Source: Polytrichum commune
Taxonomy: Eukaryota > Streptophyta > Polytrichopsida > Polytrichales > Polytrichaceae
Direction of reading: 5' to 3'
Length of the DNA stretch: 64,000 bases
Assembly (NCBI GenBank): GCA_950295325.1
Contig: OX485804.1
Span: forward strand, 37,944,001-38,008,000
In this document: positions 1-64,000 of the stretch, piece after piece
Numbering within the stretch: position 1 is the stretch's first letter
Layout of the letters: each line of letters begins with the position of its first letter
The notes under the pieces: generated by a model
Database searches by the model: none
The model's input: only the letters and a program-made list of their open reading frames with translations
Told to the model about the DNA's origin: nothing
Translations under genes and position numbers: made by a program

Positions 1-1350
1 AAGTAATTGTTTTAGTTCAATTCTATGTCATTCTAGTTAGAAACGGTATGTTTTATGAAAAAAACAAATCATCAAATTTAGTCACCACTTTTAACTATGT
101 CATAGGTACTGTGTATATCTACTCATGAAAAAACATTGATAAAATTTTGACCCATTTTGGTGGTGCAGCTTACGAAAAGAAGATTTTTTTTGGTCGCACG
201 TGGTGTTCAACTTGACAATGGAGTGATCTACCCGTGAGCATATATTAAGGAATGATCCTTATAACACATTAGTTGTCATGTGCTTTGTGCTAAGGTGTAT
301 GGCAATGTCGTGGGCAATTCCCACTCCGCATACATTCTTAGCCACTAAATTGGATTAGGAATATCTAATCTAACAATTGCAAATCACGAAGATGATGAGT
401 TCAAATTCTAACATTGGGACGAGCAAAAGTTAGAGGAGGTCTTCTTCAAGTGATCACATAGGTTTTAATGATGGTGTTAACTTTGATTGTCCCCGGTTGC
501 ATACCCATCAACTTTCATGCCATCCTTGATGTCAAGGGCATTCAAGTCCACTCTCACCAACATTTAAATAATAAATGAAGCACTTGTATGCGGAAGCCAA
601 TTCCATAATGCGGTTTTGGGAAGAAGCTTCTTTTGAAAAAAAATTGATCGTCGCAAAGTGGAAGTTCTCAAGTTAAAGTAGCTAATGAATTTGGATAATG
701 GAATGGATGAGGACCCTAGATAGAAGGGTTGAAGCAAGAAGAGTGGACGAAATAGTGACTTCACCCCTTTAATTTCGAGAATTTCTTCCCAAGAGAATGA
801 GAATGATGCAAATTTGAGCATCGGTATGATCAAATAATAAGTAAGGGTGCCCTCCCTTGCATTCTTATGAATATAACTCCAATTCTTGTAGGAGAAAATA
901 ATACATACAACATATGGAAAATGCATTTAATTGCAACCATCAAACTTTCATTTGGGTGTACTTTTATTATGTAAAAAATAATTAAAATCTAAGAGAGGGT
1001 TTCAACACATGCGTAGTTGTCATCAATGTGTATGTTTGACAAAAAAATTGGAAGTTTTTCACTTTTGACATGCAAAAACTCGCAAAAAAAAAATGTACGT
1101 CAATTGACATGCACAATATAGAAGTTGACACATACTATGACTTGTGAAGAGAAAAAACACACGTTAATTGACACGCTAGAAATGGAAATGTCACATATTA
1201 CTAGGCAAATTAAGTACTATAAATTGCAGCTCAAGTATCCGGAAAACATAACCCATAATAGCAGAAAAACTTCTTGCACTCGCTCATATTTAAGTTCAAC
1301 CTTGTTCTTGTAATTTCCTTTGTAACCGGGAAGGCTCTATAACTGAGAAG
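1..1350. other. AT-rich intergenic DNA, no gene recognised
   Basis: Both strands carry only short frames with no motif I recognise. No terminal inverted repeat or tandem array was noticed. The last about 90 bases lead into the peroxidase fragment and may hold its decayed leader. Confidence 0.5.
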
Positions 1351-1455
1351 GTGGTCAGAGAGGTGGTGGAGGCTAAGTACAAGGCCGACAATACCATTGT
1401 TCCTAGTCTCTTACGGATGTGTTTCCATGATTGTTTTGTGTGGATATGTGAATGA
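1351..1455 (+). pseudogene. Class III peroxidase, N-terminal fragment
   Basis: Frame +1 reads VVREVVEAKYKAD, then SLLRMCFHDCFV, then hits a stop four codons later. LLRxxFHDCFV is the distal-haem active-site signature of secreted plant class III peroxidases, containing the catalytic Arg and His, and the preceding VVREVV...A...I..S is the usual helix in front of it. An intact enzyme is about 320 residues; only about 30 remain. The expected NGCDAS continuation is replaced by WICE-stop, with no haem-binding proximal-His region downstream. This is a dead fragment, either relic or captured. Family identification is confident; function is absent. Confidence 0.75.
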
Positions 1456-2604
1456 ACAATTTGCCCTAGCATATCTCAAAGATGTGATGCTTTGGCTAAT
1501 TAAATATTGGGTTAATTTTGAGGCGTCTCAGCTTGACATTGGGATGATTTGAGATAGACTTTGCATAGTGCAGAGATCCCCTTCAAATTGAGTTTAATGT
1601 ACAATGTACAACTCATAATGCATGAATTGAAGCTAGATTGGAAGCACTATTGTTGTTGGGTTTGTGATTTGAATGGCATCATCATTCACAAATCCCTAAA
1701 GTTCATCACGTACCCTAGGCCAGCGGTAGATAATCCACTCTCACCAGTGGCACCGCCTACATATGTGATACATATTTTTTTATGGTCAATTCCTAAGTCA
1801 CGTGATTTGAAGTTTTTAATGTTGTGCAATAACTTGAACTTGAAGACCCTTGATGCTCTTATGCGGGTCTCTCTATTGTGGGCTTCAAGTGGATGCAATG
1901 GATTGGGCTATCATTTTTAACATTTGGAGAAACATGCGAGACCAAATGATACTTACGTTCGGTTGATGGTTTTTTTTTTTGTTACAAATCAAGATTATAT
2001 TCTGATTATCCAAAATATTAAATTTTCTAAAATATTGTGGAACCCAAAATTGAGGTGAGAGTTTAGAATAAAGTGTATATGTCAACTAACATTCATTTAT
2101 GTTTTTGAAAACATCACGTGACACTTTGAATTTGAAGTTGAATGTCAAATGAAATTTGTCAAACATACACATTGGTTGTCATAGTAGGCCATAGTTTTGG
2201 AGTCAAAGCTTACGAATCTTCTAGGTCTAAAAGGGGCTCCATGACAACCTATTGCTAGTGAGTTTCCTATTCCGAGGAGTCTACAATCTCTCTCCCTCCA
2301 TGGATCCTATAATTCACCATGGCATTACTTGCACTTTAACATTCTTTTTAGTCTTCGGTAATTTGGTGGTAATTAGGGACAACTTGTTTCGAGGATTTAT
2401 CCCCTAAGAGTGCATTAATTACTTGCCAATGGGGCACCCTTCATCCTTACACAAAAAAATGATGTGAAAGCACAATTACGAAATTCAAATGCAATATTGT
2501 GGATTTAGTGACCTTCATATGGTGCTCAACCACATACAAGTTGTTCGTTCAACTCACTGCAATGAGGGGAACGAACGGGAGCTCAAGAGCGAGGAGGGAG
2601 TTGC
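1456..2604. other. Intergenic DNA, no gene recognised
   Basis: A 119-codon frame at 1561-1920 and an antisense frame over it show no motifs or codon bias. I see nothing else here. Confidence 0.45.
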
Positions 2605-2628
2605 GGTAGTAGTAGTAGTAGTAGTAGT
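2605..2628. repeat. (GTA)n microsatellite
   Basis: About eight tandem GTA/TAG triplets in a locally G-rich stretch. Confidence 0.9.
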
Positions 2629-2753
2629 TGGAAGCAGAACACTGAGGCAACTGAAGCTCATCATTTGAGGCATTTTGGAGATGACCATAGTTAAGGAGAT
2701 GTAGGCACAACAACAAAGTGTTGTTCGATAGAGAGCGCTTGCTGCTACAAACT

Positions 2754-3340
2754 GATCACACTGGTCAATTCAGACACCATCCCTTGGCATCTCCAGCTGT
2801 AATAGTGTGAAAAGCGGTGGGCCAACATCTATTTCTCAACATAATCTCCAACAATTTCGCAGTTAGAACCGGATGAAAATTTTGGTGTGGTCGGATTCAC
2901 ACCAGCCAGTTTACACATCATTTGTCGGCGTCTCCGGCTGCAATAGTGTGAAAAGTGGTGGGCCAACATCTATTTCTCAACAATTTCATGTATGAAACCG
3001 GACATACAAATTTGGTGTGATCGGGGTATGAGGGGTTGATCACACTAGCCACTTCTGACACCATCTGTCGGCATCCCGGGTTGTAAGAGTGCGAAAAGTG
3101 GTGGGCCAACATCTATTTCTCGATATAATCCCCAACAATTTCACGGCTGGCACTGGATGGAAAGTTTGGTGTGACCGAGACATTAGGGGTTGATCACGCC
3201 GGCCAATTTAGACACCCTCCGTCGGCATCTCTAGTTGTAATAATGTGAAAAGTTATGGACCAACACCTATTTCTCAACATAATCCCCAGCAACCTCACGG
3301 CGACACGGGACGGAAAGTTTGGTGTGATTGGGGCATGCAT
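2754..3340. repeat. Four-copy diverged tandem repeat, about 140-154 bp unit
   Basis: Units begin near 2754, 2894, 3038 and 3192 with variants of GATCACACTGGCCA. Each contains a conserved block TGTGAAAAGTGGTGGGCCAA followed by CATCTATTTCTCAACA, and ends with TTTGGTGTGATCGG. Spacing drifts through small indels. There is no open frame across all copies, so this looks like a small satellite or an intra-element repeat. Confidence 0.85.
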
Positions 3341-4098
3341 GTTGCTAGACCAATAGTGATCCTTGCAGCCACGCCCTTGATCGTCCCCTTAGAAATCTAT
3401 AATTGTTGACAGATAAACGTTTCTTCTTATAAATGAGGGCACAGCTCCTTCGGCTTTTGCGACGTCTTATATTGACACTCTAAAGGAATAACAAAAACTA
3501 ACTCTCTAATTTCTTAAGACCATAACATTATTATTCACATCCATAACAATGTTATGTAGGACTGACAATATTCTACAGAATATTCCCCACATTCAAACTG
3601 ACGTAACCTATACCATGTTCAAGAGAGAATAAAACAACCAAGCGTTGAATAAAAAAGAGCGGAGGATAGGATATTGGTCTAGTTCTTGAGCAGCCTTGAT
3701 GGGTCCTATATAAGTTAGTGTTGCCAAATTCTTCCCATTGGGTTGACGGAGTTTGATGAAAGTGTGACTCAGGAACTTCAGGCAGAGGTACACTTATGTA
3801 AGCAGAACTACACTTTGCATTGACATGACGTTTTAGTAAGTACACACGTGTATTATAATCACAACCCCAACAAAACCCCTCGGCGGGCAGGCGGGCGGGC
3901 AGGCGTAAGTGGCTGTAACTTATGAGGAGCTAAAAGTACTACATGCAGGAGAGTGAGTGTGTATTAGGTCATCTGCACTTTTGGAACCCTTTTTTTAAAA
4001 AATAAAATAAAAATAAAATAAAAATCCATGTACACTATGTACATGTGCTCGAAGATTCCTTTAATTTAGATTTTGAGGTTCCAAAATACTCAGGTCCG
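3341..4098. other. Intergenic DNA with a short GC-rich repeat
   Basis: A (GGCGGGCAGGC)-type short repeat lies near 3880-3905. The 90-codon antisense frame at 3573-3845 has no recognisable motif. Confidence 0.4.
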
Positions 4099-4690
4099 GA
4101 GAGAGGGAATTATCGCACACGAGCGCACCATTCATTCAACACAAAATCTTGACCTCCTATATGTTTGTGGCCAGTTCATCTCCAATGACTTGGACTCGGT
4201 TACGTTTGGGTTCTTTTAAGTTGAATTTGATGTCAAATCGACCAATAAAATGTAATATCTGAGTTGCATACTATTTTAGGGTTTTTAAATTTTTTATTTT
4301 GGATGAATGTGAAGTACGTTCATTTGCAATAATTTTTTGTTTCCCTGGACGTGTACCAACTCAAGTTCCATTGAAGTGAGAGTGTAGGAGCATGAGTGAG
4401 GGGTCGAGTGGCTAGCTCATCAACGATTTTTGTGAGGTCGATCTTTTCGACGTCAAGAAATTTTTGCATACAAGCGCATCTCTCATCCACCCGACATAAA
4501 AGCCTTGAATAGTAGGCACCTTGAAAGTTCCCATTTTCATCGTACTTGACATCGGGATTAGCTTCAAAAGACCCCAAATAAGTCTAGTCCAAGTCACTTG
4601 AGATCAGTTGTCCACAAATTTATAGAGGGTCAAGTTTTCATGTTGGATGAATGAGAGTACACTCGTACGTGATAACTCTCTCTCTATCCC
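4099..4690. mobile_element. Foldback-like element with long inverted arms
   Basis: The left arm (4099-4218) begins GAGAGAGGGAATTATCGCA. The right arm (4566-4690), read on the minus strand, gives GAGAGAGTTATCACGTACGA and continues with the same landmarks: CATTCATCCAAC, then GACC...TATA, then GTGACTTGGACT, then a TTGGGGTCTTTT-like end. The arms are roughly 120 bp and imperfect. A related element lies at 15411-15945. No coding capacity was seen, so this is a non-autonomous, probably Mutator-type MITE. No convincing target duplication was found. Confidence 0.6.
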
Positions 4691-5369
4691 TCCAATTTGT
4701 TTTCTTCATAAAACAAGATTCAAAGTACTATGAGATGAGAAACCTTTACAACACTAGTCAAACATTGGTCGCTGCTCCCTATTCTAATACCATCGGTTTC
4801 AAACTGATCGGAACCGGTGGAAATTCAAGTCCATACATGGTTTTTATGATCTTCAACTCCATATATAGTATGTTGGAGTTAAACACAAATATGTCAATGC
4901 AAGCCATGGGGTATTGTAATTCAAGGTTTATGTCAAGTGCTTTAGATTGTAGCCTATCTCCAAAAGAAAAGAAAATCAAAATTGTCAATTTACGCATGAA
5001 TGAATGCGCAATTCAAGCATGAACCATGTTGGTTTCAATGTGGCTTTATAGGGGGTCAAGTTTTAGGGTTTCATTGAATCCCTAGATGTTGCAATAGGGT
5101 ATGTGCACTCATGGGTATGTCATGTCATGGCATGTATCATTATGACGACCTTTCATAACGAAAGCGAGGCCCGAGCAACAATTTTAATTGACAAGTCGAG
5201 TCCAACTTTGTTTTGAATGTACATTGAACACATCGAATTGACAATCTCCTTTTGTAGGACAATGTCATCAAGTCCCATCTCTCTTTGTAGTGGGTGAGAG
5301 ATGTAGTGGAACCCTTACAATCCCAAAAATAATTCAGTGTGTTTAGTTGTAGAGAAATGCAGTTCAAGA
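4691..5369. other. Intergenic DNA, no gene recognised
   Basis: Overlapping opposite-strand frames at 4651-5022 and 4779-4997 show no motifs. Nothing else was recognised. Confidence 0.4.
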
Positions 5370-5490
5370 TGACCCTTAACTACCGAGTGGTAGTGGAGAG
5401 GTACCTGTTTTTAAATGAAGTGGTTGACGGTTCGATTCCCGCTGTGAAATCTTCTCTCTACATGACGGGAAAAACTAGCTAGATAGGTAG
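5370..5490 (+). mobile_element. tRNA-derived SINE, plus strand
   Basis: The head resembles a tRNA gene: an A-box-like TACCGAGTGG at 5381-5390 and a B box GGTTCGATTCC at 5429-5439, so internal RNA polymerase III promotion is expected. The tail GTGAAATCTTCTCTCTAC then ATGACGGG is shared with the inverted copy at 5800-5962. The cloverleaf is not complete, so this is a SINE rather than a tRNA. The 3' boundary is uncertain; the following ACCCCACCCTGCACC stretch may still belong to it. Confidence 0.7.
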
Positions 5491-5799
5491 AAAGCCAAGA
5501 ACCCATCAACCGCAAGGTAGGCAATAAACCCCACCCTGCACCAAGAGAATTCTTGAGCAGGGTAGGACCAATGACCTCAAATTCACATCGGATTGTCCAA
5601 CGTTGGTTATTTATATATATTTATGTCTAGAATTGAAAATGTGTAAATAATCCTCACCTCACTTTGGTCAAATGTGTCCATTTACATTTGTTACACCATG
5701 TATCATAAATGCCTATCGGGTTTGACACTTAGTAACTATATTGTCAAGCTTCATGTATGTTTCACGCGTCATATCCATTTTATTTTTTTAAAATTTTTG

Positions 5800-5962
5800 A
5801 GACAAAAGGCCGACGGGCCAATGCCAAAGCATAGGAGGCGGTTGACCACCTGGCAAGTTTTCCGTCAAGTAGAGAGGAGATTTCACAGGCAGGATTCGAA
5901 CCGCCAACCTCTTCCTTGAGATTTGGGTATCTCTCCACCATCATCCGGTAGGTTAAGGTCAT
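5800..5962 (-). mobile_element. tRNA-derived SINE, minus strand
   Basis: On the minus strand the sequence starts TGACCTTAACCTACCGGATG, has GGTGGAGAGATACC and a B box GGCGGTTCGAATCC, then GTGAAATCTCCTCTCTAC and TTGACGG. It aligns with the SINE at 5370-5490, which begins TGACCCTTAACTACCGAGTG. The two lie in opposite orientation about 300 bp apart. Confidence 0.7.
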
Positions 5963-8900
5963 CTCGGACCAGTCATATCCATATTGGATGGAGCCTCTAA
6001 AGAGTTTTGTATGTTAGGTCAAAACTTAGTTATCTCAACAAAAGCTGCCTAATCTCATAGGCATACTCTAAATATGTAGTAATGAATCTAAAATATGCAA
6101 AAAGAAGAAGAAGTTAAGAATAAAATCTTTATAAATCTCAACCTCTACAATAAAGAAGGCAAACAATTGTAAATTTAATCAATTAATGTGGCACATTTTC
6201 AGCACTTGTTCTCCCCATGCAAAGGGGGGGGGGTGTCGGGTTAAACATTCTTCATACCATGCACAAACTGATGAGAGTTTTGAGAAATGATATTATTTGA
6301 GGCAAGAGCGTACATAGGACACACAAAGGGCAAATACTATCTTTTTCTCCAGTTTGTACAATTAAAAAGGCTATTGAGAGTTTTAAAGTAGTGGTTGGTG
6401 TACAAAAGGCGAGCCTAAAGTTTAGAGAACACATTGGCAATAGATCCATGTTGTAGGGTCAGATTATTATAAGGTATATTGTATGAATGGATCAAATAGT
6501 CTTCAATATGAGTCGATGGTACCAATTATTTTTCATGATTTGTATTTTGGGTACATCGTGGAGGCATTTATCACATTACATTGAGAACCTCAATATGAAT
6601 ACACGAGTCTATCCACAAGTCTATCCTTTACCACAGGTACGTCACTAGCAAATTATTATAAATAGGGTGAGACCTAAAATAGAATATTCTTCATTTTTGC
6701 AAGAAATTTTGTTGAAAAAATAATCAATGTAACATACCATCATTTCTATTCACAAATTGCTTTATAAATACTATACAATACCCTATAATGTGTTTTTTTG
6801 GTGTAGAACTACATAAAGGATACCGTGTTTAGGATAATACTAAACTTGTAAAATAGGTGAGTTGTTTTACTCACAACCTCAACTCTTGAGCATTTGATTG
6901 TGTTCTTGTAGTGCTCAGTTGTGTTATTGTGGTGTTCCTATATTGTTTAGAAGTATTCTTCTAGTTGTGCTCTTGTGCGAATCATTTTGTATCCCTATCA
7001 TTGTTTGGTGTCTCAATCCTTTGTCAGTATTATATTCTATTCTTTATTGACAAACTTAATAACATAAGCCAACCCATGTCTTATGCTAATGGGTTTCCTT
7101 ATATTACTAAGCATGTTGATAAAGGGTGCCTTGAAATACCACACATGTTGATTGTAAACAACACACAAGAGGTTTTTCAAATTAAAAAAAGACCAACATA
7201 GGGTTAATTTTAAATGGAAAAAAAAATTTAAGTACACATTTCTGAAGGGCGCAAGATAATGGGGTAGAGTAGAAGTTGAAAAAATATATTAATCTAAAAA
7301 ACATTAAAACAACAACAACAACAACAACAACAACAAACTTTTGAGCTAGTGAAGTACTTGCGACCTTTACTTTTATGTATAGTTGTCTTGTATATGGAGG
7401 TGTTATTCCTTGCTCACTCACACGTGTCACAAAGAGTTCCATTGAATAGTGAACTCTTGGGATTGGTCCTTACAATTTCTAGTTTTTGAATTTGATAATG
7501 CCAAAGGCACATACGTAGGGCTTCATGTCTCCTTCAATTCTTACTTGATTTTGACAATCTATCTTGTAGAGCTTCACATGTTGTTCCCATAGACACCGAA
7601 ATCATCTCTTAACTCTTAGCCATTTGGGGCACAATGATCATTCAAAGATCAGGTGCTTCATGTCACATATCAATGTTTTCTCCCTCAATTCTTGGACTTA
7701 TGTAATGAAATTTTATGCTTTTGACCTGCAATTGAAAATGCAATTAGATTGGCCTAGAAGTAGAAGTAGAAGTAGAAGAACATAGAGAGTGGCCAAATTA
7801 ATTTCCACGTGGTATTTACCAATGACACATGGCAAAGATTGAGGGACACATGAATATAGTGGCAAAGTTAATTGTCTAGAGTAACATAGAGCGTGGCCTT
7901 TGTGGAGGGGGAAGCTAGCATGTGAGTGGTGAGTGGGTAACATGAGAAATAAGAATTCTTCTTACAAAGGATTTGTTAAGTTCAAATGGTTTGGCTATAA
8001 ATGAATGCAAGGAGACATTTTGATATTAAGGAAATGGGGCATGTTATAGGAATATTAACATGAACCCATGGAAATTTTTCTATTTTTTGTTGACTATAAA
8101 TCAAAACCATAAATTTAAGGTCTACTCTCAATCCTTGCATGCCCTTTATGAATCAAAAATTTATTAAAATTCTTTCCATCTTTCTAGACTTTTCCAAATT
8201 TTGGTCTTGCAAATGGAATGGAAGTTTAACGAAATTAACGAAAAAACCTTACGGATAGATTGGGGTATTTGGTCCTATCTCAATGCCAGCCCCCCAAATC
8301 GAGGCTTTGTAAAAATGATATAAGACAACAAATAAATGTGGTCCTTTGTAAAACCAATTGTCAAGGGTATTGAATTCCCATGGCCACGTTTTGAAAGTTT
8401 ACTCAATTGATTATTGATATTCTCAAAGATGATCATCTTTTAAAGAAGTGGTTTGTACCTTGTAGTTCGAGTTAACAATTTTGATCTTGGTATTTCTATA
8501 TATATATATTGCTTTAAGTTTAAGCTTATAAATTGCACATTTTCTTGAGTAGTGCCCTAGACGCTTGCAAGTCCAATACACTACACCATAAGGAATCTTC
8601 AGATGACAAACTTTTTCAAATTGGCTCTCGTTGACTAATAAATCATCTTTTGTGATAAGCTAGAGTTCACAAACTTGTTTTAAGATATTGTCAACAACTT
8701 TTTCATATCCTATTAAACTTATTTTTTCCAAATTGGATTTTCATAATCCAAAAGGACCGTATTGAAAGTATAGCTAGGTATATCTCTTTCTCTATTAGCT
8801 CTCAATAATTTGCCTAGATCCATGAATTGAACGTGTGTTTTCAATTCTAGACATTTGATCTTATGCAATTTTAAGTTGAATTACCACTTTAGGATTTGTA

Positions 8901-11474
8901 AAATACAAGAAATAGTTCGTCAATTATTTCTTTTACTTTTGTCTTTCCCAAAGATCTAGTTTATACTTTTCGCTCAAGACTCTAGTCGATCGGGATCTCC
9001 CAACAGACTTCCCTGCCTATTCTTGAATTGACCGAAGCTTTCCCCAGTAGTTGCGCCAAAATGTAATTAGGATTTTGTATATGACAACAAACCAAGGAAA
9101 CACTAGGGGAAGGCTGAAAAGGTGATTTTTATGTCACCTAGGTGTCTCAAATAACTTTTATTATGACAAATAAATAATTATTTCATGTTGTCTTAGGTTT
9201 TGGAGTCACATCTCATTATTTTTATCATAAAGATTTCAAAATCACTCAATCATAGTACATGCATATCATGAGAGTCACTCAATCTCACCATATTTTTGCT
9301 AGACAATACTTTGGCAGTGAGTTAATTTTAATACGACCAAGTGCGGTGCACAAGCCTAGGCACAATCATCGACAACAATCTTGCATAAACTATCCCATTC
9401 GAGTCTCTTTACCAAAGCCAAGGGCACTTTGGTGTAGTCAGTAGTGTCGTATTCATTAAACCCTTTTAGTGTAACTTGAAATCATCCTTCCAAGATTTTC
9501 AGTTCTTATTATTATTAATGTTGGTTTTAATTACATTGTCAAACAATGGTCTTTTACCTGGTCTTGGCCAATTTAATTATCATATGTATGCACAAGGCAA
9601 AACACAACATGGTCAATGATTTAGGAATTGATTTCTTATTTTATCATTTTTATTTGAACTTCGATCTTTTCTCAAGTTATTACTCATTTCAAGTTTCTTC
9701 CCATGGTTAAAAATCTCTAGACTATGGCCTAGCATGCAAAAGTAACATTTTTCTTATGCAATTTCAGAATCAAGTTACTTAATAATGTTTGGAACTTACT
9801 TGAATACAATCTCATTCATTTCTTAAATGCTTCAGTGACCTTTTGGAGCATAGAATCTTTGTAGGATAACCTTTCGGTTGTCGCAAACTATTGTCCTTTC
9901 AATGTTCTTTGTCTCCAAACAATCTCATGGTAGCAATCCAATTAGAATCTACCATATATTCCAATAACATCCACTAGTATTATTCCCATCAATACTACTC
10001 AATATAGAATTATTAAGACAATAGTCTACACGAGGACTACTCCTTGGCTCTTTCAATATTGTCCTTCCATGGCATTGATGCAGGATTTAGGTTAAATTCT
10101 CTAATCAACTATTCATGTGATGACATTGAAGTTTGGATACTTAAAATAATCTTTTGTTTGTAATCATTTACTCACTCTCATATCATACAATAGCCTCTCT
10201 TTATGGGTCAATATAATTTCATAGCAAATTAATGGTTTTAGACCACCATAGTTTTAATTCTCACAATTATCTTGATGTTATGAAAAATTGATAAAATGAT
10301 TAAAGGAAAGGTCAAGTGAGATACAGCTAAGCACTCACTTTCCTAGTGGGAGTTTGAGTGTCCATGTTTGGAGAATGTTTGTGGACACCCTATTCATAAA
10401 TGAGGATGACGAAAGATCCAAGTGTTCAATGTTTTTTGCAACAAGGAGTTGTCATAACATCACACAACTTTTTGGTTGCGTAATATGGGACCATGCACCA
10501 CATGAGCACAATTCTCCTTTCATTATGGGGTCCTCCATGTATGGGAAGCAATCAATTTTGTATACCATGAACTTTATAACATGTAGTTGAGAACTATCAA
10601 AAGTATTTTTCCACGCAATCTCTTTCGTTGAAAAGAGACCATCATGTAGTTGCTTTATAATGTTATGGTCACATATGGCTGCCACATCATTTATTTCAAA
10701 TCATGTGAACAACACCTGATTCAAAGCACCCACAACTTTGAATTAGAGTGGACCTAAATCTATAATTTTTACACTCCTATTTGCTTTGAATTAAAAGTGG
10801 TGTATATCAATATACACCATGTGAGACATGTTGGTATTCAAACAAGAATATAATTAGAAGTCAATCAATGTATAGAAAAACTCATGGGTGTGTCATACGG
10901 CACCATTGTGGTTGTTGGTGTACATCATACCATGACACTTCACTCGGGATTTTCATTTTCATTTATAATTTCATTTTCGTGCAACATAAGGTGGATAATT
11001 TTGCACATCAATCAATGTACTCAAATTACTTGTCCATGCATCATGTCACACCAACGTTGTTGTTGATGATATGCATAAAACTATGTCATTTGTCATGGTC
11101 ACACGTGCCTTCATTAATATAAGAATCATGCCACTTGCGCTCTTCCTTGACATGATGACACTATTATACATGTTTCACTTTAACCCTCATGGAATTTGAT
11201 GATCGGTGTGGTCCACACTATTTCCTATCCAAGCTATCTACATTGATATATGCGATTATATTAACTTCTTGAATAGTTTTCCTTTTACCCATGCAAATTA
11301 CCTTGGATCAAGATAAGTTATAAAAACGTGCACCTTTGTTTATTCGTATGTATAGAAACCTAGATATCAAATCACCAAGCTTGTATCTTGTCCTTGTGGT
11401 AATAACTATTCAAAAATATTGTGGGGCAACCTAATTGCACATATCAGTATAAAATGTAATGGTGCGATGTTTTT
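5963..11474. other. AT-rich intergenic DNA with simple repeats only
   Basis: No gene is recognised in 5.5 kb. A G10 run lies at 6224-6233, an (AGAAGT)n tract near 7756-7778, and a palindrome GGTGTATATCAATATACACC at about 10799-10818. Part of 10650-10680 (TTGCTTTATAATGTTATGG) recurs near 36710, so low-copy dispersed repeats are present. All frames are under 90 codons and lack motifs. Confidence 0.5.
7308..7336. repeat. (AAC)n microsatellite
   Basis: About nine tandem AAC triplets. Confidence 0.9.
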
Positions 11475-12059
11475 AGACCTTGGACAATTTCCAAAATAAC
11501 TATAGTGAACTAGAATGTTTTCAATACATTTTAGGGAACAATTATAGTTAACTAGAAAAATCTCAAACCAATTTGAAGAACAATTATAGTTAACCGAAAA
11601 AAAATTGAGACCAGATTCAAGAACAACTATATTTGACTAACAAAATTCCAAGTATTAGTATATATTCGAAGAAGTACGCCTCTTGATTTGCTTTGATTAA
11701 GGGTCTTTAATATGCTCGGGCCACTGAGGATCATCAAAAAACACATGAATACGACCACTCATAGTGTTGGGCCACTCATAGTGTCGAAACAACCTCCATG
11801 TACACCACCAACACAAATAACACACTAGTGACACTACAACACTCCAACAAAATTCCGTGAATAGGCCGTGCTCAACTTTAGTTAACTACATATTTAGTTA
11901 ACCAAATATGAGTATGGTTAACTATATTTTTTGGCAGACCGAATTTAGGACAACTATAGTTAATTGCATTTTTCGACATGTCAAATCGCGAACACCTATA
12001 GTTACGAAAGGCAACTAGTTAACTAAAAGTTGAATTAGTTGGTAAGTTGTTCAAGGTTT
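11475..12059. mobile_element. ACCTTGGACA-ended MITE, copy 1
   Basis: The left end reads AGACCTTGGACAATTTCC; the right end on the minus strand reads AAACCTTGAACAACTTACC. Flanks GATGTTTTT (11466-11474) and GAAGTTCTT (12060-12068) match at 7 of 9 bases, consistent with an old 9-bp Mutator-type target duplication, although alternative shorter TSD placements exist. The interior has several tandem copies of an ACTATAGTTAACTA-type motif at about 50-60 bp spacing. There is no coding capacity. A relative lies at 31696-32468 and an internal fragment near 29480-29535. Confidence 0.55.
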
Positions 12060-12079
12060 GAAGTTCTTAAACGTGGTAT

Positions 12080-12431
12080 TTGATCTCGAGAGATAGAGAG
12101 GGATTATTGATTTGGACTTCCTTGATTGTTCAACTAGGTTGGGTTGATTCTAGGGTCCACGACCAAGAAACTTCAAAACCGTGTGACCCTAGTAGTCAAA
12201 AGCAAAATATTGTACACAAGGAGTTTACACTAGGGTCTAGGTCAAAGGTACGGAAGAAATAAAGTGATGCTACTGTGGCCTCGCTTTCTTGTCAAATTAT
12301 GTTGATCCTCATTCAAGAATATACTCCGCCCAATTTAGGAAACCAAATATTAAGCTTGGGTCCGATCTTGAGTCCAAATATAATATACTTTAAGGAGTGG
12401 TTTGGTCCCCAAGTTTTTGGGACTTGGACCC
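12080..12431. repeat. Dispersed repeat R2, copy 1
   Basis: Shares a series of blocks with 22735-23060: ACAAGGAGTTTACACTAGGG, AAGGTACGGAA, AAGTGATGCT, AACCAAAT...AAGCTTGGGTCC, GATCTTGAGT and a final CTTGGACCC. The Harbinger MITE at 12435 begins three bases beyond the end of the homologous stretch, so the MITE probably inserted into this repeat. Confidence 0.6.
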
Positions 12432-12434
12432 TAA

Positions 12435-13102
12435 GGGCCAAGTTCCATGTATCGGTCCGGTCCGTTCTTTTGGATGGGTGAGAAACGGGTGACATCATCC
12501 AAAAAATGGGTGATGTCACCCGTTTTTTGGAAGGGTACTTCTATGTGGGGTGCCGGTTTATTGGGATTTCCTACTTTCTAACTAAATTTGGTGATACGTA
12601 AGACATGACACTTTATGAAGGTGACCGGCAATGGAGGTCATCCTCATTGAACTTTTCATATTTGATTTGCACATCAATTTCCATACCCCTAATTGATAAT
12701 TTAATTATCAATATAACTACTACATAAAATGAAATAATTATGTGTTTATTTTAAGGGAATTTAACTGTAACACCTAAATGATACCAAAATAATCTTTTAA
12801 ATAATAATACTTATATAAATAATAATACTTATATAGTAGTAATAATAATAATATTTATACCCTAGGTGACCGGCCGATCCGGTCACCATAGCTCTCTAAC
12901 CGGCACATGTCCTTCACGTTACCGTTAGGACCGCCGGTCCTTTGGCACCCGTTCTTCCACAACACAAAACGTGGGACACCCATCCATGGGGGGTACCGGT
13001 CCTTGGGTGAGAGGGATGGGCACATGGCACCACCCTCTTTTCACCGGCCCACCCATTTATTTCAAAAAAAACGGACCCGGACCGGCACATGGAACTTGGC
13101 CC
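12435..13102. mobile_element. PIF/Harbinger-type MITE (TSD TAA)
   Basis: Terminal inverted repeats: left GGGCCAAGTTCCATGTATCG, right (minus strand) GGGCCAAGTTCCATGTGCCG, extending through GGTCCG..GTCCGTT. Direct TAA duplications flank it at 12432-12434 and 13103-13105. TWA duplications with GG-starting TIRs are the hallmark of PIF/Harbinger elements. At 668 bp without a transposase frame it is non-autonomous. It contains two strong internal hairpins: CGGGTGACATCA paired with TGATGTCACCCG near 12486-12523, and GGTGACCGG paired with CCGGTCACC near 12864-12886. Confidence 0.85.
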
Positions 13103-13309
13103 TAATATAATCCCGCCCTTTAGCATGAAGTGGAAGGACAATTTTTCTAACAATTTCACTTTGGTGTGGTGGGCCGTGTGGCATAAGGTGAAGTAGCAAC
13201 GGGAAATCGCTTCTCATTGGCCTTTTGCATTTGGACCATTGTGGTGAACATGTGGAGGGGTTTGGATCCTAAGGCAAGTGGGTCTTAAACACACATTTTT
13301 CTCTTTGCA

Positions 13310-13510
13310 CGAACTTATTATAGGGTGGGAAACACGCAATTAGTACAAGATTTTAGTGAAGCCAATCATGCCCGTGGCCACTTTCCTCACAACTTTTGGA
13401 ACTCATATGAATATCCTTATACATTGATTTTATGAGTTAATAGATTCTCATACTACCCCCCCCCCCCCCCCCCTCTCCTCACACACACACACACATCATT
13501 ATGTTGACTA
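13310..13510. repeat. Dispersed repeat R1, copy C (partial)
   Basis: Aligns with 19690-19860 and 40510-40640 through CAATTAGTA, CCACTTTCCTC, CATATGAATATC and GATTCTCATACT. It is interrupted by the C18 and (AC)8 tracts, then resumes with ATGTTGACTATTGA. Confidence 0.55.
13456..13495. repeat. C18 run followed by (AC)n
   Basis: Eighteen consecutive C at 13456-13473, then TCTCCTC, then (AC)8 at 13480-13495. The run length is likely unstable, and such tracts are also prone to sequencing error. Confidence 0.85.
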
Positions 13511-15410
13511 TTGAGTCTGGAATGATCAATGAATGTGAACATATAGTCCAATCTACTTGAGACATGTTTTTATTAATTTCCATTTAAGACGAGGCACCGA
13601 AGTATGCACATTTGCGCTTCTCTCCTTGGTTATCTAGTCTATGACTTGGTATGCCAACCATATGATTTACTATAAGTCCGAGTGATGAGTGTGTGGGCAT
13701 ATAAAAGGTGATAAGTTCATGACTAACTTTGAGTTCTTTTGTTGGTTGCCCTATCATTGGTGAGTTTGGTTTTTGTTGCCTTTCTTTTTCATTGAGTTTT
13801 TTTCTTCATTTGTGCCAAATGACAACAAAAATGCATTACCTTCTTGGAGAAGGTGGTAGTGTACGAAGGCCATATCAACATTTTGTGTCCAATTCTCAAT
13901 GGAAACGCAACCTTAGTAGTAAATTGCGGTCGCCCAATAGGTGCACACCAGCGTTGGTGAAGTGTACATGTGAATGCATGGTCTCAATAGTCAACATCAA
14001 TAAGGGTATTAAAGAACCTACATGTGGGTGCCAAAACTATAATAACGGTTAGATATTTCTATTTGATGGGTATGTCAAAGGTGTGAGAATCTTGTTATAC
14101 TCTTCTTATTAGGGTCAACACCATCCTAAGTTGTATTTATACTAGGGCAATTTTTACCCGCATATAAAAATCCTTGCATGGTGTATAGACCCAAACGACA
14201 TCAAAACCAAAAATACCATCAAATACACATGCCCTCCTTGTATCTTCAACATAGATACCCAAAACGACACCTACCCAACATCGATTTCAACTCTCAAGGG
14301 TTCAAGCTATGTGTGTGTTCTTCGTCTCCATTCCGGATCGAACCCCTACAGCTAGTCACTAGTTTGTGGTTCAGCGAGGAACAAAGACCAAACAACATAG
14401 AAACACATGTTTAAAAGAGATTGGACTCCATCATCAGAGTGGGGAGGACCTATGTACCCACTCCGAGAATCAACAAACACACGCTTCCAATATCCCGTAA
14501 CTGAACCCGACGAGAGCCGATTTTCAATCCGATTTTTGCCGACGCTTCCCTTGTCAACGTGCGAATGCAACACAAACGTTTTGTTTGTTGTGAAACCCTA
14601 ATCGGTAGAAGTTGGAGAACTCGAATGAATGAACTGAATAATGCCCCCCCCCCCCCCCCACCCCACCATACTACCTTCGAATATGTGCATGTGAAAATCA
14701 TCAAAATTCTCATTGCTCCGGGATGATGAAACACGTGAGATGAGTTTCGTTGGCACCCCAAAACGCACTTGAGACAAGCACTCAACTCCATCGCTCCACT
14801 GTAGTTCGATAAGGTACGGGGCCCATTTTTTTATTTTTTTCGTACTCGGGATAATCTGCCTATAAGATCAACACATGCGGCTGCTTGCATTGTGTGGCCT
14901 TTAGGAGTACCCGAGCGAGTGTATAATGGAATTTGTACCCGTCCATTATTCCGACTACTGCACAAAAAAATTCCTTTGAGAACTTTAGACTCGATTGAAC
15001 AATGTGTAGTTGAAAGATCGGGAGGAGCACCCTTTTTGGGTGTATATTTTAAGTTACCTTTGTGGAAGAAAACTTCGTCTCATTCGGTGCCACATCATTG
15101 GTGAATTTGGGGTTGTACTACTGGGCCCAAAAGTGCCAATCGTCATATCAAGCCCATGAAGGGGGAGAGATGAAGCGGTCGAGTTTGAGAAATGCCCGGT
15201 TGAAGTTCGAGACTCCACAAAAATGACGCTTCGTTGTAGAAGAAACCATTAAAAAAAAGAAAAAGAAGAAGAAAAGGAAAACCTCAAGTTACTATAGAAG
15301 AACTAATTTTGACCAATTTTTTTCCCAAAAATCTCCTTGGGAAAGTGTATGAGGCAAGTTTTTATGCGAATGGAGTTTCTATGCAACTTTTACTTTGTGC
15401 GTTGTGAATG
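13511..15410. other. Intergenic DNA, no gene recognised
   Basis: Includes a C16 run at 14644-14659 followed by ACCCCACC. Frames of 70-113 codons near 13.7-14.8 kb lack motifs and overlap on opposite strands. Nothing else could be supported. Confidence 0.45.
14644..14659. repeat. C16 homopolymer
   Basis: Sixteen consecutive C, one of several long C or G runs in the gene-poor part of the window. Confidence 0.85.
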
Positions 15411-15611
15411 GAGAGAGGGGTTTCAATCGCTTACAAGCATACCTCTCATCCATCCATCCAACAACATAAGAGCTTCATACCCCCCTCCCCCGGTTTTGTG
15501 GCCGATTCGTCTCAAATGACTTGGACTAGGTTACTTTGGAGTTATCTAAACGTATTTTTTTTGTGTCGAATGAACTACAAATTGTAACATCCGAGATGTA
15601 TATCATTTCAG

Positions 15612-15644
<33 letters not shown>

Positions 15645-15945
15645 GTTGAATGACTCGGGGGGTTCATTGGCGAAAATCGTAGAACAACGTGCAATAAAAA
15701 ATAGGGTCCAATATATTCATTGTAGATAAATTTTGTAAAAACTGTACATGTAAAATAGGGGATTTTAAAATAGTGAAACATGTTCACATGTAAAATACCA
15801 TCACCTTATAATCTTTTCTGCAAGGTAAATAACCCCCCCAATAAATAGGTCCCGAACGCACGTGTATGCAAAATATAAGAGGGAGTGAACCCCCCGAGGT
15901 TGAATGAATGAGAGATATGTTTGAATGCGATAATTCCCTCTCTTT
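15411..15945. mobile_element. Foldback-like element, relative of 4099-4690
   Basis: The left end GAGAGAGGGGTTTCAATCGC and the right end, read on the minus strand, AAAGAGAGGGAATTATCGCA form imperfect inverted ends of about 50 bp. Internal blocks GTGGCC.ATTC.TCTC.AATGACTTGGACT and a TTCAGGGTTTTT motif match the element at 4.1 kb. Flanks GTTGTGAATG (15401-15410) and GTTGCGTATG (15946-15955) agree at 8 of 10 bases, a possible Mutator-type duplication. A T28 run (15614-15641) replaces a short T-rich stretch in the relative. No coding frame. Confidence 0.55.
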
Positions 15946-18013
15946 GTTGCGTATGGGGGGGGGTCTCATGTCTCTAGGTGGGTTTGAAGTGTGCCCTCTT
16001 TTCTAGCACAAGTAATGATCTCCTCTTGGATATGCCACGTGTCATTTCTACATTGGTTGAGACACATTAGAATCATGCGGGGAAACCATGTTCAGGTATG
16101 GTAAGTGAGGTAAGCATGCATGGTTTCAGTGTTGTAAGGTTAGGTGTGAATATACAGATGCACGCCAAAAAGACATGGGACTGGATTATGTGCTCAAAAT
16201 TTGTCAACCACGTCATGTTCAAAAGTCCACATAATAAGGGGAACTATATGCTCAATAAGCAATATATTCTTCACTTCAACGATGAACAATATATTCATAT
16301 GAGCTACAAAAGTTATAAGGAAAATGACTACATGCACCATTTAGATATGATAATCATACACGGGTAGGTCACTTAGTGCATTTTAAAAACGACGTGCGGC
16401 ATAATATAGAGAGGATTAAAATCATTTGAAATAAAAATTATAAAGGAATTCCAAATAATGAAGGGGCCATTAAATGTAGACAATCCCATTATAAGTAAGT
16501 TAGTGGACATAAAATGTGGGCCATTATTTTTTTGTAAAATTAATATAGGGTTTGAAGATAAGGATCCTAGAAGGTATGTTTAGTATGTTTGCTATGGTCT
16601 CCTATGTGTTTTCTTCATAACTTTGTTTGCAATGATATTACTGTTTGCACCCTTCTTTGTTTCCATGGTTTCCCTTAACACTTGTCAATGCATTAGGAAG
16701 TAGATTAGCTTTTATTACTTAAAAGGAATATAGAGTACAAAAAATTGCAGTGACTTGGACAATATAAGTAATGGAAGGGTGCAAACAAATGGGCCATTTT
16801 TGAAATTTAAGTAATTATAGGGAGGCTTTAATTCAACCCTTGAAGGTAAATAGCCCCAAAACAAAAAACCCCCAGCCGCACGTGGTGCACAAGAATGCCT
16901 TAGAGTGACCCACCCGTGTAATCATATGTAGTAATTCCGTGTTCCATATCCTATGAAAAGTCGGTGTAAAACTAAAATTGCATGTTTAAGGCCCACTCAC
17001 CTTACTATATTCAACTACGTTCATGGGTGGGTGGGTACCGGAGAGGGTTCTCTAGTCCGATACAAAGTAACTCTTTCCCTTTCAAAATTTGTTACTTATT
17101 GTCTCTACATTGGTTGAAGTTCCGCTTAAATCCTTGTGGAAGCTATATTCCGTCACTAGTAGGTAAACATGAAATACAACGCCTCCTTTGAACGGGAATG
17201 ATCGACCGCTAGTTATATGTTAGCCAAATGAATTTGAAAACATTTGTTTCAAATTCAAGAGTTCATGCCAATTGCCAACAATCTTTCCTATAGAATGTAT
17301 AACACTGGCTAGCACATACCTTCCATTGGGTGGGCCACAAAATCTCAGGAGTATAATCACAACATTTTGCAATTGTTTGCACTCCACGTTACACTGTCAA
17401 CCTAATGATGTACGAAGATCCTTACTCTTTTGAGTAATATTATGTAACATGCGTAAAGTTCATAGAATCACGTGCGATAAAATATAGGGTGTATTACATA
17501 CTTTGGGGATTAGAATTATACAACCTTAGTAGTACCGTAGGGGGGTTGAATAAATTCATTCAAGAGTATCATAATACATATACCTGAAATACTTAGGAAT
17601 TTATATTTTTATTATCTATAATATATTGCATCCTACATATAGCGTAAAGTAAAAAACTGTATAGAATAAAGTTGTTTAGCTTATAAAGCTTTGTAGATGG
17701 ATGGCATTTGCAATTATCAATTGAAAGGATGAATGAAAGTGTGAGTTATAGCTTGTTTATTTCAATTTTCTTTCAATGTCATGTCCATCTCTTGGCATTG
17801 TATGGTACTGTTGGAAAGGGGGGGGGGTTTGTACTTTTGATGAAGGAAAAGAAAATTATAGAAATATAGTTCCATAGAAATTACCCACCAAGACAATTAT
17901 AAGTAAAACTATGGCTATAATAGACACAAAAATTAGATTAATACATAATTGAAGGGTAGCTTAAAATTTCAAAACTTACCTAAATACTCCCCCCCCCAAA
18001 AAAAAATCCCATT
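15946..18013. other. AT-rich intergenic DNA
   Basis: Contains a G10 run at 17818-17827 and a C9 run at 17989-17997. The 89-codon frame at 16098-16367 shows no known motif. Nothing else was recognised. Confidence 0.45.
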
Positions 18014-18237
18014 CACTACACCATATATGATATTCATCGTGACTTACTATTTGGATTTACATGGTGCTATATATTTTTTTACTATTGGAATATGTTTTTA
18101 CCAAGTAAAGTTGTCAATGTTCTATAATGTCCAAACTACCAATCTAACATTTGTTGGTAAAATATGAGACGTACGGTAAATAGATATAGCATTGTATCAT
18201 TCCAAATAGCAAGTCACACTAAATATCATATTTAGTG
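18014..18237. mobile_element. CACTA-ended MITE, 224 bp
   Basis: Starts CACTACACCATATATGATAT and ends ATATCATATTTAGTG. The right end on the minus strand reads CACTAAATATGATATTTAGT, then GTGACTTGCTATTTGGA; the left end continues ATCGTGACTTACTATTTGGA, so the inverted repeats span about 42 bp. Each end is itself near-palindromic. CACTA termini suggest a CACTA-superfamily non-autonomous element; no clear 3-bp target duplication was found. Relatives lie at 19191-19570 and 49220-49617. Confidence 0.65.
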
Positions 18238-19190
18238 CAGAGCTCCCTCTACAACACGGTAAGTATCATATACAAATACATGTACAATATAGGCCAACAG
18301 TAAGCTTAGGTATTAGTCCGGCTGGGGATTTGTGGTTTTTACATCCATTGCAAAGGTAAAAAAATACAATGCATTATATTACATCCTACGAACGACTATT
18401 TATAGATGATTTGACTCCGAAAACAGCATCAGAGACCCCAAAGTAGTCTTGTGGAGTCTCGTTTGAATGAATTGACCAATCACCATTGTAGGGGACTTGT
18501 TTCTACTAGAACCGACCCTCCTTCGTCCACGATCGATGATGAGTATACATAGATGCCACAAATCCCAAGCCGTATAGTCCTTGGAACAATGTGTCGGATG
18601 ATCCAAGTCCAAAAGACACTCCTACCTTATTCCTTGTTGATGACCTTGAACTTTGCACCTTCAAAGGGAGACAAGCCCATACGTATTTACACCAACTGCA
18701 TGCACAACAACTTCCACCTCATGCAACCGACTCATTCATTCCGCTCCCCCAAATAAAGAAACGGTGTTTTTTAATGAAAGAAAATCAAAAGAAAAAAGAA
18801 AAAGAAGCTTTAACTAGTACCTCTTCATCGTGAGGGTGGCCCGGCCGTGGTCCCTACAATACCATACAATAAACTCGTCCACGTGGACATCACATTATTC
18901 AGCCGTGGGTGTGAGTTCTATGTACTTAAGGTGACGAGGCCTTAAAGTGTCGCTTTTAGAGGTTTTTTTTGCAAATTTTTATATTGGTAAAAGTTTCAAA
19001 ATGATTGCATAGAAATATCGTAGATTAGCAAACACGAGTCGGATTGAACCAACTAAACTTCATCGCAAACAAAGTTTGTATGAGCCCAAGGTAAAGTAGA
19101 AAGGTAGTATTTTATTTCAGCCTTTCAATTTTGACTATGGGGGGGCGTATTCATGTGTGCATGTTCCCTTGTACTCCAACCACTCATGTA
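18238..19190. other. Intergenic DNA, no gene recognised
   Basis: Small overlapping frames (67-80 codons, 18553-18833) show no motif. Nothing else was recognised. Confidence 0.4.
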
Positions 19191-19570
19191 GCTACAATAA
19201 ATATGATGTTTAGTGTCACCAATTCTACTTGTCTTGCTTAATGCTTTTTGTAGACGGTGGTATAGTGTCACCAACATTAAATGCAAACCCAACATTATTT
19301 GTCATTCCTTGTAAAACAATTGGGGAATTATAGATTTACAGTGTTGCAATTACTATCACTTACCAAGTGATTTTACATCCAAACTTCAATCATCCATGAC
19401 AATATTTCGTCATACGTTGCTAGCAAGAGAAGGTAGGGTTTTGGCCAATGGATGAACTCATCCATTATCCATGACAATATTTGTTCACTTATTCACAAGA
19501 AGTGTCATCCAAAAAATTACCAGCCTGACATAAAATACCATATGACACTAAATATCATATTTAGTGTAGC
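19191..19570. mobile_element. CACTA-ended MITE, 380 bp
   Basis: The left end GCTACAATAAATATGATGTT, then TAGTGTCACC, is the inverse of the right end GACACTAAATATCATATTTA, then GTGTAGC. The subterminal block GTGTCACCAATTCTACTTGT, then CTTGCTTAATGC, matches the minus strand of the right end of the element at 49220-49617, so these two belong to one subfamily. The terminal CACTA on the left is mutated to CAATA. Non-coding. Confidence 0.65.
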
Positions 19571-19624
19571 TTCGAGTTAGAGATCCAATGTAAGTGTCAC
19601 TATTGGACTTGTGTTATTTCAAGG

Positions 19625-20005
19625 CCTCAATATCTTAAGGTAGATGGGTCTAAATTGGTAACTTTTGTTCAAATAGGGCTCGCTTCTCCTATGACAAAGC
19701 ACAAGCAATTAGTATGAGACTGTTGGCAAATCTAAATTGAGGCTAAAGTCATTTTCCTCATCATATTTGAAGTTGACATGAATATCTTATTCGTAATCAA
19801 AGTGAAGATTCTCGTGCTCGTTAAATAATCATATAAGTCCCACCAAGTATGTTGATTATTGAACCTAAATTGGTTATCATGTTCTGAGCACACAAACCAT
19901 CTCTTTTAAACATGTGTCTTTTTGGTATCAATTCTCGAAGCCACGCCTAACCACATGCCACTCAATTATAAGTGTCTTTATAAGGATTGTAATTGAACAA
20001 GGGTG
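19625..20005. repeat. Dispersed repeat R1, copy A (uninterrupted)
   Basis: Runs from TTAAGGTAGATGGGTCTAAA through GATTCTCGTGCTCG and TCATATAAGTCCCACCAAGT, then ATGTTGATTATTG, to CCACATGCCACTCAATTATA. The same blocks occur at 40445-40660 and 42352-42512, where a mobile element separates them. This copy therefore shows the empty insertion site (CCAAGTATGTTGA). Confidence 0.75.
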
Positions 20006-20104
20006 GTCTACCTTTAGAGGTTTCATGGAAATTTATTTCCAAACGATTATGTGAATGCACTGCCATCTTATGTTTTGGCTTATTTTATAGCAACACGTAT
20101 AAGG

Positions 20105-20126
20105 CTCTCTCTCTCTCTCTCTCTCT
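20105..20126. repeat. (CT)n microsatellite
   Basis: Eleven tandem CT dinucleotides. Confidence 0.9.
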
Positions 20127-22734
20127 AGCATGGAAGGTAGGTACATGTATACTCTAGTTAGGAGCTAACCCTAATTGACTAACCCTAGTAGGCCTTAACC
20201 TTGGATGTCAATTGGCTCAACAAGATGGTTTGTGGCCACCCTTTTCTAAAATAAAAAGGGAGCACCACTATGTAGTTGGTTGATATTATGATTTGTGGTC
20301 AATGGTCATCGAGTATATATTATGCACCACTCATTTGTCTTAATATATTCATCAAGGTCTCGAGACCAACATAACATTATTCAACCATTTGGGTGGGTTT
20401 CATGACCTTGGAATATGTCAATACATTTCATGGGTCTCTCAAACAAACAAGGAATATTCATTTAGTATTCACACATCCAAGTTGAACTTGGAAATTTGGG
20501 TGGAGATATGCTTCCAACACTATGCACAATAATTACTATTCATCCTAGGAATATTCGCATAAACAATGTTCATCATAATATTATTCCCTAAATTTACCAT
20601 TAATAGAAGCACCATCATTGAAAATACCAACTCTATTCACAATATTCGTACCGGCTTTCGTTTCTTCTTATGAAGGTAAGATAGTGGAGGCCCGTATCAT
20701 ATGCTTCATATAGGATGGAGCACAATCATGCAATTAAATAATGTTATGAACACCTAACACAACTAAGTTCATTAAAATTGATAAGAGCTAAGGAAAGCAA
20801 AAGAAATGCACATCATCACTTTGAAACATGTGGACCATGTCATTAAGGTTGAGGTGTCTATAACCAATAAAATAAGAGAGTTTTTGTCTATTTAGGAGGA
20901 GTAATATCAAGGAATCATTTTTCTCGTGAGAGAAACAAATTCTAAGGAGAGTGCAATTTTTTTTGTTTTTTTTTTCATGAATATGGAAATTGTTACAAAT
21001 TTCAAAGTAGTCGAGTTAGGGTAACACATAGTTGATTTATAGGTTAACCCATAACCACTCATCTAAGTGCTAATGCTTGGCTACAACAGTTATCAAAACT
21101 CTTATGAGGGTAATCAATCACAAAATGCCACCACATAGACCTTAACTCCATTCACATAAAAAAACACAGACCTCGTTCATGTTGGATTACATGACCCTAG
21201 TTAGTAGTTTAATGGACTTGGTCGACTATGGATGCTTTGATCTTATTGGACTATGGACAGATGTGACTACTTACTTTTCTCATAAACCTTCTTTTGGCAT
21301 TCTCTTGATACGTGTGGGTGGAGCCTAGTTTTGACACCCGTGTATCTTTCTCATCTTGGAACCTTTTGAACCCTAATAAGGTGAATGTTGCTAAATCCAA
21401 CCCATAGAACTTATACACATCTATATGCCATCACACAATGACAACCTACACCTTCTACAAGAAATAATAACTCAAATAAAAACAACCATGGAAACACACC
21501 ACACACATACAATATTTCCAAATGGTGACTTCAATAGAAATACCTAACTTATTGGTCGCACCCAAAATGGGAACCCCCAAAACCCTGTGTCCGATGATTT
21601 TCATTTGCATAATTTCACAACTAGCATAAGCCTCACACCAATAACAACACACACTAAACTTCTAGGCAAGGTGGACATAACTACACTGCCACTAGTCTTG
21701 TAAACGGATTCTAGACAAACCAACAAACCTCCATTAATAACAACACCGAAATCAACCTAAACCAAAATTTGGATCACTATCCATTTAGTTTAAACTATGA
21801 ACCCAATAGCATAATTATCAAATTTGAACTTCCACAAAGTTACACCTCGTAAATCTCTTACCCGATCCCCCCACAATGCCTCCAAAAATTCATCACCAAA
21901 TTTCAAGAAAACAAGCAACAAAGAATTTTTTTAAATCCCAATTTGTGCTTTAATTTGTTATTATAAAATAAAAATAAAAATAAAAAACTCACAAACAAAC
22001 TCAAGACTTGCATGAACACTACAAAATGGGAGCAAGCGCAAAAACCATTCCAAAAAATCATTAATGACCTTAAAACATGTATTGAACAAACATGCATGAT
22101 GCCACTACCTCTAGAACTCACACATTGTACTCACCTACAAGGAGGTTTCCTACCAAGATTTCAACAATAACAATGGAAAAAACAACTAATGCATGTTCCA
22201 CCTGTAAATAACGATACAAAGTAAATCATCGCACCCATGTTATTAATAAACATTCACACATGATAGATTCACGGACCAAGCCATCAAAACAAAGCAAGAC
22301 AAATATAATGCCTTCGTAATTGCAATTAAAATCCAAGGTTGGAAAGTCAACCCCGTCATCACCATCATTGTAGGAGTCGGAGGCGAAATTCACACACAAA
22401 GCATCAAAATTCTAGAGAACCTACACATATCTGCCCAAATTATCCCAAGGAATTAAAATCATCCCAAGCTCAGCACAACACCCCTTTGGAATCCATGCAC
22501 ACTACTTTAACCATGTCACCACCCAAATTGTATTCAGTTCAAAGGCGGGCTCATTGTGTAATGATGGCATTTGTCAAAGGGGTCTCAAGTGGGACTCGAT
22601 GAGTTTGTGATGCCACTAACTTTGCACAACCGAGGCTAGACACAAGTTAATCCAACCTCCGTTAATAAACCCAAATGCGGAGCTCACGTCTTATATAGCA
22701 TGTTTTATATTTATAATGGATGGAGTTTTCTAGT
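20127..22734. other. AT-rich intergenic DNA, no gene recognised
   Basis: No frame over 90 codons and no motif on either strand. I saw no terminal or tandem repeat in these 2.6 kb. Confidence 0.45.
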
Positions 22735-23060
22735 ATCTTGTAAGCAACTTTCTAACTAGAGGTGGGTTTGCTCAAGACTAAAGAAACTACGAAATTGAGC
22801 CATCCTATTGGTTGACAACAAAATTTGCAACCAAGGAGTTTAAACTAGGGCCAAATCCAAGGTATGGAAACAAGAAGTGACGCTGACATGACAACATCTT
22901 TTCGCCAATGTCAGTGGTTTCCACTCAAGAAAACACTACTAGTTTGAAAAACCAATCTTCAAACTTGGGTCCAATCTTGAGTTCTGAAGGAAAGTTCATT
23001 GAGAGATGTTTTTGAACTCCTAAGTATCTTGGACCCAAACCCTGATGTAAACCCAACCTT
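22735..23060. repeat. Dispersed repeat R2, copy 2
   Basis: Homologous to 12080-12431: ACCAAGGAGTTTAAACTAGG, AAGGTATGGAAAC, AAGTGACGCT, AACTTGGGTCCAATCTTGAG and TCTTGGACCCAAACCC. No Harbinger insertion is present after GGACCC, so this copy approximates the pre-insertion state. Confidence 0.6.
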
Positions 23061-23435
23061 GTTCATGCTTCAAAATTCAGAATATTCTCCATAAAATATG
23101 CATGCCTTTTCGTTTTAATGTTTCTTGAAGACAAATGATACGAGATTTCTAAGATATTTATGTCTACTTGACCAAAGAACATCCTTATTGTCCCCGTTAG
23201 GAGGAGATAGCTACAGATAGCATCCCAAGCTACCAAATCCAGTATTTCGATGGTACACAATTCAAAATCCATAAGAAAAGAAAAAGAAAATTAATATCGG
23301 TTTATGCCGACATGAAGGTGACCCCATTGGCCCTATTGTTGTTCAAAAGTCCCATTGATACAAAATCAACTACCATTTGAACTTGGACATATCCAAGGGG
23401 CTTGTCCATTGAGGTCCATTTAAGTAGCACTCTTA

Positions 23436-23930
23436 GGGCTTCTTCACACTGTGGTCAAAGGTCGAGAGACTGTCGATTTCCACCAATTAGATTGCAAGAA
23501 ACCAAGAATTTGGCCTCTTGACCCTTCACACTAGAGGCCAAAGTCCAAAGGCCATGCAATTTAGAATGCCTACATGGCAATAGTTTTTGACAAAGGCGAC
23601 GGACTCTTGAAGGAAGTTTGGGTCACACGGGAATGGAAACCCAAACAATGGTCGAAAGGCAGTCGATTTTTTTTCATAAAAATATCAAACATTGACAAGA
23701 TCTTGGCCGTTAGATTGGAGGGGTTGTTTTGGGCAGGGAACAGAGTGGGATGCTCCTTCTTTCTTTACACTTTGGGCTTGACCTTTGGAGGCTTCACATT
23801 GTGCCCGGCCGAAGGCTCCATTCCTATATTTAATTGGCTATTTTCAGCCCATTTCTTTGGACTCTCAACAAAGTTTGGCCATTCAATCTCACATCCTCTC
23901 CACTTGGACGGCCACATTGTGAAACAACCC
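23436..23930. mobile_element. PIF/Harbinger-type MITE (TSD TTA), diverged
   Basis: The left end GGGCTTCTTCACACTGTGG pairs with the right end, minus strand GGGTTGTTTCACAATGTGG (15 of 19). TTA lies immediately outside both ends (23433-23435 and 23931-23933). At 495 bp it matches the size of the elements at 28.5 and 30.1 kb. A 123-codon frame at 23574-23945 runs through and past the right end and is probably chance. Older than the other copies, judging by TIR divergence. Confidence 0.65.
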
Positions 23931-26900
23931 TTACATATGAAGTGACACAATGTTCATGGACATGGAGGAAACTTTTATTTATTAAGGTTGAATTGTTTCA
24001 AAATTATGTTTTCATATGTAAAATTTTATATATATATAATGCTACATACAAATGATGTAGATAGCATGACATGGTAGTTAGATTCTTTCTTTTTCTTTTT
24101 CCCTCCTTCTCCTAGATTAAATTTTCACTCTTTCAAAATTGAACCGTCCGGCTAAAAAATGTGCGTGTTTCACATTGCAAATCTTGTTTTATTTATCATG
24201 GCGAGTTAGAAGTCAATGCTATGGTGGTTGTGTTGGCAATGGAGTGATTGAAATGCCCATTTTCAAGTACATGCACGTGCGAAGATGTGATGAGGCAACG
24301 TCCAAGACAACCATACATAAGTTGCATGATATGCAAATTAAAAAGGAAAAAAGAAAAAAGAGGGGTGAGTTGGTTGGTTGCCTTCAACATCGGGACGTGA
24401 TTAATTGCAACACTTTGCAACACGTTGTTACAACAAAAAGAGGTCCTTCGATAGTTGGGATGATTGTCAAGAAATTTCATGTTAGTGGTTGAAGTGACAA
24501 CATCTAAGATATGTGTCCCCTTTGAAATGAAATTGACATTAGAGTGCATGAAGCCAACACAATGATCTATTTGGTAGAAATGTTTGAAAGGAGACAACGA
24601 AGAAGAAGAAATGACTATGATGAAGTTGCCAACGGTGTGAACTATGGTGTTTCTTCATCTTCGAGTTGGTCTAAGCTAGAAGATAAATTTGAAATGGGCT
24701 CATACGTTGTCTCTTCTTTTGTTCACAGACTTGCAAGTAAGCACAACTTCGTAACTTTTTTGTTATTGATTATTGAGATAATGAGGTATTCGATGAAATA
24801 TATGGGTGTTGGTATGTTGTAAGTGTGAAGCATCTTAAGTAGTTCAAGCAACATCCCAAATCAAACATGCGTTAAAAATGACATTCAAGTCATCCAGTCA
24901 ATGAAATTTGACCACCTGTAGAACGAGCATATGAACTCCTAAAGTGAAGAATTCAAGTTCCCACATGTATGTATTCTAATTATACACACAATGTTTTATT
25001 TTTACCCAAACTCCCTCATGCATCTTGTTATCCATTTCTTTGTTTTAAGAAAACAATGTTCTCACTTAGTTGCCTCAACTTGAGAACTTAAACTTGTAAC
25101 AACTGAATCTTTGATAAAACATTTGTTGAGACCCAAAAAAAAAAATCTTCCCACATCTTTGTTATGGAGTTTTATTCCACATACAAGTGGTTGATCAAAA
25201 AAATCATTGATGACATCGGGCTCTAATGCCCTTGATGTCGAAGGTGCTACAAAGGTTCCAAGATGGGCGGAATGCACCCAAGACAACTAAAGGTTGAGGT
25301 ATTGTAACAAAGGAGCCACAAGGAATACACGAAACATGTTCAACACCTGTCTCCCATCAAAGGGGACCACATGTGGACCACGTTTTCTTGTCAAAATTTT
25401 CCTTTCAATAATTATTATGAAAGAGAAAAGAAGTGAAACATCAACATATACACATTGACGTGAAAATGAATCCTTTGCTCTATAAAGAGCATGGATGGGT
25501 TGGGAATTGTTATAGGACATACTACCTTCCTCTCGAAGGTGGGCTTGAATGGGACATTACTACGTACTAAAGTATCTAATATAATTTGAGGGGGCTAGGA
25601 CCAAGTTATCTCTGTTGCCCAATTTTCTGTTGTTTGTTTGTTAAGTTGTTTTTAGGTTTGATTCTAATTGTGATTTGATGTATGTTATTCATTTGCTTTT
25701 TGGCTTGTGATATTGGAATATGTAATTATTTGGTGTGTTCCATAGACCTTGTGTATATAACAAGTGTCAAAAGGTAAGCATGTTAGTCCCCTCAACTGTC
25801 ACTCAAGGGGGTAGATTTCTTTAGTCTCGTGAAAACTTGGTTGCGCTTTGGTCATGGTTTATTATTCAATTTATTATTATTAGACTATATATCTTGGAAC
25901 TACAGCCACGCAATTATTAGAGTAGTTGGTCAAATTATAAACAAGCATTGTAGTTGCAATCCCGTTGTTTGTTTTGTGGCACCATTCAAATACTTCAAGC
26001 CATGGCCTTGGGGAACATTATTTAGAGGAGGAAAAACAAATACTTAAGGCCCATTTTACACACATGACCAACGGCCGTGAGAAATGATTTAGAAAATTTC
26101 GTGGTAATGGACGTTAGTCAAAACCATGACCAAGTGAGATCCACTTCATTTTGAGAGCCTTGATCACATGAAATAGTGTAAAGCAGACTTTGACCGGGAT
26201 AGAGTGTTATTATAAATCAGCATAAGTAATAAAACAAAAAATGTATGCATTGTTTTGTTAAGAACATACATTACAAACCATATTGTTTTAAATATTATAT
26301 ATACAACACACTCGCCTTTGTATTCTATTAAGATGACACATGTGAGTTGTCTTATTCCAATATATGGGCGACCGCCAAACATGATCCACTTCGGGACATG
26401 CAAGACTCCTGTCACTTTCTCATTCATTTTATTTTTAACATGGTTGATTTTCTTTTTGGTGAGTTTGTGTGAAGTTGAGTGGGATCTCTACTCATTTGTG
26501 GTTGTAGACTCCATGTTGGTTATGGGTACTTGTACCTTAAGGCTTAGTTGTTGAATTTCATTGTAATTAATATGCTTTGTGCTATTAACTAGCTACTCTC
26601 TATACTCAACAGTGAATACAATTGGGAAGACCTTTTGTATTCACTTTGGAACTTATTCCATGCACTTCCAATAACCATAACTACATAAGAACAAATTATG
26701 ACTTCAATCCAATCTGTTGATGTTTCATAACTTTGCTAGCAAGAACACAAACTTCAAGAGGTAAAGTTGATGAACGGAAATTGGAGAATAAGAAAGAAAA
26801 ACGAACCGCTTAACACCCACATACCTAAATGTTGACGGACATAGGTGTCATTGTTCAACCCCTCCCCACCCACACACGTGCAATTTGTGTCACCCACACT

Positions 26901-28468
26901 AATTGCACTAAAGCATCAACATTTTTTTAAGAGTAAATTTTTATCAAATTGGATATTTTCAAGATTCCTTGATTTTCCTTAGTACGAGCGTTTTTTTTTT
27001 AATTATTTTAAAACCCTTGAATAGGTTGTTGGCTACTGAGTGGGATAACAAACTATCAATAATAGGTAGGGCACATTATGAAGCCGTTGCGGAGTATCTC
27101 AAGACATTCTTTTACCGAAACACGGAGTGCCAAAGATACTCCACATGTAGCGGGCCATGCAACAAGGCACTTGTGTGGGTGATGAACGAACGTGAGGAAT
27201 TAGCGGTGAAAGCCATCTCATTGTGGCCCATGAAGAAGGTGTGGATAAACAATTTGCATGTGCATTATATTATTCCAAACACCATTTACTAGGTTCTCAT
27301 CCTCCTACATGTCGAATTTTATATGAATGTACTTTCCCACTAAGTTCATATATCGTACACCTATCCATATAACTATTGGGTGGGTGGAGGGAGGGAGGGG
27401 GGGGGGGGCAAGGGCGATACATTTGAAATACTATCATCAACAATCTTTTTTAATATTGTTTCCATATTCAAAAACTGGAAACAGTGTAAATTATTCTTTG
27501 GTTTTATTAGTGTCTTCTCTATCTATAGCAAGCTTGCATCATATAGTGAATCTCTTATAGCCTAGTTGGATCATGTTGACGTATAGGGCAACTAGTGGCA
27601 TGCCTAGTTGGCCGATTGTGTTAAGTGTCCCAATGTTAGAAATAGTCACGGTGTCAGAATTTGAACATGTAGTGGACTTGAATGTGGAGTCGGGAATCCA
27701 ACTTACTTGGGCATGTCCTTGTTCATGCATGTAGGTGCCTATAATACCCCCATTCCACCATCTACATTACTTAGGTCGAGTCTGAGCAAAAAGTGGGAAC
27801 TATGGGGGCACAATCCACAAGCAATTCACGGCCCCATAAATTGTCAGCAAGGGTACGAGCAATGTTATGGTGGTACATGTTAGGTGGTTGCATTGAAAAA
27901 TGCACATCAAATATGTAGATTGATGTGGGTAGATTTTCAGTGAGGTTAGTCATATGCGTTGTTCACTCTAATCACAAAATGAACATGGAGATTGTGTGGC
28001 ATTCGTCAAGTGAAAGCAATTATTTGTGTTGAAAATGATCGAACATCAAACTCATTTGACCATTTATTGCTTGGGGATATGTACCATGGCAGTGTGGGTG
28101 CCCACAACCAAATGTCTTGCTCTCAAAGGATGTTTGTGCGTAATTCATTCAAACTGAATCCCTCTAGATTGATTCATGTCTTTGATGTTAGTTATGCAAT
28201 ATGCATCAATATAAAGAAACTTGTGTATTAGATATCAATTAACTATGTTTTCAACTCTTTGAGTTGACTATAATACAATCACGGGGGCCTAACTCAAAGA
28301 GCAAGATATCTAGCCTTGCAATTTGGATGTCAGTGCTCTAAAGACAATTAGATGCCACATGAACACATATTTACCATGGTCAACCACTACACTAATTATC
28401 CGATTTAATAATTGCGAGGCGAGTGAGACCTATTATGCTATTTTCAATTCCTATTGAACTCCATCTAA
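23931..28468. other. Intergenic DNA, no gene securely recognised
   Basis: Longest frames: 24196-24597 minus (133 codons), 24139-24492 plus, and 26969-27292 plus (107 codons, containing ECQRYSTCSGPC). None has a motif I can place. A G12 run lies at 27397-27408. Sequence at 26045 (AAGGCCCATTTTACACACAT) resembles a Harbinger MITE left end, but no right partner was found. Confidence 0.45.
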
Positions 28469-28967
28469 GGGCCACTTCGCACACGAGCCAAGAGATGTGA
28501 CCATGAAATTGTGAGAGCCCAAAAGAAAGTGGCCAAAGGTTGTCCCAAGACACCTCCAAAATCATGTAGTGTGGTCACGGATCCTCAAGTGTAGCGTGGA
28601 GTCATATGTGACCGGACCCTCAACCAAATGCTATTTCAATGAATTTCTATTCAAGTGGGCATGTACATATGATAAAATAGAATACATCAACAATTGTGAA
28701 CATTCAGAGTGTTGTGGTCTCCTGGTTTTGTGTTAGGCCTACCTCCAAGAGGTGGTTTTTGAAAACAGTCCAAACGACCATGAAACATGATCCATTCGAT
28801 GCCATGTAGGAATCCATGTGGACTCTACATCCATCTTGCATTCACATACTCCATTGGTCCCTCAAGCCTAGTGTGAAGCGAACTTGGACCGGCTCCGCCT
28901 TTTCCACCAATGAGAGTGCTTGAAGTGTAATGGTCACGGGCTCTCGGTCTCGTGTGTGAAGCGGCCC
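28469..28967. mobile_element. PIF/Harbinger-type MITE (TSD TAA)
   Basis: The left end GGGCCACTTCGCACACGAGC pairs with the right end on the minus strand, GGGCCGCTTCACACACGAGA. TAA flanks both ends (28466-28468 and 28968-28970). At 499 bp with no transposase frame, it is non-autonomous. Its TIR follows the same GGGCCRCTT.ACAC pattern as the element at 30096. Confidence 0.85.
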
Positions 28968-30095
28968 TAATCATGCATGGTAACTCGCATGGAGAGTTAT
29001 ACACTTGTTGAATTCATCATACAAGTGAAGCTTAACTCACATGGTTCACCAACATTTCATCCAATACACCAATCATTCTAGCTTCACAATTTGTGTGGCT
29101 CGTGAACATATTAAATATAGGTACATCCATTGTTAATCATGGTACGTTAAGATCTCCCCTGGATCTCCAATGACTTGGGATTCATGGCAACCATGTTAAG
29201 AAATCCGGTTAAAACCTAGGTTTGTGACTAATTCAAGGGCCAAGGTTGTGTTTGCAAATTCTAATAATAATAATAAGAAGAAAACAGTAGAACCGTGAGG
29301 CTCTGTTCTTTATTATGAAAGACTATAATTGTAGTTGTCCACTTTGCTCATGCCAATTCATGGCTATTCACTATACCAAACCTTTCTTGGATTTTGTGCA
29401 CCTTCTTCTCAAATACGGGTCAAGGATTGAAGCTACTCATTTATCACCCAAAATTTTAAAAATAAATAATCAAGAACTACCGAAATAGATATAGTTAACT
29501 AGATTTCTTTCATTGCATTTTAGGGAGCACTTATATATATATAAATTATAGATAACATCCAATATAGTGGACCAAAAATAACAAGAACAAGAAACGTCCA
29601 AGTGTGAACACAAAGTGGTTAGGAAATTTGCTCTTGAAACGAAGAAGTTGATGCATAGTCTCTGTCCTACAGACGAAGCCAATAAAACATGCGACTTAGA
29701 AGAGTTTCACCTTCAGCTGAGTGCATGGCCATCACAAATCCTTGATCATCTCCGGATTTGAAGGCAATGTAAAAAAAGCTATACCCATCAAATTTTGGCT
29801 TTAAAAGGTTCATTTCCACATTGTTTAGGATCAATTTAGACTATGGTGAAGAAGTGCACCAATCAAGAAATTCAGGGGAAATGGAGGAATATGATTGGCT
29901 ACAAAGTGGATTCTTACCAGCCGGGGGTGTATACTACAACCAACTATTCTCCGATTCTCCAAGCTTGGGTGAAAAATGACATGAATGCCAAGGTGGCAAC
30001 ACTTTTTGTTTAGGGAAATCTTTGGAGATAAAGTTTTCTTGGACAACCTCAATTCCTTGAATAATAAACTTTGTTGTGGTTTGAACCGGCCCTTA
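28968..30095. other. Intergenic DNA with a fragment of the ACCTTGGACA family
   Basis: 29480-29535 (ATATAGTTAACTAGATTTCT, then CATTGCATTTTAGGGAGCA) resembles the interior of the element at 11475-12059. No gene was recognised; a 73-codon minus frame at 29831-30052 lacks motifs. Confidence 0.4.
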
Positions 30096-30628
30096 GGGCC
30101 GCTTTACACTTAGAGGCCGGGCCAATTCGTTGTGTAAGAGGCTTGAAATCCTCATTTGTGATTGGTCAAAAGGCTCAAATCGGCCCCAACCCCTTTACAT
30201 CTAGAGGCCGGGCCGATTTGGTGGTATGATTTTTTAAATTAAAAAATGTATGTTATGACACGGCCCGAGCTCGTTGAATTGGGTGCACCCAAAATGGAAG
30301 GCCAATTCTTGGCCTAGAGGCCAATGTCATATTCCACTAAAAAAATCTTCTTAAATAAAGTATAATTTTTTAAAGTGAACTAGATCCATTGGATTATGTG
30401 GAATCTAAAGGCTCTATCTTAGATTATGCTACATCCGTTGGATTAGGCTAATTTTTTTGAATCAGCTTGGCTTCTTGGCCCGAGGGCCTTTACATATGGG
30501 AAAATTGGCCCCCGGTATAATCTTATTATATTGTGTAGTAGAGGCCGGCCTCCAACCCAAAAAAGGCTAAAATTTTGTGCAATCGGCCTCAAGGGAAATT
30601 GGCCCGGCCTCTAGGTGTAAAGCGGCCC
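30096..30628. mobile_element. PIF/Harbinger-type MITE (TSD TTA)
   Basis: Nearly perfect TIRs of about 32 bp: left GGGCCGCTTTACACTTAGAG, then GCCGGGCCAATT; right, minus strand, GGGCCGCTTTACACCTAGAG, then GCCGGGCCAATT. TTA duplications lie at 30093-30095 and 30629-30631. The interior repeats the GGCCGGGCCGATTTGG motif several times. The high TIR identity makes this the youngest-looking of the four Harbinger-type MITEs. Confidence 0.9.
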
Positions 30629-31695
30629 TTAGTATGTAAAGTTGTGAGCGGTGAAGACAATGAAAAGGCATTAGTAATAGAATGCCATGGTGGAATCTTC
30701 AATAATCCACCATCCTCCCTCTTTCCAAAAGTTTTATCCAAAGCATTTTTGACTTGGTCCACTCTCCGCGTTGCATATAGGGGTCCACTCTCCATGCCTA
30801 AGGTATCAAAGTAGTCCAAGCTAAAACCCACAATCTTCTATTACAAATCTTCTATTACAACCTTATGATTGTCCCGAGTACCCAAACATGTCTAAAAAGT
30901 GTCCAAAATAGGTCCGAAGTCCGCACTAAACATGAGCAATGTTTACTATGCGTGTGCAATACACAAACAAAGCTACTTTGTGGAAATTCTTTATTACCTT
31001 TGCAACATTTGACACATAAATTTACTCACTCGTGACATCGAAATGATCTAACTTGCAATAATTGTTGCTAGGATGTGTCATGGATACATACATTAGAAGC
31101 ATTGTATTCAAAGGTTGAATGGAGCACTAGCAAATATTCCAAGAAGAATGCCAATTTAATCTTCATGTGATTATGAGGCCCGTGATACATGTAGTGTGAG
31201 TTGAGTAATTTAAATCAAAGGTTTTTCACTCCAAGAACATGATGTGTATGGATGTTCAAAAACGCCCAAAATGCTTATTGATCTACCACATTAACATGTC
31301 AAGGGTGTGAGAAAAAACAAAACTTGAAAACAATGATATCAAAGCATGTATTCTCAAACTAAGTTGAAAGAAGAAGAATCAATGACCTCCGCAAATAACT
31401 CATCATCATTTCCGGGGTTAGCCTTAGTGACCAATTTTTCAAGCTCTTTACTCCACATGGTTGCAATAGATTTCTTTGGTGCCAACTACATACCAAACTT
31501 CAATGCCTTGGTAGTTCTTGAAGCAATTGGTGTTTTGTTGTTGTATTTACGAGATCCTCCTATTGCAACAACAATCTCTCTGCACATATATACACATAAT
31601 ATTGAGTGAGATGGAAATCTTAGAATAGACATATACACCAGATGTAGAAAAAAAAATTACTTAGATACCTTGTACAATAATTGTGTGAAGACGTT
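30629..31695. other. Intergenic DNA, no gene recognised
   Basis: An 87-codon frame at 31346-31609 has a hydrophobic middle (NFNALVVLEAIGVLLLYL) that could span a membrane, but I cannot place it in a family. Nothing else was seen. Confidence 0.4.
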
Positions 31696-32468
31696 CAGAC
31701 CTTGGACAACTAACTAAGTGGGCAACTATATAACTAGCTAAAAACTCCAACTAGCTGAAGCTACGCATGAATACGGTGCCTTAAAAGAATAGCTAGCTAA
31801 AAGGAAGTGCCAGAATCCGGGCGAGGAAAGTTAATTAGCTGAAGTTAGCTAATAACTAGTTGGAATATGAATGTGATCTCGGTGGAATGAATGATTGTCA
31901 TTGCACCCAATGGTCATCTCTCATACCCGGACTCATTGAAACAACGATGTTTTTGGAACTGGATATGAGCCTAATTCCTAATAATCCAGCAGATGTCGTA
32001 GAATCTCCGATTTGGAACACCTTGATTCCATCTCATCCTGAATTGCCAGATGATATTGATGATTCCAATAATAATGAAAATGAAGAAGACGACAATGAGG
32101 ATGACGAAGAAGAAGAAGATGATGATCTATCACCAATGCTAGTCGAAATTGAGGAACCCATACGTGTTGATTTTAAGCCTTTCAAATTCCTTGTGCAACA
32201 ACATGAAAATATGGAGCCAACCGAGAGCAATACAACCAAATATATATGTATTTTGGTTTCGTTTGAATGGATTTTTCTCTAGTTTAGAATGAATATGCAT
32301 ATCACACAACTTTTTAACTATTTGAAGTTGAGTGAAAATGAGAGTTCCAAAAAGGCTAGCTAGCTAAAGCTAAGTAAGAATCATAAGTTCGGTGAACCTA
32401 GATAAGTGACAAATAGGGGCCCATAAAATTTAGCTAGGTGATGTTAGTTGGCCACATGTCCAAGGTTT
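31696..32468. mobile_element. ACCTTGGACA-ended element, copy 2, ORF-bearing
   Basis: The left end CAGACCTTGGACAACTAACT pairs with the right end on the minus strand, AAACCTTGGACATGTGGCCA, then ACTAAC. A perfect 9-bp direct repeat GAAGACGTT flanks it (31687-31695 and 32469-32477), as expected for Mutator-type insertion; a 4-bp GACG duplication with a longer TIR is the alternative reading. Both subterminal regions are rich in TAGCTAGCTAAA motifs. It contains a 140-codon frame. Confidence 0.65.
31860..32282 (+). CDS. Hypothetical acidic protein inside a transposable element
   Basis: A 140-codon frame occupying most of the element at 31696-32468. The first codon of the frame is TTG; the first ATG is two codons later. 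The translation has a central acidic stretch (NENEEDDNEDDEEEEDDD) near residues 73-92, followed by a proline-containing segment IRVDFKPFKFLVQQ. No catalytic or zinc-binding motif is visible. It may be a chance frame, a captured exon or an element-encoded accessory protein. Codon choice is not distinctive, so the coding status is doubtful. Confidence 0.25.
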   Translation: MEYECDLGGMNDCHCTQWSSLIPGLIETTMFLELDMSLIPNNPADVVESPIWNTLIPSHPELPDDIDDSNNNENEEDDNEDDEEEEDDDLSPMLVEIEEPIRVDFKPFKFLVQQHENMEPTESNTTKYICILVSFEWIFL

Positions 32469-33309
32469 GAAGACGTTTGAAATCAAAGGATACCAAGTAT
32501 TTTTATTTTATTTTTTCGCACGTAGAATATTGATCAAGTGTCAAAAGATGTTGAAACTCTTGAAGCTTTAGTTTGCCAAACCACTTTACACAACGTAATT
32601 CGTGGACCAAATCGGTCTTCCCATGATCACTCTCCATTGACCTACAAAACAATAGATGTCAGTGTACTATAGACAAAACCATAATGTTGAAATCAATCAC
32701 GACAATGACAAATCAAATAATGTTTGTACATGTTCACCTCATGCACAACATCAAATTACACCCAACAAAACCGGAGGGTTTCAAGAAAATGCAGTCAAAT
32801 TGTAATGCCATTCCGGATTGTCTCAATGTAAAGTGTCTATATGTTGTTGCCATGCACTCACTCTATGGTTCCCCTCCGCACCCAAAACATCTTTCCTTTC
32901 AAGACACTCAAATCATTATCGGTGGATAAGAATGATTCAAAAGAATCATTAATGACTTGCCAATTTTCATCTTGAGACTCATATGTCTTTGTTGTGACAT
33001 CCTCCACCTTCCCCAAATTATCCACAATGGACACATAAAGAACCTTGTCATCTTCACGACAATCGTTCACAAATCCAATCTTAAACAATTTCAAATCAAC
33101 CTCCAAAATTGGTTTGACCAACAACAAACATTTGAGAAAACATAATGGAGCTGACACTATTGTCTACTACGTCCAAATCTTGAATTACTTCAAAATTAGA
33201 GACAATTTCCACATCATCATGTCAATTGACAAACATGACACAACCACAATAAACAATGTCAAGCACAACATTATATAAAAGTTAGAACACAAGAAAACAT
33301 AGAATGGAA
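32469..33309. other. Intergenic DNA, no gene recognised
   Basis: Short overlapping frames on both strands (60-99 codons) without motifs. Confidence 0.4.
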
Positions 33310-33850
33310 GAGTGAAGGGGCTTGGTTGAACAAGCGTGAGGGAGTTGTTTTTCAAATCCAAGCCCTCCACCCCCTTCCATTCATAAGTGGCCCACAAGGT
33401 CGGCCTTAAATGGATAGTATGGGCTATCACCTCCCACCCCCAACTTTTGATACAACAAACACAAAGGCTAGAAAGGGGGTTGGCCATTACCACAAGCTTC
33501 CCCCTCACCTTTGCAGAACTTTGAGCACACCAAAACATGAAATGGAAGGCTTAGCCAAGGGCCTTGGATCCTTGGAAAAAACCAAATAAATGTCAAAAAG
33601 CCAGAAAATTCACTATCAGAAGACCATTTTTGTTTTGTTTTTTGGACAATTTATTTTTTAATGAATGTTTTCTCAAGATTAAAGGCCCTTGATTGGGTGT
33701 CGTTTATGTTTATGTGGATACAACAACCATCACTCTTGGAACCCAAGGCTTGGTTTGACAAGAGTGAGGGGGCAAGTTGTCAATCCAAACCCCACTTCGA
33801 TTCATGAATACCGACAAGGTACACCCACTTAAAGCAATTGGAAGAGAAGG
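33310..33850. repeat. Diverged local direct duplication R3
   Basis: 33315-33420 (GGGGCTTGGTTGAACAAGCG, TGAGGGAGTTGT, CAAATCCAAGCCC, ATTCAT, CCCACAAGGT, TTAAATGG) is repeated at 33743-33845 (AAGGCTTGGTTTGACAAGAG, TGAGGGGGCAAGTTGT, CAATCCAAACCCC, ATTCAT, CGACAAGGT, TTAAAGC). Spacing is about 425 bp. Confidence 0.55.
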
Positions 33851-33876
33851 CAATTTTGTACCATGGAGGATGAAAG

Positions 33877-34137
33877 ATGTACATGGTTTGGTGTGGCATC
33901 ATCTTAGGTTTGAGTTGTTTGCTCCATCTCTATTTCATGTACAAACATAGCTCCAACCTTCATTTGTATGTCTCCAACCTCAATGCTCATTGTCACCTCC
34001 CCTTCTTCCCCTATGATGCCGCTGAGCTTCAAAATGCCGTCTCCACCTTGGCTCCTCCCTATCATGTCTTCAACCTAGTCGCGCATAACCTCCTTACAGC
34101 TTCCGCCTCCACCACAACCATCATGCGCCTTTTGTAG
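33877..34137 (+). CDS. Short coding-like ORF, unidentified
   Basis: An 86-codon ATG-to-stop frame whose second half stands out from the surrounding AT-rich DNA: from about codon 31 onward most codons end in C or T (LHLYVSNLNAHCHLPFFPYD, then AAELQNAVSTLAPPYHVF, then NLVAHNLLTASAS). That bias resembles plant coding sequence more than random DNA. I do not recognise the family. It may be a remnant exon of a captured gene. The N-terminal part is hydrophobic and less convincing. Confidence 0.3.
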   Translation: MYMVWCGIILGLSCLLHLYFMYKHSSNLHLYVSNLNAHCHLPFFPYDAAELQNAVSTLAPPYHVFNLVAHNLLTASASTTTIMRLL

Positions 34138-37100
34138 TTAGGTTTTTGCTATCACTCAAATTAATCCAAGGAGAACAACCAAGGGTACTAGGTCTCAAGG
34201 AAGATCGAGCTAGTGTTTATAAGGATTAATGTCATGATTGGATTAAGGTTTCTAATAAAAATCTACGTTTTTAACTCCTTCCTTCATTATTCATTAAGCA
34301 TAATTCACACTCTTATGGTTCATTGGTGTTTTCTTAGTAGAGTGGGGTTTTGTCTTACATGTGTGGACTCCTATCACTCTAATTCCATCCTCTATGTGAG
34401 TCATGAAACTCAAAAGCTTGCCAAGTGGCCAATGACTTATAATCAGGACAATGTTCGATGGCAAATCACAAAAAGAAGTGGGAGCATGTTTGGGCTCATG
34501 GACGGGTACTATGTTTGTTCGAGTCATTGCCATTCCATATCTAAGATTTGGGGTGATCATCAACTTCGTCTCAAATAAGGACAACACTTACCGTGTCACA
34601 ATTGGCGATATGCCACAATGCACCTACCTTCACTAAAATGTCATTTGATGCTTTGGGAAAGAGAGGGAAATGAGTGTACTGCAAACACCTCCATTATGTA
34701 TTCTAATTTCTATGCAGGTTAACTACGAGAATGACAAGTTCATTCATGCTCCAACCTAAACCCACAAGGTTATGTGGGTTTATGTAGCTACTTGAGCTTG
34801 TTGGTGTTGTTGAACATGGTAGTGTAGTGTGCACCCATTCATTTGAGCATGTCAGTACACGACATGTAAAATTTACAAGCATGTTTTTGTTGAATGCAAT
34901 CATGTTTTGGATTATAATAAATATTAGCAAATGAGGAAGTGTTTTCAAACAATCCATGGTAATAGGCCCCCTTGATTAATGACTTTCATGACTGTAAGTA
35001 TATACAAATGATTAATTATGGTTAATTTACTGCAAAATGTAGAATTAGACCCTTATAGTCATGTGAAACTTACTATATTAGACATCAATGCGTGCATGTT
35101 ATGGCTCATTGCTCACGTGTTACTGCTCATCTTAGTGAGCACAACATTTGTGAAAAGTATTGAGTTATTTTTGTCAATATATTCTAAATAAACATGTTTG
35201 TCATAACCACATATGCAACAATCATCAACTGCCTCAAACCAATCAATCAATGTTCAAAATACTCCGAAAAAAAGGTTGGTTCAATCTATATGAGATGGGA
35301 TTCTTGTTCATAGGTAGAAGTATCTCCTATAACAATTCATAATTTGACTTGTCAAATGGTACAAGCCTTTGTAGCTTATGTGATAATCTTATTAAATTTG
35401 AGCCAACAATTTTTTTTACTTTCTTCAACAAAAACAACAACCTTCAAGGCTAAGTTGCTTATTCAAAAAGATACTAGATGCTCAATATTGTCATTATATG
35501 GTTTTCTAACTTATTATTTAGTATTTGACATAACTATTTTGACCTCCTCACTTAGAACCCTCCAATCATGGAGATCAACAATGTAGAATGAAGGGCGGAA
35601 GAGGGCAAGGATCATGCTTTTCAGAAAGTCGTCATTTTTTCGCAAACACCAATGCTTACAAGTTAATGAAGTTGTAAGTCATACCCGAGTAACCACATGA
35701 GAAGTCCATAAGGCATGTACCTATGGGTTACATTTTGTCATTTGTTTTCTTAATTGGAGACCTATAATTGATAGATGTGTGGTTACATCAGGATCAAAGA
35801 ACAAACACCATAAAAAAAACACATGTTTACAAGAGATTGCTCCATGACTTCAAATTTTATTGACTACTGCGCACTCAATAATGAACACAATTCAAATAAC
35901 ATATATATATATAAACTTAAAGAAATAAACAACACATATATTTTCAATAACCATACTTAACTAAATCAAGGGATGCCCAAATTTGAATACATGCTTCTGT
36001 TGATCATATGCTTGCTAATGCAACACAAAACTCAAGATGTGAACATGGTCAATAGAAGATGGAGAACAATAAAAGCTCACCACATAACACCCGCATGCAC
36101 ACCTAAAGTCTTTTGGCTTCCCGGAGAAGTTCCAATCCCTAATCATTTCATTATTCATTCTCAACATGTGGACTTCATGTTCTTGAGCATGTGAAGTGCG
36201 TGTGTGGTAAGCTTCGTATGTCTCGAGTATTGGAATCACTTGAAGCCCAAGTGCATGCGGGACTTATACCCCCCCCCCCCCCGCCTATTACATGGCACCC
36301 TTTTTACTATCTTGGGGCAATAAAAACAAGAGAAACAAAATCATTGCAAAGTGAGGTAGTAGTAGTGGTAGTAATTGTTTTGAGATGCTTTTACCTACTA
36401 GAGTTGTGATACTCTCATGATCGTCTGTGATTCAATGCTTGAATCTCCTTCTTGTCAATTGAACAATGACAATTGGATTGTGGAATGTTATTTATATACA
36501 ATTTTTTTAAAAATAAATACATTATTTATTTTTTCTTTACCTCTAGGCCATAACATTATTAAGCAACATGCGTTCATTCATGTGGGCTTTAAGAGTATAA
36601 TCATGGGATGTCCAAACCTAGTGCACAAAGACTCAAATTAAGTCTAAATCTGCATTAGGTTGGGGCATCTCATGGTTATATTCTCAAGGCCCGCACGGAC
36701 GAATGCATGTTGCTTTATAATGTTATGGCAATCTATCTCGATGAAATTGACGTTCTTGTTATTATTCAAGAGGAACATAAGTTCGTGTGGTCATATTGTG
36801 GGCACTTCCAATACCACCTACAATTTCATGTGTTGAATTGAATAGAGAATTGTCTCATCACGTTGGCAATTGTAATACACAAAGACTTTCATCTCAAGTT
36901 TCAAAATCAAGGTTGAGATGCATAAGTTTCAGGAAGTCAAAGTGACAACTCTCTCTCACACACACACCAACCCTCCCAATCGTATTGATTGCTGAACCAA
37001 GAACGATTAACATATTTTGAGCACACACTTAGTCCGATTCCAATTTCCCACATATTTTTTTTGATATTCAAGCATTTCCATATACCATTCAAATGAAGAA

Positions 37101-39644
37101 AAAAAACCACATAAGGGCCACATACCTTATCCATTAATGGCCTAAAACGTCTAAAAATGGGACCCACGATCTCAAATGATTGAATCTTGTTGAAACAATG
37201 AACATATTCTTAAGCAACTTGGTTTTCTTCTACACATAGCTCTTGAACCTGCCCCATCTTCTCCAAACCCTCTCCAAAAGCTCAATCAGCCCTCACTCAC
37301 AAAATCATGTGCATGGTTATCCTTTGTACCTCATAAAGTACTCACGTCTAAAGAGTTTTTTTTGTTTTGACGATTTGATTCTTCAAGATGATTTTATGCC
37401 CTCAACTTTTCACCAAATTTCAATGGTATATGCACTTTGACCCAATCTTACCAAGTTTGTTGTCAAACAACGGGAATTGCGATTGTGATGAATTTTCAAA
37501 AGTTTGACCTGTAAATTAAACGTACAAGTAGAAAAGTATCAAGCATTACTCATTGCCTCTATGGGGTCAAGTATTCCATATTATTCTTGGGGATCTAACA
37601 ATTTTTGAATAGTGCACAACTTGAGTAATATAGCATGTTCGAAAGTGTTTGGAGGGCACTTGTTCAATGAAATAGATTTATAACTTGGTGATATGAGTAG
37701 CCGGTCCCACATGTGTGAATAAACTAGGAAGTTAGGCTTGTAATTTGTGTCAATGATCAACATAGATGGTACTGTAACTCTCTAGTAGCTTGGGCACAAA
37801 ATAATTAGTTTTAAAGGCGCCTAATTTTTGGGAAATCGATAACGTTGAGTGTCCAAAAAAGGAAATAACATTCAAATAATGTCTAAAATTAGAATAATCC
37901 AAGTGACATTCATTGGAATGCAACAAAGTAGCATCAAACACTTCAACCATGTCTTCATCTGGCATCAATCTCACTCATGGTCTATAGAAAATACAAGCAT
38001 GAATTTGCTCCACTAAACAAAATGTGTTGTCAAGCAAAACCTTGACATACAAGTAAAAGACAAACTTTAGGGTAAGAAATGTTGGTGAAGGTGTTTAGGT
38101 TAATTGTAGTTGCCCTAGATGAAATTAGGAAAACCATCCATGAACAACTTGAATGAATGCCTAACTTATTTTAGATTACTTTTTAATATGACCAATTTTA
38201 GCATACTATTTTGTGGGTTGCCTAATTTAGTTTCACACTTTAATTAATTATTAGGCAAAAAGGTGCCCAAGCTGCTAGACATCTATTGTGTTTATTACTT
38301 TATGTGAGTTTGCTTTGATATCTCCCCTTCCACATATTTTGTCTTTGGAGCTATATTCCAAAAGGGAGCAAGGATGGGGTTCGGTGATGTTATGGCTTGT
38401 GGTGTTTTTAAGCGCAGGGATGTGTCTATGCGATGATGTCTCGCATCTTGTTCATTTGTGACAATTCTTTAGAAACCCTTGAATTTTAATTTTATAACAC
38501 ATCTTAGAAAGTGCTTTACCCCTCATGCCTTTTAAAGGTGATAGCCGCCTTAAGCGATTGGGCACACCCTAAAAGCTCGGGGGGTTCCAACTTGAATCGA
38601 AGATGCGTGAATCAAAGGCTATATTTGGAGTTGGAATCCAAGAGAAAGTCTCAGGGAGTTAATTTTAGACCATGTCCATACGGTTGGAATGAGCATCACT
38701 CTCCTTGTTCTCTACCAAATCACTTTACAAACACTTTCCTTTAGAAGAAAACAATAAACTTCGAAGTGGGTTTTAAAAAAAAAGTCACTTGACATTTGAT
38801 TCAATTGGCTCAAAAGTACAAGTTTCACAACTTGATGAGAAAAAGGCAAAACAATCCACGCCACTGACCTTGTTCCTTCTCCCGAACAACATTTTTTTTT
38901 GTAACAAAGAAAGTTTCAAAGATTCCACCCACTTCAAAGTCCATATCTCAGAGTCATTAAGAGATCAAGTCTATTGGTTTACTCTTATCATTGTTGAAAA
39001 AACTATTACATGAGTTTGAAAGTGCAAGATTTTATACTAAACAAATTCACCTCGAAGAAGATATCTTTGAAAAATGCTTACAACCACTTTTTGGCTTTTG
39101 TTAAGCATGGAGGGGTTAAGGTGAGCAGCCCGGCACTTATGCGGACCTAGCCGCATATGGCAGCTCGAGCAGCATTTTGAGAGCAGTGTTTCATCATGCA
39201 AAGGCTTGAAAAAAACATAGGCATAACTTTTTATACATAACTTTCCATGTATACACCGAGTCTACTATCTATCCATGCATATAGATTAGTCACCGAATCA
39301 AGGCAATGGTTGTCACTTCATGCTTTATCGACTTAACTTAATGCATGGCTTTGTTATTGTGAGCCTGGTCGGGCACATTTCACCAAATGACACTCTCCGA
39401 GAACACATTTTGAAGTACTTTGATACTTAGCTTAGCGTTTCCTACAATCTCTTGACACGGATACATGATTTGGCAATGGCGAAGCTAATTAAGGTATGTG
39501 GGCCTCACGTGGCCATTCTTCTTCATTGGATGCTTATATATTGAGTGGTATATGTGTCAATGACATGTATCGCAATGGGATTGGACTATGTACTATGCTT
39601 ATAGATATTATTGTGGGCTGAATTTGTTGAAAAAGTTGGGAAGG
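34138..39644. other. AT-rich intergenic DNA, no gene recognised
   Basis: Contains a C14 run (36269-36282). Two adjoining minus-strand frames at 37581-37974 and overlapping frames near 34.2-34.6 kb lack motifs. A stretch near 36060-36110 resembles 26770-26830 (GGAGAA.AA.AAAG...TAACACCC.CAT), another weak dispersed repeat. Confidence 0.45.
36269..36282. repeat. C14 homopolymer
   Basis: Fourteen consecutive C. Confidence 0.85.
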
Positions 39645-40368
39645 TAAGGTAGAGGGTGCTAAAATCCACGCCCCGTCCAAAACCAATACTTATGAATGCC
39701 TCCCAATTGTCAACACTCTACAACCTTGAACCGCACCCAACGGTGTAGGAGTGTCTGGGCCCATGGAGGGACGGTTTTAGGTGTCATTAGTGGCGCCACC
39801 TCATAGTGGCCTCCATTATCTTCATGTAGGGTAGGTAACGGGCTCCACTTTATCTTGGGTTGGTTCAAGGTGGGACTAGGGTGGCTTGTCAATGCCTATT
39901 CTAGCCATTCTATTCACAACACCCAAGAGGTAGGCCCACAAAGCACAAAAGGATCATTTCCCGGGATGCAAAGGGGTCGGTTCCCGGGATGAAAGGTGAC
40001 GGTTTTGCAAGCGAGTTGGGTGGGATCATGGAGGTAGCCGTGTGGCTTTGCATACCATTACTACTTGGGCTTTGATGCAGTTTGGGTCTAGTACCCAACT
40101 ATGTTATGTTGGTTCTAGGCAATGAAGGTGGGGGTCCTCATCATATGCGAGGTTGCCATACACGGAGCCTATGGGTTGGTTTAAGGAAGCAAGTAGTTTT
40201 GACTTTGAAAATTCATCGAATATTCAATCGAGACTAAGAAATATTTTTTCTTTCTTGATACCTATGTTTAGCCCAAAGGCTAATATGAATATCTATTTTA
40301 TGTATCAACGACATAGCCATATGTGTGTGCAATAGCTTAAAGTGTTGGTTTAAGCACCCTCTACCTTA
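39645..40368. mobile_element. MITE with TAAGGTAGAGGGTGCT ends
   Basis: The left end TAAGGTAGAGGGTGCTAAAA, then TCCA, pairs with the right end on the minus strand, TAAGGTAGAGGGTGCTTAAA, then CCA. If the outer TA belongs to the target, this fits a 2-bp TA duplication (Tc1/mariner type); a 3-bp TAA/TTA reading is also possible. The interior 39730-40150 is more GC-rich than its surroundings. No transposase frame is visible. Confidence 0.7.
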
Positions 40369-40444
40369 TGTGTGATCTCTTAAAGAGAAAGACATTGTCA
40401 CTTTGATCTTTTTGCATCTTAATTATGGTTGTGAAACTTGAAGT

Positions 40445-42512
40445 GGATTCGTATTAAGGTAGATGAGTTTAGAATGGTTACTTTCTCCAACTAGCCCATT
40501 TCTCCTAGATATGGAAACATGTAGGGTCCAAGATGGTTAGCAATCCAAATTGAGGCCATAGCCACTTTCCTTGTAATTTTGAGAGCTCATAAAAATATCT
40601 TATACATTATCAAAGTGAAGATTCTCATGCTCATTCATTGGTCATATAGGTCCCCTAGATTACTCCTTTGGTAAGACGACTTCACGAAAGTGCAAAGTCA
40701 ATTTCATGATGGTTCCAAGCTACTTCATGAACCTTCCAACTTGTGTTATTGGAGTGTTCTACCAATTTCATGAACCTTCTAAATTAGTTTGTGATTCTTC
40801 TAAACCAACTTGACATGTGGCACACCTCAATCCATGATAGTGGACCTTTACCTCTAGCAACTTCATGAATCTTTCAAACCAATCTCATAAATCTTCCAAA
40901 CCAAGTGACTCTTGTATTCTCAACTTCTCAACTTCTCGTCTTCTTGTTTTGCATTCTTTGCCTTCGTGTTTCGCAACATCTGGTTGTTGGCGAGAGCTTT
41001 CATACTAAGTTTAATAATATAATCGATTTGGAAGTGAATTTGTGTGCCCACATACAAGTTTCCAGTTCTCTAGTGTGTTGATCCAATTCTCTAACACACT
41101 CAAGGTTCTCTTATGAGGTTTTGTAATGGTTACATGCCTCAAGGCCTCTTTTGCATGACTCAAAAAAATATGATAGTATTGTACGTTTTGTTTTCTCTCT
41201 GCATTCTATGTGTTCAGGAGAAACTATGATACAAAGATTCCATGTAGATTCGCAAAGTTTATTCAAATTCATGGATTGTAGATAATCATAGAACTTGCAA
41301 TTTATTCGGATCACTCAAGTCGTCTAGAGTGAATAAATCAACAAACTTTTAGTGAGTAAATCAAAAAAATCTATATTTACCTACAATTTGTGAATATGAT
41401 TTATTCAATTTGACCACTTTGTGATTCATTCATATCACTCAAGTCGTCTCCTAGATAATCATAAAATTTGCGAGGGCCTGCTGTAAGGGACTTTGCTGGT
41501 TCTTTTACAAACACATAGTTATTTTCGGTCTATATTATTGGAGTCATCTCCTACTAATCATTGAATTTGCAAGGGGCCTATTGTAGCTATGCCTTAGTCG
41601 CCCGCATAGATGATGCACTTCGCTCACAAATCATACATTTCATTTTTAATGAGGGTTTATCTTATCATGACACAAGTGAACGTTATGGTTCTCCTTATGA
41701 TACTATTAGGAGCATAACCATTGCTTTGAATTAAATGATCAATCAGTGCCCAAACATAGAGGCGGTGTTTGCTATCCAATTTTTTAAGATGAGCACATTC
41801 AATGGTTAGTAGAGAGGCTTCGTGTAGATCCAAACATCACCATATAACCTCTCCATTGTCAACTAAATGAAGTTTTTTTAGTTCCCATGCCCTATATCTA
41901 TCAATTGTGTTTCAAAAGCCATTTGAAGTCAAGCATGATTTACCCTCAAGTTGATGCGATGTGAACCAAATCAAGTTAACAATGAAGAACATTACTCACT
42001 CACATTAATGATGACGTACAAACAATCACTGCAAACATGGTGCAAGGTTGGATAAGAGAGGTCAAAAGAGATTTTGGTAGAGCTAGTTGTGAGGAGCGAT
42101 TAGGAGAATCTTATACACGATGTACCATTTTTTTGTGAAATAAAGTTATACATTTCATGAATTGAATTTGTGAGGTTGTGAATATGGGCACCAAATCATG
42201 AAGTTGTTCACAACATGTAGTGAAACTTGTTGAAAATTCAAGTTAAATTGATTGTCTATACAATGAAATTGGTAGAACTTATTGTTAAATTAATTTGTAC
42301 AATCATGAAATTTAGTTTGCACATATGTGAATTCATCTTACCAAAGGAGTATGTTGATCATAATACCTACAATGGCAATCATATTTTGAACACATAATCC
42401 GGTTTCTTTTGAACACACGCCTTTTTGATATATGTCATTGGAGCCAAACTTAACCACATGCCACTCAATTATAGGTGTCTGATTAAGAAAAGTAACCGAA
42501 TTAGGCATGTCT
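40445..42512. repeat. Dispersed repeat R1, copy B, split by an insertion
   Basis: The left part 40445-40660 and right part 42352-42512 align to consecutive parts of R1 copy A (19625-20005). Left: TTAAGGTAGATGAGTTTAGA through TTCTCATGCTC and GTCATATAGGTCCCC. Right: TGTTGATCATAATACC through ACCACATGCCACTCAATTAT. The 1.69-kb element between them was inserted after this repeat dispersed. Confidence 0.75.
40663..42349. mobile_element. Stowaway-like (Tc1/mariner-type) element, 1.69 kb, non-coding
   Basis: The left end CTCCTTTGGTAAGACGACTT pairs with the right end on the minus strand, CTCCTTTGGTAAGATGAATT; similarity continues through TCAC...TGCAAA...AATTTCATGAT for about 50 bp. TA lies directly outside both ends (40661-40662 and 42350-42351), and the paralogous empty site at 19.85 kb has a single TA. 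CTCC-starting TIRs with TA duplication are characteristic of Stowaway and related plant mariner elements. The interior has short direct repeats (TTCATGAACCTTCC; ATCACTCAAGTCGTCT) and no transposase-length frame, so it depends on a transposase supplied in trans. Confidence 0.85.
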
Positions 42513-43286
42513 AAGTTACAGACACTTTGAAATCCACAAACATACGTGACTGTTGGGTTCTTTTAGGGGCTCTTGTATGGAACATCTCAAAATAACCAAT
42601 AGTTACTCACTAAACAAAGTGGTAGTTCCTTCCCTCGCTATGTTGTGGACATTGCAAATTACCTCATTCTCTTTCTATGTACCAAAGTTATGCTTGGGTT
42701 CTTCATTTGAGGTCTTGATCTTCTACCATATATATACTTGGATACAATGTGTTGGATTGAGAAGTTTGAAAGAATCAACTTGAAAGTATAAAATGTCAAA
42801 AATATTATACCATACCGGTTAGTGTTGATTTCCACGAAGCATATTTTACAAGTGTGTATGTGCTAATACACCCCCCTAAATGTCAATGTTGTTGTGCTTT
42901 CACTTGTTAACACTTGTAGAGGGTTGATTGGTGTAGGTGAAGTATCAATATCCAAGTGGTACGAATACATTCCAAAAAAGCAAGTGACCAACGTTCAATG
43001 TTGAGTCAATATTGATACATACCCTTGAGCCATACTCTAATAACTTTGAAGTGATAACTCAACATGTAGCTTATGATTCCTCCAACATCAAATCAATCCA
43101 AAATTTAACCTATCTAGTCTTGAAACTCTAGAACATATTATCTAAATTCCAATTCCAATTTCATTTTTAGTATGTGTTAATTCTACGTCGTGGTTTGATG
43201 ACATTAAATCAATGTGCAATCGATGTTGATTTTGGATGTAAAATGCTTTTTATAAATATTTATAATTTCCCATTGTGAACATCTGC
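42513..43286. other. Intergenic DNA before tRNA-Leu, nothing recognised
   Basis: A 76-codon frame at 42553-42783 without motifs. No recognised upstream element for the tRNA gene, which has its own internal promoter. Confidence 0.4.
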
Positions 43287-43329
43287 GACGGTTTGGCCGA
43301 GTGGTCTAAGGCGCTGGATTTAGGCTCCA

Positions 43330-43361
<32 letters not shown>

Positions 43362-43366
43362 CGTCA
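43287..43366 (+). tRNA. trnL-UAG: tRNA-Leu (anticodon UAG)
   Basis: An intronless class II tRNA. The acceptor stem GACGGTT pairs with AGCCGTC (one G-U), discriminator A. The A box sits in TTGGCCGAGTGGTC. Anticodon stem CTGGA/TCCAG has loop TTTAGGC, so the anticodon is TAG (43321-43323), reading CUA and other CUN codons. The variable arm is long (TCCGAAAGGGC), as leucine tRNAs require. T arm GTGGG-TTCAAAT-CCCAC contains the B box. A T5 run near 43400 could serve as the RNA polymerase III terminator. All stems are intact, so it is probably functional. Confidence 0.96.
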
Positions 43367-43539
43367 TCTATTCTGGTCATTGCTTCCAATGATCGGAATA
43401 TTTTTCCTTTTTCCTGCACGTTGACAAGAATTAATTTGAATCTGTTCACAGGAGCTTGCAGGAGCGACCAGAGGACGGCGTGGAGAACTGGGAGCCGGCG
43501 ACCACCAGTCCCCCCGAGCCGCCTCGGCTCCGTTTCGGA

Positions 43540-44160
43540 GCGTTTGTGTAGATTTTGAATCGGAAACTGCATGAATTGGATGTGAAGATGTTGCGAGTTT
43601 TGGGTCCAGTGACTTACTTACAGAGGATGCCAGTGCACAAACTACCTGTAGCAGTTTCGTGAAAGATTTATTTGCTGGATTGCTGAATTCTTCTTCTGAT
43701 ATCTGTTCACAGGATTTATTAGGGTTGTACTGCTCCATGCGTACTCTTGTAGGTTTCTGAGATTGTGGAGGCGGATTGTCTCAGGTGCATTTGGGAGATT
43801 GTCATTGCGTAAGTTGTTGTAGCCCATTTTTTGAAAGGATTTTGTTCCTGAATTGCTCCATTTCTTCGTTTGTAACCTCCACACAGGGCTTATTAGGGTT
43901 GTCCTGCGCCATACATACTCTTGTAGGTTTCTGAGATTGTAAAGGCGGATTGCCTCGGGTGCATTTGAGAGGTTGTCATCGAATAAGTGCCTGTAGCAAG
44001 TTTTGTGAAGGGTTTTTGGTTCCTGAATTGCTCCGTTTCTTTGCCTGAAACCTCCACACAGGATTTATTAGGGTTGTCTGCTCTATATATAAGTTACTCT
44101 TGTAGGTTTCTGAGATTGTGGAGGCGGACTATTGCGGGTGCATTTGAAAGATTGTTTGTT
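43540..44160. repeat. 175-bp tandem repeat array upstream of ESF1
   Basis: Full units begin at 43711, 43885 and 44060 with AGGATTTATTAGGGTTGT or AGGGCTTATTAGGGTTGT. Each continues with CTCTTGTAGGTTTCTGAGAT, then TGTGGAGGCGGA, then GGTGCATTTG, and ends (where complete) with CTGAATTGCTCC and CCTCCACAC. A diverged partial unit (CTGTAGCAGTTTCGTGAAAG at 43646) precedes them in register. The array fills the space between the tRNA and the ESF1 start, so it is promoter and/or 5' UTR sequence. Confidence 0.9.
44084..44093 (+). promoter_or_regulatory. Possible TATA box of ESF1
   Basis: TATATATAAG lies about 170 bp before the ESF1 start codon, in the third unit of the 175-bp array. The equivalent positions of the other two units read CCATGCGTA and CCATACATA, so only this unit carries a TATA-like sequence. 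The transcription start has not been located. Confidence 0.45.
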
Positions 44161-44263
44161 TTGTTGGTGGATTTGGAAGCTGAGTTTCATTGTAGATGCG
44201 GTTGGAAGGTGCACGAATAGGATAAAAGGTGTGATCTGGTGATTGTGAATTCGTGGGGGAACC

Positions 44264-47200
44264 ATGAAGGAAGGGAAGGATGGGAGCGGTGGTCCAAGGC
44301 GGCCGCCATCTGCCGCCATAGCCGACCCCAGGTTTGCCAAGGTGCATACGGACCCTCGGTTTATGCGAATGCCAAAAAATAAGAGCAAAGTCGCAATTGA
44401 TTCGAGGTTTTCGCATATGTTCTCCGATAAGAATTTCTCTGATCCGCTCGGGGTGGACAAGCGAGGCAAAGCGAAGAAGAAGAAGGAGAAGCACATGTTG
44501 GAGAGGTATTACAAGGTGGGGGAGGATAATGAAGAAGAACCGGGGAACGATGACGAGACGAAGTTAGAGGCAAAATTGAATGTGAAAGGCAAGAAAGCTG
44601 GTGAAAAGGTTAGCATTAGAGAAACATCACCAAAAGAATCACAGAAAGTAGAGGCCAAGAAGCAGAAGAAGGAGAAGCCAATTGTTACGGCACAGAAAGT
44701 AGAGGCTAAGAAGCAGAAGAAGGAGAAGCCAATTGTTACGGCACAGAGAGTAGAGGCTAAGAAGCAGAAGGAGAAGCCAATTGTTGCGGCACAGAAAGAC
44801 TCATCAAGTGATGAGGATGATGATGATGATGGTGAAGGAGACATTGACCTAAGTAGTGATGACAGTGAAGAAGAGATCATCGAAAGACAGACAGGTGCAA
44901 AAGCTAAGAAACATACACTTCAACACGAGAGTGAGTCAGGTGAAGAAGAGGATGGAGGAATTTTGAATTCGAGTTCCGAAAGCGACGATGATGATGATGA
45001 TGTTGCATCCACCTCCTCGTCATCGAGTTCTTCGTCCGAGAGTGAAGCAGAGAGTGATGTGGAGGAGGCAGCGGAGGAGGCAGAGAAGGTGCCAACAACA
45101 ACTGATGGCACGCGGAGGTTTGCCATGATGAATATGGACTGGGAGCACATCAAAGCTGTGGACTTGTTCATGCTAATGCGATCATTTTTGCCCAAGGGTG
45201 GGAGGGTTGATTCTGTTACAGTGTATCCTTCCGAGTTTGGAATCGAGCAAATGAAAACAGAGGAGGTATGGTTTGAAGAATGTTTGTGAAATTCCCATCC
45301 TCTGGGGTTAAGGGTGAGTGATGAAGCTGAAGGGGTTTAGGGTTTAAGGTTTTAAACAATAGCTCGGGTCTTCAGAGTGATGAATTGAAGGGGTTTAGGG
45401 TTTAAGTTGTGAGCAACTTGTTATTGTCTTGGGTTCTTTGTTGGAGGAGTTCAGGTTTAAGGATTAGGTTGGAATTTTGATTTTCGCTGCTATAACTTCC
45501 TGTAGAATATGAATATACCACCAACGATTTCCACAAATTAGATGTAGTTTCAGTCTTCGTTTTGCTTGCTACATATTGCACCAATCTCCATGAAGCAAAA
45601 TTTAGTACCGCAGGATGGTGGAAAGTCCCTCTGGAGTTTGAAGTTGTTATTTTCAAGGAGGGTTGTTCTTGGTGGGTATATAATTGTCAACTTGCAATGA
45701 AACTGTTTAAACCCAAGCATACATTACGTAGCTGCAGTTACTACCCTCAACTAAGACATCTTCTCTCAAGTGCTGAAGTATATCTTTGGGTTCTAGGGTT
45801 GGGGTTTTAGGGTTCTGTTGTGTGTACCAACGGTCTGAGAGCACGGGATCTTTTCAGTAGTGGTTTGTGCAATGGATACTCAATTCCGTGTAATCTGAGG
45901 TCCTTTAACTAGTGGAATGTTCGAGCAACTACATGCTGCTTGAATGGTAGTCTGCTCCACCCAACTTTTGTGAATGGTGTGCACTGGCCATGTTCGAAGT
46001 TGTAGATATCATTGATATAGACTTCAAAGTCTTCACCAAGTGCTTGGTCACACCATTTTGTGTTTTGGTAATGTTGGTATATTTCCTTTCTGTGATAACT
46101 CAGAAGCAGGAAGATACAATGAGTAATTTGTGGCACATCTTTTTGATGTTAGGTGCATGGTCCTAAGGCAATCTATGACAATGATGATGAAGAAGAGGAA
46201 GAGAACAAGGAGATAGACATGGAGAAGCTAAGGGCTTATGAGAAGAACAAGCTCAAGTACTACTATGCAGTTGTGGAGTGCGACTCAAAATCAACTGCTG
46301 ATCACTTGTACAAAGAGTGTGATGGAATGGAATTTGAGAGGACTTCAAATACTCTTGATTTACGGTTCATTCCTGATGATATGAAATTTACGAGAGACCC
46401 TAGGGATGTCGCCAAGGACGCTCCTGATGAATACAAGGCTCCATTGTTTGAGACACGTGCGCTGCAACATAGTAATGTGAAGCTGACATGGGATGATGAT
46501 GAACCAACACGAGTCAAAGCTCTGCGAAGGAAGTTCAATTCAGACCAGTTGAACGAAATGGATTTCAAGTAAGTGCATGCTTTATTTGTTGCCGCTGAAG
46601 CAGGAACCCTCTATTTTTCACACTCATCCCAGCCTTTGATCTGCTGTTTTGAGTAATGATAAGTTCAAAAACTGAATAGAAAGACATATGCTCCTTTTAT
46701 CAAGTCTTAATACATGGTTACTGCTCATTTTCAACGACTTATGTGTTTGTGTGTGTGTTTCTTTGTGTGTGCTTGTTTTTTATGGCAAGTACATGCACAT
46801 ATTCTAGGGTTATGGTTGTTAATCTGTACATCTAGATGTAGACGTTTAAATTGTGGATGTCCTACAGGTTTGATGGGCTTCTTGTTTCTGTTGCTCTGGG
46901 TCCAAAAAATTGCAGTTAATGTCAACAACATGTGGCTACATTGTTCTTATGCTGTTTTTGTGAAGCTTTACTGAGAGTGTTCATTATCTGGCATTTTTCT
47001 TTCCAGAACTTATCTTGGCTCAGAATCTTCAGAGGAAGAAGATGTGGAGGATGGGGAGGGTAGTGAGGAAGAGGGCGATGCTGCTGGTGACCTTACATCT
47101 GGAGGGGCTAAGGCGAAAAATGCAAGGGACAAGTATCGGTCCTTATTGTTGGGAGACTCCACAGAAGAGGCAACAGATGGTAGAAAGAAGGGTAAAGGGG

Positions 47201-48084
47201 ATGTAGACATGGAAGTAACATTTCACACAGGTTTGAGTGAGTTAAGTGATAAACTACTAAAGAAACAAGAGGAGAAGAAACGAGGAGATGAGGGAGTATG
47301 GGAGGCGTACTTACGGAAAAAGAAGGAAAAGAAGGCCCAGAAGAAAAGGAACAAGAATGCGAAAAACTCAGATGACGATTACTCGGAAGATGAGATTGAG
47401 AGTCCACGTGCTGGTCAGGAAGAAGCTGATCCTTTCTTCACCCATGATGACAATGGGTTTGATGACCCATTTTTTGCTGATGATGGAGAAGCCCCAAAGG
47501 AGTTGAAGAAGGCACCAAAGAGTGCAAAATCACAACACCCAGATGACGAAGAGAGGGCAAAGAAGAGAGAAGAGAAGGAGCTAAAGAAGAAGGAAGAAGA
47601 GAGGAGTAAAGCAGAACTGGAGCTTCTTCTTATGGATGATGAAGGTGTGCAGGGTGCAGCACGCGGGTTCAATCTTAAGAGTAAGAAGGACAAGAAAAAG
47701 AAAGAGAAGGGTAAGAAGAAAAAAGGTAAAAGTGAGGAGGGTGACGCTGAGGAAGATGATAAGCTGGCCACTGCCAATCTTGATGATCCTCGTTTCGCAT
47801 CTCTCTTTACAAGCCATCATTATGCAATTGATCCCACAAATCCCCAGTTCCGGAAATCTGCCGCACAGCTTAAAATTCTGGCAGAGTCTCAAAAAAGGAG
47901 GTCACAAAAATCTCAAGATGTTGGTGATGCAAGGCCAGAAAATCTGAAATCTGACGATGCTGATGCTGATGCATCTGGCACACCTGACCGAAAAAGGAAG
48001 GCGGAGCTCTCTTCTATGGTGCGGTCACTTAAGAGAAAAGTTGGTAGTAGGCCTGGTACAAATAACAAGGGTAAGAAATCATGA
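44264..48084 (+). CDS. ESF1: ESF1 homolog, pre-rRNA processing protein
   Basis: Three exons: 44264-45265, 46153-46568 and 47007-48084, giving 831 aa. Introns are GT-AG (GTATGG..TTAG; GTAAGT..CCAG). ESF1 is a nucleolar factor needed for 18S rRNA maturation in the small-subunit processome. The N terminus has the conserved DPRF..DPRF..IDSRFSHMFSD block (residues 21-60). Three tandem QKVEAKKQKKEKPIVTA repeats (about 127-176) and long acidic serine-rich runs follow. A degenerate RRM-like core spans about 283-407 (RFAMMNMDW ... VTVYPSEFGIEQM ... YYYAVVECDS), divided by intron 1 at the conserved EEVHGPKAI. QHSNVKLTWDDDEPTR is at about 439-454. The C-terminal NUC153 motif DDPRFASLFTSHHYAIDPTN starts at about 732. 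A lysine-rich tail suits nucleolar targeting. The start is the only ATG consistent with the family N terminus. The gene appears intact. Confidence 0.94.
45337..45403. promoter_or_regulatory. Paired telo-box motifs in ESF1 intron 1
   Basis: TTAGGGTTT occurs at 45337-45345 and 45395-45403 within a short duplicated segment (GTGATGAA..TGAAGGGGTTTAGG, then GTTTAAG). The complement AAACCCTAA is the plant telo-box, known to mark promoters or first introns of ribosomal-protein and ribosome-biogenesis genes. The regulatory role here is inferred. Confidence 0.45.
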
Positions 48085-48858
48085 TAGTGCAGTTGGTGAT
48101 TCTTCGGCATTAGTTCTTTCTGTTACTGAGTTTAGGTATGTCCATCAATTTTGAAAATTGTCTTAGAAAATTGAGCCAGGTTGACAAGCCTCCAGGGTAA
48201 CCCAAGTGCATTTGTTCTTTTGAGATTAAGTTATGCACTCCTGCTGGCCTGGTGTGGATGGGTAGGTCTTGATTCTCGTCTAGTACCAGGTCCACCATTT
48301 ACTTGGCACAGAGAATATCTTGAATATGAACACATAGGTTTTCCTGAGGTGGAAGACCTTCAGTAGTAGCCCATTCATTCAGGTGTAGTTGGTAACAGCT
48401 CAATTTGCACCCTTGCTCTCCTGCACTAGAAGACCAAATGTCTATCTTTGCAGTGGAGGCTATTGGTTACCTGGTGTTCCGCAATTGAACCTGGAGGCCT
48501 AAGTCCCACTCTGTTATTAGAGTTTTGGGCCTTTACGGACTTTGCTTGTATTTGCTTCACAGTTTGGCTGTTGTCCCCTTTGTTTTCTATCGAGTCTATT
48601 ACTCGATGTCCTTTTGAAAGCTTCCTTATTTCCAGATGCTAGCGTGATTTCATAATTTTGGCATTGACTCCAATGTGAAGAAGAAAAGTCTGATCTTCTG
48701 ATATTGACATGTTATTAGTATCGGAGATGATGATTTGTGGACCAAGCTTGGATGAACACCAATCGTTTCCTTTTTCGCCCAAAGGCACTGCCGCCAGGTT
48801 AAGTGTCTTGTTTACTCGTAATCCCTCACCATGGTACATATGTCTGCTCAAACAGCAC

Positions 48859-49005
48859 GAAGAGTTATTCATCAAATTTGTGGTCATTCATATGACTTAA
48901 CAAGCATGAAGGGTTATGAATCAAATTTGTGGTCATTCATATGACTTAACAAGCATGAAGGGTTATGAATCAAATTTGTGGTCATTCATATGACTTGATA
49001 AGCAC
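48859..49005. repeat. 49-bp minisatellite, three copies
   Basis: Units start at 48859, 48908 and 48957 (GAAGGGTTATGAATCAAATT, then TGTGGTCATTCATATGACTT). Copies 2 and 3 are almost identical, implying recent expansion. It lies about 800 bp beyond the ESF1 stop; 48085-48858 in between holds 3' UTR-like sequence with no further gene. Confidence 0.9.
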
Positions 49006-49219
49006 TTGCAATGTTAAGAAATGCAGGCAAATGCAGGTCATAATCTAAAAAGAAATGAAACCAGGTTAGTTACAGGAAAGCTAATGTAGATGAACTGTAG
49101 GTGGTAAGTAGAGGAAATCAACTTGGGGTTGGATATTTGACAACCACCAACCAGAGGCTTCATGCCTTGTTACGGGAGCAAGCAATGACACAAGAACAAT
49201 CCTGGAAAGCAAATAACTA

Positions 49220-49617
49220 TGCTAAATATTGGGTTTAGTGTCATATGTTGTTTTCTGTAACTGTGGTAATTTTTCTAATAACACTCGTGAATAAGTATTG
49301 TCATCTCAGCTTGCTTTTAGGTTGTTATATTTTGCATCCTGACATTTTTGTAATGAAACTTTGTCATGGATGATTGATATTTGGATGAAAATTCACTTAG
49401 TAAGTGACAATACTTGCAACATTGTACATCTATGATGCTCCATTTTTAAAATTGATAGGCTTACATTTAGCGTTAGTGACACTACACAAGCAGTTTGCAA
49501 CTTAGTATAGTATTGAGCAAAAAAAATAGAATTGGTGACACGACATGGGTGGTTTACAATTAGTAGAGTATTGAGCAAGATAAAAAGAATTGGTGACACT
49601 AAACACAATATTTAGTG
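49220..49617. mobile_element. CACTA-ended MITE with three subterminal repeats
   Basis: The left end GCTAAATATTGGGTTTAGTG, then TCATATG, is the inverse of the right end GGTGACACTAAACACAATAT, then TTAGTG. In the right half a roughly 60-bp block ending AATTGGTGACAC (with AGTA.AGTATTGAGCAA in front) is repeated two to three times. The minus strand of this block matches the left subterminal region of the element at 19191-19570. Non-coding; the terminal CA on the left has decayed. Confidence 0.65.
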
Positions 49618-51047
49618 TACCCATTTGAAGTTCTATGAGCGACCTTCTTCTCTATTTTTGATTTGAGAGCAACAAGTAAACAACCACCTAGTTTGGCAAT
49701 GATGCTTCAAAACACAATAAAATACAATAATGCAAATATGATGACACTGAAATTGTAGGATTGTATTTCAGCATTTTTGGTTTGGATTTGAAATTTGATC
49801 AAACATAGTACAGCGCAATCCTCTACATAACCCACTTGCAAGCATTTGATTCAAGAAAACCACAAACATTTGGAATTTTTTGAGTGGTTTCATGTTTTGG
49901 AGAATCCGGGCACTCATATGCTCAAAAAGGAGTTTGTCCATCCTGCTTGCACAAAGAGGGAATTCTCCGCTTTTCCTTCACCTTGCTCTACAGAAAAACC
50001 TCAAATGAAAATTCAGAATTGATTTTGTTATATGGGGTTATATCCAAAATCCTTTGAAAGGATATGTGGGGGTGGTGGTCATGACAATGTAAATTTTGAT
50101 GTCTACCATCGGGCTTTGAGAAATTTCTCTTCTAAGTTCTCGATCAATTTTCCCTTGTCGATAAGCCCGATCTAAGTCATCAAATACATGCAAATGTAAA
50201 TACCTTCGGAGACCGGAGTTCTTCTTCTTCTCCTTCTTGCAAATGCATGTATCCATTGTTGAGGTAATAAGTTGTGCATTCATTATATATATTCAATGTA
50301 TCTGTAACATGGTAGCCCCAATACATGCTTGAGTGCAACAATAATATGACAACTATTAAATATATTTAAGTGGTAGGAAACATATGAACCTTACATAAAT
50401 GATTGTCATTTGTATTAGATTTTATACTATTATTTCATATTGAAGTAATTGAGAATGTATAAAATGTATTTGTGCACAATACCAAGTACACCTCCATATG
50501 TGTATTACATATTCATACTACATGTATCTTATAGCTTTGATGGCAATTTTAGTGGCCAAAGACACGTGGCAACCATGTAAGTTGAAGGTGAAAACATACA
50601 AAAATCACTTATAATTTTGATTCTTTAATTTTTTTGTGTTTTCCTTTTCCAAATCACATATGTCAACACATTAGCACCAAAGAACCTTAATTAGTTTGGT
50701 GAGAACACATTATTACAATGAATCAATCATAAACCTAATAAGTGCTTTAGTGTGGTTTTGCCCTTATTCATCCATTTGACCTATTGAAGATAGTTATTTT
50801 ACTAGGCCCCTTTACATGGTAATCACAAATTGTGAGCCAATTGTGATGGGTAATGTTTCATAGCACCTACCAAGGGGGAGGTTGAAATGCCAATTGCTAT
50901 ATAGAGATTGGGGAATTGTTGATTTAGATTAGAGTGAGGTGCAAAATAATAGTTCCTAAACTTCTCCGAGGTGCCAACCACCAGGACCTGGATTGGACAC
51001 CTGGTTTTGGGACGTCAATCGAGCTCGGGTATTTTGAGGACGTGGAA
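49618..51047. other. Intergenic DNA between ESF1 and RPS28
   Basis: An 81-codon minus frame at 50038-50283 contains FDDLDRAYRQGKIDRELRRE, which reads like protein but which I cannot place; it could be a gene relic. The last about 100 bp before 51048 include GACGTCA and are likely RPS28 promoter. Confidence 0.4.
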
Positions 51048-51056
51048 TTAGGGTTT
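51048..51056. promoter_or_regulatory. Telo-box upstream of RPS28
   Basis: TTAGGGTTT about 105 bp before the RPS28 start codon, in the position typical for ribosomal-protein promoters in plants. Further TTTAGGG copies occur in intron 1 near 51280 and 51577. No clear TATA box was seen. Confidence 0.5.
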
Positions 51057-51161
51057 GGAGATTAAGAGGAGGCAGCGGCTACGTTTGTCTTTCTTTCGAG
51101 TTCTGCTCTCGCGCCTTCGTCATCTCCTGCGCTTCGTGGTTTCTCACTTGCGCCCTTCATC

Positions 51162-52412
51162 ATGGTTAGTTCATGCTTCTTATCCCTCCTGACTTTCTGT
51201 ATCTCGTAAGAACATTTTTTTAAAAACGAGAAACCGAAAGGATTTGTGCGAAAGCATTCGTGCGAACGAGGGTTTGGGAGGTTTAGGGTTACCTATCGAT
51301 TGGTGAACTTAGAAAGCACTTCCTACACCTTTTATTTCCCCGAACCTCGCTTAGGCTCTTGCTGTTTCCTGTACAAATATTTTATCCTTGCAACAGGGAG
51401 CTCATTGGTAGAATTGTGTATATTAGGGCGAAGAATCTTATTTTCAGGGGATTTGAAGTGTTTATGCCGGCATCCTTTTTTATTGGAAACTGCGTTGTTG
51501 TTAATTGAGGACATGGTGTGTAGATAGGCAGAGCATTGGAGGATTTAACGATAAAGTCAAGGCCTACTTTCGAATTTAGGGTTTATGTGGTCGGGTTTCA
51601 AAATTAAATTTTGTTGTATGCTCGCATGTATGTTCAGAGTCCCCTAGCTTTACACGCCCCTCGCAGATGAACTTTGTGCTCATTGTAGGTTAAATTTAGT
51701 CACATGTCATGTCATGTTAATGACATTTTATGGTGTTATACTTTTCATATTTGTATCTGAGATGGAAGAGTGCCTTGTGGTAATTTTGCGATGACATCAC
51801 AGGATACCGCAGTGAAGTTGGCCATCGTCATGAAGGTCATCGGCCGCACTGGGTCCCGAGGACAGGTGACCCAGGTGCGCGTGAAGTTTCTCGATGACCA
51901 AAACCGACTGATCATGCGCAATGTCAAGGGACCAGTGCGTGAAGGTGAGTAACTATGTAGATTTGGATGATTGCCATTTTGACATTTTAGGTATTTGGTT
52001 GTAGTGTTTAACTAGCCTTGTTAAAAATAATCCATAACATTAATCTGTGTAATCGTAATGACATGTGACGAATGTAATGGAATGTGATTTAAGGGTGTAA
52101 ATCTTGGACTTGTTTTCTTGGAAAGAGTCCCCGATTATAGCGTTACTTTTATTAGATCATCTTTATACTAGTGCTCAAAAGGGTACCACATGAAGTGATG
52201 TGTTTGTCTCTTGTTACCTCTAAGAGGTCAAGATCTCCTTAAGGTGTAAATGGGCATACTAAAGTAGTTGCAAATCATTTGTTTGTTCTAATTTTGTGTG
52301 TGTAATGTACGGACAATGGATTTAGGAAATAAACTCAAAATTGATTGTTCTTATTGCAGGTGACATTCTGACCCTCCTTGAGTCAGAGAGAGAGGCAAGG
52401 AGGTTGCGGTGA
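51162..52412 (+). CDS. RPS28: 40S ribosomal protein S28 (eS28)
   Basis: Three coding exons: 51162-51164 (ATG only), 51803-51944 and 52360-52412, encoding 65 aa. Introns are GT-AG (GTTAGT..CACAG and GTGAGT..TGCAG). The product begins [20 protein letters not shown] and ends with the invariant [22 protein letters not shown]. eS28 is a small OB-fold protein at the mRNA exit region of the 40S subunit, contacting the E site. Length equals the family norm (64-69). I chose the ATG at 51162 because splicing to GAT restores the MD(T/S) start; the in-frame ATG at 51791 ([10 protein letters not shown]) in an unspliced transcript is the alternative. It appears functional; the neighbouring ESF1 serves the same subunit. 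Confidence 0.93.
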
Positions 52413-53766
52413 AGAACTGGAGTTTTCAAGATGTTTAGTTTCACAGCACTGGAAGCTTAATGTTTCCATATCCAGAGCTAATGATTTGAGGATGTGCACA
52501 TTCCATAAGTAACTGAATCTGCAAGAGTTTCAAGGTCATGGACCTTCTTTATGACTATGTTGAGATAATGAAAGGGTGTGTGTGAGTTCTATGTATGTGC
52601 TTGGAAATCTCTCACGAGAGTAGTGTCCTTGTTGCTTTCATTTGGTCAAACTGGCTTCTTTTCTGAGGTCTATGCAGAGTCTCCTGCATGCATTGTTGTC
52701 TCGGATATAATCAATTCTGCTACCCACCAACCTGGTTCTCTATGTCTCTTGAATTTATGTTGTCAGCAACAGTGATTCAAGTGCACAGCAATTGAAGTAG
52801 ATATGAATTTTTTCCACAGCAATTCAATTATACAGGGTCGGAGGAGTGTTTGTTGGAGTACTATTGTTATGGATTTTCGTTCACTGCTTTTGCTTGACTT
52901 CATGGGTGTTCACCAATCGAGCGTTTTGCAGAAGAGCATAGGGACTTTCAGGGGTTGATTTGCTTACATGTCATCTGCAATCTCCACCTCCTCATGCCGG
53001 GCAGATGAGTCTGCCTATGTCATTCACAACCTCTAAAGCCTCTTCATCTTGCCTTGCCTGCAATATAGATGCAGATCCTGGAAGAATTCCAACTGTAGTC
53101 TGCATCCAGGATAACCACTTTCCTGGAAAGCTTAACATTTTCTGAGCACCTTGACTTGTGATGAGGTCAACCTCCTTTTAATCAGGCCTCTACTTGGGTT
53201 ATTGTTCTCCCATCTTTGAGAACCATGTCATGTATTAGAGCACATGACATGCTGAGTATCTGATCAATATTGATTGTAGGTGTGTTTTATCGGAGGTGTG
53301 TTCTCAAGACCATTCAGCACCACTCTTTAAGGAAGGACATTGTTGTTTGCTGTGAGAGTTTGGTTTGTTGATGGCAGTAATACGTTGTGTACATAATGTT
53401 GGTATTGTCTTGGTCCTCTCGCTACAAATTCATTCGCTAATAGCTTGTAAATGACTGGCTCTGGAAATGGCATCAGAGGCCTCAAATTATGGTAACCGCA
53501 TCTATCAGGGACACTAGCAAATTTGGGTACAATTACACTTGATTTAGTTTATGTTCGGATTAGCAAGTTGGATTAGGCTTTCGAAGTGGATTCGAAAGTT
53601 ATGCAATTTGAATAATGAACTTGTGTCTCTGTCTTACAGAATCTGAAAGTAAAAAGTTCATAGCATTTGTCAGATACAGAAAGGGCTGGGGCGAACTAAC
53701 ATGTACACTCGTACCTTACACTTCCATCCATGCCTCGTCATCCAAGCCCCCCTCATCCAAAATAGG
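52413..53766. other. RPS28 3' flank, no further gene recognised
   Basis: Presumably includes the 3' UTR. Small frames (52578-52775, 52960-53145) lack motifs. Base composition is less AT-rich than in the first 43 kb. Confidence 0.4.
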
Positions 53767-53940
53767 TTAACCACTTGAAGTGGTTAATTGTGGTCAGGGT
53801 GGGCCCTTCTGACACCTGCTCCGCCCGCTCTTGCTCCTCCCGCTCTTGCTCCGCCCGCTCCTGCTCGCTTCTCCTCGCTCTCACCAAGGTATTCTCTCCA
53901 CTGCTTGCTTCTGCTGTGTCATGGGTTTAGGGTTTAGGAA
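53767..53940. promoter_or_regulatory. Promoter-like segment: palindrome, CT-rich repeat, telo-box
   Basis: A near-perfect 21-nt palindrome lies at 53767-53787 (TTAACCACTT, G, AAGTGGTTAA). It is followed by a pyrimidine-rich repeat of GCTCCGCCCGCTCTT type (53817-53880), then GGTTTAGGGTTTAGG near 53929. This resembles a plant housekeeping-gene 5' region with a CT-rich leader. The frame behind it (53831-54040, 69 codons) could be a first exon, but no intact downstream gene was found. Confidence 0.35.
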
Positions 53941-54049
53941 GGCTGGGGTTTGGCAACCGTCGTCACCTTCCTCCTCCTCCTCGGTGCTCCTTGGATTGCA
54001 GTTTTGTAAACAGGAGGAACCAGATGATATTAAAGATTAAGCAGAGCAT

Positions 54050-54900
54050 TTGGGGCCACAGTTTACAAATGGCATAATCAACCCTGATATTGAGCAAATA
54101 CGTAATCTCCACAAGCCAGTTAATAATCTGATAGCCTTTTATCCTGATTCACAGCACCGGAACCATCCTTTGACTTGCATTGTACAAGCTTCCATAGTGG
54201 TGCAGTCGAGTTATGATGCGAATTTGGAAATTTTCAATGTAACAGGACATGAGGATGGCCTGTTAAGGTATGCTTCATGGTTTAGGGTCTAGAGCAAACA
54301 CCTCTGAAGATTTGTAGCTTTATCTCTCTCATTTGTTCATTGCAAAGTACTCATTATGTAGTAAACCCTGAGAACTGTACTGCCAAGATTTATCAGTAAG
54401 GATGGTGATAAAGGTCTTATGATTGGAGGAACTCTTGGGCATGCCTTCACTAAAGTACACATAGACTTCACTTTAAAATTAGCATGACAACGCTGTGAAA
54501 GTGGCCAGAACACACGACAAGATGACCATTATACTGAATCAAGTTGAGCAAATTCATGGTAAGAGTATTTCTTGGTAAGCGCATTGTTGCAGGAAAAAAC
54601 CGTGAGGAACACTTTCGTGAACACATTATGACCAAAGAGGAGTTCAGCTGTTTGATGCTGGTATCCTATTGACTGTTGAAACGTCTTGATCGATTGATGT
54701 ACATGTGCAAATCCATCCACAAAAATTGGAATAAACAAAAATTATCTCTCTTGCGGAGGGCAGTCAATCGTGTAACCGCACGTTACTCAATCTCCCGATC
54801 ACCGCGATTTCAAAGGCGTTCTGCAATTCATACTATACACCCGGTTGATAGTGCAGAATCATATTCAGGGAGGGAGGAAAAGGATAGTGCCGAATTATGA
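54050..54900 (+). pseudogene. Decayed gene-like segment, unidentified
   Basis: Frames at 54050-54292 (INPDIEQIRNLHKPVNNL, then NLEIFNVTGHEDGLLRYASW) and 54676-54900 (RLDRLMYMCKSIHKNWNK) read like protein but are short, frameshifted relative to each other and lack start context. The NLEIFNVTGHEDG part is loosely reminiscent of a WD-repeat blade; I do not press this. Probably a broken gene downstream of the promoter-like segment at 53.8 kb. Confidence 0.3.
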
Positions 54901-55020
54901 AGAACCATGTATCAAGTGGGATGCTTCTTCTGCCTCCTGATGATAACTTTTGGACCAGGGTCCCGAACATGGATGTTAGGAAAGGGTTCAGGGCAGTCAA
55001 TGTGTGCGCGACCCCTTTAT

Positions 55021-55075
55021 GAATCTGTGTCCTCTTTATGAAGTCCCAAGTTCTCTGATCATACAAGCTTGTAAC
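55021..55075. repeat. 55-bp direct repeat, copy 1
   Basis: GAATCTGTGTCCTCTTTATG, then AAGTCCCAAGTTCTCTGATC, then ATACAAGCTTGTAAC; it recurs at 55845-55900 with a few changes. Copy 1 directly abuts the mitochondrial-carrier fragment. Confidence 0.85.
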
Positions 55076-55359
55076 TTTCTGGGCAGTGCTATGGTGGCAG
55101 CCAAAAATGTCATTGCAAATGATGGTTTTGGTGGGCTCTACAAGGTCATTTTTTTTGTACAATAGTGTCTTAAACATGTTTGACAGATTCCTTCTATGAT
55201 GTTTTCTTTTGTTGGGTTCTGTTGAAACTCGATATTGCTTTGTGCAATTATCTCAGATTGACTGAAAGTTATTAAGGGATTCTATTGTGAATTGCAGGGA
55301 TTGTCTGCAGGGTTGTTAAGACAAGCTACTTACACCACAACCCGTCTTGGAACATTCAG
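55076..55359 (+). pseudogene. Mitochondrial 2-oxoglutarate/malate carrier, two-exon fragment
   Basis: Exon a (about 55080-55144) reads LGSAMVAAKNVIANDGFGGL-YK. Exon b (55298-55359) reads GLSAGLLRQATYTTTRLGTF followed by a split R codon. They are joined by a GT-AG intron (GTCATT..TTGCAG), and exon b ends at a GT donor. YKGLSAGLLRQATYTT.RLG is diagnostic of the oxoglutarate/dicarboxylate carrier (SLC25A11 and plant DTC), inner-membrane exchangers of about 300 residues. The preceding PxDxxKxRxQ signature and everything downstream are missing, so only about 42 residues survive. The frame and splice sites are clean, which points to a young duplication or capture. Confidence 0.85.
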
Positions 55360-55544
55360 GTCAGCTACTTATACTCTTTCATGAGCAAATTTTTCAGTAG
55401 CAAGGGCATTACTTTGCCCACTTAAGAGTCATTTTCTAGGATTTTCTGATTTCTGCAAGCTCTGAAATTCTTCACAAACATTAAATGTAACTACATGTGT
55501 AAATCAACATTACCATATCCTTCACCATAGGCTTCACGAAGCAA

Positions 55545-55640
55545 GGTACATAGATGGGTCTCATATGGTTACTTTTTCTGACTAGCCCACTTCTCCTAGG
55601 ATATGAACCATGCAATTCCCACAAGATGGTTAGTTTTGGA
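55545..55640. repeat. Dispersed repeat R1, copy D (partial)
   Basis: AGATGGGTCTCATATGGTTA, CTAGCCCACTTCTCCTAGGA, TATG.A.CATG and AAGATGGTTAG align with 40463-40535. Confidence 0.6.
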
Positions 55641-55844
55641 TGTTGGGGAGAGTGCACAGCTGGGGAGAGTGCACCACTAACCTCTGATGTGTTGGGCATC
55701 AGGGAAGGTAATCACCACTAATTTAGTTCAATTAGGGTTCTAAACTTCTAACCCTCATTACTGTAGGAATGATCATGTGGAGAACGAAGCTAGATGGAAG
55801 GAAATTCTTTAGCCACTTGTTTGCTTGTTGAAAGCCCGAGGACT

Positions 55845-55900
55845 GAAATCTGTGTCCTCTTTATGAAGTCCCAATTTTTCTGATCATACAAGCTTGTAAC
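55845..55900. repeat. 55-bp direct repeat, copy 2
   Basis: Same orientation as 55021-55075, 824 bp downstream. On the minus strand both copies read (T)SLYDQ.xWDFIKRTQI in frame, so the unit may derive from a coding sequence. Confidence 0.85.
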
Positions 55901-56210
55901 GCATAATGGTAGCATATTTTGAGTGGTACTAGCAGTTAAGGTTGTCTCACCTGAGGTGCAAGTTTGCGTAGAGCACAAGATAGAGAAGTAGTTTAAGATA
56001 TATAATCGAGAGTGAGAGAGCATCTGTCAGTACTTGTAACTTAGTCTTTGGCCACCTTTACACTAGAGAGGTTGAAAGCTTGAAGAGATGAGCCTTCTTT
56101 CACTCTCAAAGTGGGTTGAGCGAATTTGATTGTGTGAGACATGTGCTTGCTTTTTTTTTATCAATGAGATTAGCTTGAACTAATTTGTTTTATATTTGAA
56201 ATGTCTAGTC

Positions 56211-57415
56211 ATGGCGAAGGAGACATGTCAAAATGGAGATTTGGTACTAACGGAGGCAACCTTGGAGGAGGCAACTTTAGAAGAGTCATCTTTCGAAGAG
56301 ATTACTTTGGAGGAGGCCGTTGAGAAAGAAGATTGGATGCAAGTTGTTAATGATGAAGCGCCTTTCTATTGTCTTGTAAGGGCAAGAGGAAAGAAGTGCC
56401 CATATGGTCCGTTCAAGCACCGATTTCATTTGAATGATCACATGAGGAAAGCCCATCTCATGATACTTTCTAAAATCAAGCCGGGGCCGAAAGTTGCAAC
56501 AACGAGCAAGAACGGTGCAAAAAAAATGTCAAGGGTGGTCAATGCAAAGGAGATGAATTTCAAAGTTATGTCAAATTCTCTAAAGCGGGCGAGAAAAGAA
56601 TTTTGGAAAAAATCCAAGCAATGGGAGGCAAGAGCGAAGGCAATGTGGGAGAAATTGGAAGCAAAAAACATTGACAACAACCACATTGGTTCTTGTCCTA
56701 CACTCTTAACTCTTATTCAAAAGTCTCAAAAGCTTGAAGAGCTTTTGGGAATCACGTCTTTGGGTAAAGGTGTGATTGATGTGACCAAATTTGAGAAATT
56801 ACACAATTCTCAAGTTTTGGCTACTTTAGTTCGTACTTGTTCTTCTACTAACAAGAGAGTTACCAAGGCAATGAGGACTTCATTTCTACCGAAGGATTGG
56901 GAGCAAAATGAAAATGCAAGAAAAGAATTTGTGACTCCAATTTTGATATGGCATCGTGCTAAATTTTCCTCAAACATGTAAGTATCTCTATATTTATTTG
57001 AGTTATTTTTTTTATTCATAATTATCACTTCGTAACGTTTTGTTTCTTATTGGTCTTCAATGTTTACATTTCAATTTGTTTTTTGTTTTTTGTATCTAAT
57101 GTTTGAATTTTTTTTGCTAATAGGGCTATGTTAGGAAAAGAGAAGTGGATTTCTCAATACATAAATCTTCACAAGAAGATTTATGAAATGGAGAATATCA
57201 CTACGATGGAAAGGATAGAGGTAGCGTGTGAGACTTACAAATCCAATTCGCTAAATAATATTGAAGAGGAGGAGATTGTAGAAGAAAAAGTGGAAGAAGA
57301 AGAAGTGGAAGACAAAGAAGTGGAAGACGAAGAAGTGGAAGACGAAGAAAAAGAAAAAGAAGAACGAGAGGAGAATGATGAAGACAATGAAGATGAAGAA
57401 AATGACAATGAATAA
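56211..57415 (+). CDS. Zinc-finger-like acidic protein of unknown function
   Basis: Two exons, 56211-56977 and 57124-57415, joined by a 146-bp GTAAGT..AATAG intron that restores frame (352 aa). The N terminus has four (x)TLEE/SFEE-type pentapeptides (about 15-35). A single atypical C2H2 module follows, with C54, C63, H77 and H82 (C-x8-C-x13-H-x4-H; KKCPYGPFKHRFHLNDHMRK). A basic helical middle (about 85-160) resembles a DNA-binding or trihelix-like region, but I cannot assign a family. The last about 50 residues are almost entirely Glu, Asp and Lys in EVEDEE repeats. It is convergent with the transposase gene and lies just outside that element's left repeats, so it may be a domesticated or element-related DNA-binding protein, or an ordinary host gene. 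ATG chosen as the first in frame. Confidence 0.7.
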
Positions 57416-57643
57416 TGATGTAGAGATATTCATAGGAATCCAAATGTGTGTAAGTTCTTCATAATCACATTTTTTTGAGTGATTATGAAAGAGTTTTTAT
57501 ACTCTTTGTCAATATGAGGATTTAGAATTTAGCATTCTTCCATATATTACCTTTCATATGTAATTTTTTTTTTCAATCAATGAATTGTTTTTGTAATGTA
57601 TACTTTCATATAAACTTGTTTAACTAAACATTTTAAATTTTTT

Positions 57644-58195
57644 GCAATACTCGTCGTGTATCAAATAGTGATACAATTTCAAATTGTTTTCGATTTATAA
57701 TGAGTCTTGCTTATAGTTTTCAACCCTAAACCCAATATGCAATACCCATCGTAAATAAAACAGTGATACAATTCCGAAAAAATCCGTTTGGTGATAGGCG
57801 TTGCCTCTACTTTTGAAAAATAAGTCAAATAAGCAATACCCATCGCGAACAAAACAGTGATAGAATTCCTAAAAAAATCCCGGTTGATGATGGGTATTGC
57901 CTTTATTTTTGAAAAATAAGTCAAAGATACAATACCCATCGCGAACAAAACAGTGATAGAATTCCTAAAAAATCCGGTTGATGATGGGTATTGCATTTAT
58001 TTTTGAAAAGTAAGACAAAGATGCAATACCCATCGCGAACAAAACAGTGATAGAATTCCTAAAAAATCCGGTTGATGATGGGTATTGCATTTATTTTTGA
58101 AAAGTAAGACAAACATGCAATATCCTTTACGAACAAGACAGTGATATAATTTTATTTCATTTCCTAGTTTATGATGGGTATTGCTTAAATCAAAG
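57644..58195. repeat. Left subterminal tandem array, six 94-96 bp units
   Basis: Units start at 57644, 57739, 57833, 57929, 58023 and 58117. The consensus opens GCAATACCCATCGCGAACAA, then AACAGTGATAGAATTCC, and each complete unit also ends in GATGGGTATTGC, the inverse of its own start; each unit is therefore an imperfect dyad. Outer units are the most diverged; 57929 and 58023 are nearly identical, suggesting recent amplification. Confidence 0.9.
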
Positions 58196-58229
58196 TTTGT
58201 TATGCATTTCATTGATAATATGTGACACT

Positions 58230-58262
58230 ATTAGGCATGTGACACTAAATACCATAAATGGT
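58230..58262. repeat. CACTA-MITE-like end, unpaired
   Basis: ATGTGACACTAAATACCATA, then AATGGTGTA, resembles the right end of the MITEs at 19191 and 49220 (GACACTAAATATCATATTTA). No inverted partner was found nearby. Confidence 0.35.
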
Positions 58263-58815
58263 GTATTCTTCTTAGTGCAACAAAAACTAGTACATCTATC
58301 TTAAGCTTAATTAAGGGCCACGACCAATATCTTTTTATATAGTTCCATTGATTGAATTACAAATGGCAATTTTGCTTTGCTCCACACTAAGTCTCCAAAA
58401 GTAAGATTGATTGTGTCAAAGAACAAAATGACAAGGACCATCATCTTTAACATTATATCATGTAACAAAGACTATCTTAACAAAATGACAAGTACCATCA
58501 TCTTTACATTATATCATGTAGTATGATATTTTTTAAAGCGATGTGGATTATTCTTTGTCATAGCTCTGCAACAAGGAAATCATTTTTTCTTACAACCCTT
58601 GGTTACTATCAATGAAAGGCCCTTATTTGAATATAATGGATATGGAGCAAGAATAGATGGAAAAAATATCCATAAAATACAAAATGTAAGAAGGAACAAG
58701 AAGGATAAGCAAAGAATATTAAACTAAAAGGAGAAGGGCATGCCCATAGTGAACCAAAATAAGCTAAAAATTTATATCAATGTTGATTCACATTTTGTCA
58801 TAGAACAAAAACATC

Positions 58816-61347
58816 CTATACATCTAAAGAACTACGGTTTCTCTTCCTTTGAGAAGACATCGCGAGCATTGCTTGTTCACGAAAATTTTTTTTCCGTACA
58901 ATGGAATTTCCTAAACCATCGTCCACTACCTGAAAGACCGATTGAGGGTGTAAATTGTCAGCTTCAATTTGTCCCCGAATTCGCTTAAGATCTGTAACAG
59001 TCTTGGTCATCATTGCTTGCAAGTGTTGTACAAGTAGAATACCACCTCCTTCGGCTTCTTCTCTAGCATCCTCTTGTAATTTTTGAATAGCCAAAAGACA
59101 TCCTTCAATGGATGGTTGAGTTTGTCTTAAAGGTTCCATAGGAGTACAATGTGTATCTCCACCAATATTTGTGATATCTTCTATATCATCTTCTTTGTCT
59201 TCCATAAAATCATCACTGTTGTCTATGTTATCTTGACAATCACGTATATGACCGTTTTCAAATGGACCTATTGGTATATTCAATTCAAACATAGTTCCAA
59301 GTCCACCTCGAAGGGATCCATAATAAGTACCAAGAAATTCTAACATAATACCCCACGGAATATCAGTGGATGCCTTAATGACGGCAAGTTGGTGTTTACA
59401 CATATTCCCTCTAATACACCACTCACAAGAGCACGAAGCATACGAGGTGTAGGGTTCAACAATATCGTACCAACGACCTGGAGCGGTTTGTGATTGTACC
59501 TGCCATCCACCCAAAATTGTTTCATGGCGACGGATGTCCTCCAACGGAATGGTCTTTGCTTTAATAATGCCACTAGCTACGATCTTCTCTACCCGCTTGT
59601 TGAGAACAAACCCATTCAATTTCCTCCCGTGATTGTACATGTAGTGTGTAACTACAGGAGTAGTCAAACGCCACACCAAAAAATCCATTCGACGACCTCG
59701 AAGTTGATGGTTGTCAATCTTCATCCAACGTTTCAGAGCTGCATGGTAAGACTCAATACTTGCTTGTGTATCTTGGTTTGAATGCGGATTCCGACGGTGG
59801 CCCACAAGATACATATCTACAAAATATAAATTATAAAAAGACATGAATTAGGAAAGATTATCAAATATTATAATAATATTTAAATGAAATAATATTTTGA
59901 TAAAGAATATGATAGAATGCTATAAAGTACATCATAAAATGAACAAAAAATTAAAATAGAGTAGCAATAAATACTTACTTTGATGGTCGTAGTGTACATT
60001 GATAAACTGTTCCATTTTCTCCACATATAGAAAGTTGAATAAACCTTCCCTAATTGTGCGAGCACGCTTCAAAAAATCTTCTTCGCTCTCTTTGTACTCA
60101 ATAGGAAGGTACATGAAAGAATGCAGTTGTTTGTAAACAAGGTCCCTCAAAGTACCCAAATTAGGTACTTTTGTCCAAATATGGTTTTTCCAATTCCTTA
60201 AAACATGAAAAGAACATAAGTAGATGGGAACCTCGTCTTCAGGCCACGCTCGCTTAATTGCATTCCTTTGGTAGTCTGCATCATCAACAATGAAGCATGA
60301 GGGAAGAAAATCCTCCTTATGTTGTTGGAGGTGCCTTCGTAGTGGCTCCAACCACATGACTAGATCTTCTTCTGTCATTCGGCTTGTGAGAACCCAAGCC
60401 ACGGGAATACCATTCCTCCAGTCATCAAATACTAACAATGAAAATAATGGATACTTCGATACATTGGTCCCAAAAGTTGCGTCCATTGCAATGGCACCAT
60501 TATGTCCATACCTGAGCATGATCTCTTTTTGCCATGGTGTTTGTATACCTAAAATGAAAGGCAAATCTATGACATCATCTTTTTCGTGCCAAATGAAAAC
60601 GTCATCTGGGTGCTCTAAAGCCCACATCTTCACACTATCAAAGTCATTATGATGGCGGCGCCATACGCCCATCTTCAATCTACTCTCATAGTAAGCAATA
60701 TCCTTAAGCTGAACAAAGTCATCACGCACGTCTGGGCATTTCATCTTCCTCCGTTTAATCCAATTCTGTCTGTGCTCTTCGTAAACTTGTTTAGCAGTGA
60801 ACCCCTTACCCAATTGTGTTTTCACCCATGTCTTCAATTCTTTTGACATCCGGGGTTGGTAAGCCGACTCCCTCCCTATTGAGAGCTTGTCCTCCAATCC
60901 ATGGGCAGGTGATCCATCTTCCCTTGTATGGTCAACATGGTAGTAGGCAACTTCAACTATATCTGGAAACAAAAGAAGTTGTTTGATGGAAAACTTAGCA
61001 ATGCATCCACGTTTTTTTGAGTGAGGGTGTTGAGGATCTCCCGTGTAATCTTTCGGTCCAAATGCACATTGATAGTGAACATGCTCAATGTATGAATCAA
61101 TTTGAGGTCTTCCCACTGGTACTCCACGAACCCTGGCAGCAACAATCCATTCAACAGTAGAATCATCTACACATGTCTGGCCAGCTATGAAGTCTTCAAT
61201 TCTATCCAAAGGAAGATATGCCGCCATGATGGTTAATGTCTTGCCAAATCCTTTCCTTGTCTTTGCTGTCCATTGAATATCTTGAAAAGATATTGGCCCT
61301 AGTTTGGGTTGTTGTGCAGTGATAGAAGGTTTCGGCTTCCTTGGCAT
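58816..61347 (-). CDS. MULE transposase with SWIM zinc finger
   Basis: Minus strand, exon 1 61347-59979 and exon 2 59816-58816, intron GTAAGT..TTTGTAG; 789 aa with no internal stop. A Zn module C94, C115, H137, H140 (YYHVDH) matches the WRKY/GCM1-like N-terminal fold of MULE transposases and should bind element ends. The MULE catalytic domain spans about 284-480: D289 in AIAMDATFGT, D355/D356 in CFIVDDADYQ, and E478 in ASIESYHAALKRWM just after the splice junction, the expected DDE triad; the C-x2-H motif is at LCSFHVLRNW (C378, H381). The SWIM finger is at 585-598 (CSC...CKH). The C terminus has an acidic linker and a predicted coiled-coil helix. Start chosen at MPRKPK, the first ATG after an AG; an upstream exon remains possible. 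It appears complete and potentially active. Confidence 0.88.
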
Positions 61348-61527
61348 GTTGGCCCCTACATACAATAAAATAATTACGTAAGCCTAAACCCATTACGCAT
61401 GAATATACAAATAAAGATATATCTTGTGTAAGTAAAGAATGAAAATCCCGCAAAATAATAAAATGGCAAGTTCAAGACCCATCCCTACGTAATTTTGAAT
61501 TCATAATGGATTGAATTGTATCAAGTG

Positions 61528-61985
61528 GGAATTGTATCACTGTTTGGTATGCGATGGGTATTGTATATTTGATTTATTTTCTCAAATTAGATTCAATACC
61601 CATCACGCACCGAAATGATACATCATAAATTTTGGTTGGTGCAATATCCATCACGAACCAGGGAAGATTTGGAATTGTATCACTGTCAAACCAAAGAAAA
61701 AAATGGAATTGTATCACTGTTTGGTATGTGATGGGTATTGTATATTTGATTTATTTTCTCAAATTAGATTCAATACCCATCACGCACCGAAATGATACAT
61801 CATGAATTTTGGTTGGTGCAATATCCATCACGAACCAGGGAAGAATTGGAATTGTATCACTGTTAAACCAAGGAAAAAATGGAATTGTATCACTGTTTGG
61901 TTTGCGATGGGTATTGCTATCTGACTTATTTTCTCGAATTAGTTGCAATACCCATCATGCACCCACAAATACATCACAAACTACA
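61528..61985. repeat. Right subterminal tandem array, about 2.6 units of 176 bp
   Basis: Units start at 61528, 61705 and 61881 with GGAATTGTATCACTGTTTGG, then (T)ATGCGATGGGTATTG, the inverse complement of the left array core. Each unit also carries CAATACCCATCACGCACCGA, then AATGATACATCA, and CAATATCCATCACGAACCAG. The first two units are about 95 percent identical by eye. Confidence 0.9.
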
Positions 61986-62041
61986 TGTTAATACAAATGA
62001 AGAAATAATTAGAATTTCAAAGTTGTAATTAGTGAAGCATA

Positions 62042-62177
62042 CCTTGTGAAAAGCTTGAATGAAGCTACAATTGACAATCCCATTTGCAATTGAAATGTAG
62101 AGCTTCTCATTCTTATATGTACCCCTAAACTCTAAGGATTTAGTATCTAGGATCCCCACACTATAAAAGATGAGCAC
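62042..62177 (-). other. Possible upstream exon, minus strand
   Basis: A minus frame reads VGILDTKSLEFRGTYKNEKL, then YISIANGIVNCSFIQAFHK, immediately followed by a GTATGC donor-like sequence. An AG acceptor (TGTATGTAG) precedes the transposase ATG at 61347. If spliced, the right repeat array would sit in an intron. Alternatively it is an unrelated relic outside the element. Confidence 0.25.
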
Positions 62178-64000
62178 ATTAACATATCTTCAATTAGAGG
62201 CATGGACACCACCCATTTTGAAATTCCAAACCCTAATCCATTTAAGTTTTTTTCAATATAGACTAATTTTAGTTGTCATGTGGCATTCCTTCCTACTTTT
62301 AAGCTATAATAATAAAAGTCGGCATCATGGCAAGTGGAGCCAAAAAGATATGCTCCAATATAGTTATTTTAACACATGCCAAAAAAAGCTAGAGTGTTTT
62401 GTCTACTCCAACTCTTAACCATGGTTAAGTCCACTTGGGTTGGGAAGTGGATGAGAATTGGATGGCACCATCCACTGCAATCATCCGATAAGGTACCAGT
62501 GTACTTGTCGGTTCGCCCTCCCCGAAAGAAAGGGGCTTCCGTGTTTCCAAGGTACAACATTATTATTCCCCAGATCACACGAAGAACGTTCATAAGTTCA
62601 TAGATTCAGGCTGATTTGAGGGTTTTGACGCTCATTCTTACAGCCACCTGTGGGTGAAGACCGTCCCCGAAACAGGCCAGGGCTGGACACCGCAACATTA
62701 GCTGGATGCTTATCTGCACACAGGAGGGAAAGAAAATCTACCTTCACACAAGTGTGAAACAGAAAGCGGTTTCACTGATATGCATGTGCATGTTGAATTA
62801 CTACAAGCTCAACCATAGTTCTTGAATTTTGGAGCAAATGCTTGAGATATGGTAGGTTCACAAAGGGCACTGAAATTGCCATGCATTCATGCAGATGGAT
62901 CAAAGGTGACCACATACCCTGAACACACCTAAGTTGTAGTTTCTCGAGCAATGCTCTGCCCACCTTCAATGGTTACAAGTGAGGACTCTCGAGCAACACC
63001 CACAAATCACTGACCTGTAAATCATTTTCCTAACTGAATCCTGACATTATTACACAGCGAGAGATATTGTCCAAGCTCGCAAATGTGGCAAAATGGAGCA
63101 TCAAAAGCATGGGTGTAGGTCCATAGGAAGAGGCCACTGTTGTAACTAAACCCCAAAAAATTCTCAACCTCCACCACATCTGCTCTTTGAATGATTGATG
63201 GATCGACTGACAATGCCCTGTGCTTGGGCGGGCCATGGAACAATTGGTATGCAACAAACCTAGTAGGTAGGAGGGGAAGGGCTAGTTGTGCTAGCCTCTA
63301 TATTCATGCCCCGCCTTTTGCATGGGGTAATGTGCTTACTAAGATTCTGCCTAACACCTCATGATTGTGAGAATATGGGACCGCAAGTTACATATCCCAT
63401 GCTTGTTTCTAATACCCTCTGTATACCTGGTTCATTGAAGTGTAAAATTGGGTATCCATTTAAGTAGATCTGTAGCTCTTCAAGGAATAAAAACATCAAA
63501 GTGGATGTGAGGACCTCCCTTGACACATGGTCCACCGTTCACTAGAACCCATAAGTCAAATTTTGAGAGATGGTGCAATTATGCTTCTCGAGGTTGCAAT
63601 CATTGTGGATGCATAACAATATGCAAATGACAATTTTAATTTCCAAATGTTGACAACTTTAAGGAATTTCTACTTTCGTTAGTAGCAAACATGCCTCCAA
63701 AAGATACGATCCCAAACAACATGTATGTCAAAATGTTGTTTTGACAACGCATATTATTTGGGAAGCCACGTTTGTGACTTGTGATTGCATGGACTCAAAT
63801 GAACACATAAATCACAAATTATATTATTAGGAAGCTTATCATATGAGTAAATTCTTAGATATTCAAAGACAACCGAAAACTAAGTATTGAATCATTGTTA
63901 ATTGGGTGAATCCGGGACAATTGGGTGGACCATGAGAGGCTGACTATTGGACACAATTTGCTTGGGAAAGAGATAATGAATTCTGTAGACAATTTGTTGG
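62178..64000. other. Intergenic DNA, no gene recognised
   Basis: Overlapping short frames (60-82 codons) on both strands, none with motifs. No terminal repeats were recognised; a feature cut by the window end cannot be excluded. Confidence 0.4.

Follow-up and report, generated by a model that had tools for sequence, protein, structure and literature searches.

Polytrichum commune carries an apparently autonomous Mutator-like element (MULE) of 8.84 kb with two convergent genes, one for a transposase and one (ORF-A) that, to judge from its sequence, probably encodes a DNA-binding protein, together with two internal arrays of a family-specific motif. The chances appear to us about even that these arrays are binding sites for a protein encoded by the element itself, ORF-A being the likeliest candidate, by which the element would control the expression or silencing of its own genes. 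The element lies in OX485804.1 (C2), 37944001-38008000, a 64-kb stretch of the 408-Mb genome, here called the window, whose own positions are used below. Taken together, the recognition of a second gene and of the true ends, and the presence of arrays in relatives, make it probable that the arrays, first read as ends, are internal regulatory sites.

Extent of the element and target duplications

The following features were delimited in the window:

53684..62523, whole element, 8,840 bp, defined by the shared stopping points of other copies and by terminal inverted repeats
53684..53718, + strand, left terminal inverted repeat, 35 bp, present at the left ends of other copies
53994..56183, no strand assigned, interior stretch with pieces matching other loci (DNA matches)
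56211..56977, + strand, ORF-A exon 1, open frame with predicted donor; C2H2-like finger and AT-hook-like KPGPK; conserved in relatives
57124..57415, + strand, ORF-A exon 2, acidic C-terminus; predicted acceptor, frame runs to the stop
57643..58183, + strand, left array of six units at intervals of 94-96 bp, flanked by the 3' ends of both genes
58816..59816, - strand, transposase exon 2, with E478 and a weak SWIM match
59979..61347, - strand, transposase exon 1, with the MULE domain, D289 and D355
61512..61963, - strand, right array, 177-bp units, about 2.5 units, upstream of the transposase gene
62489..62523, - strand, right terminal inverted repeat, 35 bp, present at the right ends of other copies

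The first-pass annotation had drawn the borders at 57644-61985 and had regarded the arrays as the terminal architecture of the element. A genome search for other full copies, which it had suggested (query 57600-62100), yielded one further copy of 99% identity, on C6, and numerous diverged ones, the copy counts being lower bounds from the best candidates scored. Because the homology of other copies continues past the arrays to 53684 and 62523, where ordinary 35-bp inverted repeats are found, the arrays are internal and are ruled out as element ends; the multi-copy element that had been presumed exists, but with other borders. When the flanks were searched, 15 matches from elsewhere stopped exactly at 62523 and 5 more at most 4 bases away, and on the left side 5 of 22 matches started exactly at 53684, with 13 more at most 6 bases away. 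The two terminal inverted repeats are imperfect (28/35 identical). The distance to the left end is about 4.0-4.5 kb for the left array, and that to the right end about 0.6-1.0 kb for the right array.

Target duplications, judged by eye from the flanks, were recognised in four of the eight copies of the window element's family (family A) that have both ends; they measure 9-10 bp, three being perfect and one 8/9. Those at C6:23.1 Mb and C1:44.44 Mb are clear and 10 bp long, that at C3:56.9 Mb is a perfect 9 bp, and that at C3:34.9 Mb is a 9-bp duplication with one mismatch. No target duplication was seen in the flanks of the copies at C6:24.7 Mb and C4:27.8 Mb, whose ends are 45 and 37 kb apart, nor in those of the copy at C4:51.1 Mb, in which two right ends are present. 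For the window copy the duplication is doubtful (7/9), so that its description as 'intact' holds for the predicted frames of the two genes, both of them open, but less well for the insertion site. A 9-bp duplication also flanks a family-B copy (C1:72.16 Mb). In three loci with a right end only (L048-L050), a left end was not detected over the 2.3-3 kb taken, so they carry no information about derivatives lacking arrays. A MULE domain with DDE residues, terminal inverted repeats and target duplications within the 8-11-bp range (4/8 family-A copies) are thus combined in this element, as in MULEs.

The transposase and ORF-A

The exons 61347-59979 and 59816-58816, joined on the minus strand, give a predicted transposase of 789 aa, in agreement with the first reading of the sequence, and the protein contains the MULE domain PF10551 (Pfam, E 6.6e-13). 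Residue conservation was assessed in 28 aligned transposase rows, with a tree built from copies of the P. commune genome only, and it corroborates the DDE triad that had been proposed: D289 is conserved in 21 of the 24 rows having a letter there, D355 in 24/25 and E478 in 25/27. Two further motifs named at that stage are retained with qualifications, since C378-x2-H381 is conserved in many rows but not in all 28, and the SWIM match, although present, scores 14.3 bits, under the Pfam cut-off of 19.6 bits.

ORF-A, convergent to the transposase gene, consists of two predicted exons and has a predicted length of 352 aa. In families A, B, C and D it displays a C..C..H..H pattern and, after it, KPGPK, GRPK or GRPR; by visual inspection we take the former for a C2H2 finger and the latter for an AT-hook. 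Pfam returned sub-threshold C2H2 matches for the ORF-A of families C and D and no C2H2 match for that of families A and B; the AlphaFold model is poor (mean pLDDT 47.8), with strands and then a helix drawn at the finger. In family A, dN/dS ranged from 0.19 to 0.53 in 18/18 comparisons of ORF-A (at least 100 aligned codons; near-identical C6 copy excluded), and for the transposase from 0.18 to 0.47 in 14 comparisons with dS >0.5 and from 0.55 to 0.72 in 6 close comparisons, values that mix past selection with decay, because stops occur in 18/18 ORF-A copies and in all but one of the transposase copies.

Two inverted arrays share a composite motif

The left and right arrays have cores in common in opposite orientation, as had been noticed at the outset, one example being a core of 38 nt at 92%. 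Allowing at most one mismatch, CAATACCCATC occurs 19 times in the window, where 1.4 sites are expected and 0/100 shuffles reach 19; eight sites are located in the left array, eight in the right array, one beside the latter at 61473, and two elsewhere. Both arrays contain CAATACCCATC together with CAGTGATA in a fixed arrangement, again in opposite orientation. The composite CAATACCCATC-N10-CAGTGATA was found 35 times in 408 Mb, its reversed control not once, and the spacer is 10 bp in 35/35 sites even though 8-12 bp were permitted. All 35 sites fall within 12 listed family-A copies: the composite motif is family-specific, its sites are largely related by descent, and the idea that the arrays might be genome-wide satellites is ruled out for this motif.

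Adjacent units are nearly identical, as originally described (left units 57928 and 58022, 97.9%; two 177-bp right units, 96%, ungapped). This had been interpreted as a sign of recent activity; however, it reflects homogenisation inside the array and not recent transposition, for which the 99%-identical C6 copy with its 10-bp target duplication is better evidence.

Motifs and arrays in families B, C and D

The transposases of the relatives are 35-47% identical to that of the window and their ORF-A proteins 14-28%. In 10 of the 11 loci taken, ORF-A and the transposase gene are convergent and within a few kb of each other; at L043 the ORF-A match lies about 12 kb from the transposase. Each family has its own motif: CAATACCCATC in A, CACGTATAGC in B, GCAATACCTGCC in C and ATACCTTATCC in D. 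Compared with the motif of A, that of C shares the core GCAATACC, that of D mostly ATACC, and that of B is unrelated.

In family C (L036), the space between the genes contains GCAATACCTGCC in 3 x 61 bp, and the region upstream of the transposase has four sites, complete or partial. Family D (L040-L042) carries ATACCTTATCC, which in L040 and L041 is organised in 177-bp units as inverted pairs between ORF-A and the transposase, with two further sites upstream of the transposase, and in L042 is scattered without a tandem array; the D inverted pair occurs in 18 places at 9 loci, every one beside a D ORF-A match. In family B (L033-L035, L037, L038), CACGTATAGC forms units of 62-63 bp upstream of ORF-A (3-5 sites each). 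At four of these five loci two extra sites, 63 bp apart and in the same reading direction as the transposase, are present upstream of the transposase, a region in which L037 lacks the pair; single CACGTATAGC sites occur elsewhere in the B loci too. L039 carries a single upstream site plus a few others, and L043 has an upstream pair, no array being found there. All four families, including four of the five B loci, have sites about 30-630 bp upstream of the transposase start.

Core counts were compared with 200 dinucleotide shuffles in the non-coding DNA adjoining the transposase, over fixed stretches of 1.8 kb and 1.3 kb. In L036, GCAATACC occurs 6 times, in both stretches, against 0.10 expected (0/200 shuffles reach 6), and CAATACC occurs 4, 3 and 4 times in L040, L041 and L042 against 0.43, 0.38 and 0.46 expected (reached by 1, 2 and 0 of 200 shuffles), comparisons that are weakened by the fact that copies within one tandem array are not independent. 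Most sites of family D read GATACC, CAATACC being a minority, and GCAATACC is absent from these stretches in L040-L042. In the seven B/B' loci the counts equal or come close to expectation, with GCAATACC once each in L033 and L034. CAGTGATA, the second half-motif of family A, is absent from the non-coding stretches of 11/11 B, C and D loci.

Possible function of the arrays

If the arrays are binding sites, ORF-A, made by the element, would recognise the motif sites of its own family; it would occupy sites both ahead of the transposase gene and in the region that separates the two genes, and the bound protein would switch on the genes of the element or keep them unsilenced, in a VANC-like manner. 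We infer both the identity of the binder and its activating or anti-silencing effect. The composite shared by both arrays with its constant 10-bp spacer, the motifs private to each family, the recurrence of the core in C beyond shuffle expectation, the upstream sites in A-D and, for ORF-A, the finger and hook pattern and the dN/dS values argue for binding sites. Against them stand the sub-threshold or missing Pfam matches and the poor model of ORF-A, the conservation of the whole unit in family A, the absence of CAGTGATA from B, C and D and the minority share of CAATACC in D, the variable position of the array among families (upstream of ORF-A in B), the lack of upstream sites in L037 and the lack of an array in L043. 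Since the arrays are internal, an action of the VANC type fits better than one of the TNPA type. More tentatively, this MULE lineage could possess a sequence-specific anti-silencing or activation system of its own, comprising a C2H2/AT-hook protein and a motif amplified in internal arrays, with protein and motif having diverged in each family, so that several private systems would exist in one genome.

Alternatively, the arrays might be cis accessory sites for transposition, bound by the transposase or by ORF-A in a TNPA-like fashion and unconnected with expression control, which we consider possible but rather doubtful. A 1.9-kb derivative (L027/L047, C3:56897093-56898994) retains both ends as well as an array of the right type, is flanked by a perfect 9-bp target duplication and matches neither ORF-A nor the transposase gene; the retention of an array in such a gene-less copy is compatible with a role in transposition as well, but this is a single case and the deletion may post-date the insertion. 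The right end of the window element, GTACCTTATC, resembles the family D motif ATACCTTATC, and the array motif might accordingly be an internal copy of the terminal site, but the likeness spans two families, the end belonging to one and the motif to the other. Arrays beside both ends, as in En/Spm, were not found in the window element, in which about 4 kb separate the left end from the left array.

The arrays are unlikely to be neutral minisatellites in non-coding DNA under little constraint. Their unit number does vary (four right units in the C6 copy, three in the window), tandem copies are not mutually independent, and a profile from four window units, applied to 14 loci, revealed that most of the 94-bp unit, beyond the motif, is conserved in family A, for which reason conservation within this family cannot discriminate a constraint on the motif and was dropped as proof of it; the motif logo is biased too, its sites having been chosen by the motif. 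Neutral repeats, however, do not readily account for a motif common to two separate places with fixed spacing, for the recurrence of arrays and upstream sites in B, C and D, or for the core shared by C beyond shuffle expectation. Least probable is that a host transcription factor binds the arrays: each of the four families does have sites upstream of its transposase gene, but the motifs differ between related families, and the A composite and the D inverted pair, the two searched genome-wide, are confined to their own families where host targets would be expected.

Comparison with known systems

MuDR is a MULE with a second gene, mudrB, opposite to the transposase. The same two-gene plan, with a second gene convergent to the transposase, is seen in the window and in the relatives, mudrB and ORF-A being compared by description. 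In the Abermu MULEs, as portrayed in the relevant passages, the transposase is accompanied by an opposite-direction ORFR that evolves fast and whose function is not known (PMC9168764). Abermu thus resembles the present element in its second gene, ORFR and ORF-A again being compared by description, but its terminal repeats (138-145 bp in Hvu_Abermu) are longer than the 35 bp found here, and the words 'tandem' and 'subterminal' are absent from the text of the paper (PMC9168764). Mutyl, a fungal MULE, has a second ORF, MutB, said to bind DNA, and is similar to our element in having a putative DNA-binding second ORF but differs in being fungal; text and table of the paper disagree on the ORF orientation, and the passages on Mutyl do not mention motif arrays (PMC6446971).

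The VANC proteins, as presented in parts of two papers, act on motif arrays of Arabidopsis VANDALs and remove silent marks (PMC5735166, PMC10398659). VANDALs are likewise MULEs with extra genes, one element protein of which reads motifs, and families A, B, C and D each have a family-specific motif in non-coding tandem repeats. In contrast to VANDALs, the second gene is here C2H2/AT-hook-like and the terminal repeats are 35 bp long; ORF-A is set apart from VANC by description, and binding and demethylation belong to the VANC system, the present element being known from its sequence. In En/Spm (CACTA), according to the part of the source concerned with TNPA, this protein reads subterminal repeats and is required for transposition (PMC2613891). 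An element-encoded DNA-binding protein that reads repeated motifs diverging between families is a point of likeness, but En/Spm belongs to another superfamily, and its repeats are subterminal and act in excision (PMC2613891).

Opposite-direction second genes in MULEs and VANC arrays are therefore known already. What is apparently new is the combination of a second gene of the finger/hook type with internal motif arrays private to the family, as no plant MULE in which a C2H2/AT-hook second gene accompanies internal motif arrays was recognised among the top matches in the openly licensed literature. VANC arrays are a demonstrated example of how a plant transposon relieves its own silencing by means of a private sequence code; if our proposal is true, four related families with a separate finger-type protein and motif apiece would represent a second such system, perhaps a more readable one since finger residues and motif bases are directly comparable. 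Protein-motif co-evolution would then be testable in vitro, and sequence-specific epigenome tools might be derived from it.

Module exchange, probable DNA capture and other observations

In L011 and L014, ORF-A is near that of the window (dS 0.18 and 0.26) and the transposase distant (0.68 and 0.70), whereas in L013 and L009 ORF-A is distant (dS 0.78 and 0.89) and the transposase near (0.08 and 0.11), which suggests that lineages have exchanged gene modules. To the extent that the alignments reveal it, the arrays seem to track their neighbouring gene: the left array of L011 is nearer to its counterpart in the window than its right array is, and the left arrays of L009 and L013 resemble the right array of the window more than the left one.

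The left interior, 53994..56183, is probably captured DNA, as if from host pieces, to judge from its matches: 53994-55015 is 97% identical to C3:16.96 Mb, 55081-55633 is 92% identical to C1:60.18 Mb, and 55658-56098 (of a piece extending to 56183) is 93% identical to C2:47.95 Mb, this third piece being present also in the C1:44.44 Mb copy. In the near-identical C6 copy (L001/L002, C6:23101760-23111302), ORF-A exon 1 is open and the transposase is interrupted by one TGA. Near its left end this copy contains a tandem duplication of about 440 bp, matching 53684-54406 and then again from 53967.

Elsewhere in the window, a short stretch beyond the right end of the element (63286-63459) is similar at 72-79% to many genomic sites, and two tandem repeats lie outside the element (3011-3327, 154 bp x 2.1; 48854-49004, 49 bp x 3.1). 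On the + strand, open frames at 44264-45289 and 47044-48084, both rich in lysine and acidic residues, resemble exons of a host gene for a nucleolar protein.
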